Below, piece after piece: positions 1 through 64,000 of a stretch of 64,000 bases of DNA. Under the pieces are notes generated by a model, which was not told where the DNA came from, did not search any database, and was given only the letters and a program-made list of their open reading frames with translations. How positions within the stretch are numbered: position 1 is the first letter of the stretch; each line of letters opens with the position of its first letter. The translations under genes and the position numbers were made by a program. Source of the stretch: Bimastos eiseni (taxonomy: Eukaryota; Annelida; Clitellata; Crassiclitellata; Lumbricidae); NCBI GenBank assembly GCA_959347315.1, contig OY365817.1:4377643-4441642 (forward strand), in the 5' to 3' direction.

Positions 1-1561
1 AGTCCTATAGTAATTCCGTTCAATGACTACAACCAATAGGAGTTTATGACCTACGCCATTTAATCTGATCTTGCATCAACCAATGCGAAAATCGTATTCA
101 AATCGAAACTGCGTCACGAATCTTAATTATCCCGCTTGACTGCAAACGATGCGTTTCTATATACGCGAGTTAAATTCAATGATTTCTAGCTCGTATAATC
201 CTTGGATATCTGACGTTAACCAGATTTGTAACGGTTCCTCACGTTTTAACAAGTGAAGAGCCAGATATTGATCGAAGGCCCATATATCTTGTTACTTAAG
301 ATTCAATTCCTCCTCAGTCCCCATTGTACAATAAAATAGATTCATCCATATTCATCAGCCAATGAAAAGATGGTCATACGCATCAACAGTGAATAAGTGA
401 ATTACTAATATAGCCTACATCGGTCAATAACTCCAGAAATATTATAGAATTATGTGCCAATAAATGACTGAATAGGCCTTACTTAAATCAGTGCAATTAA
501 TTTATTGTCACCACTAGTTCGTCAAAATTAACCTTCCCGTTCTTTTTAATAAATCTGTATTCCGTATTATAATAGTTCTCACCGTAACGACCACTGTGTA
601 GATGGCGTATCGGTCACAAATACTTGGGTTGCGTTGATTCCTGGATCGCTCAATGTATGTCTACGTCACCTGTGCCGGTCATTTCTTGAAGTACCTTGAC
701 GAAGTTAACTCAAAACTCTCCAACGTCTATTACGAAATTTCTACACTAGATTGTTCGCTAGCACTTTCGGTTCGACCGTGATTCGACACCGAAACAACGA
801 TGTTGTTTTTCCACGAGAGACTTTAGGCCTTCACGCAACTCCTTACACATTCCTGTTCAGCCAGGAGTAGGCCTATCTCTCAGTGGAGTTCGCACTGCTT
901 CGCAGTCTGTCGCTTGCCACAGTAGATTAATTTTACCGATTGACTCCACTATCAACTATTCGTCCTACTGAGGCCCATCCTCAACTTCCACCGATAACGA
1001 GTAAATTCGATAAAACGTCCATATTTTCAACTCCGTTGCTCTCCAACTCTCCTTGCTTGCTCGGATGATCTCGCCATTGCGCATGCTCAGCCGGCAGTCT
1101 TCCAGCCAATCGCAGTGACCCATGGGAGTCCGTTGCTATATATCGTGTGAGTTCTACCCAAACTTAGCGATAATGTAACTAACTAACCTACGCTGATGAC
1201 CCTGCTGATCAAATTAATTAGGGTGTTACATATAGTGTGCCTAATATAACACTTATTAGGGGCCGTTCATATATTATACACATTTTTTCTTCTCCCATTT
1301 ACAATTATATGCCTTTCTATCCTGGTGGGGTCTAAACCTAGCATTTGATAAAGAGCGCCTTATTACTATTTACCATTATAATCGTTTAGCAATTATTATT
1401 ATTAGCCAAATGTAATTATTATCGTTGTTATGGTCATTATGTGTTGTTATTGTAATGTTCTCTTTAATCCACAATATTTAAAAACTTCCTCTGAAGCTAA
1501 TAATTAACCTAGTGACAGATTGATGCTTTGTCGTTAGAATAAATAATACGTTGTGTTGTAG
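1..1561. other. Non-coding sequence upstream of the receptor gene
   Basis: I see no convincing exon here: no cysteine-patterned CCP module, no signal peptide followed by a donor site, and only short stop-rich frames. It may be the intron preceding the mucin exon or 5' flanking sequence. The only recognisable structure is a transposon-like end at 1257-1278. Confidence 0.5.
1257..1278 (+). repeat. Solitary terminal-inverted-repeat end (GGGGCCGTTCATATATTATA)
   Basis: The sequence matches the ends of the short TIR elements at 2935, 30807-30832 and 32155-32182. No partner end was found nearby, so it is probably a truncated copy. Confidence 0.45.
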
Positions 1562-2724
1562 CATTTGTTTATCCCACGACAACGGCCCCGAAAACAACGA
1601 CAACCACAACTGCGAGAACAACAACGGCAAAAGCAACTACAACGACAACTATGTCAACAACAACGACTGCAACAACCACCACAACTGTGCCAACAACAAT
1701 AACAACAACTGCTACAACAACGACAACTGCACCAACAACAACTCCAACGACCACCACAACAGTGCCAACAACAACAACAGCTGCAACAACAACGACAACT
1801 GGGCAAATAACATCAACAATTGCAACAACAACTGCGTCAACAACAACAGAAGCAACGACGACAACTGGTCCAACAACAGCAACAACAACTGCATCAACGA
1901 AAACAAGCCGTCTTCCGATAACAGCAGAGCAAACAACGGAAGCACCTTCAACGACGGTAACTATAGCAGCGTTGCTTAAAGCAACATCTGCAGAGGCATT
2001 AGAACTAACAACGGTTGAAACGACGACAGCAACTGTTGTTCCCACGACATTACATTCAACAACAGAATGTACAACGCAATCAGTCACTTTAACCGACTCC
2101 CATACTAAAACTTCAATAGCACCGACAATGACATTAATAAAGCTTATGTCAACTGCTGTTCAGATAATGCAACAGACAACAGCAGAAACAATGGTTGCAA
2201 CAACAGCATCAATGCCTCAGATGACAACTGCTGTTCCAGCAACATCACAAAGCATCACGGAAGCAACGGTTGCACCTTCAATGTCAGTGCCTCAGGCTAT
2301 AACTACAATACTGCAGACAACATCTATTCCAACTTCATCACTGAGTACAGCCAATACAACGACAGTTATTTCAAGTGTTGTTCCAACGACTCAACAAAAT
2401 ACAGAAGAGACAACGTCCGTCATCACAACTGTTTTTCCGACAACACAGCAAAAGACAACAGACGCAACAGTTGCACCTATGACATCATTACACCAGACAA
2501 CAACTGCTGTTCCGACACCACACCAAAGTTCATCAGAAACAACTATGGTTAGTTCAACTGTTGCTCCCACAACACAGCAAGGTGCAACAGAAACAACTGA
2601 TGCAACGACAACCTCGACACCTCCAACAAAAGCTGTTGTTACAACCACACAGCAAAGTACAACAGAACCAACGATTATTACGTCAACTGAATATGCAAGG
2701 TCAACAATGGTTGCATCAGAAACG
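1562..2724 (+). CDS. Exon: Thr/Ser-rich mucin-like region
   Basis: Acceptor TTGTAG before 1562 and donor GTAAAA at 2725; phase 1 in, phase 0 out, 387 codons open throughout. The first half is almost pure Thr with Pro, Ser and Ala, encoded mainly by ACA/ACG/ACC. The second half is a degenerate repeat of the type V-P-T-T-Q-Q-x-T-E-T. Such sequence is expected to be densely O-glycosylated and extended. The frame stops at 2739, just beyond the donor. The low-complexity DNA also leaves Asn-rich and Val-rich frames open; I regard those as shadows. There is no cysteine in the Thr-rich first half. Confidence 0.68.
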
Positions 2725-5700
2725 GTAAAACCATTCTAAATTCTGAGCAATTCTAATTTCTATATAGATTCTAAATTCTCTCTGGAATAGCTTTCAATAT
2801 GAACCATTTAGAATGATTTGTTCTTTTGCTGAACATGGAAAGATTTCTGCTGTGGCTGGAAATGTCTCAGAAGTTGCAAGTCTCATCTGCGTTTGGAGTC
2901 TTGTTGAAATGCAAGCAAAGATGCCTCTGTGCTTGGGGCCGTCCATATATTACGTACGCAGCGAGGGGAAAGAGGGTTCGAATTTCGACGATTTTGCGTA
3001 CGGGTGCGTATGGTTGTGAGGGAAGTAGTCCCGAAAATATGTACGTACGCAATTGACATTGTCTAATTAGGCCCTATGACGTCCACAGCACGGAATATTA
3101 AAATCAGAATTGTAAACCCAATCACAGGCTATGTTACTGCTTAATCAATTTTATATATCAGTAAAACTTTTTGAATACAAATGTTGCTAGTGTTTTATTT
3201 CTTCATAACAGTTAACATACTTAAGCTGTTAAACATAATGCTTAACGAAAATCAATAACCTCCGACAAAATCAAGGGGCCATCAATAAATGGCGTCAAGC
3301 GCCCAGGGGTGAGGGTCACACATTTGTGACGATGTGTGAAGAGGGGAGAGGGGGTCGGCGAAATGTGACGTCACACCATGACATCAAGCATCAAAGTGCA
3401 TAATTTTTAAAAAAACTTTTGCTCAGTTAAACATTGATTTGTTTCAAATTATCGTTATTAAACACTTTTATGAATGTAATGATTCTACCACAGCCTTTCA
3501 TCTCGTGGAATGCATAATGAGTGTAATAATCATACTTTCTTCATTTTTTCGTTCTACTAGCAATAAGTATTTTTATAGTTATAATTAGTTTCCTTGATAA
3601 TCATAAGAAAATTTTGCATATAACATTCTGGACATCTTATTTTTCCGGTGTCAGAGCTTTGTGGCGTAATTTTTGAGTGGTCATGACTTTTGTGACGACG
3701 TGTGACGAGGAGAGATGGGGTCAAAAATCGTCCAAATTTGTGTGACGTCATTTATGGACGACCCTAGTGTCCTGTAGATGTCTTTAGCTAGTTAACCTTT
3801 GCAATGGGGTAGAGCACAAGCTTGCCTTGCCTTGCACTGCCCTATCCAGGCCGTGTCTTGCCCAACTCGGTTGTCTTATGCACAAGCCTTGTCTTGTTTC
3901 TCATGGCATATGTATCATGCACAGGTTTCAGTAATTGACGCTCAACCGAATGAATCAGAAACAACAAAAATTGGACAACCTGCTGAAACAACAACCTTCG
4001 TCACAATCTACTCTACACCCTCAACCTACTCTACACCCACAACCTACTCTGCACCCACAACCTACTCTACACCCACAATCTACTCTACAGCTTCTGCCTT
4101 CACGACTACCTTCATATATCCGATGTCACAGCCATCAGTTACACCAGAGACAACCGGCTCTGCAACGTCGTTTGCAAATGTTTTTTCAACGGAAACGACG
4201 ACAACAGCTCTGACAACACAACAAACAACGACCCCGACAACTGCTCAATCAATTGCGGTAACAACTTCTACAAACATTGCAATTGGAAGTCTCTTAGAAA
4301 CAAATAATCCGGACCTCCCACTGCCTGCACAACTTTTAGGCCTCGGATTGCCAACACTACCAGTTTCAAATATTCTTGATGTGACCTTTCCAACACTACC
4401 AGTTTCAAATACTCTTGATTTGATATTGCCAACACTACCAGTTTCCAATATTCTTGATGTGACATTGCCAACACTACCAGTTTCCAATATTCTTGATGTA
4501 ACATTGCCAACACTACCAGTTTCCAATATTCTTGATGTGACAATGCCAACACTACCAGTTTTCAATATTCTTGATGTGACATTGCCAACACTACCGGTTT
4601 CCAATATTCTTGATGTGACATTGCCAACACTACCAGTTTCCAATATTCTTGATGTGACATTGCCAACACTACCAGTTTCCAATATTCTTGATGTGACATT
4701 GCCAACACTACCGGTTTCCAATATTCTTGATGTAACGTTGCCAACACTACCGGTTTCCAATATTCTTGATGTAACGTTGCCAACATTACCAGTTTCCAAT
4801 ATTCTTGATGTGACACTTCCACAACTGGAAGTTTCCAATATTCTTGATGTGACATTGCCAACACTACCTTTCTCAATTAATCTTGGTTTGGGGTTGCCTA
4901 CACAGATATTTTCCAATATTCCTGGAGTGGAATTGCCGACTCAACTGCTGCCAAATATACCAGGAGTATTAATGCCTACAGCGATTACCGGAAACCCAGC
5001 AGATTACGGTAAGCACTTTACGGTAACATTGCAACGGTGTCATACATTGCCCATGCATGTTGCAACTGGTTCGGTAATGAGCGTGTTTGTGGTGTTGTTG
5101 CATATTGCCCATGGATATTGTGATAATAAAATCTAATTTCTAAAGTGCTACTATAAAGCTAAGTGTAAATCACCAGCTTCGTCTTGAAGATAAAAATTGT
5201 TAAGAACACCATAGTGGAGCATATTCAAATCGTTCAAATTTTGAGCTGGCGGATTGCTGTGAGGACAGATGTAATGTGGTGGTGTTTGTGGCTTTGGAGA
5301 AAGCACAGGCGAGAGCATTTTCAATAGTTTGGTTGATTTGGGTTATGCATAATGTTGACGATTGGAGAATTTCACAAATATGAAGAGTGAGCAGCAGGAT
5401 GGGTGAAGTGATCTAAGAAGCTAAAGTTTTGATAAAAAAATAACACCTATAGGTTGCAGCCAGGAAAATTTGCAATGAATGTCTGGGTGGATGCAGAGTG
5501 AAAGTTGATGGAAACAGGGATCTGGACATTTATTTGATTTAGTTGTTCACGCAGGTCTATTAATATGGATTCAGTTTTAGAGGGGTCAGGCACAGGTGGT
5601 ACTAGATACGATTTTGTACCCTTGGTATTATGCTCTATACATACAGTTCAGGTGGAACCTCCCTGCTTCAGCTGCCTGGCTGAAGATAGACAACAGTTCC

Positions 5701-6922
5701 AATTCTCAGGAGGCAACGAGTTTAGAGAGGCCTTTGACCCAGGAGTGTCAATCCCCCTAAGTGGTGGAAGCAAACCCACCCAGATCCAAGTGTCAGGAAG
5801 GCAAGAAATTCTAAAAATCATCCCCCGCTACCCATGATTGAATATGGAATCGAACGCATAGTCTTGTCCAGTATAAACGACTACCTAACTTCTAACTCGC
5901 TCCTAAATCCCCACCTGTCTGGCTTTACTAAGCGGCATTCTACAATAAACTTGTTTTTGTCATTTCTCACCAACAAGTCTCCTGTCTCTGCCTCCTTGAT
6001 ATCTCTGCAGCCTTTGATACCATCGATCACATATATTGCTCCAGCGACTGTCTACCTGGTTCGGCTTTTCTGATACGGCTCTTCCCTGGATCCTATCCTA
6101 TATCTCTTCCCGCTCTTTCTCAGTAAAGACCTCGAGCACTTCATCTAAATCATGCCCGCTCACCTGTGGTGTTCCTCAAGGTTCTGTTCTTGGGCCCCTC
6201 TTGTTCACCCTCTATACTACCCCCCTCAGTTCACTCATTAACGCAACCTCTGTTGACCATCGTCTATACGCTGACGACACGCAGTTATTCATTTCTTTCT
6301 CTCCAACCAGTTTCTCCAACTGCATTGATAATCTTATCCATGTCGTCACCCAAATCTCATCCTGGATTACCTCAAATCTCCTCTGCCTGAATCCCTCCAA
6401 AACCGAATTCATTCTGATTGGCCTCCGTGAGCAACTTTTAAGAAAATTCCTGATCCCTCTATTTCTCTCAACCCTGATTCTGCATCCACCCACACATTCA
6501 CTTTTGTGGGCGCTGTAGAAATGCTGAGATTACGATTACGATATAATTGGAGGCATTTGCCTCCGGACCCCCCCCCCCCCTATATAGAATGACCTTGGTC
6601 AATCCTTGCTTGACGCAACACATGCATCGGTTTTGCGGCTGTGAATTGAGTGGCACTTCTATCCACGACTCTCTCTCTCTTGCTCAGACGTATTCAGAAG
6701 AACCGAACAAAGCTTCATTAATCAGATGCGAGATTTCGCTCGTTACGTTTCGCCTGTGGAGAGATAAATGGGCCGAAGTTTTCATGGACCGTCGACAATG
6801 AAAGACGGGACAACCGTTGATGACATAAAGCGTCAAAGAGACGGAATTAATGACTTCGCAGGACAAAGAATCAGTGACGCCAATGGCAAAGACAAAAATA
6901 CTCCATACATCACCATATAGTT

Positions 6923-6959
<37 letters not shown>

Positions 6960-7077
6960 AACTTTGCATACTACCTGCATAATTTCTGTCCTCCGATAAT
7001 AGCAATAGAAGAAATATGGCATCAATCATTGAAAGAACAACAGAGTCGAAGAGATAGAAACAAACGGGAAGAGAGGC

Positions 7078-7108
<31 letters not shown>

Positions 7109-8448
7109 TAGTTTGTTGCAGAATGTCATCGTCAAGGCAGTCGTCTTGAGCGCGTCCTTTGGCGCAGGCGCTGTCCTGGTGACCGTGATTCCCGTGTAAC
7201 CTACTCTTCGTCCATTCTGACTGTTCTGTTTTGCTCAGGCCTGGATCGAGAGTGCCTCTGGGTAGTCGTCTCGAAGGGGCGCTAGCGCTATATCAAATTC
7301 ATAAATTATATAGATACATTATAGATAGATAGATTACATGAATCGACGCTACAGAGAGAAAGAGGGCGAATGTGCAGGGGACACTCGATGACTCTGGGTC
7401 ACTGCTATAAGTCAAAGATCTCCTGTAGGCCTACCCATCTGGTTCACCGGAATCTACCGTTACCTTTACTACGAGTTATCGCTCTGCTGACCTTTACAAA
7501 ATCAAGGACCTTGGCCTTCGTAGCTTGATACTCTCATCTCCGTCTATAATGGCCAGAATATCCTTCCACTCTATTCCACATCTCTCTTCGTCTTGGTGCC
7601 TTGGACAGGTCCCAGGTTACTCTGCTTGCAATATACGACGTTAGCGCAGTTTCTTACTCGGTGGCCCATGACTCTGTGGTTCCACATGCTCGCACTGCCA
7701 CCCGACGACAGAATAGGACTGCAGTCTCACACCCTCCTCTATTTGGAACAGCCTCCTTTCTGATATGAATTTTCTCCCGCGGGACAGTCTAGTGTAGCGT
7801 GATCGGGCCCCCTGGGTGGCAATTCACCCCGCTTCTGGGTTCCAATTTCTTGCGTACCTCGATTCTGCCCTACTGCGGTGTCAATTGTGGCAATTCTGGT
7901 TCACCCCCCTTAATCCTCTGGTACCCTCAGGAGGCCGCACTGTTGTTTTGCCCAGGTCCGACTGCCCGCGAGGTAAGTCTCGCTGGTTGGTGTAGATATG
8001 AGAAAGATTACCAATGTCAACGACCTAAGCTCATTAGAAATAACTTCGACTCGATTCCGACTGATTTATCTTTATTTCTTTGATAAAATCCACAGTCATC
8101 GAACAGTTATTATACAGAACGCTGTATTTACAACTACTACTACAACGACAACTTCTTCACTGACAACTCTGCACTGCTCTTCTATTTCTTTTCTCCTCTC
8201 TCCCTAACGACTCTCTCATATATGTACCCGAAGCAAAGCGAGACACTGCAGCGAGACATTGTAGCGAGACATTGTAGCGAGACATTGAGCGCAATAATCG
8301 CTAACCAGCTACGTGTGTATGCAATTTTGCCACACTAGCTCTTTTTGCAAGCTACTCAAAACTTTCCTGCTTGACCGGTCATGGGTTGAAGAGCCTTTGG
8401 ATGGTTATCTTCAAGGAGTGCTATATAAATTCCATAGACACATAAACA

Positions 8449-8479
<31 letters not shown>

Positions 8480-10556
8480 AGACATAAAGAGCGACAGAGG
8501 CAAAGAGACACAGACAGCTATAGGGGGAGACAGAGAGCTAAATGCATCTCGACAATAAGTTAAAAATGTCTAAGAGGCTGAATGAAAGCAGTATTTCGGT
8601 GAGCGCCGCCTGATCCGTTGTAGTTGCCATTTGTCCATAAACCCAGACAAAGAGACCCAGACATAAATCTACGATCGACCAAAACAAATGCTCGAGTACA
8701 AACACACGCACGCACCGTCCTTCGATTATTATTCGCAAGTAGAGCGCAGTTCTAAGTGAATGGATTATAAGAGACGAGAGATGTCCCCCTCTGTCCCTCT
8801 GTCTCTCTGTCCCTCTGTCCCTTAGCCTCTGGATGTGCCTGAGGCCTGACTGATGTGTGATCGAGGCTGTGCATTTGATCGAATGATCTGCTGTGGGATA
8901 GACGGCAACTGAACAAACAACCGCTTCTTCTTCTTCCGACGTATATTGAACAGAGCATCGAAAGACTGTGCGATCATTGAGGCGCCATCGATCGATACCT
9001 TAGCAATAGGAAACAAAGACTTGATTCTGGCCATGATTTGTTGCATCGAAAGGTGGATTGGCACCATTACGCGCTTGATGAAACAATCCCACGCAGGCGG
9101 TATTTACCACTAGACCAACACAACCCCACCTAGGGGCGGCACATTTCAAAGGGCGGCAAAAAGTCTGTTAGATTTTTGCTAATAGCTTAGGCTGCATCCC
9201 CACATACATTTCTAGCCTTCGGGTTCAATTATGTGCGCACTGTACAGTGCATATGTTGTAGACTTGTAGTTGTAACTTGTGCTAGTTAGGACTAATAAGG
9301 AAGAAGTGTTAATAATCGTGTTATACTGTTATTAAAATTTAAACTAATACACTCATCAAGTTAATGCTTTTTATTTGTTTTCATTTTTTAATAGAAATAG
9401 ACTTGTAGTTTCTCTTCCTACTGTAAAATCTGTTAATATTTGTGGATTTCAATATGCAATTTTAATTTTGGGAGGGGAGAAACATAGAGGCGGCAAATTG
9501 TTAAATCCGCCTCTGGCCCATGCAGGGGCAGAGAGCTTGAAAGAAAAGACGAGCCAATAACGCAATCAATCAACTGATCAACTTAAAACACAGAACAATC
9601 TTTCATTGCTACATTTATTATTATAAGACGTCAAGGATAATAACTTGAGACTCATTAAATAACTTGATCGGGCAATCTGGCTGTAGATGGGAAGTATACA
9701 CTATAATACTAACATGAAATTATTTACTGGATGAACTGAATTTCAGTAACAGGCGAATTAAATGTAATAATCAATAAAGAAACCGACTTCTTAAATAAAA
9801 TTAAGTATAATATTGACTTAATTACGTATGGTACAGGCTAGGCCTACTATACTAGTTACCTTGTATGTAGGCCGATGGTTTCCCTATACCAATTAATAGC
9901 CCCTTAGACTTAGAAATTGAATTTATTACTGATCATTGTGCTAAAACTCGGAAATGCTGGAAGAACTTTGACATAGATATTTGACTGATTACACCAATAC
10001 TATATATTAAGAGGAATGCTAGAATTCACTCTGAAAGTTTTTTTAGCATTCAACGTATTTTATATAAACAAATTCAGCGCTTAACTATGAGGGATCTAGA
10101 GTAGTGTTAAAGCAATTAATAAAATAATGTACAATGTCTTTAAGAAATTTAATAGCAAATACCTTTACTTTAAATGGGAACACGATTACCAGATTAATTG
10201 ACGATCTGTTGGAAATGTGGAACAGGAGGACCCGACACCAGATGCCCTGAAAACAAATTTTAATATGTTAGATATATATATGTCCATAAGACTTAAAATT
10301 CACCCTTAACCAATCTAATATTGTGAATAATTATATTTAAACTTTGCTAGCAGCCACCAACCTCACTAACCTTTAGCCAACTACTAAGACTAAAACTTAG
10401 TGTCTGGTCCATCAAACTTAATTGCAGTCTCATCCAACTAACATTTCAAATGCTTTATATTAAAAACTATCCAAAGCAGAGCCTTGATTAAACTTAATAA
10501 AGTAGATAGAGAGAGACTTGGTACTAAACATAAAGTGAAGACTACAAATGCAGAGA

Positions 10557-10647
<91 letters not shown>

Positions 10648-13600
10648 TGTTTGCCATGACAAGAGAAATATACTCATTAAAAACCGTATACAAAATGTGA
10701 GGAAAGATGATATCTGAAAGTTCAGAGTTACACAAATACTTTCAAATTAAGCCTATGATAGTTCTCAAAACATAAAAGGCATTAGACAGACTCTAATAAG
10801 CAGCAAATTTCATGCTCCATGGTACATGAAACAAAATCAAACAAAAATACAAAGGCCGTAGACAAGGAAAATCGAAGCAAAAAACTGTTGGCCCTTATGC
10901 TTCACCAATAACTATCCTATGTTGATAATAACCAATTTCATTTGTACGCCCTTTTACTCACTGATATAAGTTGTTTTTACCACGAATCCATAACAGGGAT
11001 GATATGATCGCTTTTACACCTGCTATGGCTTCCATAACAGCGGTCGCTATTATTTAAATGTAGGCAGGATAAGACTGCATTACGCTACTGTCACCTAGCG
11101 ACTTGAACTTTAATATACATGATATAATGTATATTCTGAAATGGTGTAGCCTTGAGACGGTTTGCCACTAAACTCAGTTACTGTATTGTACTTTTACATG
11201 TACACCTAATGTACAAGAGTTAGCTTTCTCACGATGGCTACTTCGCTAACCACTGGCGATATAATACGCCAGACGACGCCAATGCTGACCATCGCACACA
11301 ATGGAGACGACGCGTGCACTCCGTCAGAGGTCGCTGGCAGTGTCAAATGTCGGTTTGTCTTGCGACGAAATGCAATACCATTTGCTAGATGTTAATAATA
11401 GGTTGATTTGTGATGGTTGATTAGTTGGCGAAACTGACTTTGAAGCAGCTGCTGTTGTTTCTTATATTTTAGATCTTCAATGTCCTTTTCTCTTCCTTTC
11501 GGACTCAACGCAACGTAATACGGATCAGACGTATCCTGGAGTGACTGTCGTCTACTCGTGTCTTCCAGGGTTCCAGTTCAACGATGCCAGTCTCTACAAG
11601 GTCATCACCTGTCTTCCCATCGGAAAATGGAGCTCCATGCCCGACATCAATTGCATCCGTGAGTTGTTCGGTCTAGGTTGACGTATTCTTCCATTAAACT
11701 ACTCTGATCTAGTAACTTTCAGTACCGTGTCATGATGCTGTATTCGTTGGAGCGGACTTCAACGCTGTACTATTGCATCTCTGTAAGTTTTCTGTCCCCT
11801 GCTAAAAAAGCTCTAGGTCTCTGTAGAGTACCATAACTTAGGAAGCGCAATCTGCGGCTTCAATAATGATCAAAAGGCGCCACTCAGTATTGCAGATTTA
11901 TGGATTTTTGTCAGCATTCTCATCGATAAAGTTATGAATTGTTTTCTTATGGAGAGTTTAAACTGTCGTTAATCGTTGGTGAAGATTGGTTTCAAATATC
12001 AGCGCAATTCGACGGCTTCCCAGCAAGGAATCGTAAATCATATGGGTGGTTATTAATGGTTGATTTTCTGTGATGTCATTAGGGGCCTATATGCTTCCTG
12101 AATGTGTTTATTGGAAGACTGAAAGAAGAATGAAAGCAATCCGGATTATTTGACTTGGCAGATAAACAGCTCAATAGTCCTATTCTCGGTCTATTTTAGA
12201 TGTTCCCTTAAGAAAAGGAAGGCATGTGTTGGAGACAGTCTTTCTAATGGCTAAGAGCCCATTGTCTGATGATGGCTTGCGTCGATCTAAGGCTGTGCTT
12301 CCATTAGATCGATAGCACTACTAACAGTCTTCGGTGCAAACTCATGCTTTGAACCACTCCAGCCGTCAACACTGGGAGCACATGTTGTCATTAAAATGAG
12401 TCGCAGAAACATCACCACCATCAATATCGAACTTTATCACCCACAGAAAATGGCAACGAAAGAACGAAATCAGATCGAGAGAGGTCGCTCACATCGATCG
12501 CAGAGGGCGCCTATCGACGTCACAGCCAAACCAAGTGACGCCTTTCGGGCAATGAAACTCCTCCGCAATACAAACACAGAAAGATGCAGAAAGAGAGGCA
12601 GACATATAGACAGACAGACGAAGAGGAGTAGGTTTAGTTGATAGCATTGACCCGCTGACCCTGCCAGAAACTACTTAATGACAGACGCTTAGCAGTTGGG
12701 CCAAGGATTCCGTTAAAAGAAACGAATTGAAAGGAATCATTCGAAGAGAAGCGATTGAAAGGGAGCGACGCAAGACCAGACCAGAGCTCTGAAGGACGTT
12801 CATAGATTGAATTATTCACTAGACAATGAAATAGCAACAATCGATCGATCGATGGCGCTGCTATTCAATGGTTGTCGTTTTCAATTAGATATCGAACGAT
12901 GACGACGATGACGATGACAGCGGTAGATCTTTGGTCTATTTTGATTGGTCGGCAGTAGGGGTCAAAGGTCGGTTGAGTTGGAAGGGATTAGAAAGAGCTG
13001 CAGACGATGAAGAAGAAGAAAAGGTCTTTGATGGACTTCATCGTCTGCTTTTACCTTCATTTGAACCATCGACAACACATCATTAGATGTTAACGATCAA
13101 TGAATGCAGCTAAGAGGGATAGAAGAAGCTAATGAAAATTAGCACAACGATTAGACAGAGAGAAAACGGAGAGGAGGAAGGACTGAAGGAAGAACAGGAG
13201 GGAAGGAAGAAGGAGAGAAGGAAGAAGTGGAGAAAGGAGTACAAGAGGAAGAGCAGGAGGAAAAAGAGGAGGAAAAAATGGAGGAGAAAAAACAAGAGGA
13301 AGAAGAAAAGGAAGAAGAAAAGGAGGAGGAGAAAGAAGAGGAATAGGAGGAGGAAGAAGAAGAAGCAGAAGAGGAGGAAGATGTGAGGATATGCTCAGTC
13401 ATTGTGACCAATTGTCTAAAGACTGCTTCTCTTTTAGTCATATGGTATGTCTCCAAACACTGTCTGTAGATGAGATCTGACTATTACTATGTAGGTCCTT
13501 AATTGTTACTTTGTGTGTGTAGATGAAACGAGAGTGTCTCTCTTTGTCTTGTGACTCTGTTGCAGCCAAGAACTGTCCTCCGATCGCAGAGTCAGAAGAC

Positions 13601-15024
13601 ACGTACCAAAGCACTGACTTAACGTTCTCTGATTCGGTCGTTACGTTCCAGTGTGCTCCGGGTTTCTCGTTCCCTGACGGATCTCAGCGCAGGACCGTCA
13701 TCTGCCTCTCTTCTGGCCAGTGGAGCTCCATCGCTCCAGTCTGCACACGTAATTCAATCACTTCGTGGTCGGCCTCGACTCACCACAGAGAGGGTCAGGT
13801 CAGGTCAAGGCAGGGTCAGGTCAGGTTGTGTTGGCAATATATGTTGCGGCAGGGCATTCTGCTTAGAATAGCTTTAGAAAGAATCCATTTGCCCAGCAGT
13901 GTGATTTTGATTAAAGTCGAAAGACTGACAATTGTTAAAATTGTTTTGAAATTCAGTTCAAATAAAGATAGCTGGTCAAAATGTTATGAATAGATGGATT
14001 GATTGAATTATGGAAGTAGGCTGGATCATGTAATTTGTTCAATGGTTTGAGAGAACAAATCGATTGAAGTCACTCTTAAGCCACAGGATCCAATGGAACT
14101 AATAGCAGCCGTGGAAGAAGAAACCAGAGAGAAACTATCCAAATATAGAATAATTCAAAGAGCCACAACCGATATTAATCCCAGCTTCAGTCTCGGTCAG
14201 ATCTGAATGGATAGAGTTCGAGGAAAACGAGGAAGACGGAAGTAAGGACCAACAAGTAGGACTGTAAGAGGAGACAGCATGAAAAGGTGTAGGTGGTATA
14301 AGAGGAAGAGGAGGAGGAGGAGGAGGAGGACGAGGAGGAGGAGGAGGAGGGGGAATGATTGTGTATGCAGCGCTGGTTAAAGTGCCGTACTATAATATGT
14401 CAACTGTATACTAAGCATAATATAAGGTGTGTATAATATTCAATTGGTCGATTGTAGAAATCGTGTGAATGTGTTCGTACGTTGTTGTGTGTTATTGGTA
14501 GGAGCCAATTGTCCTTCGAAGTCAATCGATGAGCATCAGTTGATTGGTGAGAGTCCATCTGGATCGAATGCAACAGGTTTCTGTTCCATGGACAATGGCA
14601 CCAGCACCACCAGCAGTAGCAGCAGCAGGAGCCTTCGTTTTGACAATGGTCTGTCGTTTAAGACGATCAAGTGTACAGCTGCTGTCTCTCTGCTTACGAG
14701 TAATACGACGGATTGCGTTGCCAGATGGAGCGACGATGAACTGGACCCAGTCTGTCAATGTAAGCTGTCATCATCATCATCATCATCATCATCACCACCA
14801 TCGTCGTCATCATCATCACCACCATCGTCATCATCATCATCACCATCATCATCACCACCATCGTCTTCGCATGTTGTCATTCGTGTAGTCGTGGATAGTT
14901 CGTTATATGTAGGGAGAAAGGGAGAGAGACAAAGAGAGGCGCAGAGGGAGGGACAGTAGGAATGAAATAAAGATGAGAGACGTAGTTGAGAGATGAGAGA
15001 GGGTAGTTAGAGATGGAGAGAGCA

Positions 15025-15061
<37 letters not shown>

Positions 15062-18000
15062 AGCAGAATGAGAGGGAAATATGGAGAAAGAAAACGCTAC
15101 TGAGAGAACTGAGAGATATAGGGTAAGTAAGATGTGTAAACAAACGCAGTGATAGAGGCAGAGAGAGTGCCAGAGAGACCTATATAGATAGATGGAGCTA
15201 TAAACGTAAGGATGTTCTGGGCATTAAACGGAGGTGATGACGTTGTTGATCTGTGCGCTGTCTCTTCCAGTTCCTTTCATCTGATTGACCTTGTGTCTTG
15301 TCTTTCCATTCAGTTGGGTCTCATTGTCCTCCAGTTCCTTATCTGGCTAACGCCGTTCTCTCAGCTGAACAGACGATCAGTGGAGCGAGTCCCAGTCTCA
15401 CATGCGTCACTGGATTTCGATTCTACGATTTAACGAAGACGAAGCACGTCACTTGTGGACCACAACTGGACTGGAACCCGAATCCACTGCCTCCCTGTCT
15501 ACGTAATCTTCTTTTACTGTCGCCGATGATTCTTTCATTTATATGACGCCACCATTAAAGTATCCATCATTGATGCTCGCTCTGCATTTGTATGCATGAG
15601 GGAAGTGGATTGTCACGCTGTCTGTCTGTCTGTCTGTCTCTCCTCTCTCTCTCTCTCGGCTGCTGCATGATACCGATTCTCTATTTGAACGATTCGCAAA
15701 CATTATTTCCATTGTACCAAAAGCAGGTTCAAGACGTAACACCAGCAGAGGTCAGATCAAAGGCAAATGCGAGGTCCCTCTGCAATTAGTTTTTGGGGGC
15801 ACTTGGGGCATTGTAACTTTGTAAGTTCTTTTGAAGGGTCTGTACCCCATTCGTAAAAGCATTTCGAGCATTTGAGATAATGTTATGGAAAAGTTTAAAA
15901 GAAGATATTTTTCGTGTATACCACTTAGTGACACAATGTGGCCTACCACCACTAGTAGTATGCGTACCACCGTTTGTAAACCGTTCTTCTATTTCTAATA
16001 TAGCACTAATTTATATGACGCCAATTGTTCGTTTTCCTTGTACGAGTGGTCTATTGGCTGCTCTTCTGAATGTAATATTGTGTGAGTAACTTCTAACCAT
16101 ATTACAAAAGGACTAGATGACGAAATTACTAAATGATTGAATGATTTGATGACTGGATTACTAAGTGGATCGGCTATTAATGACTGAATAACTGAATGTT
16201 TAAAAGATAGAATGACTAAATAACTAAATGACCAGTTAATTAATGTCCTATTACAAACTTACTAAATGGCCATCTCTCAATGAGTCGGGGCTCAATTGCA
16301 TTTAAACCTGAATGAATAATAAGCTTAAAAACGGCAAAAACTCTTAAGTTTTGTTTTCATCTGTTAAAAACAGTTATCTCGTGTACCAGAGTTCCGTTTG
16401 TACCTTTCGCTCAGCCGAGTACGGTACAGTCCGTTTACGGCACAGTAGTAACCTACTCCTGCCAACCAGGTTACAAGTTCCCGAATGCATCCTACAGTCA
16501 GTCCGTCTTAAGCAGCTGCCTCGAAACTGGAAACTGGACGAATGTACCTCCGCCGTGTCAAGGTCACTTATTCCAATAACCGTGTCAAGGTCACACTAGA
16601 TTTAGATGATGTCATTTCAGATAATGAACCGCATGTGCAATTATCTTTGTTGGCTCTGCTCCATCATACCTTAAAGGGATTATACTGTATGATTCAGTCT
16701 CCTTACCTCTTGTCTTGGCTCCCTTCAATTGGCTGCCGATGGACTCCCTCCGACTGGCCCTTGTGTGCCTACTATTACGGCTCTTCAGGCCAGAACCATT
16801 GCCTCTGTTTGGCCCATCAACAAGAATTGTCTTAATCAACTGCTGTGGCTGGTGCTAATCAGTTTGCACCTGCCACAGTTTTGCAAGCCCCAAAGTCTCT
16901 ACTATTCAACAGTAGCGCTATATAAATTACAGTATTAGAATTTTGATCACACTTTTGTCACCTAACTGTGTCAAGTTCATAATATATACGTATACACTTA
17001 TTATTTCACAGCTGAAACAAACATCAAACTGTGACGTTTAAGAAATAGAGTATTGATTTGATTATGATGAGAAAAGCAATCAATGAGTGACTGATTGCTA
17101 CTGAAAACAATCAATTGACTGATGATTGACTGATGATGAAATGATTGTTCGTTGAATGAAACCGTTTGCAGAGATCTTGTGTCAGCCTCTGCAACCGATC
17201 ATCAATGCAACGATGGAAGGAAACGGAACTGGTCTTGGTGCCATCATAACATACATCTGTTACTCAGAGATGAGGTTCCTCGATGGATATGACACAAAGA
17301 CAGTCAGATGCCAAGAAGATGAACAATGGAATGAAACGCTGACCACCTGTGAAGGTAACACCACCACAGATCTCACTTGTTCTATACGACCTCCGCCATA
17401 CCAGTGGCTTCTATCTATCATGCGCCTTTCTCTGTGTCCGTCCGTCCGTCCGTCCGTCCGTCTGTATGTCTGTTTCTACCTTTCTCTTTGTGTGCTTTTG
17501 TGGTTGACCAGATTTTCCTGATGGCCTTTAATTGCATTTAATGTATTCTTCATTTCTGCTTTTATGATCTACCTAATATATGTCATAATAATGTCTTCTA
17601 TGATCTACATAATATATGTCATAATAATGTCTTCTATGATCTACATAATATATGTCATAATAATGTCTTCTATGATCTACATAATATATGTCATAATAAT
17701 GTCTTCTATGATCTACATAATATATGTCATAATAATGTCTTCTATGATCTACATAATATATGTCATAATAATGTCTTCTATGATCTACATAATATATGTC
17801 ATAATAATGTCTTCTATGATCTACATAATATATGTCATAATAATGTCTTCTATGATCTACATAATATATGTCATAATAATGTCTTCTATGATCTACATAA
17901 TATATGTCATAATAATGTCTTCTATGATCTACATAATATATGTCATAATAATGTCTTCGTGCCTACACACAAATATCACATACATAATATAAACATTCAA

Positions 18001-18944
18001 GCGACAATGATGGATAAACTATTAGGGTGATGCTAATGATCCTTGTTATCACACAGTGTCCTTAAACTGCAACTACCATCACCAGTGTCTATGCTCGACA
18101 TATTCCTTAGAACCCATGAATAACGACTTATATATATATACAAATACATATATATATATATATACGAGTAGACAGATAACACACACGCACACATACATGC
18201 ATACTACGTATACGTCGTATACACATATTCAGACATATAGACATACTGAAGTCAGCAAGTGTATCCTTTAATATAAATATTGATAACCCCATTTTTTTCT
18301 TTACATAGAAATTCGCATCAACGAATTAGCGAAGCATTACATGCCATAAAACTCAAACTATGCTAACCATTCCTGGCGTTAAACTCATCGGATTAAAAAT
18401 GTTTTCGGTGTCAAACTTTCTACTTGCGGTATTACTCTAATGTGAGTTTTTGGGCGAAGTGAGTACATGGTCTGTTTGCAGTCATGCATGCACGCATACA
18501 TATGCCACATACATGCACTTACGCACGCGTATGCGCATTGTAACTACCCGGATGATAAATTAAAGACTATACTATAGTACTATAGGGTACTATAAAATTA
18601 CTATCTTTATTTATACACTAATTACAAGTAAACGACACTCTCTGTGAATATAGGTTCAATAGTTTACATGTAGACGCCAATGTCGGGCAGAAAAGAACAG
18701 CATATATAAAACAACAGTCCATAGAAAACAGCGGCTGATATAAAATAACGGCCGATAAAGCTACTGTCGGCAGCGAATGTCATTAAACAGCAAAGCACCG
18801 AACGCAAGATATATTCGCATCGAATGTGCACAATACTAAAATCCTCTTACGTGGTAGAAACTATTGTAACTAAGAATTACACATTTAATGGAGAATGGAC
18901 GGCTTAACTACACAATAAGACGTGCATACAGAACACAATAAGAC

Positions 18945-18999
<55 letters not shown>

Positions 19000-21900
19000 G
19001 TTGTAGCAGGTCGTTGTCCTCCATTGCCTCGTATAATCCATGCAACTCCGAATACGACCGCTGCCGTTGGGGGTCATTGGGTGAAGTTCAGCTGCCACTT
19101 CGGTCATCGATTCCTCGATGGAAGCGATGAGAAACTCGTCTTCTGTTCTCCTACTTCGCTCCAGTGGATCTCGTCCTCCTTTTCTCATCCATACAACGAA
19201 TGTCTCCGTACGTCGTCCACCAAACCAGCAAAGATTTATGTAGCGCCTCTTCAGAAGAGACTATTCTCTGGTTATCAGAAAACACGACCAAACATGGCAG
19301 AACTGTTGTGCCTGGGTTGGGTCTTATATAGTGACCGTCTGAATGCAACCTCCATTTAGTCTTCGATTGGCTACCATCCACCAGCGTGTGAAGCTTAATC
19401 CAAACATGACCTTCCTAAATATGCCCTGTGTACTTATTCCTCCTTATAGTGTATAATATTGTATACATACTTTCATCTGCCGATACAATGCAATCCAGAT
19501 AAAAGAAACTAAAAGAATCCTTCACCTTATTGTAATGGGGGAGGTGGAGGGAGGGTCACTCTCCCACCACCTCTCCCATTACAATAGGGACTGTCTTAAT
19601 ATTCGATACGTCTACTGTATTGTCTGCTAGCGATCCATTGTTCGTCGGTTCCAAACATCTCGAATGCCATCGCCAGTACAAGCGACACTGTCTTTGGAAC
19701 CGAGGTCACCTACAACTGTACAGAGGGTCATCGATGGCCAAACGATCCCTTCAGCACGCGATGTCTGTCCGATGGAACTTGGGTCAACGAAAGCTTCGCT
19801 CACGGATGCCAACGTACGTAGTCAAGAACTGATGCATAATACACCAGTCTCTGTTTCATTTAGGGAACTTTCGGCCTATTTATTTAAACTTAAGCACTTA
19901 TTAGGTCGGTTTGGGTACACTTTCTGAGAGCCAAGATGGAGTCTTACAAAAGCCAGTCATTGTAGCCATTGAAAAGTTTGGCCTTTTCGGTAGACAGTTA
20001 AAAATATTGGATTATAGGGACACAACAGATCTCGCGGCGTTTCTGTGGTTTGAAGGACGTGTAAACTCCTTTGCATGTGAATATTTTTGGGTCTTTAAAC
20101 AATTAGTAAATGCGTTAAATGAATACCATAGATTGTAATTGGTGTTGTAATTGTGATTAAAAATCTATATAGCGCCGCTTCAAGAGAGGCTCAATTTTCT
20201 GAGTCAAGAGAGTGTGTGCGTGCAAATGAAGACGTTCAGAGAACAAGAAAAACTGCGAGAAAGATAGGTAGAGGGAGAGTGGGAGAGAGAACGGAAAGAG
20301 TGCGATATAGATTGTAGACAGACAATTGAATGAACCGCAGTGGATGGTGATTGTGTGTCTGTTGATTGTAGCCCTTGTATGCCTATCGAGTCCAATCATC
20401 GACAATTCTACTTATGATGGAACGGAGAATACATTTGGTTCCGTCCTAACCTATCACTGTCTGCTTGGATTCTGGTTCTCCCGAAATGTCTACACGAATG
20501 AGACGAAATGTGAGGCGGACGGGCAGTGGAGACCGGAACTCATCGGGTGCAGAGGTTGGTGAATAGCAACACATCCTATACTAACTCTTAGATGTATAAT
20601 CTAATTACTTATGTAGCGCTATTAACGTCGCTTTTACAGTGAGTGAAAGACTGACTCAAGGCCCCCAACACGGTAACCTTCTCAGTGGAAGTGATTTGAA
20701 TCGTCCGAAGTGAATATCAATTCATTGGTAGAGCCTACATCGATCTGTAGAGTCTAGTCATCCATTATGTCCTTGTATACATTGACATTGTTCTTGCTAT
20801 AGTTATACCAAAGACAGCGATATTCTATTCTATTCTATTCTATTTACGGATTTATAAAGCGCATCTCACAGTGCAACCTAATAAGAGGCGCTCCCAGTGC
20901 GAAAAACCCCTAGAGAAAAAAGAAGTCTTAAGAGAACGAGCAGAAACAGTTGTGCTACTAGATAAGATTGTAGCACGAGTCACAGCAGGAAGACTGTTCC
21001 ATAGCGAAGGGCCAATAGAGGCATAGGCACGATGTTGAGCTGTGGCAGTTCTAGACTGCGGTACTAGAAGATCGTGACGGTCTCAAGAACGGAGAGGACG
21101 TCCGGTGGTAGCTGAGATAGGTTTCCTGATAAGATCACATAGATAGAGTGGAGCTTGACCCAACAACGCTTTGAATGTAGGAAAGAGAACTTAGAAATGA
21201 ATCCTGTAAGTCAAGGAAAGCCAATGAAGATGTTGAGTCATGAAAGTAGAAATATGTGAGGAACGTGGAAGACGGGCGATCAAACGAGCAGCTGCATTGA
21301 GTACAGACTGGAGCGGAGTGAGGCGGAGTTTTGGTAGGCCGATGAGTAATGAGTTACAGTAGTCAATGCGGGAACAGATGAAGGCATGAAACATAGTCGA
21401 AAAATGGTCGAAGACACAGATCGTCGGATGGCGCGTAGTCGCCGCAAATGATAGAAGCTGGACCGAGAGAGATTAGAGATATGTGCAGAGAAGTATAGAG
21501 TACTGTCCAGAGTGACGCCCAGATTGCGGACATTTGTAGAGATATTATGAGTTTCTGATCTAGTGTTATGGAATGGTTTCTCATTTGTTTCTGCGTCTTG
21601 TTTCATCGTTTCGTTGTCTCAATTGTGCAGAGATTCGCTGTCCAGCGATTCCTGTTTGGCAGTCAGCGAACTTCTCGAGTAATTCCACGAAACCAGGAGC
21701 CGTCTTAAAGTACAGGTGTTCAGTGGGTTATCTGTTGAGTGGCGGAAGAGTGGAGGCGACCAGCGTCTGCCTGGACAATGGAACCTGGATACCAGCGATA
21801 CAGGAATGCACAAGTAAGAGCTCTGTATATGGCTCTGTTGATCACTGTTGCTAGGCATTCACAGTCTCTGTATGTTGTTATAAGTCTCTCTGTCACTCTC

Positions 21901-22830
21901 CGTCGCTCTCTCTCTCTCTGTCTCTCTCTCTCTCTGTCTCTCTCTCTCTCCGTTGCTCTCTCCGTTGCTCTCTCTTCTCTTCTCTTGTTAAGTATGTACC
22001 TTCAACATCTTGGTGCGCCTAGTGCCATGTAAATGGATCATTTCACCATCATCTTCATCCTGGCCATCTTCAATGTAACTGATGTTGTTTTTACTGATTC
22101 TGCAGATGACGTGACCTTCGTTGACCTTCCGAAGGTCGAGGCGACCGATGCCGAGGGCATTGGCGCCATCTTTGCATCGATCGTCATCATCACCGTCATG
22201 ACTTTCGTCATCAGTGACGTTATCACCTGCTATGAAGACCATTTCAACAAGAACAGACCTAACAATAGAAAGACGAAGACCACCAAGAAGAGTAAGAAAA
22301 ACGGGAAGAAGACGAGACCAGGTCTCGGCACCGAAGAGGACCATCCGGGGGACTATTTCGATGGTCCTTCGTCCTACTTTAACTTACCTCTCGTTGACAC
22401 TCACTCTGATATCTGCAATGACGATCTTTCCCAATTTGCGCGTGAACTTCGAAACGCCACTGCCATCAAACTGTTCAGATCGCACCAGTCGCTTCAGCTG
22501 GCTTCAGGGCCTGCACAGCCGATAGTAGCTCAGCCTATATTAGCTCCTCCGATGGCTAACTTTCCCCCAGCAAGGTCGTCGGGCGCAGAATCTCCACAGC
22601 CGAGTTTGAGGCGAAGGGATGCAGCGAGTAGGAGAATGGATTTCAGGAATGGTGTTGATGGTGAGGTTGCACATCGCTATGCTTTCCCATCACCCTCTGG
22701 TGACAATGCCAGGGCAGCTGATGATGGGGGCATTGATGACGGTGCAGGAGATGATGTCCTTGGTCAGCTAACAACGTCACAGACCGTGAGGACGTGGTGC
22801 AGATTCATAGCAGACTTCAACACGCAATAG
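1562..22830 (+). CDS. Mucin-like / CCP (sushi) repeat single-pass membrane protein, gene-level model of 15 exons
   Basis: Gene-level model of about 1,700 residues, built by hand from splice sites and reading phase. Order: Thr/Ser-rich mucin-like region (387 residues), Thr-rich region plus sixteen 13-residue repeats (361), ten recognisable CCP modules and two degenerate ones, one transmembrane helix and about 200 cytoplasmic residues. The junction between the two mucin exons is phase 0. All later junctions are phase 1, the usual phase for shuffled extracellular modules, and the phases chain without a break. CCP modules carry four cysteines and a conserved Trp and usually bind ligands or complement at the cell surface. 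The mucin part lies at the distal end rather than beside the membrane, which is unusual. No ATG or signal peptide is seen, so at least one 5' exon is missing or outside the window. I do not recognise an orthologue. Ligand and function are unknown. Confidence 0.72.
2935..3810 (-). mobile_element. TIR element family A, copy 1, interrupted by a nested element
   Basis: It begins with GGGGCCGTCCATATATTACG at 2935. Sequence at 3010-3260 and 3768-3810 is homologous, in reverse complement, to 62100-62398 of the copy at the other end of the window. The homology is broken exactly by the second TIR element at 3274-3766. No coding capacity is visible, so it is a non-autonomous, MITE-like element. The end near 3810 looks truncated. 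Confidence 0.6.
3274..3766. mobile_element. TIR element family B nested inside family A
   Basis: Left end 3275-3297 and the reverse complement of right end 3743-3765 match at 18 of 23 positions (core ATAAATGRCGTCA). The 493-bp body has no coding frame of note. It splits the family A copy, so it inserted later. Confidence 0.6.
3925..5008 (+). CDS. Exon: Thr-rich linker and 13-residue tandem repeats
   Basis: Acceptor CACAG before 3925 and donor GTAAGC at 5009; phase 0 in, phase 1 out. The exon encodes a Thr/Ser/Pro-rich start with a short (Y-S-T-P-T-T) repeat at about 4010-4095. Sixteen repeats of LPTLPVSNILDVT and variants follow, ending in a divergent tail. The frame also opens upstream of the acceptor, but the phase match with the previous exon and the clean AG favour the start used here. 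Repeats of this kind probably form an extended stalk. I know no family with this repeat. Confidence 0.7.
4348..4971 (+). repeat. 39-bp coding minisatellite, 16 units
   Basis: Sixteen in-frame units, 39 bases each. Units 3-5 and 7-12 are identical in protein and differ only at silent sites such as CCA/CCG and GTG/GTA. Units 1-2 and 13-16 diverge progressively, the edge decay expected of an array that expands and contracts in its middle. Confidence 0.9.
5260..5610 (-). mobile_element. CR1/L2-like LINE fragment
   Basis: The minus strand reads PSKTESILIDLREQL, which matches the PSKTEFILIGLREQL block of the plus-strand fragment at 5838-6512. This is the reverse-transcriptase C-terminal side, degenerate and with stops. 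Confidence 0.55.
5838..6512 (+). mobile_element. CR1/L2-like LINE reverse-transcriptase fragment
   Basis: Reverse-transcriptase blocks appear in order: LSGFTKRHST, then LLDISAAFDTIDH (motif A, one frame over), then CGVPQGSVLGPLLF, then LYADDTQLF (the YADD catalytic box), then SSWITSNLLCLNPSKTEF. At least one frameshift separates motif A from the following blocks. It is 5' and 3' truncated and followed by a short GATTAC-type tail. It is a dead retrotransposon piece in the intron. Confidence 0.85.
6925..6957. repeat. (TA)n microsatellite
   Basis: About 16 TA units. Confidence 0.9.
7076..7109. repeat. (AGAC)n microsatellite
   Basis: About eight AGAC units. Confidence 0.9.
7794..8217 (+). repeat. 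Dispersed repeat of unknown class, copy 1
   Basis: Homologous over most of its length to 27221-27641. Both share GTAGCGTGATCGGG, a central GCCCGCGAGGTAAGTCTCGC and a 3' part with CACAGTCATCGAACAGTTAT. It may be part of an LTR or other retroelement, but no coding or terminal structure settles this. Confidence 0.6.
10561..10648. repeat. (TA)n microsatellite with TACA interruptions
   Basis: About 88 bases of alternating TA with two TACA steps. Confidence 0.9.
11473..11658 (+). CDS. Exon: CCP module 1
   Basis: Acceptor TTTTAG and donor GTGAGT; phase 1-1, 186 bases. It encodes four cysteines (LQCP, YSCLPGF, ITCLP, INC) and the Trp before the last Cys (KWSSMPDINC), a complete sushi fold. The first codon is completed by the G left from the exon ending at 5008. 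Confidence 0.85.
11723..11782 (+). CDS. Exon (tentative): 60-base partial CCP module
   Basis: Flanked by TTTCAG and GTAAGT and in phase 1-1, so it can join without a frameshift. It encodes LPCHDAVFVGADFNAV and only one cysteine, like the first strand of a CCP. No second half was found before 13566. It may be a decayed or falsely recognised exon. Confidence 0.35.
13140..13390. repeat. Purine-rich (GGA/GAA) tract in an intron
   Basis: About 250 bases of nearly pure A/G. Open frames across it are compositional. Confidence 0.85.
13566..13748 (+). CDS. Exon: CCP module 2
   Basis: Acceptor TTGCAG and donor GTAATT, 183 bases, phase 1-1. Full pattern: NCPP, FQCAPGFSFPDG, VICL, Trp in GQWSS, then VC. 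Confidence 0.87.
14502..14759 (+). CDS. Exon: CCP-like module 3 with Ser-rich insertion
   Basis: Acceptor GGTAG and donor GTAAGC, 258 bases, phase 1-1. It begins ANCPS and ends ARWSDDELDPVC, as CCPs do. The middle is enlarged by an AGC/ACC-encoded Ser/Thr run, and extra cysteines disturb the usual spacing. It is an atypical member of the series. Confidence 0.68.
14764..14870. repeat. (TCA)n/(ACC)n compound microsatellite beside a donor site
   Basis: Begins four bases after the module 3 donor and runs about 107 bases. The resulting poly-Ser and poly-His frames are intronic. Confidence 0.85.
15314..15502 (+). CDS. Exon: CCP module 4
   Basis: Acceptor TTCAG and donor GTAATC, 189 bases, phase 1-1. 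Pattern: SHCPP, LTCVTGFRFYD, VTCGP, Trp in LDWNP, then PPC. Confidence 0.85.
15929..16081 (+). CDS. Exon (tentative): degenerate CCP module 5
   Basis: Acceptor CTTAG and donor GTGAGT, 153 bases, phase 1-1 and open. It encodes VCVPPFVNRSSI and FPCTSG, resembling the first half of a CCP. The second half lacks the Trp and final Cys pattern. It may be a weakened module or a chance open segment. Confidence 0.42.
16374..16562 (+). CDS. Exon: CCP module 6
   Basis: Acceptor AACAG and donor GTCACT, 189 bases, phase 1-1. Pattern: SCTRVP, YSCQPGYKFPN, SSCLETGNW, PPPC. The donor is the weakest of the series. Confidence 0.82.
16640..16940 (+). repeat. Probable LINE/SINE 3' end remnant
   Basis: It ends in AGCGCTATATAAATTACA, the same kind of tail seen after other retroelement pieces here. 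No coding content is recognised. Confidence 0.3.
17172..17354 (+). CDS. Exon: CCP module 7
   Basis: Acceptor TTGCAG and donor GTAACA, 183 bases, phase 1-1. Pattern: LCQPL, YICYSEMRFLDG, VRCQED, EQWNE, TTC. NAT and NET are potential N-glycosylation sites. Confidence 0.86.
17564..17959 (+). repeat. 36-bp tandem repeat, 11 nearly identical units
   Basis: Eleven units, with the first carrying one substitution (CTACCT for CTACAT). In one frame each unit reads MIYIIYVIIMSS, giving a spurious hydrophobic open frame of 142 codons. It lies in the intron between CCP modules 7 and 8. Confidence 0.95.
18950..18988. repeat. (TA)n microsatellite 21 bases from a splice acceptor
   Basis: About 19 TA units directly upstream of the polypyrimidine/AG of CCP module 8, where a branch point would be expected. 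Confidence 0.9.
19010..19207 (+). CDS. Exon: CCP module 8
   Basis: Acceptor TAGCAG and donor GTACGT, 198 bases, phase 1-1. Pattern: RCPPLP, FSCHFGHRFLDGS, VFCSP, Trp in LQWISS, then EC. Confidence 0.86.
19528..19586. other. Near-perfect 26-bp inverted repeat with 7-base loop
   Basis: Arms 19528-19553 and 19561-19586 pair at 24 of 26 positions. The stem starts TATTGTAATGGG. It sits 45 bases upstream of the module 9 acceptor. Confidence 0.9.
19631..19813 (+). CDS. Exon: CCP module 9
   Basis: Acceptor TGCTAG and donor GTACGT, 183 bases, phase 1-1. Pattern: IHCSSVP, YNCTEGHRW, TRCLSDGTW, GC. NIS, NCT and NES are possible glycosylation sequons. Confidence 0.86.
20372..20554 (+). CDS. Exon: CCP module 10
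   Basis: Acceptor TTGTAG and donor GTTGGT, 183 bases, phase 1-1. Pattern: VCLSSP, YHCLLGFWFSR, TKCEADGQW, IGC. Confidence 0.85.
20821..21610 (-). mobile_element. CR1/L2-like LINE 3' fragment
   Basis: The minus strand encodes the reverse-transcriptase C-terminal region: VRNLGVTLDSTLYFSAHI, then FHAFICSRIDYCNSLLIGLP, then QSVLNAAARLIARLPR. It ends at low coordinate in a (TATTC)n tail. It lies in the intron between modules 10 and 11, opposite to the gene. Confidence 0.85.
21631..21813 (+). CDS. Exon: CCP module 11
   Basis: Acceptor GTGCAG and donor GTAAGA, 183 bases, phase 1-1. Pattern: IRCPAIP, YRCSVGYLLSGG, SVCLDNGTW, EC. This is the most membrane-proximal module. Confidence 0.88.
22106..22830 (+). 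CDS. Last exon: transmembrane helix and cytoplasmic tail
   Basis: Acceptor TTCTGCAG before 22106; phase 1 matches module 11 and the frame runs to TAG at 22828. About 18 extracellular residues precede a hydrophobic helix (IGAIFASIVIITVMTFVISD). A basic stop-transfer stretch (KTKTTKKSKKNGKKTR) and roughly 180 further residues follow, with Pro-, Ala- and Asp-rich patches. The tail holds YFNL, which fits the YxxΦ endocytic signal, next to an acidic DYFDG. I recognise no catalytic or adaptor-binding domain. A frame also opens upstream of the acceptor (ATG 22033), but that segment lies in the polypyrimidine region. Confidence 0.75.
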
Positions 22831-22898
22831 GAACAACACCAGAGGGCGTTTAGAAGCAAGGAGTGTGGCAATGGAAGAATGGTAGGAAACAGGGAAGG

Positions 22899-22904
22899 AA
22901 TAAA
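22899..22904 (+). terminator. Candidate polyA signal of the receptor gene
   Basis: AATAAA 69 bases after the stop codon, inside a purine-rich stretch, so it could be a chance match. Confidence 0.3.
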
Positions 22905-23142
22905 GGAAGGGAAGATGGAAGAGAGGAAGTAGGTAGGGAAGGAATACTGCTTATCCCGTTCACTAGGGAGACGATCTTGTATGAAGATGAAGAGATGTTA
23001 TTGGGATGGAATGGTCACCTCTCTTGACTCAATGAAATTAAATCAATTGCTATATTATATCATATGCATAGCCACAGATGGCGCTGCATGGACCAGCATG
23101 GAGTGCTTTGACTTACACAGATGTTTATACAAGTCGATGGAT

Positions 23143-23213
23143 GACGATGATGATGATGACGATGATGATGATGAGGATGACGACGACGACGATGATGGTG
23201 ATGATGTTGATGC
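23143..23213. repeat. (GAT)n/(GAC)n microsatellite
   Basis: About 70 bases of GATGAC-type triplets. The poly-Asp frame is compositional. Confidence 0.9.
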
Positions 23214-23794
23214 GGATCGGTTGATGATATGGATGACTAGGTGAGGATACGACTTATTGGGTCATAGGTGAGGACATGTGTATAAAATGTGAGTGATGAT
23301 ATTGGATAAATATTCATACTGGAGAACATGACAGAATGATGCTCTGGTCATATGCGCTAATAGACATCGGTAGAAGCCAGTGGCACTGAACCACTGGAAT
23401 TGGTAGGGAAGGTGAACGGGAAGAGTTTCAGGCCAAAGCAATGCACAGATTCTCCGACATATGTTACTAAATTGTCGAGTTTATCACGCACTCAAACTTC
23501 TTCCATTCATTTGGATATTCATATCAAATTGTCATTTCCTATTTTCTCATCACCACAAGGACTAAGCGTATGCTAATTATTAAAAGCAGTTTTGAAAATA
23601 TTCAGTTACAGCGCTCTTTATAGAGTAGCGTTTAACCAATTTAAAGTTTACAAGTACTTCTGAACGTCTTACAGCGTTGTTAAATCAACTGTTATAAGGA
23701 ACATTGATTTCGCTTTGGCCTGACACTTGTGACACTAATTCAGCTGGAGTAGAGAGTGTCTGCTCCATACACATTTTTTATTTTTGCCTTCCTA

Positions 23795-23990
23795 GTGACT
23801 GTGACTTTGTTTTGACTATGACTTTTTGACTCTTGCCTTGTTTTGACTATGACTTTGTTTTGACTGGCTTTGTGTTCACTATGACTTTGTTTTGATTCTG
23901 ACTTTGTTTTGACTGTGACTTTGTTTTGATTCTGGCTTTGTTTTGACTATGATTATGTTTTGACTGTGGTCTGTGGCTTTGTTATGACCG
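23795..23990. repeat. Degenerate tandem repeat of about 17 bp (GACTATGACTTTGTTTT)
   Basis: About eleven imperfect units with varied spacing. No coding frame. Confidence 0.75.
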
Positions 23991-24714
23991 TGATACCGAA
24001 CAACCGAGCAAGCTTTCTTTGAACGCTGTAGAAATCTCGGGATTGCAATTACAATTCAATACATGAAGTACATATGCGTGTGTTTTCTTTTAATGTTGTG
24101 AGCAACAATGACAAACCTTCAGACAGTGTAAAGTATGAACGGATGATGACAAGTTATATAATAAACTGCCATTATGTAAAATATATGAAAACAAGCAACT
24201 AATTATCGTGTCGTATAGGAGACAGAGTGAGTCCAGTTCTGAATCTTTATTTATCGTGCTGAATACTTAAATACTGCATACAGTCCGTGACACGCCTTAA
24301 TAAGCGGTGAAGGTCAGCTATAATAAGCAGCTACAGTTGGTTAGCAAATCGTCAGTGACACGCGTTAGTCATCTCCCGTTAATAAGAGTGAGAGTGGGTG
24401 AATACCTCTATACAGATGATAATCTCAGAATATAAGCCGAGAAGATGTCAATATCGCATAAAAGCACTCATTATTTACAGCAGCCATTATATATCACGTG
24501 GTATCAAATTGGCTTCTTCATTCGTCAACAAACTTTGCAGGTATTGAAACCAAGGCAATATGTCCACTCGCTAAAAATAAATATTTTACAGGTTTGGTAA
24601 CACGTAGCCAACATGGATACATCCATGCACACAAACATATTGTGCATGCAGCCATTCATCATATGTACACGCATACAAGCATGCATATATAATTTGTGCG
24701 AGCTTATGGTCTAA

Positions 24715-24945
24715 ACTGGGGGACAATTGTCCTAGTCGGGAGGGGCTTTTGTCCGGTGGGGGGGGGGCAGATTCAATCATTCATTTCGGTAATTCATATA
24801 GCGCCTCTTAAAGTGAACTACTCAGAGGTGCTCCCAGCCCAGCCACGGCCAAAAAGAAATTACTTTAGCAGCTTACAAAAGGTAGGTAGATCATTGTAAG
24901 GGGGAAGACGGAGGGGGCGAATATCCGGGGGCAAATGTCCTACAC
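24715..24945 (+). repeat. Dispersed repeat with GGGGCAAxTGTCC motifs, split by a retroelement tail
   Basis: GGGGGACAATTGTCC and GGGGCTTTTGTCCGG at the left and GGGGGCAAATGTCC at the right flank a piece resembling other LINE/SINE tails (CATATAGCGCCTCTT). The same motif set recurs at 41175-41250 and 42547-42605. Confidence 0.5.
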
Positions 24946-25526
24946 TCGTCAATGACAATATTGTGTCCTTTATAAATAGATCACAAAACACTGGACAAAA
25001 TGATTGGTCAAAACACGTGCGTTTATGGACAGAGTCAATTTGTATGCGGCACAGTCTTGAAATGGAACAGTGCGTGTAAAATGGTCCAGAAGACTGGTCC
25101 AATAGGCCTACATGGGAATCAAATTCTCCATCTTTCACAGACCAAAGCGTTCAGGTATAGCCTATCCGTGTGCAGCGTCTTCTGCCATTTGTAAAGGCGT
25201 TTGATTGGTATCAAAGGTTCATTGTTGCTAGTCGTCTTTCGTCGCTCCTCTTGTTCGACTTTTCTCTAACTATAAACTCCACAAATCTTCTACATTATCA
25301 GCTCTGTAGTGAATCCGTCTATTGTGGTCAGCGTGTCTGCGGGAACTCGCCAGTGGAGGAGATCCACCCGATAATTATCTGAGCAATGCTCGCTTATTTT
25401 ATTAACTGTTTGTTCTTGATGTCTTTTCCAATATTTAGGTTGGCGTAGGTAACGCTTTTGTGAGGCGCCTGAAATGCGTTAGATTTACAAATATAGGCCT
25501 ACACATAGGCCTATATACATATATAT

Positions 25527-26317
25527 CAGGGATGTGATCTCGAGAACGCAGTCTTGGTCTTGAGACCGGAAAACTGCGGTCTTGGTCTCGAATGCATCGG
25601 TCTTGGTCTTGGTCTTAAAGGAACGGTCTTGGGATTGGTCTCCGTCTTATATTACCGTTCTTGGACATTTGACGTATAGTAGAATTTCTTTGATATTTGT
25701 CGGTTATTTTCGATTATTAGAGACACCGGATGTTTAGGCCTTACGCAATTCTATCGATATATGACGTGCTGACCATCTATATATATATATACGTGTTACT
25801 ATGGGCAAAACAGTGCATTTGCAACAGAACCAGCCAGTTCAAAATTTGTCTTTACAGATTTCAAGGTTATGGAACAATCTAATAATTATGTAGTCGGCCA
25901 CGTGTAGTCACTGTTAACCCGACAATCTGGGTACAAGTAGGTCTACACCGTTCAACCAGAACGTTAATCTACCTCAGATGTCTTGAAGTATTTACCTTTC
26001 GTATACTGTCAGTAATTTATAGTGCGATATTCTTAGGCCGAAGTCAAGGGCTGAACCCGCAAAAGTTCAGACTGGCCGGTAAAACTGTTTTCTGGACAAT
26101 TATTAAGATTAGTATTCTCAGCAATAAAAATGATGCTTTAAGCGTCTTATTCCGTTTTAGCGTCTTAATAAATCGAATTGTTTATAAAAAGAGTGTCGGT
26201 CTTGGTCATGGTCTCGGACAACCCGGTCTCGGTCTTGGTCTCGGACCACCCGGTCTTGGTCTTGGACCCCTCGGTCTTGGTCTTGGTCTCGAGGTTTTGG
26301 TCTCGTGTCCAACACTG
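25527..26317. mobile_element. hAT-like non-autonomous element
   Basis: Ends begin CAGGGATGTGATCTCGAGA and, in reverse complement, CAGTGTTGGACACGAGACC. Flanking 8-mers are ATATATAT and GTATATAT (7 of 8). Subterminal blocks are packed with GGTCTTGGTCTCG-type repeats on both sides. The 791-bp body codes for nothing recognisable. The AT-rich flank weakens the target-duplication argument. Confidence 0.6.
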
Positions 26318-26599
26318 GTATATATGCCTGGTTTGATAACGCTGTCCTACATGTAGCCCTACTTCTGCATCGTATGAAAACAATGGCAGTTAACCATGAA
26401 CTTTGGACCGAATGCGATGTGAAGCAGAAGAACACCAGCAATAAAAGCAAACGAACGAATGAGGTCAACTCAATCTAGGACTCATTTATTGAACTCACGA
26501 TCATCCTATTTTATAATGATTTAATGACGCTGTCACTCGAAATGTTGATGCTGCTGCGGAAGCTTCTCATAAAATTCGTGACGGATTGAGCAAGAGAGA

Positions 26600-26922
26600 A
26601 TGCCTGTCGAGTACAAGGATGATGATGATGATGTTGTTCGTCTGTTGCCACTGCTCGTGACATTCGTGGGTGTCTTCGTGACAGCGTGCGTTGTGTTGTC
26701 CAGACTTCGTGGTTGGACGTCGAAAGGAGGAGAAAGAAGAGGAGAGGAGGACCATAATATGCGACGTCGTCATCGTTGTTCTAATCCTCCGCCGTCGATG
26801 GCTTCTCTTCCGATCGTTGGTTCTCTCGTCTTCATGACTTCCTCTCGTGGACTCTTCCATCGCTTCTTCGCTCACAAGGCAAAGACACTCGGACCCGTCT
26901 TCACATGCCACCTCGGATCCAA
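26600..26922 (+). pseudogene. P450 copy A exon 1: membrane anchor and hinge
   Basis: ATG at 26600 and donor GTAAGA at 26923, ending two bases into a Lys codon. A hydrophobic anchor (LLPLLVTFVGVFVTACVVL) is followed by an Arg-rich stretch and the hinge NPPPSMASLPIVGS. It is nearly identical to exon 1 of copy B. Homology starts at the ATG, with unrelated sequence upstream. Confidence 0.85.
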
Positions 26923-27220
26923 GTAAGACTTCTTATAGTTTCATCCTATCTAATCTATCATAATTGAAACTCATTTGAATCAAATCTAACTAACAAATAG
27001 CTAAATAAACTAATTAATTCTAATTTATTTAAAACTAATTCTGTTGTACTCCAATCCAATATAGCGATGCTAATACAATATTAACTAAACAGATTATATT
27101 ACCAGCTTAATGAGAGTGACCTTTCGCCTATCAATCCACCTGCGATCGTATATCTGTATATGTTTACTTGTATATTATTGTAACGAAACCGGTTACATTC
27201 CACTTCTGGTGTACCAATTC

Positions 27221-27641
27221 GTAGCGTGATCGGGGCCCTAGGTGGAAATTCACCCCGCTTCTGCGTTCCAATTTGTTGCGTACCTCGATTCTGCCCTACT
27301 GCGGTGTCAATTGTGGCAATTCTGGTTCACCCCTTAATCCTCTGGTACCCTCCGGAGGCCGCAGTGTTGTTTTGCCCAGGTTCGACTGCCCGCGAGGTAA
27401 GTCTCGCTGGTTGCTGCAGATATGAGAAAGATTACCAATGTCAACGACCTAAGCTCATTACAAATAACTTCGACTCGATTCCGACTGATTTAGCTTTTTT
27501 TCTTTGATAAAATCCACAGTCATCGAACAGTTATTGTACAAAACGCTGTCTCTCCAACTACTGCTACAACGACAACTTCTGTAACGACTGTTCTTTCAGC
27601 GCTGGTTCCTTACTTCGCACTCTCCATTCTAACGACTCTCT
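27221..27641 (+). repeat. Dispersed repeat of unknown class, copy 2, in the place of P450 exon 2
   Basis: Same repeat as 7794-8217. It lies in the intron of copy A where exon 2 should be found. Confidence 0.6.
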
Positions 27642-27862
27642 TTACAATGACGACTCGAACTACACTCTCCTCTAATTGCAAAGGCAAGTGGTTTCAAATG
27701 CAAACAGTGCTGTTGGACCACATTCATTGCAGATGCACCATTAGAGACACAAGTAGGGCGTTATAGAAGTGACTCGCGTCTATTCGATCACTTACCAAAA
27801 TAAACAATAATCATTGACTGTTTCAATTATAATGCATGATAAAGTATGATTGTTGTTCTTAG

Positions 27863-28665
27863 GAATCATATATCGCCAGTACGACAAAGACATTCGTCGT
27901 TATCACCAGCAGGCGTTGACTGTACTGAAGGAGTTTGGTCTCGGTCAGAATGAGATGGAGACGAGGATCAGCAGAGAGATCGATGAACTCATCGAACACA
28001 TCGATTCAAAAGAAGGACAATCGTTCGATCCAGCAGAACTTTTGTCCCTATGTACGTTGAACGTCGTCACAAGCTTTCTATTCGCAAATAGACTCAAGCA
28101 AACGGACCCCGAACTGCGTCAACTGAACGATACCATCCACCAGTTCATCAACACCGTCAGAGTCTACGTCGCTTTTTGTCCGTTTCTACGATTCCTTCCA
28201 CCTTTCAAAGGAGCCATCAGCAACGGCTTGCGGCTACTTCAAGAAAGCAATTGATTCATTGGAATGAGAATTCGCTCCAGTCTGGAAAAGGAGAAGACGG
28301 TTGCTAGCTACGTAGCGAGTTTCATAGCAAAGGAGAGAGATCTGGGAAAATACGATGAGGAAGATCTCTTCTTTGCCTGCCGAGATCTAATGGAAGCTGG
28401 ATCAGCTACAACAGCCACAACCATTCTTTGGTCACTGGAGATGATGGCCAACAACCCAGACATCCAGAAACGAATTCACGAAGACATCGATGCCCAGTAG
28501 GATGCAGAGCAGAAGCCGACATCAAGTGATGCGGCCAGATTGCCCTACGTCGAAGCAACGATACTCGAAGTGATGCGATTGAGGACAGTTCTGCCTCTGG
28601 CGCTGCCACACAAGGTCATCGACGATACAACAATCGCTGGTTACGACGTCACCAAAGGAACCATG
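27863..28665 (+). pseudogene. P450 copy A exon 3: helix C to helix K, two in-frame stops
   Basis: Acceptor TTCTTAG before 27863 and donor GTCAGT at 28666. The frame is unbroken except for TGA at 28252 and TAG at 28498. The I-helix reads AGSATT, where most P450s have an acid before the Thr pair. The ExxR pair is EVMR. The usual Trp-x-x-x-Arg of helix C is not present. Confidence 0.85.
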
Positions 28666-28771
28666 GTCAGTATCGTACAATCGTCGTTTCTAAGGTGTTT
28701 CATAAATTTATAGACCGAGAAAAGTCACAAAATAAATGTATGTTACATTGACTTTTTCCTATTCTTTCCAG

Positions 28772-28907
28772 GTGCTGCTCAATGTAGACGCCGTCCACGT
28801 GGATACAGAGACATGGGGTGATCCGGAAGTCTTCCGTCCCAACAGATTCCTCGACGAATCCGAGCAAATGGTCGTTGTAAGGAATCGAATCATTCCCTTT
28901 TCTATAG
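28772..28907 (+). pseudogene. P450 copy A exon 4: PERF region
   Basis: Acceptor TTTCCAG and donor GTCAGT. Encodes DPEVFRPNRFLDESEQ and the start of the heme loop, IIPFSIG. Confidence 0.88.
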
Positions 28908-28959
28908 GTCAGTATTCTTATTGTTGAAAAAATGCGAGGCCGTGTAGTACTGTGTTCGA

Positions 28960-29240
28960 TGTTGTCTCTAGGAGTGAATTTGGCCGTGGAAACGCGCGAA
29001 TGTAGTAGGTGCGTTTCTGCCTAGGAGGTCAGCCTCGGTTATACAGATTGCATGGTGGGAATTGCCGGCAGAAGTACATACCAGCCCTGGAGTAACCAAC
29101 CCAGTAGGAGCGACGTCGTATCACGAGCATCGAGATGACCCCGTGACTCCTGCATGAACTCCTCTCTCAACGCCACGAGCATTAGGGCCAGTTCTACCCC
29201 GTCTGTGGTTGGTCACTCAGCCGTCCATAAGGTATAGCAG
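28960..29240. other. Unassigned intron sequence of P450 copy A
   Basis: A GC-richer stretch between exons 4 and 5 with no counterpart in copy B, whose matching intron is only about 160 bases. It is probably an inserted repeat. I do not recognise it. Confidence 0.4.
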
Positions 29241-29362
29241 TCCCACTGAAGCAGTATACCTGGCTTTGATTTGCACACCCTAATGAATAATTTCTGTAAG
29301 GTGAGGAGTTGGTCAAGTTCATGTGTTAATACAACGTAATAATATCGTAAACTGTTTGTAAG

Positions 29363-29550
29363 GTCGGCGTTCCTGTCTGGGAGAGTGAATCGCTAGACAG
29401 GAGTTGTTCCTCATGTTCACCAGACTCCTCCAGCGATTCGAAATCCGTCCACCCGAAGGTCAGCAGAGGATCGTCTGTCAACCTATTCCAGCCGCAGTCG
29501 TCGCTCCATCGTCCTTCAAAGTGCGACTCATCCAGAGAAATATCAGATAA
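29363..29550 (+). pseudogene. P450 copy A exon 5: heme loop, with premature TGA
   Basis: Acceptor TGTAAG before 29363. Encodes RRSCLGE, then TGA at 29386, then IARQELFLMFTRLLQRFEIR and the normal C-terminus to TAA at 29548. The equivalent codon in copy B is GGA (Gly). Confidence 0.88.
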
Positions 29551-29839
29551 TAGCACAACACCGAATGAAGTGCAAAAGAAGAAGATACTCACAAGAAGTC
29601 AAAAGATAAGGCAACAACGATGTCCAATTACTGAACAGAACGATAAAAGATCAGAGTAATTATTTTTAATTCGGTTCGTTCTGTGAAGACTTTTGAGTTA
29701 ATTTAGACTGCGTCAAGTTGACTTGAAGATCAGGTTTTGTTTCGAAAATAATTTTTTCTCATCTTTTTCTCTCTAATTAAATACAAGCGACGTGTGTACA
29801 ATAGTTTGACATGTTTGAGTGCTCCTAGGATCTGTAATA

Positions 29840-30310
29840 TAGGTTCACTCTTCTTGATTCTGTATACAACATCATTAAGACATTGCTTATCACAGAAGCC
29901 TTCTCTCTTGACCACCACCTTTATGCTGACGACACGCTATATATATACACACACATGTATATATATATATATCGTTCGTTCTCTCAACGCCATTTCTCTA
30001 TTTCCATCACACGTAATTACTGAAAGTGGTAAACCTAATCTCGCAATGGATGTCATCCAACCTGCTCTATCTTAACCCTTCCAAAACAGAACTAATCACC
30101 ATATATGGGCCTTCCCGACCAAATAAGATATTTCTTCACTTTTCTATACAATTACCCACTTACTCCATTTCTTACCTCTGTCCACAATCTTGGCATAACT
30201 TTTTATCTACGTCTTCCTTTTCTAACCACAACTCCAAACTATTTCGCTCCTGCTTTATGCACATTCGTAACCTTCGCCGCACCATTCTCACCCTAGACTT
30301 CAAAGCAAAT
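29840..30310 (+). mobile_element. CR1/L2-like LINE fragment
   Basis: LYADDTLY (YADD box) near 29920-29940 is followed by ISQWMSSNLLYLNPSKTEL and a degenerate LGITF block. It is interrupted by a TA/CA microsatellite and frameshifts. Confidence 0.75.
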
Positions 30311-30804
30311 GGAGCTGCCTGGGAAACTTGGTAAGTTAATTTGTGATATTTCTAAGTATTGCAATTTGCAAATAGTAGATTCGATCTTTATCGAAAGAAA
30401 TTTATATACACTGGATTTCGTCTAGCGATCCGATGCGAGCGAGCTATGTGGATAATTCATGTTTTGAGCTGCATTGAATTTAATCGTTTTAAGACATAGA
30501 TGTTTGTGTAAACCATCAAACCCAATATGTTTGACCCAGTCTAAATTGTCTGAAAGTTAAAGAATATTACGATTAGAGGCTTAGAGTTGTGCTCAAGAAG
30601 CCATTATTAATCGCACGACTTTCTTGATGAAGACTGTTTAGTAGAATGCGACCAATTCGCACTATAGAGAATTAGAATTGTGAGAAATAGTTGTATTTGC
30701 TGTTGTGTATAGCCTACATTTAAAATAACTGAATTTAATGTTTAATAATACTGGAAAATGTCACAAAACTCTTTGCTTTGGCAGAGCATGAAGACAATTG
30801 TAGT

Positions 30805-32182
30805 ATGGGGTCGTTCACATATTATATAACGCATAAAATCCCAATTTTTGACCCACCCCTACCCCTAATAACGTTATATAAAAGCAACCGTGACCCCTCC
30901 ACCCCTATATTATATAACAGATATGCTACCTACCCCTCCTACCCCACCCCAGCCTATAAACACATTAAAAGACAACATAATTCTACCCCACCCCAGTCTA
31001 TAAGCACGTTAAAAGATATATAATCGACATAATTGTATTGCACAATTTGAAACTTTTATAATACAATGTTAGTTAGCACTTTAATAGTAGTGATAATTGT
31101 CTTCATCCATTTCAAGAACTGTAGTAAAAAATCATCATACGCCCAATTGGCTATGTAACAAAAGCCATCTTAAAATTATGTACTCTCTCGTGCCAATGAT
31201 GATTAGACCGGATGTATGGATCCATGCTCCTCTGCATCATAATATTCGGATTTTTAATGGCGCTAAATTCACTTGTATTAATTACGGTAACTAATTGGGT
31301 AGTCGACGATTGTCACTATTTATCTACATGTAGGCCTGCTAAAACAGCATGATAATACATGGTAATGTAATGTAATGTAAATCCTCAAAAATTTCTCACC
31401 GCCCACAAAAGCCACGTCAGGGAGACCAGTTTATTCACCGGCGCTATGCCAAATCAAGTCCGCAATAGCCAATCCTCTCGTTTCCTTTCGGTGCCGGGAG
31501 TAGTGACGTACATCCTATTTAAAAGCACTATTTTAGTTTCCCTCTTTTTTGCACTAGAAATGAGCATTACAGTATCACACAGAATGGATTGGTTTAATAT
31601 TGCACTGTCAGGTATTTATCGATATCGGTACAACATTACTCTACCTATTTAATAGCGTATGATGTATACAGTGTTGTATACTAGTATACTACAACTACAA
31701 TTGGGTATCTAAGCAAGCATAAACTATGTACACATACTATAGAAAACGAAATCAAACATTATGATAATACCTATCAAAATAATTGTTTCAAGTGAATTAG
31801 TTTTAATTTAAACCAAATTCAAAACAAATCACACATAATTGAATTTTAGAGCGTTTAAAGCTATGCACAGGAAATTGTTAAAATTGTAAATAGGAAATTG
31901 TTAAAAGTGGGTTTATAAATAATAAGTAAGAATGCCAGGTGTCAGCTAATGGCGCTAGTTTTGGTTCACAACGTATTGTGAACTTCGATTAAACAATGAA
32001 GGTCCGTGGTACATGGAATTTCCAATTGGAAGGCAAACAGGCAAAATAGCATAAGCTGGAAAAGAAGTTTGTTATATAACAAAACCTTCAACCTACCCCC
32101 CACCCTACACAATATAACGCTAACAAAAGCGGAACCCAACCACCTACCCCTTGAGCGTTATATAATATGTGAACGGCCCCTA
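30805..32182. mobile_element. TIR element family C, 1.38 kb, non-autonomous
   Basis: 26-bp terminal inverted repeats at 30807-30832 and 32155-32180 differ at one position and begin GGGGYCGTTCACATATTATA. Subterminal sequence on both sides is C-rich (CCACCCCTACCCC). No transposase is visible. A TA duplication is possible at the edges. Confidence 0.75.
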
Positions 32183-32229
32183 TAGGGTTAATTCTCCATT
32201 TGGATGGGTCCTAAAATCCGATTTTTTTG

Positions 32230-32257
32230 GCGTACGTAATATATGGATGGACCCTAT
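32230..32257 (-). repeat. Solitary family A terminal repeat end
   Basis: The reverse complement reads GTCCATCCATATATTACGTA, matching the family A end at 2935, only 48 bases from the right end of the family C element. Confidence 0.5.
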
Positions 32258-33044
32258 CGGAACTAATGCAGAACTCAGATTAGTTGATATAACGCAATGT
32301 CAAGCTGAAATTGCCAACAGATAGTATATAGGCCCATGAGACGGAATAAGCGTTGTATGAAATGGCCCAATACAGGCAAATCAGAAGGGTAAATTGAAAT
32401 GGAGCATTGGTCGTAAGGAAATGGTGGAGCGATCCGCTCATGACCTGGAATCCGTGGGTGAGTTATTTTAGAACCCATACTGCATTATGCATGCATGCAG
32501 TAGTCAAACACCACCGCTCCTTTGCCACATGGAGCCAAGAAATATCCTGATAGCGGTAGAATGACCTCTGAACATGAATCCAGTAACTGAATTACGTAGA
32601 AGACTATAGGAGTGCAATATGGATACATCTGTATAAACAACACATGCCTATAATCAGAGGAATGTGATGAATTTCGACCAGTAAAACAGGGCGCAGAAGA
32701 AATTATATGATGACCATGCATGAGGACCCCTTGGCTCGCTGAACTCATTTCAAGGCCCAGGATAGCATCCGAGACGGAGGATAGGACTTGAAGAAGTGTT
32801 CTGACTTTATAATTGTGTTGATAGATCTGCAGCCATGGGTTTTTGTGTATTACCGGCTGTAGTTTGTGCAGATCTTCTTAGTCATGCCAAAGAGAAGTGA
32901 ATTGCAGTATGTAATACTATGTATATACAGCATACACGTACATATATATATATATAATTATATATAAAATATATATCTTTCACTGTTTCTTTATTTTTTT
33001 TCATCTTTCTGCATGTCTCTATTTCTATCTCACTATCTCTCTAT

Positions 33045-33046
<2 letters not shown>

Positions 33047-33124
<78 letters not shown>
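33047..33124. repeat. (CT)n microsatellite
   Basis: About 39 uninterrupted CT units. Confidence 0.95.
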
Positions 33125-33125
<1 letters not shown>

Positions 33126-33479
33126 CTCTCTCTATTACTCTGTGTGTTTCCTTCCTATTTCTGTCGAGTCACCGATCTATTTTCCTTCCTCTTCGTCTCT
33201 ATCTCTATTTCTGTCTGATCCGTCTGTCCAAAACAAATAGTTAGAGAGACAGGGAAAGAGATGCAGAGATACAGAGGAGATAGAGTAAGAGAGACAGACA
33301 GACAGACAGACAGATAGAGACAGAGAGACACAGAGAAGAGAGAAGAGAGAAGAGAAAGAGAGAGAGAGCAATAACATTAAAAAGGTCAAGGAGCCAGAGT
33401 CAGAAACTGAACTCTAATCTGTGTATGAAACGTATACGAACGAACTGTCGTCCATCACCGATTGAAGACCGAAGAAGCA

Positions 33480-33554
33480 GAGAGAAGTCGCAGACGTCGT
33501 CTCTTTAAACCAGAATTAACCAGAACAGATCAACGTTGCATCGAAAAGGATTAT
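33480..33554 (+). other. Possible 5' non-coding exon of P450 copy B
   Basis: A consensus donor (GATTAT/GTGAGT) at 33555 and an AG (AAAATAG) shortly before the ATG at 34028 could form a leader exon. There is no direct support for transcription. Confidence 0.22.
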
Positions 33555-34027
33555 GTGAGTCCCTTCATCGTCGTTATTCTCTTCTCTATATAGCCTATAC
33601 ATAATAGTTTTGATCAAATATTATTATTATTAACTAGAATTGTCCGTAGAAAATTCATTCATCCTTATTACTGTCAATGTATAAGGTGTCAACCGATTGC
33701 ACACAAAACAAATCATTATTAGGTCTGAACTCTGAAGACATAAGTCAGAGAAAGACAGTCCGTTTTGGATCAAGCAATTCTAGAAAGACTAAGTCCTTAG
33801 TGGGGAATATTTATATAAGATATATCGACTGGTTAAAACTAAGAAATGCATACAGACTTAACCGCAAAACCTTAATATTAAATAATTTGCTGTTTTGACT
33901 TGAATCTGGGTTAGGTTAAGGTTAAAAAAATTAAAGGGGCTACAGGAGTCTTTGGATTTGATTCAAGGTTATTATAAGTGTTTGTATTGTAAGCAATCAT
34001 TCTTTGTATTAGAAAATAGCGGAAAGA

Positions 34028-34344
34028 ATGGCTGTCGAGTACAAAGATGATGATGCTGTTCGTCTGTTGCCACTGCTCGTGACATTCGTGGGTGTCTTCG
34101 TGACAGCGTGCGTTGTGTTGTCCAGACTTCGTGGTTGGACGTCGAAAGGAGGAGAAAGAAGAGGAGAGGAGGACCATAATATGCGACGTCGTCATCGTTG
34201 TTCTAATCCTCCGCCGTCGATGGCTTCTCTTCCGATCGTTGGTTCTCTCGTCTTCATGACTTCCTCTCGTGGACTCTTCCATCGCTTCTTCGCTCACAAG
34301 GCAAAGACACTCGGACCCGTCTTCACATGCCACCTCGGATCCAA
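34028..34344 (+). pseudogene. P450 copy B exon 1: membrane anchor and hinge
   Basis: ATG at 34028 and donor GTAAGA at 34345. From the Val-Arg after the Asp run, the protein is the same as copy A exon 1. The Asp run after Glu-Tyr-Lys is two codons shorter. Confidence 0.87.
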
Positions 34345-35398
34345 GTAAGACTTCTTATAGTTTCATCTATAATCTCACCATTATAATCGAAATCTAATCT
34401 AATCTAACATTGACTTTCATTCCGCAACCTGGAATAAAGTTTTTCGGGTATAATTTCTGAACTGAAAGGGTTTTTATAAATGCGAGGTCATCCAATGGTT
34501 TTACAATATATCCCTTTCGATATGACAACACAGTAAACTGTGAAATAAACACCAACAGCACTATTCTAACCGTTCTACTTTCTGCGAAACACATAGTTGA
34601 CTGCAGCAGATCAAAATGACCTTATAACGTAAAATTCAACTAACGCTCGTATACGATGTTGAGTATAACTCGTTTGCATTTTCACAACTTATACGAACCA
34701 ATCTTGGATTGATTGACTGTTTGCCTTTTTGTATTTGGCAATAACGCTCAGATGACCTTGAAAATGAAGGTCATCAGATTGTTCTACAATTTTGGAACTA
34801 GCTTCTGTGGCAATCACACATACTCGCCTTTGGCTTATTTGACTTCTAATCTATCATCTATAGACATGAACAGAGTCTCCCAGCACCTATCGTTCCTAAG
34901 ATTATACTCAGAGATAATAACATTGAGTTAATATTGCATGATATTACTATAAAATTACAATATTTAGTTTTTGTATGAATACATCTACTATAAACACTTT
35001 CAAGGCCATTGTAGCAACTTAAGGTCATGTGTTAAATGGTTGATGTTATCAACAGAATACTGCTACTATCAACTGGATAATACTCTTAAACACAGAATGA
35101 ATGACAAAATTTCTATTTATAATCAATGCACCCTGTAGTGTGTGTCCTTGTATGTGTTGTTTGTACTTCTTTGTGTACACGTACGATTGCAAACGTACAA
35201 CTGCACGTGTGTCCTTAAGAGTGCTTGTGTGTGTATGTACTTGTATGTGTGTCCTTGGGTGTTCCTGTGTGTGTCCCTGTATGTGTGCCCTTGTCTGTCA
35301 TTGTGCGTGTCCTTGCGCGTGTGTTCTTATGCGTCCTTGTGTGTGTCATTGCGTGTGTGTCCTTATGTGTCCTTGTAAGTGTGTGTGTTGTTATATAG

Positions 35399-35520
35399 GT
35401 TGGTGATGGTTCTAAATGATCGTCGAACAATTGATGAGGCTCTGATCAAGAAGGCAGCTTTCTTCTCCGGAAGAACTCCCAACTACTCCTCCCAAGTCTT
35501 CTACAACCCTAAAACTAAGG
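35399..35520 (+). pseudogene. P450 copy B exon 2, with a GC donor
   Basis: Acceptor TATATAG before 35399. Encodes LVMVLNDRRTIDEALIKKAA and FFSGRTPNYSS, the standard segment after the hinge (compare the VVVLND...EAL motif of CYP2 proteins). Frame joining to exon 3 (TK-GII) requires ending at 35520, where the intron starts GCACGT rather than GT. No counterpart is found in copy A. Confidence 0.78.
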
Positions 35521-36489
35521 GCACGTGTGTGCAATTGTCATGGTTGCCACTGTTCTCACAGTGCAATTGTCATTGTTTAGAATTAAGATATCAAGTTACA
35601 ATTGCTACGGTTCACTTCTCCCGGTCCAATTGCATGTATACGGTTGTCCTTAGCGGTGCAATTGCCCTGCAGCGTAACCATGCATTCCACTATGCAGCTT
35701 TGGTTACTTTCACACAAGAAAACTTTTGTAATTTTTACCCGGGGTTTAAACAATCCCTCAATATCAAATAATTAGGTCCAAGTCAGGACTGCAGAGTAAA
35801 AAATTTGTCGCTGAAATCGTGTCCCGTCCCACGTTTCGCAAGCGCCCAGAAATTTTATTTCTATAATTATTACAAACAATTTTAAGCCAAGCAAATTAGA
35901 CAGAAATGTTATCTGATGTAGGCCTACATTAAGTCAGCTGCGAGCAGTGCAAGGTGAAGAAAGCAGGAAAACCAGATAATTTGTAATTGAAATGAGACCA
36001 TGGTGAGTTTTTATAAGTTTCTTGGTGGAAGAAGTAGGCCTACAAGAGAGAAGCATCAGCATACAGCCTGGTGTATATATTCCTTTGATGCAACATCATG
36101 TAATGCATGATAACCAATGAGTCGTCACTCAGCCACAGGAACCTCAGATCGCAGACTGAGGAGCGATGTATAGAGAAACAGTAGTCCTTGTACAGGATTA
36201 TAGGTTGAAGTGGTTGTAGATTGGACAGACTAATTCGAAAGTCAAATTCAATTCAAATTCAAAAAGTCTGAATTCAAATTTTTTTAATATCTTTTCAGAT
36301 TATCTCAAAGGCTTTTTAGGGATATACTAAAGATGGCCAGAGTATACGATAATTCTAATGTACAAATAGTTTCTATGGCGCCGCATCAATCGAACATTAT
36401 CTATCTGTCAGCCACATTCCATTTGGTCTTTGACTGTGGTGTATACTGAAGAAGGTACGAGCGTTGTCTGTTGGTGTTGATTTTCTTAG

Positions 36490-37292
36490 GAATAATTCAT
36501 CGCCAGTACGACAAAGACTTTCGTCGCTATCACCAGCAGGCGTTGACTGTACTGAAGGAGTTTGGTCTCGGTCAGAACGAGATGGAGACGAGGATCAGCA
36601 GAGAGATCGATGAACTCATCGAACACATCGATTCAAAAGAAGGACAATCGTTCGATCCAGCAGAACTTTTGTCCCTATGTACGTTGAACGTCGTCACAAG
36701 CTTTCTATTCGCAAATAGACTCAAGCAAACGGACCCCGAACTGCGTCAACTGAACGAAAACATCCACCAGTTCATCCATAGCATTCGATTCTTCTTAACT
36801 TACTGTCCGCTACTCCGCTTCCTTCCACCTTTCAAGAAAGCCATAACCAAAGGCTTTCGCCAACTTCAAGAAAGCAATTGATTCATTGGAATGAGAATTC
36901 GCTCCAGTCTGGAAAAGGAGAAGACGGTTGCTAGCTACGTAGCGAGTTTCATAGCAAAGGAGAGAGATCTGGGAAAATACGATGAGGAAGATCTCTTCTT
37001 TGCCTGCCGAGATCTAATGGAAGCTGGATCAGCTACAACAGCCACAACCATTCTTTGGTCACTGGAGATGATGGCCAACAACCCAGACATCCAGAAACGA
37101 ATTCACGAAGACATCGATGCCCAGTAGGATGCAGAGCAGAAGCCGACATCAAGTGATGCGGCCAGATTGCCCTACGTCGAAGCAACGATACTCGAAGTGA
37201 TGCGATTGAGGACAGTTCTGCCTCTGGCGCTGCCACACAAGGTCATCGACGATACAACAATCGCTGGTTACGACGTCACCAAAGGAACCATG
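36490..37292 (+). pseudogene. P450 copy B exon 3: helix C to helix K, two in-frame stops
   Basis: Acceptor TTCTTAG before 36490 and donor GTCAGT at 37293. Same stops as copy A (TGA 36879-36881, TAG 37125-37127). Codons 36756-36863 form a strongly diverged island between identical flanks. The I-helix is AGSATT. Confidence 0.85.
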
Positions 37293-37398
37293 GTCAGTAT
37301 CGTACAATCGTCGTTTCTAAGGTGTTTCATAAATTTATAGACCGAGAAAAGTCACAAAATAAATGTATGTTACATTGACTTTTTCCTATTCTTTCCAG

Positions 37399-37534
37399 GT
37401 GCTGCTCAATGTAGACGCCGTCCACATGGATACAGAGACATGGGGTGATCCGGAAGTCTTCCGTCCCAACAGATTCCTCGACGAATCCGAGCAAAAGGTC
37501 GTTGGAAGGAATCGAATCATTCCCTTTTCCATAG
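37399..37534 (+). pseudogene. P450 copy B exon 4: PERF region
   Basis: Acceptor TTTCCAG and a donor GTTGGT weaker than that of copy A. Encodes WGDPEVFRPNRFLDESEQ. Confidence 0.87.
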
Positions 37535-37697
37535 GTTGGTATTCGTATACCTGGACAATAGACATGTGAATAGCACTGTGTAAAAGTTTCCCGTTATAGC
37601 TAGAAATCATATCTGTTGACTTCCATCTGATGATTTGCTCGAAGTTCATGTGTAAATACTACGTTATATATCCTCAACTGCATGAACTGTTTCTAAG

Positions 37698-37885
37698 GTC
37701 GACGTTCCTGTCTCGGAGAGGGAATTGCTCGACAGGAATTGTTCCTCATGTTCACCAGACTCCTCCAGCGATTCGAAATCCGTCCACCTGAAGGTCAACA
37801 AAGAATCATCTGTCACCCAACGCCAGCAACAGTCATCGCTCCATCGCCTTTCCAAGTGCGATTGATTGAGAGAAATAGAAAATAA
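37698..37885 (+). pseudogene. P450 copy B exon 5: intact heme loop and C-terminus
   Basis: Acceptor TCTAAG before 37698. Encodes RRSCLGEGIARQELFLMF and a full C-terminal strand region to TAA at 37883. It differs from copy A at about a tenth of positions, unlike the identical exon 3. Confidence 0.88.
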
Positions 37886-38031
37886 TACAAAGCAATTGAT
37901 GTGCCTATTAGTATAGGCGAAACAAGCAAGAAGTCAGATGATAAGACAACGACAGTTACGACACCCATTCGATGACCAACTGAACGGAACGATAAAAGCT
38001 CCGAGTAATTTCTAATTCGGTTCATTTTGTG

Positions 38032-38037
38032 AATAAA
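38032..38037 (+). terminator. PolyA signal of P450 copy B
   Basis: AATAAA 147 bases after the stop codon. The aligned site in copy A (about 29685) has lost the hexamer. Confidence 0.5.
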
Positions 38038-39158
38038 GTTTGCAAACGTCAAATTAACTTGAATATCGGCTGTAGTTCCACAATAATTAAATACAAGCAT
38101 TGTCTGTGTGTCTATACTTCTCTATTCTAGCGAGTGTTGTTCCATAAGCTTAGGCCTACTGCTGTTCAAAATCCTACTCTTTGACCAGCTGTAAGCCTAT
38201 AGAACAAAATAGATAGAACAAAACTATCTGAGGTTCTTGAAGCGCAATGTATAATGATCTGCACACTCATACGACGGATTCACATCCAGAAATACTAAGC
38301 AGACACCATTGTTAGGTCTGTCTGTCTGTCTGCCGGTCTGTCTGTCTGACAAAATATATCTGAAATATATGGATTGGTTGTTGTCACTGTTGTGTAGTGG
38401 GTCAATCGTTTCAAATGAAAGGCGACGTCTTCCTCTGCTGGTCCCAATGTGATTCGTTGAGACATTATTTCATCGGTTGAGTTCGGCCGTCGTCCAAAGT
38501 TGTTAGGGTGGGGATTCTATGGAGAGTAGCTAGGGCCCGGGTGAGGCTACCTCTGCGGCCGTCAAGCCATCAGTGGACGGGAGGAAGACCGGCAATAAAT
38601 CTGCTCTCGCCTCCTTCATGAGTCAGCGTCCAACAGAGGTCAAGACCTACTTAGGTCTATTACTTATGGAAAGAATAATTAATCGGTCGTTAGTTTTCTG
38701 CAACGAAAAGGAGATGGAGTGAGGGAGAAGGCAAGAGGAGAGGCAGCCACGCATCCATACTAAATATTTCTGATGGGAGTATTGCCCCTGAATAGATTTT
38801 CTGTGGACTTCAATGAGCAAGTTAGTAACTATATAAAACTAAATATCAATTTTAAAACAATTTTATACCGGGTTATTCCAAATAAAAATACGCCCTAATC
38901 GTAAATGTAGCACCTATAAAGTATTGATCTATGTGGCAATTGTTTAAGAAAATTAATAGTATACATGTTTAATAACCGTTTAATCTACGTTTGTTTTAAA
39001 GATCAAAGGAATTACAATTAAAATGACTTATGACTTATGAAATTAATAGTTTATTAGCCTTATAAAATGCTACAGAATAAATTCCAATCTTATGTGTCCA
39101 GTCTTTTCAGAGCGATCAATATTGCCCAATTTCTGCTCTAAATACGCCACCATAGAAG

Positions 39159-39606
39159 AGCAGTGGAGAAGGCAGAGAGGAGAGGAGAGGAAGAAGAGGA
39201 AGAGGAGAGGAAGTGGAGAGGAGAGGAGAGCAAGAGGAGAGGAGACCAAGAGGAGAGCAAGAGGAGAGGAGAGGATGAGGAGAGGAAGAGGAGAAGACAG
39301 GAAGAGAAAGAAGAGAGGAATAGGAGAGGAGAGGAAGAGGAAAGGAAGAGGAGAAAGAGGAGAGGAAGAGGAGGGCAAGAGGAGAGGAGAGGAAGAGGAG
39401 AGAAAGAGGAGAGAGGAGAGGAAGAGGGGAACAAGAGGAGAACAAGAGGAGAACAAGAGGAGAACAAGAGGAGAGGAAGAGGAGAGGAAGAGGAGTGGAA
39501 GAGGAAGAGGAGAGGCAGAAGAGAGGAATAGGAGAGGAGAGGAAGAGGAGAAGAGAGGAAGAGGAGAGGAAGAGGAGAGGAGAGGAAGAGGAGAGGAAAG
39601 GAAGAC
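39159..39606. repeat. (GAGGAGAGGAAGA)-type purine tract, about 450 bp
   Basis: Almost pure A/G on the plus strand, with variable 5-13 base units. Open frames on both strands are compositional. Confidence 0.92.
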
Positions 39607-39922
39607 GAGGCAATTTGCCCATTCGCTAGATGTCAGCGGATTTCTGAAATCTACGTTTCCAAAAACGAAAAGATTCTCCATTAATTGTAATGATATCTAA
39701 ATAAGTTACCGTTCTGTCGCTAATGCAGTGTCTCTAACAGTCTAATTTTGTGCTGTAAGATGTTCTCAAAAGCTACTAATGAAGGATCTGCAATGGTTAC
39801 ATCAGCTGCTGTTATTAATTTCCGTATATATGACTACTGATACAGTTGGTTGGTGGTCTGCCATGGCAACCAGCAAACCTTCCCCGTCTCTGTGTCTGTT
39901 CCTTCAGATGAGGCGACAGTGA

Positions 39923-39923
<1 letters not shown>

Positions 39924-39983
<60 letters not shown>
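39924..39983. repeat. (CA)n microsatellite
   Basis: About 30 CA units. Confidence 0.95.
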
Positions 39984-39985
<2 letters not shown>

Positions 39986-41615
39986 TCCGTCAATCGTTGC
40001 CCCTCGATGCAGTGGACCAGACAGCGCAGATCATCTGTTGTTCTAGCACTAGTGCTTCTTAAATCCAGCTTGCACTCATTGAGCCTCGCCATATTTAAAA
40101 ATGTCACAATCTCTGCGCAGCTACGCTAAGAGATGCACACTGTATGCCTCAGACGCAACATGCATTCGACTCAGTTGAATCAGTTCTCAGCCACAGGATT
40201 TGACTGAGAAAATCTTTCATACATTGTCATCCAATACAAGAATTTTTCATTTTTTACAATCAGTTATGTAGGATTAGAAAAGTAATCAAGTATCCAACAA
40301 CTAACTGAACCCGAAGGCATTCTGAAGGAATTAGAAAAAACTAATTAATTCTCGATGGAATAAACCATTATTGTGCAGGTGCAACAAACTAAACTTAAAT
40401 CTGAAGCAAACGTAGATGAAGAATCGACTGAAAGATGAGTTAAAAACGCCATATGAATGTAGAGACAGAGGCAGAGAGACAAAGAGGGACATGGAAAGAC
40501 CAAAAGAGACATAAGACACATAGACATACGAAGAGACAGGTCAGAGACACATCAACAGAGAGACACGGGTCCAATTCTTATGACCCGGCCCAACACGACC
40601 CATCGAAAAATGCACCAGATCCGACTCGACTTCTAAAGCCAAATATCTGCCCCGACCAGACCCGACCTATGGCGTGCATGATCCGACCCAATCCGACCAG
40701 CCCTTAGTGCTAATTTCACTAATTTTGTCATCGTCAAATGTCGTAAAACGCAGCACGGTCAGATCACCATATATGATAATAATATTGATTTGTGAGAACT
40801 TTTCTGGAAAGATACCTTTCGTTTACTCCATTTTTGCCTAAACTTACTTTCTCCCAGGGGCGTCAATCCCCTCTGAGTGATGGAGGCAAATCCCCCCGGA
40901 CCCGAGCAATCCTAAGAGTCAAGAAGGCAATCCCCTATTTCACTTTATATCTTGAATCTTCATGGGGTTAATTATTCGTGCAACTAGTCAATGTAGTCTT
41001 GAAGTGAGAATATTATCAAACCGTGGTATACCGTCACATTTGCACTGTGTTCGCCACCTCCACTGAAACACACACAATGTCACAATTAAGTAAGATGGGG
41101 AGCACGGTTTTATGATGCCGTTGCATCTTTATTTACTTCGTTTAATATCATTTAATATTATTTTGGAAGGGAAACGGACATTTTCCCCCGGAAAATTGCC
41201 CCCGAACTAGGACAATTTCCCCGGAATATAGGATAATTTCTCCCACCTCTGTTTAATCATACGCTTCCCGAACGGCCTCTATAACAGATGCCATATGACG
41301 GCAACGAGTGTCACTTTAGCTCATAATATAAAGATTCGATATCACCTTCATTTAACGCTAATACATAATACTGACTGTATTCAGTATTTATGCATCTAAC
41401 AAGAGAGAGAAATTCACAATTTAACTTTTCCTTTGATTTGCTGGATTAATTATTAAATTGACACCAATGAATCAATACAATTGCTTGTTAACTATTGGTT
41501 TGCATTGTCTCCTGCATATAATTCGTAATTAAGAAGAAGTTGGATTGACGACAAATATATTTTGCCTTATTTAATAGAAGTTCAATAACATGTAGCCTAA
41601 TCATACGTTCATACT

Positions 41616-41846
41616 ATTTATTTTTATTTATTTATTTATTTCCGAAATTTGATACCGCCCTTCTTCCAATATCTTTTGCTCAGAAGTGCCAACACAATTG
41701 CAGTTGTACTGCAGAGCAATGGTGCGCGAAGGACTTGCTCAAGGTCCCTACACAGTGACTGATGCCCCGGACGAGGCTCGAACCCGCGCGCTCAGCACAC
41801 ACTGAACGTTTCGCGCTAACCGCTCTAACCGATCGGTCACTGTGCC
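41616..41846 (-). mobile_element. tRNA-derived SINE, copy 1
   Basis: Read on the minus strand, it starts GGCACAGTGACCGATCGGTT (A-box-like, as in Ser/Leu tRNAs) and has a B box GGTTCGAGCCT about 45 bases on. AGGGACCTTGAGCAAGTCCT follows, and an (AAAT)n tail ends it near 41616. It shares the head and the AGGGAC block with the copy at 50770-50949. Confidence 0.75.
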
Positions 41847-42546
41847 ACACTTGTAATCCTGGCGCAGTTTGAAATTAAACTAAATTATTATCAATATAGT
41901 TATTTATAACATAACACAACATAGTTTTTATTGCATCCATCAAGCAATGTATAGTAGAACATGAATTTATCACAGAATGCATGGATACAAGGGAGAACCG
42001 AAAGGGACCAACGAAGCGGCAGAAGCCCGTTATTAATTAAGGCACACCCATAATCGTAAGACGAAGATTAAGCAAGAAGCATGATATAGGCAGGAGCAAA
42101 GATTAATTAGTAAACATGTTTATACACATAACGAAAAGCACTATGTTGCTCGTGGTCGGGTAACGTAGCAGATAAATTGGTGGTTATACTGTTCTTGAAT
42201 GAGAGATTTTATTTCTTCCCCACTTTTCTTTTCAATAATTCTATGATATTTCACTCCATTATCTATAACAGTTTTACCCATTATGTTTTGCTTCATTTTT
42301 ATTTGCAACAAATTGCCTGAGAAATCATAAATCTTCGTAATTTAGAACACTAATTATTTTCAGCATCGTTGGCAGTGAGTTCCAAAGAGATGAGCCAACG
42401 TTTTTAAAGAAAAAGCACGGGTGCTAGTGCGGAAACGTATAGACCTGGAGTTATCAGCCGATCTTATTGACAAATTATGAATTTCGCATTTTTTGGAAAA
42501 TAGTGAATGTGTTTGACTGATGATAAATGAATATTGCATTCAACCT

Positions 42547-42605
42547 TTACATGGGGGCAATTGTCCGTGGAAGGGGCAAAAGTCCGGAGGGGCCAATGCT
42601 CTACA
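42547..42605 (+). repeat. Dispersed repeat with GGGGCAA-TGTCC motifs
   Basis: GGGGGCAATTGTCCGTGGAA then GGGGCAAAAGTCCGG then GGGGCCAATGCTCTACACTC, matching 24715-24945 and, in altered form, 41175-41250. Confidence 0.5.
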
Positions 42606-43876
42606 CTCATTTTGGAAACATGCAACAATTTTTTCCAGATGCAAAGTCAGCAATCTTTGCAACAGCAGATGGCAATAAGAACCAAAAACAAGGAATTATA
42701 TAATTTAAAGAGGTTATGTAACCAGTTGCCGGTTCGGTTCTTTGTAGTAGTACTAGACTACTAACTTGTTTCATAGTCTGAAACTGTGAATAAAATTAAT
42801 TTATAGTTTATTTATTAAAATATGGCCTTATTTTTATAATTAGTTACGCTGTTAATTTGTTATGATAACTTACAACGTCTGTAAAAGACTTGAAGATATT
42901 CCCTACTTTCCCCAAGACTCAAAAATTTTTTTGCCTCATAACTGAAATTGGAGGCATTTGAATCGGGACCCGCCTACCTGGATGCCCCTGCATTTTCCAT
43001 AAATATATGCAAAATAATTCCGGATATTCTTAATTACGTAAGAGTCCGGCCCGCATGTCCCAGCGTTGCATTATCAGATAACTCACACGCTTGTAATCAA
43101 TCCTTTGACCTTTTGTTTTTTCTTAAATTTATGAGAAATTGTTATATACGACAGCTTGAGACGAGTTCTGTGTTAAAAGTAACAAATCCGGCGTTGCCCT
43201 AAGTTTTCGCTTTAATTCCTCACCATATTCAATTTATATGTAACTGATTAACGCCAGGGTCCAATGCGAACCGCGGTTCGCTAAAGCGATGTGGGCCTAC
43301 GTAAGAGATTTTAATCTCAAGCTTGCTCGACCCCTTGCACACGGAGTCAAAGAATCGAGCACTTAAAAGGCGCTCGATTATTTGTCTCAGAAATCAATCG
43401 CGCGTATCAGGTTCAATCGCCTTGGGTGTCTTCTGCCGTTATTTCTTCACTTGGGTGCCTTGAGGACCTAGTGCCAAAGACCACATGCCCAGACGATGCA
43501 CACGATGACGAATCATTATCACAAGCAGAGTTGAAAATGCAGCTCTGCAAAAAATGTGTGGGTCGAAATTGGTCCGACCCACCAGTATCTCGATCAGATT
43601 CGGCCCGACTATCCTATCTCCAGATATTCGTGACCCGAACCGAACCACCCCTACTAGACGGTCCATCCGACCCGTGGACAACTCTGAGAGGGACATGAGG
43701 AGGAGGAGGTAAAGAGGGGCAGCGACAGAGAGGGTTGAGTGTGGTGAATGAAGCAGCCCTCCCTCGCTCCCTGACCCGACTGCAGGTCACTGCGAACGGA
43801 AGTCGATCATCAGCGGACGACAATAAAATGTAAGACCTGCTTATCGGTCGATAGAAAGCCTCTGGCAGACACAGGA

Positions 43877-44110
43877 GATGACAGAGACAGACAGACAGAC
43901 AGACAGAGACAGGTACAGACAGACAGACAGACAGAGACAGACAGACAGAGAAAGAGAGACAGGTACAGACAGACAGAGACACACAGAGACAGACAGACAG
44001 ATATACAGAGAGAAACAGAGAGAGACAGAGACACAGACAAAGACAGACAGACAGAGAGACAGCGACAGAGACAGAAAGACTGACTGACAGACAGACAGAC
44101 AGAGAGGCAG
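43877..44110. repeat. (GACA)n compound microsatellite
   Basis: About 230 bases of GACAGACA and GAGACA units. Confidence 0.92.
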
Positions 44111-44635
44111 AGAGAAAGAGGGAGAGGTAGAGAGGGAGAAAGGAAGGGACAGTGGTTAGACAACAGTTTCAACGAGAGGAGCGTGGGTACTGATGAGGAA
44201 AACGGCTCAACTACCTAGAGGGAGCGTATATCCTCTTGGCACGTGCCACCGCCTGCATCAGCTGATAGCAGAAAACCGCACGCAGTGTAACAAAGACATG
44301 TATCCGAGTACCTTCCTGAATCACAAGGCGGCGGTCTAAGAAGTCTTATAGGCCTACACTGGACAATGAAACATTGTATAGGGGCATACTTACTTTCTGT
44401 TCTTCAAACAGAAGAACCTGTTCCTAATAAAGTTTTTTCATAAATTCATAAACTACAATCGTGCCGCACAAAGATTTTAAGAAATTCTCTTACCATAAAC
44501 AACTTAGAAGAAAGTTCTGTTGATTTTATGTCTAACTTGACGCCCGCTTCCTGAAACAACAGATGACGTCTACATTAAACGTATCCGGAAGCAAGAAGTT
44601 GTGGAAAAAAGGAGAGATAAAAAGAAGAATGGGAG

Positions 44636-45076
44636 GAAGAGGAGGAGGAGGAGGAGGAGGATGGGCAGGGAAGGGGATGGGAGGACGAGCGGAGGAGGAC
44701 GATGGGGAGGAGAAGGATGGGGAGGAGGAGGAGGAGGAGGAAGAGGGGAGGAAGGGAGGAGGGGAGGAGGGGAGGAGGGGAGGAGGGGAGGAGGGGAGGA
44801 GGGGAGGAGAGGAGGAGGGGAGGAGGAGGAGGGGAGGAGGGGGAGGAGGGTAGGGAGGGGTATGGAGGGGTATGGAGGGGTATGGAGGGGGAGGGAGGGG
44901 AGGGAGGGGGAGGGAGGGGGAGGGAGGGGGAGGGACGGGGAGGGACGGGGAGGGAGGGGAGGGAGGAGGGGAAGAGGAGGAGGAGGGGAGGAGGAGGGGA
45001 GGAGGAGGGGAGGAGGAGGGGAGGAGGAGGAGGAGGAGGGGAGGAGGAGGGAAGGAGGAGGGGGAGGAGGAGGGGA
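44636..45076. repeat. G-rich (GGA/GGGGA)n purine tract
   Basis: About 440 bases of A/G with many runs of four or more G. Several open frames result but none is a gene. Confidence 0.93.
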
Positions 45077-45458
45077 GGTGAGTGGAGACATTGACCCACT
45101 TCCCAGAAGAAGTCGTCAACGGTTTATTAGAGAGAGGCTTCCGCTCCTTATCCTCTTCTTCGGAGGTGCATGAAGACTGCACTTGCATCTTTAAACATCC
45201 GTTCATCCTGTCTTTATTAACATTCGTCTGCTCACCCATTCTTGCTTTCCACCCTCCCTCCCGCCCTCCACCCTTCGTTCGTTTTCCCTCGGAAGAGCAT
45301 CTGCTTCTATCCTTCTTTTGATCGTTTCAAGCGGTGCATGGGTTGGCTGCTAACTCCTTCAGCGCAAAATTAGGAGACACCCTCTGCAGCCGGGCAATTA
45401 GTAGTTCAATCTTTCGTTTCTCGCGCCATAGGGTCAGAGTCTTCAGGGATCACGACCT

Positions 45459-45493
45459 CCTAAGATTACTGCCCTTTAGGCAGTAATCTTAGG
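45459..45493. other. Perfect 15-bp hairpin with 5-base loop
   Basis: CCTAAGATTACTGCC and its exact reverse complement flank CTTTA. Confidence 0.92.
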
Positions 45494-45590
45494 CAGTACT
45501 GCCCTTTAGCCCTTTATTGCTACCAAAGGCCAACCACAAGTACTAATGCCAATTCCTATACCGCTACCTATATGTTGTCAGCAATAAAAA

Positions 45591-45604
45591 TAATAATAGT
45601 AATA

Positions 45605-45671
<67 letters not shown>

Positions 45672-45822
45672 TAACAATAATATTAATAATAATAAGAAGA
45701 AGAAGAACAATGAACCCTCCCCTAATTTGTTTAATTCCGAACGATCACATGTACCTTGGGAAAAAAAATAATAATAATAAATAATAATAAATAATAATAA
45801 ATAATAATAAATAATAATAATA

Positions 45823-45859
<37 letters not shown>

Positions 45860-45862
45860 GAA
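45591..45862. repeat. Two (AAT)n microsatellites
   Basis: Runs at about 45591-45682 and 45768-45862, separated by unique sequence. Confidence 0.92.
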
Positions 45863-46639
45863 ATGAATAATAATGATAATAATAATAAAATTAATTGAAG
45901 AATTTCTTGATTTCTATATGCCTTAAGTGTAAAAGGTACCAACGGTATATGCATGCATGTATGTATGTATGTATGTGTGCGTGTGTTTACCTGGGACAAA
46001 TGATCAATCAAACTATTGGGACAAATCTACAAACTATACTACATGTGATATTTGTCCCATCAGTACTTTCACTGTACAGCTAAAATGTGCACCAATCGAA
46101 GGCTGTAAAAGTTCGATGAAGTCGAGTCTATACAGAGAGTCAATGACACTGAGGTATAGGCTATTTGTGGCGGATACGTCAGCAGCAGAAGTAACGGAGC
46201 GAAGACATGCCTTGAAGGGTAGAGACGGAGGCTAGAGGAGACATGCATGCGGGTGGCACTCGTTGGGGTCAATTTAGAATGATGATGATGATACGAGATA
46301 CAAGGAAATAGCTAAGCATCTGGTATTATTATCGAATTAGTGGAGGACAAGAAGCAGTTGCATCTGGAGATTCTCAGCAACAGCAGCAGCAGCCTCTGTA
46401 TCATGCAAGCGATGCTATAGCGTCCGAGATGATGGCGACCCCGAATGGCATTGGAGGCAGGAGAAAGAAAACATCCTATGCGTGGCAAGAGGTATACAAG
46501 GGCAGTGGAGGGGCAGTGAATGGCCGGTATACAGGGAGAGGGTCGAAGGATAGATAAGGGAAAGGAATTGAAGAAGGAAACTCGGAAATGTTGGAAACGT
46601 TCATAAGATGTCAGAGTCGGGTGCACCGTGGTTGGAGAG

Positions 46640-47140
46640 TAGGATAGGATCCAGGGTTTAACTACAGCTTATGACAACAGAGGCCGTTGCCATCAACATA
46701 AATTTGCTTGGCATATTACAGCACTTTACAGTAGAGTGCATGTTAGGGTTATATAGTACAAAACAGGGTTGGTGATAGGACTCTGAAGTTGATGTTTTCG
46801 GAGGTTTAATGATGTGCGGACGATAGAGTTCTATGTCCAGGCGACGGCTCGAGTAACTGAGTTTGGGTAAGGTGCACAAGCTAAAGTTAGTGTAGATTCC
46901 AAGTTGAGAAAAAGACAATTACAGGAATCAATAATCAAAGTATGGGTTGAATGCGGCGCAGGTTATGAATATGCATGAAGCAGGTGCGCGAGAGGTTGTA
47001 AATGTTGTTATAGAGAAGGAGATATACCAATCAAAGGTTGTGCCAAGATGCCACAGGTGAAAGTAAGAAATAAGGAGTTGGTGGATATATGAGTGTTGAA
47101 GGGTCAGGAATTGCTTTGATCTCATCCAGAAAGCCAAGGA
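46640..47140 (-). mobile_element. Degenerate CR1/L2-like LINE remnant
   Basis: The minus strand reads LISYFHLWHLGTTFDWYISF and ACIFITCAAF-like blocks, matching the LGVTFD and FMHIRNLRR blocks of the other fragments. It is very decayed toward low coordinates. Confidence 0.45.
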
Positions 47141-47369
47141 TCATAAACACTGTCATGGCGTTTCACATACATTCGATTGGCCTTATAACCTGGACCATAT
47201 AACAGCCGAACTGACTGGCTACCGAACGTCTCTGTGTTTCCGACGGAGCTTCGTAAATACAGAAAAGTGGATTCTCTAAATATCGAGAGAAACCATTTTG
47301 CGCAGACGGAGAAATGCACAGCATCTTATCTAAAGAGCAGCAAAGACGCCAATCAGACGCCGGCCCAAC

Positions 47370-47600
47370 TGACAAGCCCCGCCCCTCCGATAAATCGTTC
47401 GTCGATCCTGAGAAGGACACGCCCAACCCTCCATCACATCAAACAGACACCGCCTCCGTAGTTATGATCGACTGCCGGCCTCTCGACTGCGATTGGACGG
47501 ACTATGAAGCCGAGAAATCATCGCTAGACGCGTTTACCGTTTAGCACGTGATGCTTATAAATAGATGGTTCGGGTACGGAGCCTGCTGACCTCAGTCGTT
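47370..47600 (+). promoter_or_regulatory. Candidate Hand promoter region
   Basis: Contains a GC box (CCCCGCCCC, about 47378), an E-box CACGTG at 47545-47550, a TATA box TATAAATAG at 47556-47564 and an initiator-like TCAGTC at 47592-47597. The TATA-to-initiator distance (38 bases) is a little long. Transcription from here would give a 5' leader of about 640 bases containing the GA/GATA repeats. Confidence 0.4.
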
Positions 47601-48017
47601 GTCATCAGCATCATCGAAGAAGAGGCATCCAGCAAAACTACAGATGGACTGGAAACAATAATCATTGTCTGACGATAGCGTCAGCGGTGCTCGTTACATT
47701 CTTCACTGGAAAAGGGTTCTTAGTAGACATTCTTTTCCCGGAGGCAAAACGCGATCACGTGATCGACTGGATATTCTGCTCCTTCGAGTTGTCCGTGTCC
47801 TCTTTCCACTGGTTGTTCCGTCTGCCTGAAAAACAACTTCCCGTTTAAATGGATCCGCTAAGAGGTGGATGCAGCCAAAAATAGATCGTATCAACACGGA
47901 CAGAGAGGAGGGTAGAAAGACAGACAGACACAGACAGAGAAACTGAGGAAAATATAGTTAGAGATACACTGAGACAAAGAGCGATACACAAAGAAACTGA
48001 GAAATAGCGAAAGATAA

Positions 48018-48165
<148 letters not shown>

Positions 48166-48234
48166 AGTGAAATTGCGAGAGCCCGACTGCAGCGATAGAA
48201 GTGCATCATCTGCTATTGTATAGAAGTAGAGAGG

Positions 48235-49002
48235 ATGAGCGTCGTCGGTGGTTGCCATCAGGCGCCTCAGATGTACCACGCGCTGCCAAGGGACTTTGTA
48301 TACCATCACCACCAGCCTCTTCCTCCTCCGCCATCTTCATCCCTACCACCCTCCCAAACGCAGCAGCAACAGCAGCGGTATCTTCCATCGATGGAGACGC
48401 TTTCTGCGGCCGCAGCTGCAGCAGCATCGAGCCTCCACTCGTCTGCAATGAATGCGTCTCCTCCTTCATCCGACAACTCCAGCATTGCCTACTTCCAGAA
48501 CCTCATGTTCAACTCCTCCTCTCAATACCCTAGCTCGTCCGTAGGTCCAGACTACGCCACGTTGTCTTCCACAGGGGGCACCGACCACCAACTTACCCTC
48601 TGCCATGCAGACGTCTACTCCCATTCCACTCCCTCCACCCTCTACATGAACTACGACGAACTGCCGCTTCTCCTGCCCGCTGGAGGAGGAGATGGAGGAG
48701 TGGATGACGGAACGGTGCCTCGTGTTAGGACGGTCAAGCGGAGGGTCAGTTCAAACCGGAAGGAGAGACGAAGGACGCACAGCATCAACACGGCCTTCGC
48801 TGCTCTACGCGGATGTATTCCCAATGTTCCATCGGATACGAAACTGTCGAAGATTAAGACGCTGCGATTGGCGACGAGTTACATCGCCTATCTGATGGAT
48901 ATTCTCAACAAAGACGATCCAAAGTTGGCCGAGGGGGGATTCAAGGCCGACATCACGAGGAAGATCGAAAGCAGGGAGGAGAAACGAAAACGAGAGTCAG
49001 AG
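48235..49002 (+). CDS. Hand: Hand exon 1
   Basis: 256 codons from ATG 48235 to the donor GTTAGT at 49003, phase 0. It carries the low-complexity N-terminus and the whole bHLH. The open frame runs beyond the donor into a CT/TA repeat, but those residues are not part of the protein. Confidence 0.94.
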
Positions 49003-49083
49003 GTTAGTGCATGTGGCTTGCCTTCATTTGAAAATATAAATGCAAATACACCACATATGTTAAATCCGAATTCACTATCACTT

Positions 49084-49151
<68 letters not shown>

Positions 49152-51398
49152 TCTGTGTGCACAAGCGAGTGCACTGCCTTGGCGTGAGTCGTAATATATC
49201 TATATAATGACGTAATTTCACTTTCACTCTCTATAGCTGCTTTATCACTCCTGTTAATTAGTCAGACTTAGCACTTTTATAAATTGTCGTTGGAATCGAG
49301 TCCAATAACTTTTGTAGCAATGATACAGTTATTCGTTGCAGCAGAATCGTCGAAGTTGCGTCTGTTCTGTGTGCCATCTAATGTAAGAGAACCACAAGGG
49401 ATGGTATCTATCTATTCAGAGGCACTCCCTGCCTAACCTCGGCTGAAAAGGACAGTTTTAACAGAGGTGTAAAATGAAATTAGGAGTTCTTAGGTAGGAG
49501 AAGGAGCTCTATGGGAAGTCCATTCGAGAAGGTTGGTCCCACGACCGAGAAAGCCCGATTCTGCATTATAGAAGTGCGTGCAAAAGGGACGATCAGGTCG
49601 CCATGAACTGCAGAGCGAAGTAGTCGTCAACCACTACTGGCAGTGATAGGGAGACATAGCTCCTGCAAATAAGCAGGCGCAGTACCGCCAAGGCAGCGCC
49701 AAACTAAGGCAGATACCCTAACTAAGATGCGCAGGGGTAGAGACAACCAGTGCAGGACATCCCTCATGTACTCGTGTTCTGGGAATCTCACCAATCATGC
49801 AGCGGCGCAGCCGCACGCAAAACCCGCTCCAAACGAGCAATCCGAACTTGGTCAGCTATATAGGAAAGGTGTGTGAGGCATGGTATATAGGGCGTCTTAG
49901 GAGCCTCTCAAAGACTATGTGCGTACTACGCAGTTATCAGTTAGAAATAGGTGTAACTTCAAAGTACATGTATACTATAGCCTATAGACATGTATCTTAA
50001 ACCTAATTGAATCTAAAGCCAAATCGACTCTTTTTGCTGCCCCTGCAGGACACATTGCCTTGAAGGTCTTACATTAGTATAGGCATATACTCATAACGAC
50101 CCCAAATCATTTCCTCCCTAACCGACTTTCAAATCCTTACAAACTCTTTTCGAAAGAAAAGCGTTCGTTTATCTTTGCCATTGACAGACTTAGTGCTTTT
50201 CGAAATCGAAAAGCAACTTCTAATCGGTTGGAAGAGCGCTGGGTTATAGTAACATGAAGAGCAAGGGTTTGAGCCTCTCTCCTATATGTAGGCCTACACG
50301 AATCTCTGCATGGTTAACCATCAGTGAAAGATCGTACTGTCACTCTGTCAGCGCCACTTCTCCCTGTTGTCAGTTATAAGTAGGCCTATACATGATCCAG
50401 CACAACAGTAAATAATCATATATATATATATATAAATTCACAAACATATACTATAGCACATATCAATCAGTATTGCTTCCATCACGTCTTCTCTGACCAC
50501 AGCAGCGCAAGCAAAAAACAACGGCAATGCAACAAAAGGTTACCTCTCCATTGTATTGTTGTATAGTTGCATGAAACAGGAAAACATCATTGCAACAATT
50601 CGACAACCTTCCCATGATAATGTTGAAGAAACAGAGTGTATAATATAGCATAAGAATAGGTGGCAATCGCTCCAACTCGACGTATACAAACTGCAGACAA
50701 CAGTAGAGTGCAACAATTAGGCAACCATTCAATGCTCGCACTGCAAAACATGACAACGTACAACCAGCTGCTATCTTACAATGTCCAACAACCATCAGTC
50801 GGTGGTGCTGAAGGACTTGCTCAAAGTCCCTATCCATACACTCTTTATAGTCCTACAGATGCAGTGACCGTCTCATGCCGGAGATGTGGATCGAACCCAC
50901 GCTCTCGTGGGTGACAAGACGAACACCTTAACCAAAAGGAAACTGTGCCTCACAAAGGCAGCGAAAAGGCGCAAGATAATTCTACCACCGACCGCTCATA
51001 CAAACCAGTGATTAATTGCTGACAGATTTATTTTAATCTGTCACTTATGAATTCGACGGTTGCATAATTTCGTATTTTATCGTTCAATTTGGATCCGACT
51101 GAAACTTATCAGACCAGACGCCTTATTAAAGAGCTAAAGTGAGGACCTGCTGCATGCAGCAGAGTAGAGCTATAGCAATGTAGGAGTCTCTTTCTTTCTT
51201 CTTAGACGCAACGCTTAATTAGAACGGACCGTTTAATGCGACCGTCGTCATCTGATAACCTGTTCTAAACCACTGTGACCGGTTTATTATTCGCAGGAAA
51301 TCCTCAAGGCTATCAGCGCGCATGGAGAGGAGAAACCCCCGTCGCGAGGTAGAACCGGTTGGCCTCAACAGGTCTGGGCCGCAGAGCTGAAACAGTAG
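48235..51398 (+). CDS. Hand: Hand-family bHLH transcription factor, two exons
   Basis: Two exons encode 289 residues. Hand proteins are class B bHLH factors that dimerise with E proteins and drive heart, mesoderm and neural-crest or fin/limb programmes in vertebrates and mesoderm or heart in other animals. Here the start MSVVGG resembles vertebrate MSLVGG. His-, Pro-, Gln- and Ala-rich stretches follow, and then the bHLH (about residues 180-231). Its basic region [12 protein letters not shown], helix 1 [13 protein letters not shown], loop [10 protein letters not shown] and helix 2 [13 protein letters not shown] are near-identical to HAND1/2. The C-terminus [16 protein letters not shown] is the family signature. 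The intron sits at the same place as in vertebrate HAND2 (KRxxE/EIL). No disruption is seen. Confidence 0.95.
49085..49149. repeat. (CT)n(TA)n compound microsatellite in the Hand intron
   Basis: Begins about 80 bases after the exon 1 donor. Confidence 0.92.
50770..50949 (-). mobile_element. tRNA-derived SINE, copy 2 (in the Hand intron)
   Basis: On the minus strand: GGCACAGTTTCCTTTTGGTT (A-box region), B box GGTTCGATCCA, then AGGGACTTTGAGCAAGTCCT. It is homologous to 41616-41846. The 3' boundary is uncertain. Confidence 0.7.
51297..51398 (+). CDS. Hand: Hand exon 2
   Basis: Acceptor TTCGCAG before 51297. 33 codons then TAG at 51396: [18 protein letters not shown] followed by the conserved [15 protein letters not shown]. 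Joining to exon 1 restores the family alignment without gap. Confidence 0.95.
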   Translation, partial: EILKAISAHGEEKPPSRGRTGWPQQVWAAELKQ

Positions 51399-52921
51399 CC
51401 CCTCCATACATACTCACTCCTTCCAACTCCACCGCCACTCCTCGTCGTCGTCTGACATTATCAACGACTTCCGGTTCGAAACAGGCGCCAATTCTGCTAA
51501 TTTCCGGTGTGATAACTTAGATATTGTCGCCAGGGATCGCTCTCAAGTTTACATCGACGGACGAACGAACGAAACATTGATTAGAGTCGAAGGAAATCCT
51601 TCGTTCGTATACGATCTCAACTCTTACCAACGGATCGAATATTGCAACGCGCTGTGACTATAAGAAAGAGGAGTAATTGATGTTAAAAGTTCTCTTTGTA
51701 AAAATTCAGTTAAGTGATTATGGACTTAGAAACTTGGCTCAAAGAGGAACAAGAATAAGAGAGGAAGACCGGGAAGAGAGACAGACAGACAGAGACAAAC
51801 AGACGAAAATATGCATATGTGTATAGCGGAAAGTAAACTAGAGCAACGAGAGATACATTACAAGACATTGAAATTGATTAATGCATTTTGTATAATTTAT
51901 GTTCATTTGTAAACAGAATTTCATTCGCATTTTCTGCACTTGAATACTAATTTCAACAAATAATAAAATTTAGAATGAATTTATATTAATTATAATATTA
52001 TGTGAAGCAATGTTCATTGTTACAGAAGGAAATATTGTACTTAGACTGAAGTGGAAGATTTGATAATGCTGTAAAATGAGTTATTACGAATTGTCCTTAT
52101 TTATGTCGAAATGTTTGCAATATTGTCGAAGTCAATCTGTATGCACACAAGTTGTATAGAAAACAATCCTTACGCTATTTTATTGATTGTAATCGTTTAA
52201 TTATTAAAGTTTTATGTTCGAACTTCAAATCAGCGTGTTTAATTAATTGAGCTACATCTGTATATCCACACTTCAAAATGTCTCTTTGTTTCTATATTTA
52301 TATTGTGTTATTTATTTATCAGTTTGTTGGTCACATATTATCTGCCTTCATGAGTCGAGTCTTTCTATAATATACCGCTGACTTTCTTGTGTCCCCATAC
52401 GCATCTGTAGTTCAATACGCGCTCAGCAGTCTTCATAACGTGTAGGGCCATTTTGCACATCGGTTTTCTGGGTCCCTGCATATATGCGCTCCAATCTCGG
52501 CTCAGTCGCCAAGGGTCGGCTGATTGTCCCAAGAGCCTCTACTCAATCTATAGCGTTGCTCCGCAACCCCCTGTATGTTCACCCCTCTATTAATTGGAAC
52601 CGTCTTCTGAAGGAATTGAGGCTCAGCTTCTTCTTCTCATGAGTCTGTCTCTTCCTCTATTCCGGAAACCATGCATCAAGTCCAGTCTTTCATTAACGAT
52701 TGCGCTGATTTGGGTCTGCAAGAGCTCTTTTCCGCAGAATCTGTGTGTGGTCTTTGCTTATCAAGAACGTTTGCAAGCGATTGACACATGGTCAGATATT
52801 TGCTTCTAGATTTCTTTTCACCTGCGCCCATAGCCAACTCAGCTATTATTAGCACAGACCTATACACCATCGCTGGTAAGACCACCCGCCCACATATGCC
52901 GAGGCTGGGAAAATGAAGTGG

Positions 52922-52999
<78 letters not shown>

Positions 53000-53480
53000 T
53001 GGGACTCAGTCTCATGTCTATTCCTCTTCGTCTTGATTTGACGCGTGGGCATCTTGAATGGTCAGATGGTAATCGTCGGTGGATGGTTACACATAGGCTA
53101 CACTCTGAATGGGTATAAATGCTGTGTTGGGGTTCATTGACGACTGAAGAATGGCTTCGTTCGTCGACTGAATTAAAGTCAGTTAATAAATATATCGACT
53201 GCAGCAGCGGAACAGAACATCCATCCGACGAACATTAATAATAATCAGAGACCGAAGACATCTTATCTCGATATGAGACGAAGACGCATAATCTAATCTT
53301 AATAATGGTCTCTCTCTCCACATAATCCACCTCGAGCCATGCACCATCACATCCACTGCAGCTGCAGCAGCATCAACGCCCATTGGCACTGACAACGTAA
53401 AGTCTGTCGTTCCATATGGAGCAATGCCTCTCTATATTCCTCCTCTGTGTTTCTGCTTCTTTCTATATGTCACTCTCCTT

Positions 53481-53565
<85 letters not shown>

Positions 53566-54300
53566 GCTGCCTCTCACTGTCTTTCTCCGTCTCGCTATTT
53601 CTCGCTGTAGGTCTATCTCTCGTTGTGATGCTCGGTCTACAGAGAGGGAGAAACATAGACAGAAAGTGACAGAGATACGCGTGTGCATATGCGTGTAGGT
53701 GAGTGCATTGGAATGAGACAGAGAGAGAGACAAACAGGCAGAGACAGAAGGAAAGGGAGAGATACAAGAGCGTCTCATAGTCTGATCCGCTTATCCAAGA
53801 GAATTATCGAAGCGACTGGTTTTTGTCATGCATCAGCGTGGGAGTGTCGGTCGGTCTGCTTGTCCTGGTGGCTGTCTGTCTGCCTGACCGCTGCTTGCTT
53901 TACACAATCCACATGCCCTTCGTAATCTCGTTGCCGCCTTCTCCTCTACGACGCCGACCGCCGGACTATCGCAACGGACGATAATATAAAAGACTGGGAA
54001 TGGTGCCTCTGACTTGGGGCAACACGAATTCGCTTTTACCGCCCGGACACCCCACCCCCATCAAAACGCACACCCTATCCGTCCGTCCGTCCGTCCCTTG
54101 AGATATAGACCCAATGGATCTGTTCATTTTATTGACTTATTGCACCGTCGTTTCTATCGTATACCTCGACGCAATTATTGGCGTCATCGTATCGTCGTCT
54201 GTACCCGGTTCATGCCGGTGGAATTAGGAGGAGGAGAAGGAAGAGGAGAAGGAGGAGCAGGAGGAGAGAGAGACAGAGACAGACAGACAGACAGAGACAG

Positions 54301-54364
<64 letters not shown>

Positions 54365-54719
54365 CAAGCGTGTACGAGCTGATCTGAGTCTGTTGCGACA
54401 ATTTACTACCATCGACCGATCATACCGTTGGAATTATAAAGCACGAGGAGGAGGAGGAGGAGGAGGAGGAGGAGTAAAGGAGGAGGAGGATGACCACGAA
54501 TTGCTGACGAATTGCGTATCTGCATGTGACCAACATCATTGAACTGTATTAATATACGACTGGATTGGGTTACGGCAACGGCGAATCAAACGTGACTTCC
54601 GGTCATGGCAAACGAGGCTTGAACGAGATTGTGTTTACACACAAAAAATGTTAAATTTGTCTATATTTCAAGAAATTCAGTAAAGGCCAGAAAAGTTAAC
54701 AAGGCTAATTAATAGTTTT
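51399..54719. other. Hand 3' untranslated/flanking and intergenic sequence
   Basis: AT-rich unique DNA to about 52400, then a retroelement-like 3' coding remnant (52440-52810, reading PLYVHPSINWNRL), then microsatellites at 52923-52999 (TA), 53481-53562 (CT then TA), 54247-54361 (GA/GACA) and 54445-54490 (GGA). No gene is supported. Confidence 0.55.
51962..51967 (+). terminator. Hand: Candidate polyA signal of Hand
   Basis: AATAAA 564 bases after the stop codon, the first good hexamer I see downstream. Confidence 0.4.
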
Positions 54720-56298
54720 GCATGGTGATGTAGAGGATGGCAGAGATAACAGTGAAGATCAAGACAGAGGAGGGATGCACATACTAACGCCAATACTTTT
54801 AGATGAGGTTTGAGATGCAATCAAAAGACTTCCGAAAGGTAAAGCCACGGGAAGTGATGAACTACCAGCGGAACTATTTGTAGGCTGTGCAATAAGATAC
54901 TGGAAACGGAAGAGTGGCCAAAAGATTGGACATGATCGATTTTTGTCACGCTACCAAAAGTCAAAGGCACGAAAAAATGGGAAGGACATAGAACCATTGC
55001 AGTGATCAGTCATGCAAGTAAGATATTGTTGAGAATATTACTTGGCAGGATGCGGAAAACGGCGGAAGAGGAGCTGGCAGATGTACGAATGGGTTTCAGA
55101 AGAGGAGCGGGGACAAGAGATCAGATATTCAACCTACGTATCATCATTGAGAAGGCATCGGAATTTCAAATACCCGTATACATAGCGTTCATAGACTATA
55201 AAAAGGCTTTTGACTCAGTCAAACACGGGAAGCTCTGGAGAGTGATGGAGGAAATGGGAATGGATTAACAGGCGGCGAAAGTACTCAAGAGACTGTACAA
55301 GAAACAACAGGCTGCAGTTCAAGTACAAAAAGAAAGAACAGAATGGTTCGGGATAGGGTAGGGATAAGACAGGGATGCTTGGTGTCGCCACTGTCGTTCA
55401 ACGGCTACTCAGAGGAGGTGATGAGGGAATCTGCAGATGAACTCAAATGGATCGGCATATCAATAAGTGGACGAGTAATAAACAACCTACAATACGCAGA
55501 TGTATCGTACTCGTCGCCACATCGGCGGAGGCGCTGCAGTAGCTGCTGGACAGGATATACGAGATATCCAAGTCATATGGACTGGAAATAAACACACACA
55601 AAAACCAAGGTAATGAGAACGAGTAGAGCCCATGAGAATATGGAGATCACATGTAACGGCGAACTCTTGGAGCAGGTGGAATCTTTCCAATACTTGGGAG
55701 CATTGCTCGAGGAAACAGAGAATGGAAGTGGAGAGATAAGAGTCAGACTAGGAATGGTGAGAACGGCTGTGGGATCGCTTGCTGCTGTATGGAAGGACAG
55801 ATCAATTGGAACTTGGTTGAAGGCAAGAGTTAAGAGGACGATGGTGTGGCCGTTGGCGATGTATGGGTGCGAGACATGGACACTGAAGGCGCAGGACAAA
55901 AGAAGAATATCAACTTTCGAAATGATGCATACAGAAGGATGCTGAAAGTCAACTGGAAGAGCACAGAACAAATGAGGCCATACTGCAGGAAGTACAACCG
56001 GACCATAGATTATTGGAGGTGGTGAATGGACTATGAGTTGGTAGTTGAACTATTTCGGACACATCGTCAGAGCGGACGGTTTGCCGGTCTTCATACTACA
56101 GGGCTACGTGGATGGTAAAAGAGCACGGGGTAGACCTAGAAGACAGTGGATGGATGACATCGAGGAGTGGATGAGACTGCCGAGAGCGGATTGCATCAGG
56201 AGTGAATGGGACAGAGTGAGATGGAGGAAAATGACGTCTTTGGCGCTGGTCTCCGATCCACAGTAATGAGGAAGGACAAGTCAAGTCAAGTCATATCA
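54720..56298 (+). mobile_element. RTE-like LINE, decayed reverse transcriptase and C-terminal region
   Basis: Blocks in order, in shifting frames: LPKGKATGSDELPAELF, then ISHASKILLRILLGRM, then MGFRRGAGTRDQIFNLRIII, then YIAFIDYKKAFDSVKHGKLW (motif A), GIRQGCLVSPLSFNGYSEEV and VINNLQYAD. GCETWTLKAQDKRR, YFGHIVRADGLP and KRARGRPRRQWMDDIEEWM follow. The second Asp of the YADD box is lost to a frameshift, and stops occur at 55266 and elsewhere. It ends in a short (AAGTC)n tail. It is 5' truncated and inactive. Confidence 0.88.
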
Positions 56299-56609
56299 CT
56301 CAACTCAAAGTCCCCATGCAGGTTTAAAACAAGTCTTTGTCGCTGCTGAGAAATTAGTGTTAATGCAAGCGGCGTAGATGCTCGCCGCCGATGTCTTTAT
56401 GCAAAGCACTATACAAATTATAATATTGAAATCAATCACGGTACCAAAATGTTTATTCATCGCTGTGGTCTGTTCTGTTCGATTGAACATATCCAGGACC
56501 CAACAACAGCACGAACGAATTGAATAAAGCTAATCATTGTTGCAAAGCTATTAACAACATAGACCTGTTTTCTAATCACATCAACAATACATAGGAAAAT
56601 TGAGAAGCC

Positions 56610-56674
56610 TAATGCTAAAGTGAAGTAACTTACCAATTTTTCCTATACAGTATACTTACTTCACTTTAGCATTA
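56610..56674. other. Perfect 19-bp hairpin with 27-base loop
   Basis: TAATGCTAAAGTGAAGTAA at 56610-56628 is repeated as its exact reverse complement at 56656-56674. Confidence 0.92.
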
Positions 56675-57039
56675 AGCACCACAATTAATAGCAACAAGTT
56701 TTCAAATGAATATAAGTAGGAGGAGAGTACTAAAATAAAGAAATCACTTTCAGGCAATTACTATAACGCATGCATTGTAACAGGACAGTTTGCCTTGTCT
56801 TTTCAAGAATAATTAGGCACAGTACTTATACAACTGAAGTTAGATTTGTTGAGTAATTTCAAATGAAATCAGAACATGAAGTTCCTCATTCTCAATTAAG
56901 TGATAATAGTTTGGCCTCAAACCATGTTACTTATTCGTTTATGCAAAGTGCTTATTCAATATCCTAGACCCAGAGTTGCTGATCTATTTAAAAGTCCTTT
57001 TGACTAAATGACTATGAGAAGTTGAGAACTGACTTCAAC

Positions 57040-57117
57040 ATGGATCACATGTCATTGGCTGAGTTGTACAAGCAGTTGACATTATGTCTTTCTATGGTGG
57101 CAAGGCTAAACACGAAG
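57040..57117 (+). CDS. Possible first coding exon of an unknown gene
   Basis: ATG at 57040, 26 open codons (MDHMSLAELYKQ... ending RLNTK) and a consensus donor AAG/GTAAGA at 57118. The composition looks protein-like, with an amphipathic helix. No continuation was found in the window, and a chance match is quite possible. Confidence 0.22.
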
Positions 57118-58315
57118 GTAAGAAAGAACCCACAAACGCTGAAACATCCACAAACAAATAAACGAATCAAGCAAAACTTAGGAATTTCCAAATGAATAAG
57201 CTAACAGTTAAATTTGGTCTTCAAATTTAAGACTGAAGTTTGGTATGGTGATAAAATTGATAGTTTTAACTGGGAATATAAAGTGTTCACGACAAGCAAA
57301 ACTGCAAAACTAATCTAATCTTAGTGAACACTATATGGCCAAAAATCACCTATTCTCCTATATCATACTGCTCGGCCAATGACATGTTCGCTGGATGCCC
57401 CCAAATGCCCTCCAATGGCTGACACGAGAAAACATCCTTCTTTCGGCCTCGGCTGAACTACGGCCCTCTATAATTCGGCTTACGCAAATATTAATTAATA
57501 TCGGCATTATTTAATTAACGATTACCTGCATATGATATGTAACAGTGAGACATTACGTGAGCTATGAGTTGCTCTATATAAAATCCATCAAAATATAATG
57601 AAAATGTATCGACCTGCAACATTCGCGAATAATACTTTCTGAACAATACACGTGTAATAATAAAGAATTTGCACTACGTTTCAGATAATTAAAAAAATTT
57701 TCATTTGTTGGGCTCTATGCATTTCTATTGGGTTTGTTGGGTTCTATGAATTTATGGATCATTCTAGAAACTTTGAGATTATGCGCCTTTGAATAGTTCG
57801 GTGCTATAATTAAGCATCACCAGATAGGCCCAAAGTCTTTTGCCATTTATAGCAACTTAATAAATAAGGACCCTCACCTAACTGCCTCAAAGAACTGCTT
57901 CAATATTCGAGGACTTATTTGGAAAGCGATTCTAGTTTGTTGGTGTCGTATAAGCTGGGCCTGGCGCTTATAACTTCAAACTAGCGCTTTAGAAATTTGC
58001 GATAGCCCAGAGGTGCGATAGACATGGTCAGACGAAATTACCATGTTTCCTCTTTCGGGACTCCGTCTTTCGGGAAGCGGAAAAACGACAAACATTTCTT
58101 TTTCAATAGATTATTCGTACAGCCGATCGTTGTACAATGCTTTCTCCTTCTTTACTGCATTTAGCCGCATGATAATAAAATAAATAATTCCTTGTTTGCG
58201 TGGCCGACGCGCATAGACTACAGATTTTAGAATAATTGATCAAATTATCTGGTAACACTTCATCATCTATCGTGTGTGTGGTTCAATATACGCCTAGAAT
58301 ACAATACAATACAAT

Positions 58316-59086
58316 TAGAGATTGCAATTCCGGACCATAATCTTTTTCCGGAATTTCGGGACTATTTTGATGAAATTCCGGAATTATTCCGGAATTGTCA
58401 TTGCGAACGTTTTGATCGACTCATTACTGTCGATTTCCAACGTAACAAAATTCAAATACAATTTTTGTTATGTCGCCAAACTACACATGAACGTATCGTC
58501 GAAGGTATCACAAAGTCAACATTCCGTGACAATAGTCAAAGAAACAGATAAAGAATTACAAACTTAAAGAACAGAGACCACAGTCCACAGTGTTAATGAA
58601 TCCATGATGCATTAGGCATGCTTCTGAAAATATGAACGCAGGAAGCACAATGAGTCCAAGGTTAAATCGCCGAGACGGGTTCGCAACCTGGAGCAGATAA
58701 CACCGACAGCAGAAAACGCCCGTTCAGCTTCAACACAGTCTGCTTGCTAGGTGTCCAATCAAAAAATAATGCTAACAGACTCCTCATCATTAGAAATACA
58801 GAAAAATATGAGAATCTTATTGCGCACAGCTCATACATCTTACAGCACACTTTTTCGATCATATATCACACCTGTAATATACTATATCATATTCATAAGT
58901 AAATAAAATAAAGTTCTGCATTGTGTGCTCCATAAATAATGATAATAATGTTGAAAATAACTGCCATTCAGACCAATAATTTCAATTCCGAAATTCTTGT
59001 TTGAAAAATTCCAGAAATTCGGAATTTATAAAATACCGGAATTTCGGGAAGTCCGGAAATCGGAAATTCCGGAATTGCAATCTCTA
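58316..59086 (-). mobile_element. hAT element, internally deleted
   Basis: 19-bp perfect terminal inverted repeats TAGAGATTGCAATTCCGGA, flanked by an exact 8-bp duplication AATACAAT (58308-58315 and 59087-59094). Subterminal TTCCGGAA palindromes recur on both sides. The interior minus strand retains the end of a hAT transposase. The length of 771 bp is far too short for an autonomous element. Confidence 0.9.
58612..58740 (-). pseudogene. hAT transposase C-terminal dimerisation segment
   Basis: The minus strand reads CVEAERAFSAVGVICSRLRT, then RLGDLTLDSLCFLRSYFQ, then stop. This fits the hAT dimerisation domain (SAxSERxFSxxG...LRxRL...LxFLR). A stop codon lies just upstream, and the catalytic region is absent. 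Confidence 0.85.
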
Positions 59087-59094
59087 AATACAAT

Positions 59095-60464
59095 GTAACA
59101 CAAGTTTCATTTATAGCGAGCCTAAATAGGCAGAGTCATACTTAAAGGATGCGTTACAAGACAATTCATTTATCATTCATAAGACACAGAAAATAAATCA
59201 ATTTTGAGTTTAGACTTGAAAATTTCCATCGAGGAAGCTCTACGCATTGCTTATGGTAGGATGTTCCATTCATAGGCCAAAAGAGCTCGCCAATCTTATA
59301 GAAATTTTGAAAAATCACTCATCAATTTTCATCTCCTTTTACTCGGTTCAACCTGAGACTAATATGGAACAAACAGATTGTTAATCTCATCGTTTTTTTA
59401 TAAACCCATCATCAATAGATAATATTTATTCTCGTTTTATTCCATTCATCATAAAGCGATTGCCGTTCTCAATGCAATTTTTTAAATCCCCCATAATTTC
59501 TCATCAATAATTTTATTCTCCTATTATTGCGTTCAGCGAATTAAGTGAAATAGGCAGCATTCGAAAAAAAATAAGAATATTTTATTAATGACTGAATTCT
59601 TAAAATATCTGTGGTGGTCACTGAGCTCAGCCGATGAAGGATGCTGGTGAAGATGGTCATCTGGCAAATGCCATCTCAATCAGAGCTACAACAAGCGTCA
59701 TTCTCAGCAACATCAGCAGCCTCAGATGGATGTCACTGGGGTTTAGTATCCATTTATCCCTGAATGCACGCGAGGTGATAATCGCGTCCGAGGAGGAGGG
59801 CCTGACGGCCATTAATAGTTCCCTGCAGTGACACAGTCTTAGGCTGGGCAAAGCTATACACACGGCGGTGACAGAGAAGGGCAGTTGATTTGGGGTTGAC
59901 AGCGAGATTTGGGTTGGGGTTGACTGGGTAGGGGAGGCGGGTGGTTGTTTGACCTCTGCTTCGGTGACCCGGTGTCATTAACGACCTGACACAGGGCGCT
60001 GCTGCTGATGCCAGTTTCCAGGCGACGATGGACGAACGGACCTGTCAGCTCCGACGGAACCCCTATGCGTCGTCGTCGGTCGGTCGTAGGATGAAGGACG
60101 AACGGAAAGGAGGGCAGGGAGCCCCTCTCTCCAGTCCGTCTCGGTCGCCCAGAGGCTGCAGCCCCACCGCCGTCGCCGCCGTCGACTGACTCCGGCTCCA
60201 CTCTGACGGCACTGAGGACTGAGCGACGACAGACGACCGAATGACGGAAAGAGACAGAGAAGAGAGAAGGGGAGGAAGGAAGGGAAGGAGAACGAGGGGA
60301 GGAGGGGAGGGAGGGGACGGTGTTCTTTAGTCAGCCGTTAACAGCTATGACACGGATTTGTTTGCAGAGGTCGATGGTTGTTCGTCGATTGCGCCAACGA
60401 TTGCGTCTCCTGCATCAGTTGACTCGTTGCATCTGTTCGATGCTGCGATGATGACCACCAACTT
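59095..60464. other. Intergenic sequence, GC-rich toward the right
   Basis: Includes retroelement-like sequence around 59220-59290 (GGATGTTCCATTC) and a GC-rich stretch from about 59880 with CCGTCG runs. A 65-codon frame at 59634-59831 has no recognised product. Confidence 0.45.
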
Positions 60465-61774
60465 CATCCATCCATCCATCCATCCATCCATCCATCCATC
60501 CATCCATCCATCCATCCATCCATCCATCCATCCATCCATCCATCCATCCATCCATCCATCCATCCATCCATCCATCCATCCATCCATCCATCCATCCATC
60601 CATCCATCCATCCATCCATCCATCCATCCATCCATCCATCCATCCATCCATCCATCCATCCATCCATCCATCCATCCATCCATCCATCCATCCATCCATC
60701 CATCCATCCATCCATCCATCCATCCATCCATCCATCCATCCATCCATCCATCCATCCATCCATCCATCCATCCATCCATCCATCCATCCATCCATCCATC
60801 CATCCATCCATCCATCCATCCATCCATCCATCCATCCATCCATCCATCCATCCATCCATCCATCCATCCATCCATCCATCCATCCATCCATCCATCCATC
60901 CATCCATCCATCCATCCATCCATCCATCCATCCATCCATCCATCCATCCATCCATCCATCCATCCATCCATCCATCCATCCATCCATCCATCCATCCATC
61001 CATCCATCCATCCATCCATCCATCCATCCATCCATCCATCCATCCATCCATCCATCCATCCATCCATCCATCCATCCATCCATCCATCCATCCATCCATC
61101 CATCCATCCATCCATCCATCCATCCATCCATCCATCCATCCATCCATCCATCCATCCATCCATCCATCCATCCATCCATCCATCCATCCATCCATCCATC
61201 CATCCATCCATCCATCCATCCATCCATCCATCCATCCATCCATCCATCCATCCATCCATCCATCCATCCATCCATCCATCCATCCATCCATCCATCCATC
61301 CATCCATCCATCCATCCATCCATCCATCCATCCATCCATCCATCCATCCATCCATCCATCCATCCATCCATCCATCCATCCATCCATCCATCCATCCATC
61401 CATCCATCCATCCATCCATCCATCCATCCATCCATCCATCCATCCATCCATCCATCCATCCATCCATCCATCCATCCATCCATCCATCCATCCATCCATC
61501 CATCCATCCATCCATCCATCCATCCATCCATCCATCCATCCATCCATCCATCCATCCATCCATCCATCCATCCATCCATCCATCCATCCATCCATCCATC
61601 CATCCATCCATCCATCCATCCATCCATCCATCCATCCATCCATCCATCCATCCATCCATCCATCCATCCATCCATCCATCCATCCATCCATCCATCCATC
61701 CATCCATCCATCCATCCATCCATCCATCCATCCATCCATCCATCCATCCATCCATCCATCCATCCATCCATCCA
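60465..61774. repeat. Perfect (CATC)n tetranucleotide array, 1,310 bp
   Basis: About 327 uninterrupted CATC units. This unit creates no stop codon in any of the six frames, so His-Pro-Ser-Ile and Trp-Met-Asp-Gly polymers of more than 400 codons appear as open frames on both strands. None is a gene. Confidence 0.98.
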
Positions 61775-61991
61775 GTCACTCAAAGCAAATGATCTCTCTC
61801 TCTCTCTCTGATTCCCTTTCGCTCATCCATCGCTTTCCATCTCTCCTCTGATTGCAATCAAGAGCCCACAGGTAACAAACAGGTATTCGCCAGGCAGTAA
61901 ACTATCACTCCTTATTAATACAGATATGACATGGCATCAGCTGATACGTGCATCCCAATAGCATTAATTGACACAGGTAGATATATAATAT

Positions 61992-62398
61992 TAGGGCTTA
62001 TGCATATATTACATACGCAAATATCGGATTTTCGGACCCCCTCCCTGTTCCACTGGGTACATTTCGTGGACCCCATACCCCCATGCGTACGTACATTTGA
62101 GCTTCCCCTCCCCCACTGCAAAGGTTATATAGCTAAAACATCTATAAGACATTGATTTTACCACAGGCTATTTATTTCTGTTATGCATCATATTTAACAG
62201 TTTAAACTTATTAACAGTTAAGAAGAAATAAAACACTATTCAATGCTTGCATTTTGAAGTCTTAATGCTACATAAAATTGATTAAGCAGGAATATAGTCA
62301 GTGATTGGGTTTACAGTTCTGAGTTCAATATTCCATATTGTGTCTGTCATAATTAGAAAATTATATTTGCGCATGTACATATGTTCGAGACCCCCTAT
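61992..62398 (+). mobile_element. TIR element family A, copy 2
   Basis: Degenerate terminal repeats (TAGGGCTTATGCATATATTA, and in reverse complement TAGGGGGTCTCGAACATATG) enclose 407 bp. The interior from about 62100 is homologous in inverse orientation to 3010-3260 and 3768-3810. Non-coding. Confidence 0.65.
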
Positions 62399-62507
62399 TA
62401 TATGAAGCCGAGGTATTTATTACAAATCCTATGATCAACTTATCATTTCCATTCAGATGCAGTTTGGAGAATTGGCCAGCCAATACAGCACAAAGGGCAA
62501 AACATTA

Positions 62508-62812
62508 ACTGACACACACAAGGTGTCAATCAGGCCATAATCATTTAATAACTGATACACACAGGGTGTCAATCAGACCATAATCATTTAATAACTGATA
62601 CACACAGGGTGTCAATCAGATCATAGTCATTTAATAAGTGATACACACAGGGTGTCAGCCAGATAATTATTTAATAACTGATGCACACAGGTTGTCAAAC
62701 AGGTCAAAATAATTTAATAACTGATACACACAGGGTGTCAATCAGACCATAATCATTTAATAAGTGATACACACAGGGTGTCAGCCAGGTAATCGTTTAA
62801 TAACTGATAATG
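62508..62812. repeat. 43-bp tandem repeat, about seven units
   Basis: The unit begins TGATACACACAGGGTGTCAA and ends in ATTTAATAAC. Units 3-4 and 6-7 share the same pair of variants (AATAAGTG, GTCAGCCAG), indicating duplication of a two- or three-unit block. Confidence 0.92.
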
Positions 62813-64000
62813 AAGTGGTGGGTCACCTTTTACAGCTGTAGAAATCCTTGTGAATGTCCATTTCTACTCCATACGTATTTAATTATGCATGTTATTCATT
62901 CATAATCTACGGATTACCAGCATGCGTACGCACATACATGTACGTTAGTATGTATGTATGTATCAAGACACGTAGCTCCTTTTATTGCCTTTAATAAGTG
63001 CCATCTAACTCATCTACAGAATCGCGTAAGTCGTTGTTAATCTTAGGTCAGATTAATAAGTGAATTTGTGTAAATCTTAGGATAATTCAGTTAATCTGTT
63101 GTTGATCAACGTCAGTGTTGATCAACGTCTGAGATAGCCTTTTCTGTCTGAAATAGTAAACACGTCTATCTGTCCATCCAACCATGCACGTGGTCCTAAG
63201 TCTTCCTCCTCGGCTTGTTACACCTGAATGCAGGAGGCCCGTGAAGACTTGCTCACCCTACGCCAACCTCCTCCTCCTCCGCCACGAGTGAGACCAAGCG
63301 GCGTCTAATTGTCGATGGAGGGGTCGAGCCCCCGTCTCCCCTCATCGATGACATCGAACAGAAGCCACAGCCAAGAACGAAGGGTAGACGAGGAGGAGGA
63401 GGAGGAGGAGGAGGGGAGAAGGAATAAGGGGAGGGGAGGAAGAGGAGGTGGAGGGAGCACTCGGCCCTTGAAAGAAGCTCTGGCAAAAGACAAGGACGAT
63501 AAGATAGAAGATGCTCTCTCCACGATTCCTATCATCCCTCCCTCCCCTTCCTACCTCTCTCTCTCTGTATCTATCAGCTAATAGGTGGGGAGGGAGGAAG
63601 AATAGGAGGACGAGGAGGAGGAGGAGGAGAAGGAAGAAGAGAGAAGCGGAGAAGAGGAGAGATATGCCGACTAATTTGAATGGAGGGCAAGTGCTCTCTG
63701 AAGCCTCTCAGTTCAATGTTTATGCGGCTGCATTGGCCGCGTTCGTTTGTACATCTGGTCTTCAGGAGGAAGAGATCGTTTCTTACATCTCCCGTTCGTC
63801 CTTCCGTTCGTCCGTCCTTCCTTCAGTCGCCAGAGGCGCCAGTGGCACGAGCGGAGGGATCCTTCATTCCTTGGTCGATCGATCGTGAAAGACGCTCTGA
63901 CGGCGGATGCGAAGGCGTTTCTCTGCAGTTACGAACAGAACAGACAACCTGTGCTATTAAAGAGAGAACCACTAAAGAAACGTTTACGCTATGACGCTAA
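62813..64000. other. Right-end sequence without a supported gene
   Basis: It contains GGA-rich microsatellite patches (63390-63450, 63600-63660), CT runs and moderate-GC unique DNA. A 74-codon frame at 63664-63888 (start MPTNLNGGQVLSEASQF) opens on the plus strand, but I recognise no domain or splice context. Confidence 0.4.

Follow-up and report, generated by a model that had tools for sequence, protein, structure and literature searches.

Why are two neighbouring copies of a P450 gene identical, base for base, over hundreds of positions on both sides of a 105-base stretch in which more than a quarter of the positions differ? The copies, A and B, lie in a 64,000-nucleotide stretch of the genome of the annelid Bimastos eiseni (contig OY365817.1; the whole stretch analysed is called the window), and they represent an old tandem duplication of a single P450 of the CYP2 clan, that is, of a detoxification-enzyme gene. 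Exon limits were placed by eye on the basis of splice signals and homology, which yields the following anatomy.

26600-26922, forward strand: copy A exon 1, open, with 3 mismatches in 317 aligned bases relative to B exon 1
27221-27641, no strand assigned: repeat in copy A, after exon 1 and before exon 3, at the expected place of exon 2, 89% identical to 7794-8216
27863-28665, forward strand: copy A exon 3, with stops at 28252 (TGA) and 28498 (TAG)
28666-28771 (A) and 37293-37398 (B), forward strand: intron 3, 106 bases, identical in both copies
28772-28907, forward strand: copy A exon 4
29363-29543, forward strand: copy A exon 5 (heme-binding), with a private TGA at 29386 and 26 of 181 bases different from B
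34028-34344, forward strand: copy B exon 1, open
35399-35520, forward strand: copy B exon 2, with the donor GC in place of GT
36490-37292, forward strand: copy B exon 3, with stops at 36879 (TGA) and 37125 (TAG)
37399-37534, forward strand: copy B exon 4
37698-37882, forward strand: copy B exon 5 (heme-binding), open, with a stop codon directly after it at 37883

Membership of the CYP2 clan is evident from a P450 fold with matches to PF00067 and from ExxR, PxxF-type and heme motifs. PF00067 is matched by four of the five scanned pieces of copy B, exon 1 being the one of the four that scores under the cut-off, and no match was obtained in the B frame containing exon 2. Read by eye, the translations of copy B include EVMR (ExxR), FRPNRF (PxxF-type) and, where FSIG is joined to GRRSCLGEG, the heme motif, worded FxxGxRxCxG after the accessible text of PMC7830528. 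The nearest named proteins among the matches listed belong to the leech Helobdella robusta (34-38% identity), and the closest relative among those matches (the best 120 of 192) is a protein designated P0001, at 84% over 52% of the query. Relatives were compared as protein sequences only, with P0001 as the close relative and P0121 as a partial one. Between exons 1 and 3 the two copies do not align, the longest exact match reported there being 13 bases, and their introns are hardly alignable, with the exception of the 106-base third one. Agreement at a fixed offset ends at about 28922; roughly the final 60 bases of intron 4, and the region past exon 5, realign with gaps.

Several other features were recorded elsewhere in the window. 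These are a perfect or near-perfect 8-base tandem repeat of about 1.3 kb in which several frames are open (60465-61774); two tandem arrays with periods that are multiples of three, one of about 39 bases (4347-4958, overlapping the open frame 3799-5136) and one of about 36 bases (17539-17988, overlapping the open frame 17564-17992); a 319-residue open frame with a helix-loop-helix domain (48235-49194; PF00010, 1.5e-18); a reverse transcriptase fragment (6036-6518; PF00078); and a Sushi domain (13523-13993; PF00084).

The initial annotation of the window had counted 28 base differences in 36 codons, 16 of them residue-changing, between 28129-28236 in A and 36756-36863 in B, flanked by difference-free stretches of about 180 bases on the left and 560 on the right. 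Realignment base by base confirms these counts, places the first difference at 28131 and the last at 28235, and defines the segments below.

27952-28130 (A) and 36579-36757 (B), forward strand: left identical tract, 179 bases without any difference, from base comparison
28131-28235, forward strand: island of copy A, interpreted as unconverted, at helices F to G, from base comparison and protein placement
36758-36862, forward strand: island of copy B, interpreted as unconverted, from base comparison, sharing 32 of 36 residues with P0001
28236-28798 (A) and 36863-37425 (B), forward strand: right identical tract, 563 bases, including both common stops and the whole of intron 3

Thirteen of the 28 differences fall at third positions, and 20 of the 36 residues are the same in both islands. 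For 28 differences scattered uniformly across 847 bases, a span so short would have a probability of about 10^-23; likewise, the 430-base identical run in the aligned exon 3 (804 sites, 34 differences) was reached in none of 5,000 permutations. The island is thus real, and its differences are clustered far beyond chance. A third identical block, of 311 bases (26635-26945 in A, 34057-34367 in B), takes in the greater part of exon 1 plus 23 bases of the following intron, which brings the identical bases to 1,053 (311 + 179 + 563).

Which part of this pattern is unusual becomes apparent from the divergence of the remaining exons. In exon 5, which is a mosaic too, the two copies differ at 8 of 101 bases in the 5' half and at 18 of 80 in the 3' half, and this seemingly unconverted end, at about 22%, is comparable to the island (28 of 105, 27%). 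The island is therefore close to the background divergence of the paralogues, and the identical blocks are the part that calls for explanation. Their sharp ends, in old paralogues with diverged surroundings, are characteristic of conversion between loci. We conclude that recent, patchy interlocus gene conversion between A and B probably missed the island, and assign this reading a probability of roughly 0.83. Conversion as a process is what the observed mosaic suggests, and the zones beside the tracts, with 6 of 89 and 4 of 108 bases different, resemble what older conversions would leave. Of the causes offered in the initial annotation, conversion that spared this patch is accordingly the one that the mosaic and the near-background divergence of the island support.

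Under the conversion reading, exon 1 and two blocks reaching from exon 3 to exon 4 of one copy would have been overwritten by the other copy, and the 105-base F-G stretch would have escaped and retained its old divergence. Such homology-limited conversion would need several tracts: two separate ones astride the 105-base gap, and the one in exon 1, all within a short time.

Whether selection now preserves the island depends on the condition of the two copies. Two in-frame stops are common to both and lie inside the identical right flank (TGA at 28252/36879 and TAG at 28498/37125), at sites where P0001 carries Gln and Leu; the third stop of copy A (TGA, 29386) lies just past the CLGE of the heme motif. 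No recognizable sequence of exon 2 was found in copy A within 26946-27862. In P450s, an acid precedes the I-helix threonine (motif AGxD/ETT). At this position, A and B both have Ala and P0001 has Asp; an acidic residue (Asp or Glu) is present in 78 of 84 stop-free paralogues. The exon 2 donor of copy B (35521-35522) is GC. Of 28 paralogue loci searched, five matched exon 2 over its full length, and all five have GT; the GC may be an additional lesion or a functional donor of the rare GC type. Neither copy has an open frame through all exons or the I-helix acid of a working P450, and by their sequence both look like pseudogenes. In the initial annotation the copies had been treated as genes; their common stops, the identical block at exon 1 and the absence of exon 2 from A had been overlooked. 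More widespread decay of the flanks was considered and rejected. Where 80% or more of the 84 stop-free paralogues agree, A and B depart at 6 of 20 positions on the left and 10 of 41 on the right; intact P0001 departs at all 16 of these as well, so no added decay is seen beyond the stops and the I-helix change.

Since both copies appear to be broken, present selection cannot be what keeps the island. Sparing is better attributed to a mismatch barrier together with chance; in all likelihood the island survived either because its sequence had by then diverged too far or through chance.

The position of the island in the protein nevertheless invites a selective explanation. It aligns to residues 220-255 of P0002, a full-length relative, and, in three CYP2B proteins from rodents, to residues 200-237 or 202-239. 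In the structure model of P0002 (mean pLDDT 90.6; best PDB match CYP2R1, then 2D6 and 2C9), residues 220-255 run from inside a helix (213-227), across two short helices, into another (243-272). We take these helices to be F, F', G' and G, and the segment to correspond to SRS2 and the start of SRS3. The placement in the F-G area given in the initial annotation thus holds in the CYP2B alignment and in the predicted structure, on which the island would extend over helices F to G.

The alternative that survives best is that selection for different substrates acted while A and B still worked, removing conversions of F-G, and that the stops arose later and were spread by conversion; the island would then be the remnant of a divergence peak that selection had maintained. 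For a divergence peak maintained by selection the site is apt, yet both copies are broken, and a divergent segment repels conversion even without selection. Nor does the island itself bear the mark of diversifying selection, which had been proposed to precede homogenization: dN is 0.25 and dS 0.63 (NG86), and the ratio of 0.39, being below 1, points to divergence under some constraint.

A broader view of F-G is provided by the other P450 genes of this genome, which contains at least 113 exon-3 matches, some of them fragments and 10 with stops. A very large CYP2-clan cluster, with dozens of exon matches in 350 kb, was observed at G000:C6:41300174-41648041, and smaller clusters of CYP2-clan exons are present on C1, C4, C13 and C16. 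The best 90 of the 113 matches, including A and B, were fetched and aligned, the 23 weakest being left out; 88 of the 90 loci entered pairing and gave 26 mutual-nearest pairs, of which the 24 above 79% identity (23 without A/B) were used. Of the 26 sister pairs, 21, including A/B, have an island dN/dS below 1. Island dN exceeds dS in two pairs, L079/L085 (0.050 versus 0.04, five differences) and L065/L072 (0.012 versus 0, one difference); one pair has no change, and in two dS was not computable.

Over the 23 pairs without A/B, residue changes are more frequent in F-G (173 of 828 codons) than elsewhere (767 of 5202; circular-shift P = 0.001). In addition, when the 36-codon window of greatest divergence was located in each of 22 pairs, it lay on F-G in 8, where 3.5 are expected (P = 0.016), or in 7 of 21 without A/B (P = 0.038), two further pairs above 99.4% identity having been dropped from this test. 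More rapid change of the protein at F-G is thus a general feature of the family. In the same 23 pairs, however, no significant excess was found at synonymous sites (112 of 626 versus 646 of 4288, P = 0.11) or at four-fold sites (53 of 274 versus 343 of 1869, P = 0.36), and synonymous change is higher in F-G in 13 of 22 pairs. Because synonymous change is not significantly raised, a general escape of F-G from conversion is not established, and we rejected general sparing as an explanation.

A pattern near that of A/B, judging from exon 3, appears in three tandem P450 loci with a stop-free exon 3 and rather conserved flanks (L023/L031/L034, G000:C1:2349088-2382479), in which it is less exclusive. 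Synonymous differences affect 10-11 of 25-30 comparable codons in F-G (codons 84-132) but proportionally fewer on either side: 3-7 of 60-66 between codons 12 and 84, and 3-7 of 94-96 between codons 132 and 240. This peak favours substrate selection but is not the only one, because codons 240-268 also diverge synonymously (8-9 of 22-25). In keeping with the conversion reading of A/B, patchwork identity occurs in further P450 pairs that share a contig: L025/L027 has 184 identical bases in its left part and about 17% divergence on the right, and in L011/L015 and L060/L089 the diverged part lies toward the 3' end. These mosaic pairs and the trio were chosen after looking, and the P values of the mosaic tests are descriptive. 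Taken together, the location of the island, the family-wide protein signal, the window counts and the trio speak for substrate selection, and the lesions, the synonymous result, the second peak of the trio and the low dN/dS of A/B speak against it; we regard it as unlikely.

Considerably less probable is an assembly or polishing artefact, in which the reads of one copy corrected the other except at the island. Exact identity confined to places where reads could map would indeed have this appearance, a judgement made from the assembly alone. However, A and B belong to the same 29.6-Mb contig and their neighbours are unlike, the partly diverged zones beside the tracts should have been corrected too, and graded mosaics are seen in the other pairs.

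We give still less credence to conversion from a third paralogue, another of the causes offered in the initial annotation, by which the island of A would derive from a different P450 gene. In its favour, this island is much farther from P0001 (15 of 36 residues) than that of B (4 of 36, 11%). Searches of the 660-Mb assembly, however, revealed no donor: among the best candidates scored, both the whole tract and the island of A match only A and B. The closest other P450 exon match in the genome has 43% protein identity to B; across the 88 further exons fetched, at most 14 of 36 residues and at most 12 consecutive bases are in common with the island of A. Only P0001 and P0121 exceed 48% identity among the protein matches listed, and the islands of both are nearer that of B; P0121 was tried as an A-like relative and rejected, since its island matches A at 17 of 36 residues and B at 23. 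The divergence of the island is also near that of the exon 5 end. For this assembly the proposal comes close to being refuted, although a donor may since have been lost from the genome.

Finally, a recent duplication whose island was diversified fast by positive selection would account for the identical flanks but is refuted in substance by the unalignable introns (the interval from exon 1 to exon 3 cannot be aligned, and intron 4 can be only near its end), and stands equally against the 26 of 181 differences in exon 5, the 13 of 28 island differences at third positions with a dS of 0.63, and the stops in both copies.

Returning to patchy conversion between A and B, its direction can be weighed by comparison with P0001. 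In the left region, B differs from P0001 at 11 of 89 residues and A at 13 of 89. The left flank thus groups with the island of B, and the right flank, with 28 of 143 residues different in the sequence common to both copies (20%, two stops counted), falls between the two islands. Because the left flank and the island of B are equally near P0001 and the island of A is far, transfer from B to A seems slightly the likelier course by these distances. This is weakened by the right tract being farther from P0001 than the island of B is (20% versus 11%). Furthermore, A is the more damaged copy, lacking exon 2 and carrying a third stop, and could be an older pseudogene that passed its stops to B.

A and B resemble CYP21A2 and its pseudogene (PMC3843699), where conversion likewise links a P450 gene to a paralogue that carries lesions, but in the earthworm pair neither copy is intact and neither direction of transfer is clearly favoured. 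Divergence peaks between converted duplicates have been treated in the theory of Teshima and Innan and are illustrated by exon 5 of the human red and green opsins (PMC3924837, in the sections available), where, as here, flanks of low divergence surround a sharp peak over one segment; unlike A and B with their stops, both opsins still work, and their peak contains known functional sites. In GOT1p1/GOT1p2 of the copepod Tigriopus californicus, regions of high divergence similarly persist under ongoing conversion, and a second paralogue pair is not kept functional in all populations; this is a different gene family, for which population data exist (PMC3728101, accessible text). Mammalian CYP1A1/CYP1A2 are likewise a P450 pair homogenized in some exons only: the start of exon 2 and exon 5 are converted, and exon 3 remains strongly diverged, with amino-acid distances of 0.569 and 0.655. 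Their converted parts, in contrast to those of A and B, include SRS1 and SRS5, and the available portions of that report (PMC3199271) describe no spared F-G segment. The CYP6B pairs of Helicoverpa zea are also duplicated P450s with gene conversion, but their tract, as far as the accessible text goes, is polar, confined to the 5' side and devoid of an island inside a converted exon (PMC7830528). A spared island at F-G was not found described in the partly accessible, mainly open-access literature on conversion between P450s or other paralogues.

A and B are a true and clean mosaic of an already known kind, in which broken sequence is common to both members of the pair and the differing patch is most probably a leftover of conversion rather than something new. 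A more far-reaching idea, which we hold to be improbable, is that F-G might serve as a reservoir of old variants in the large CYP2-clan expansion of this genome as much of the remaining exon 3 is repeatedly homogenized between tandem neighbours, with A/B as a fossil and the trio on C1, by its exon 3, as a possible living case. A first statistical test here gave a signal at the protein level and no significant one at synonymous sites, and the 88 further fetched exon-3 loci make the escape of recognition segments from homogenization a statistically testable matter.
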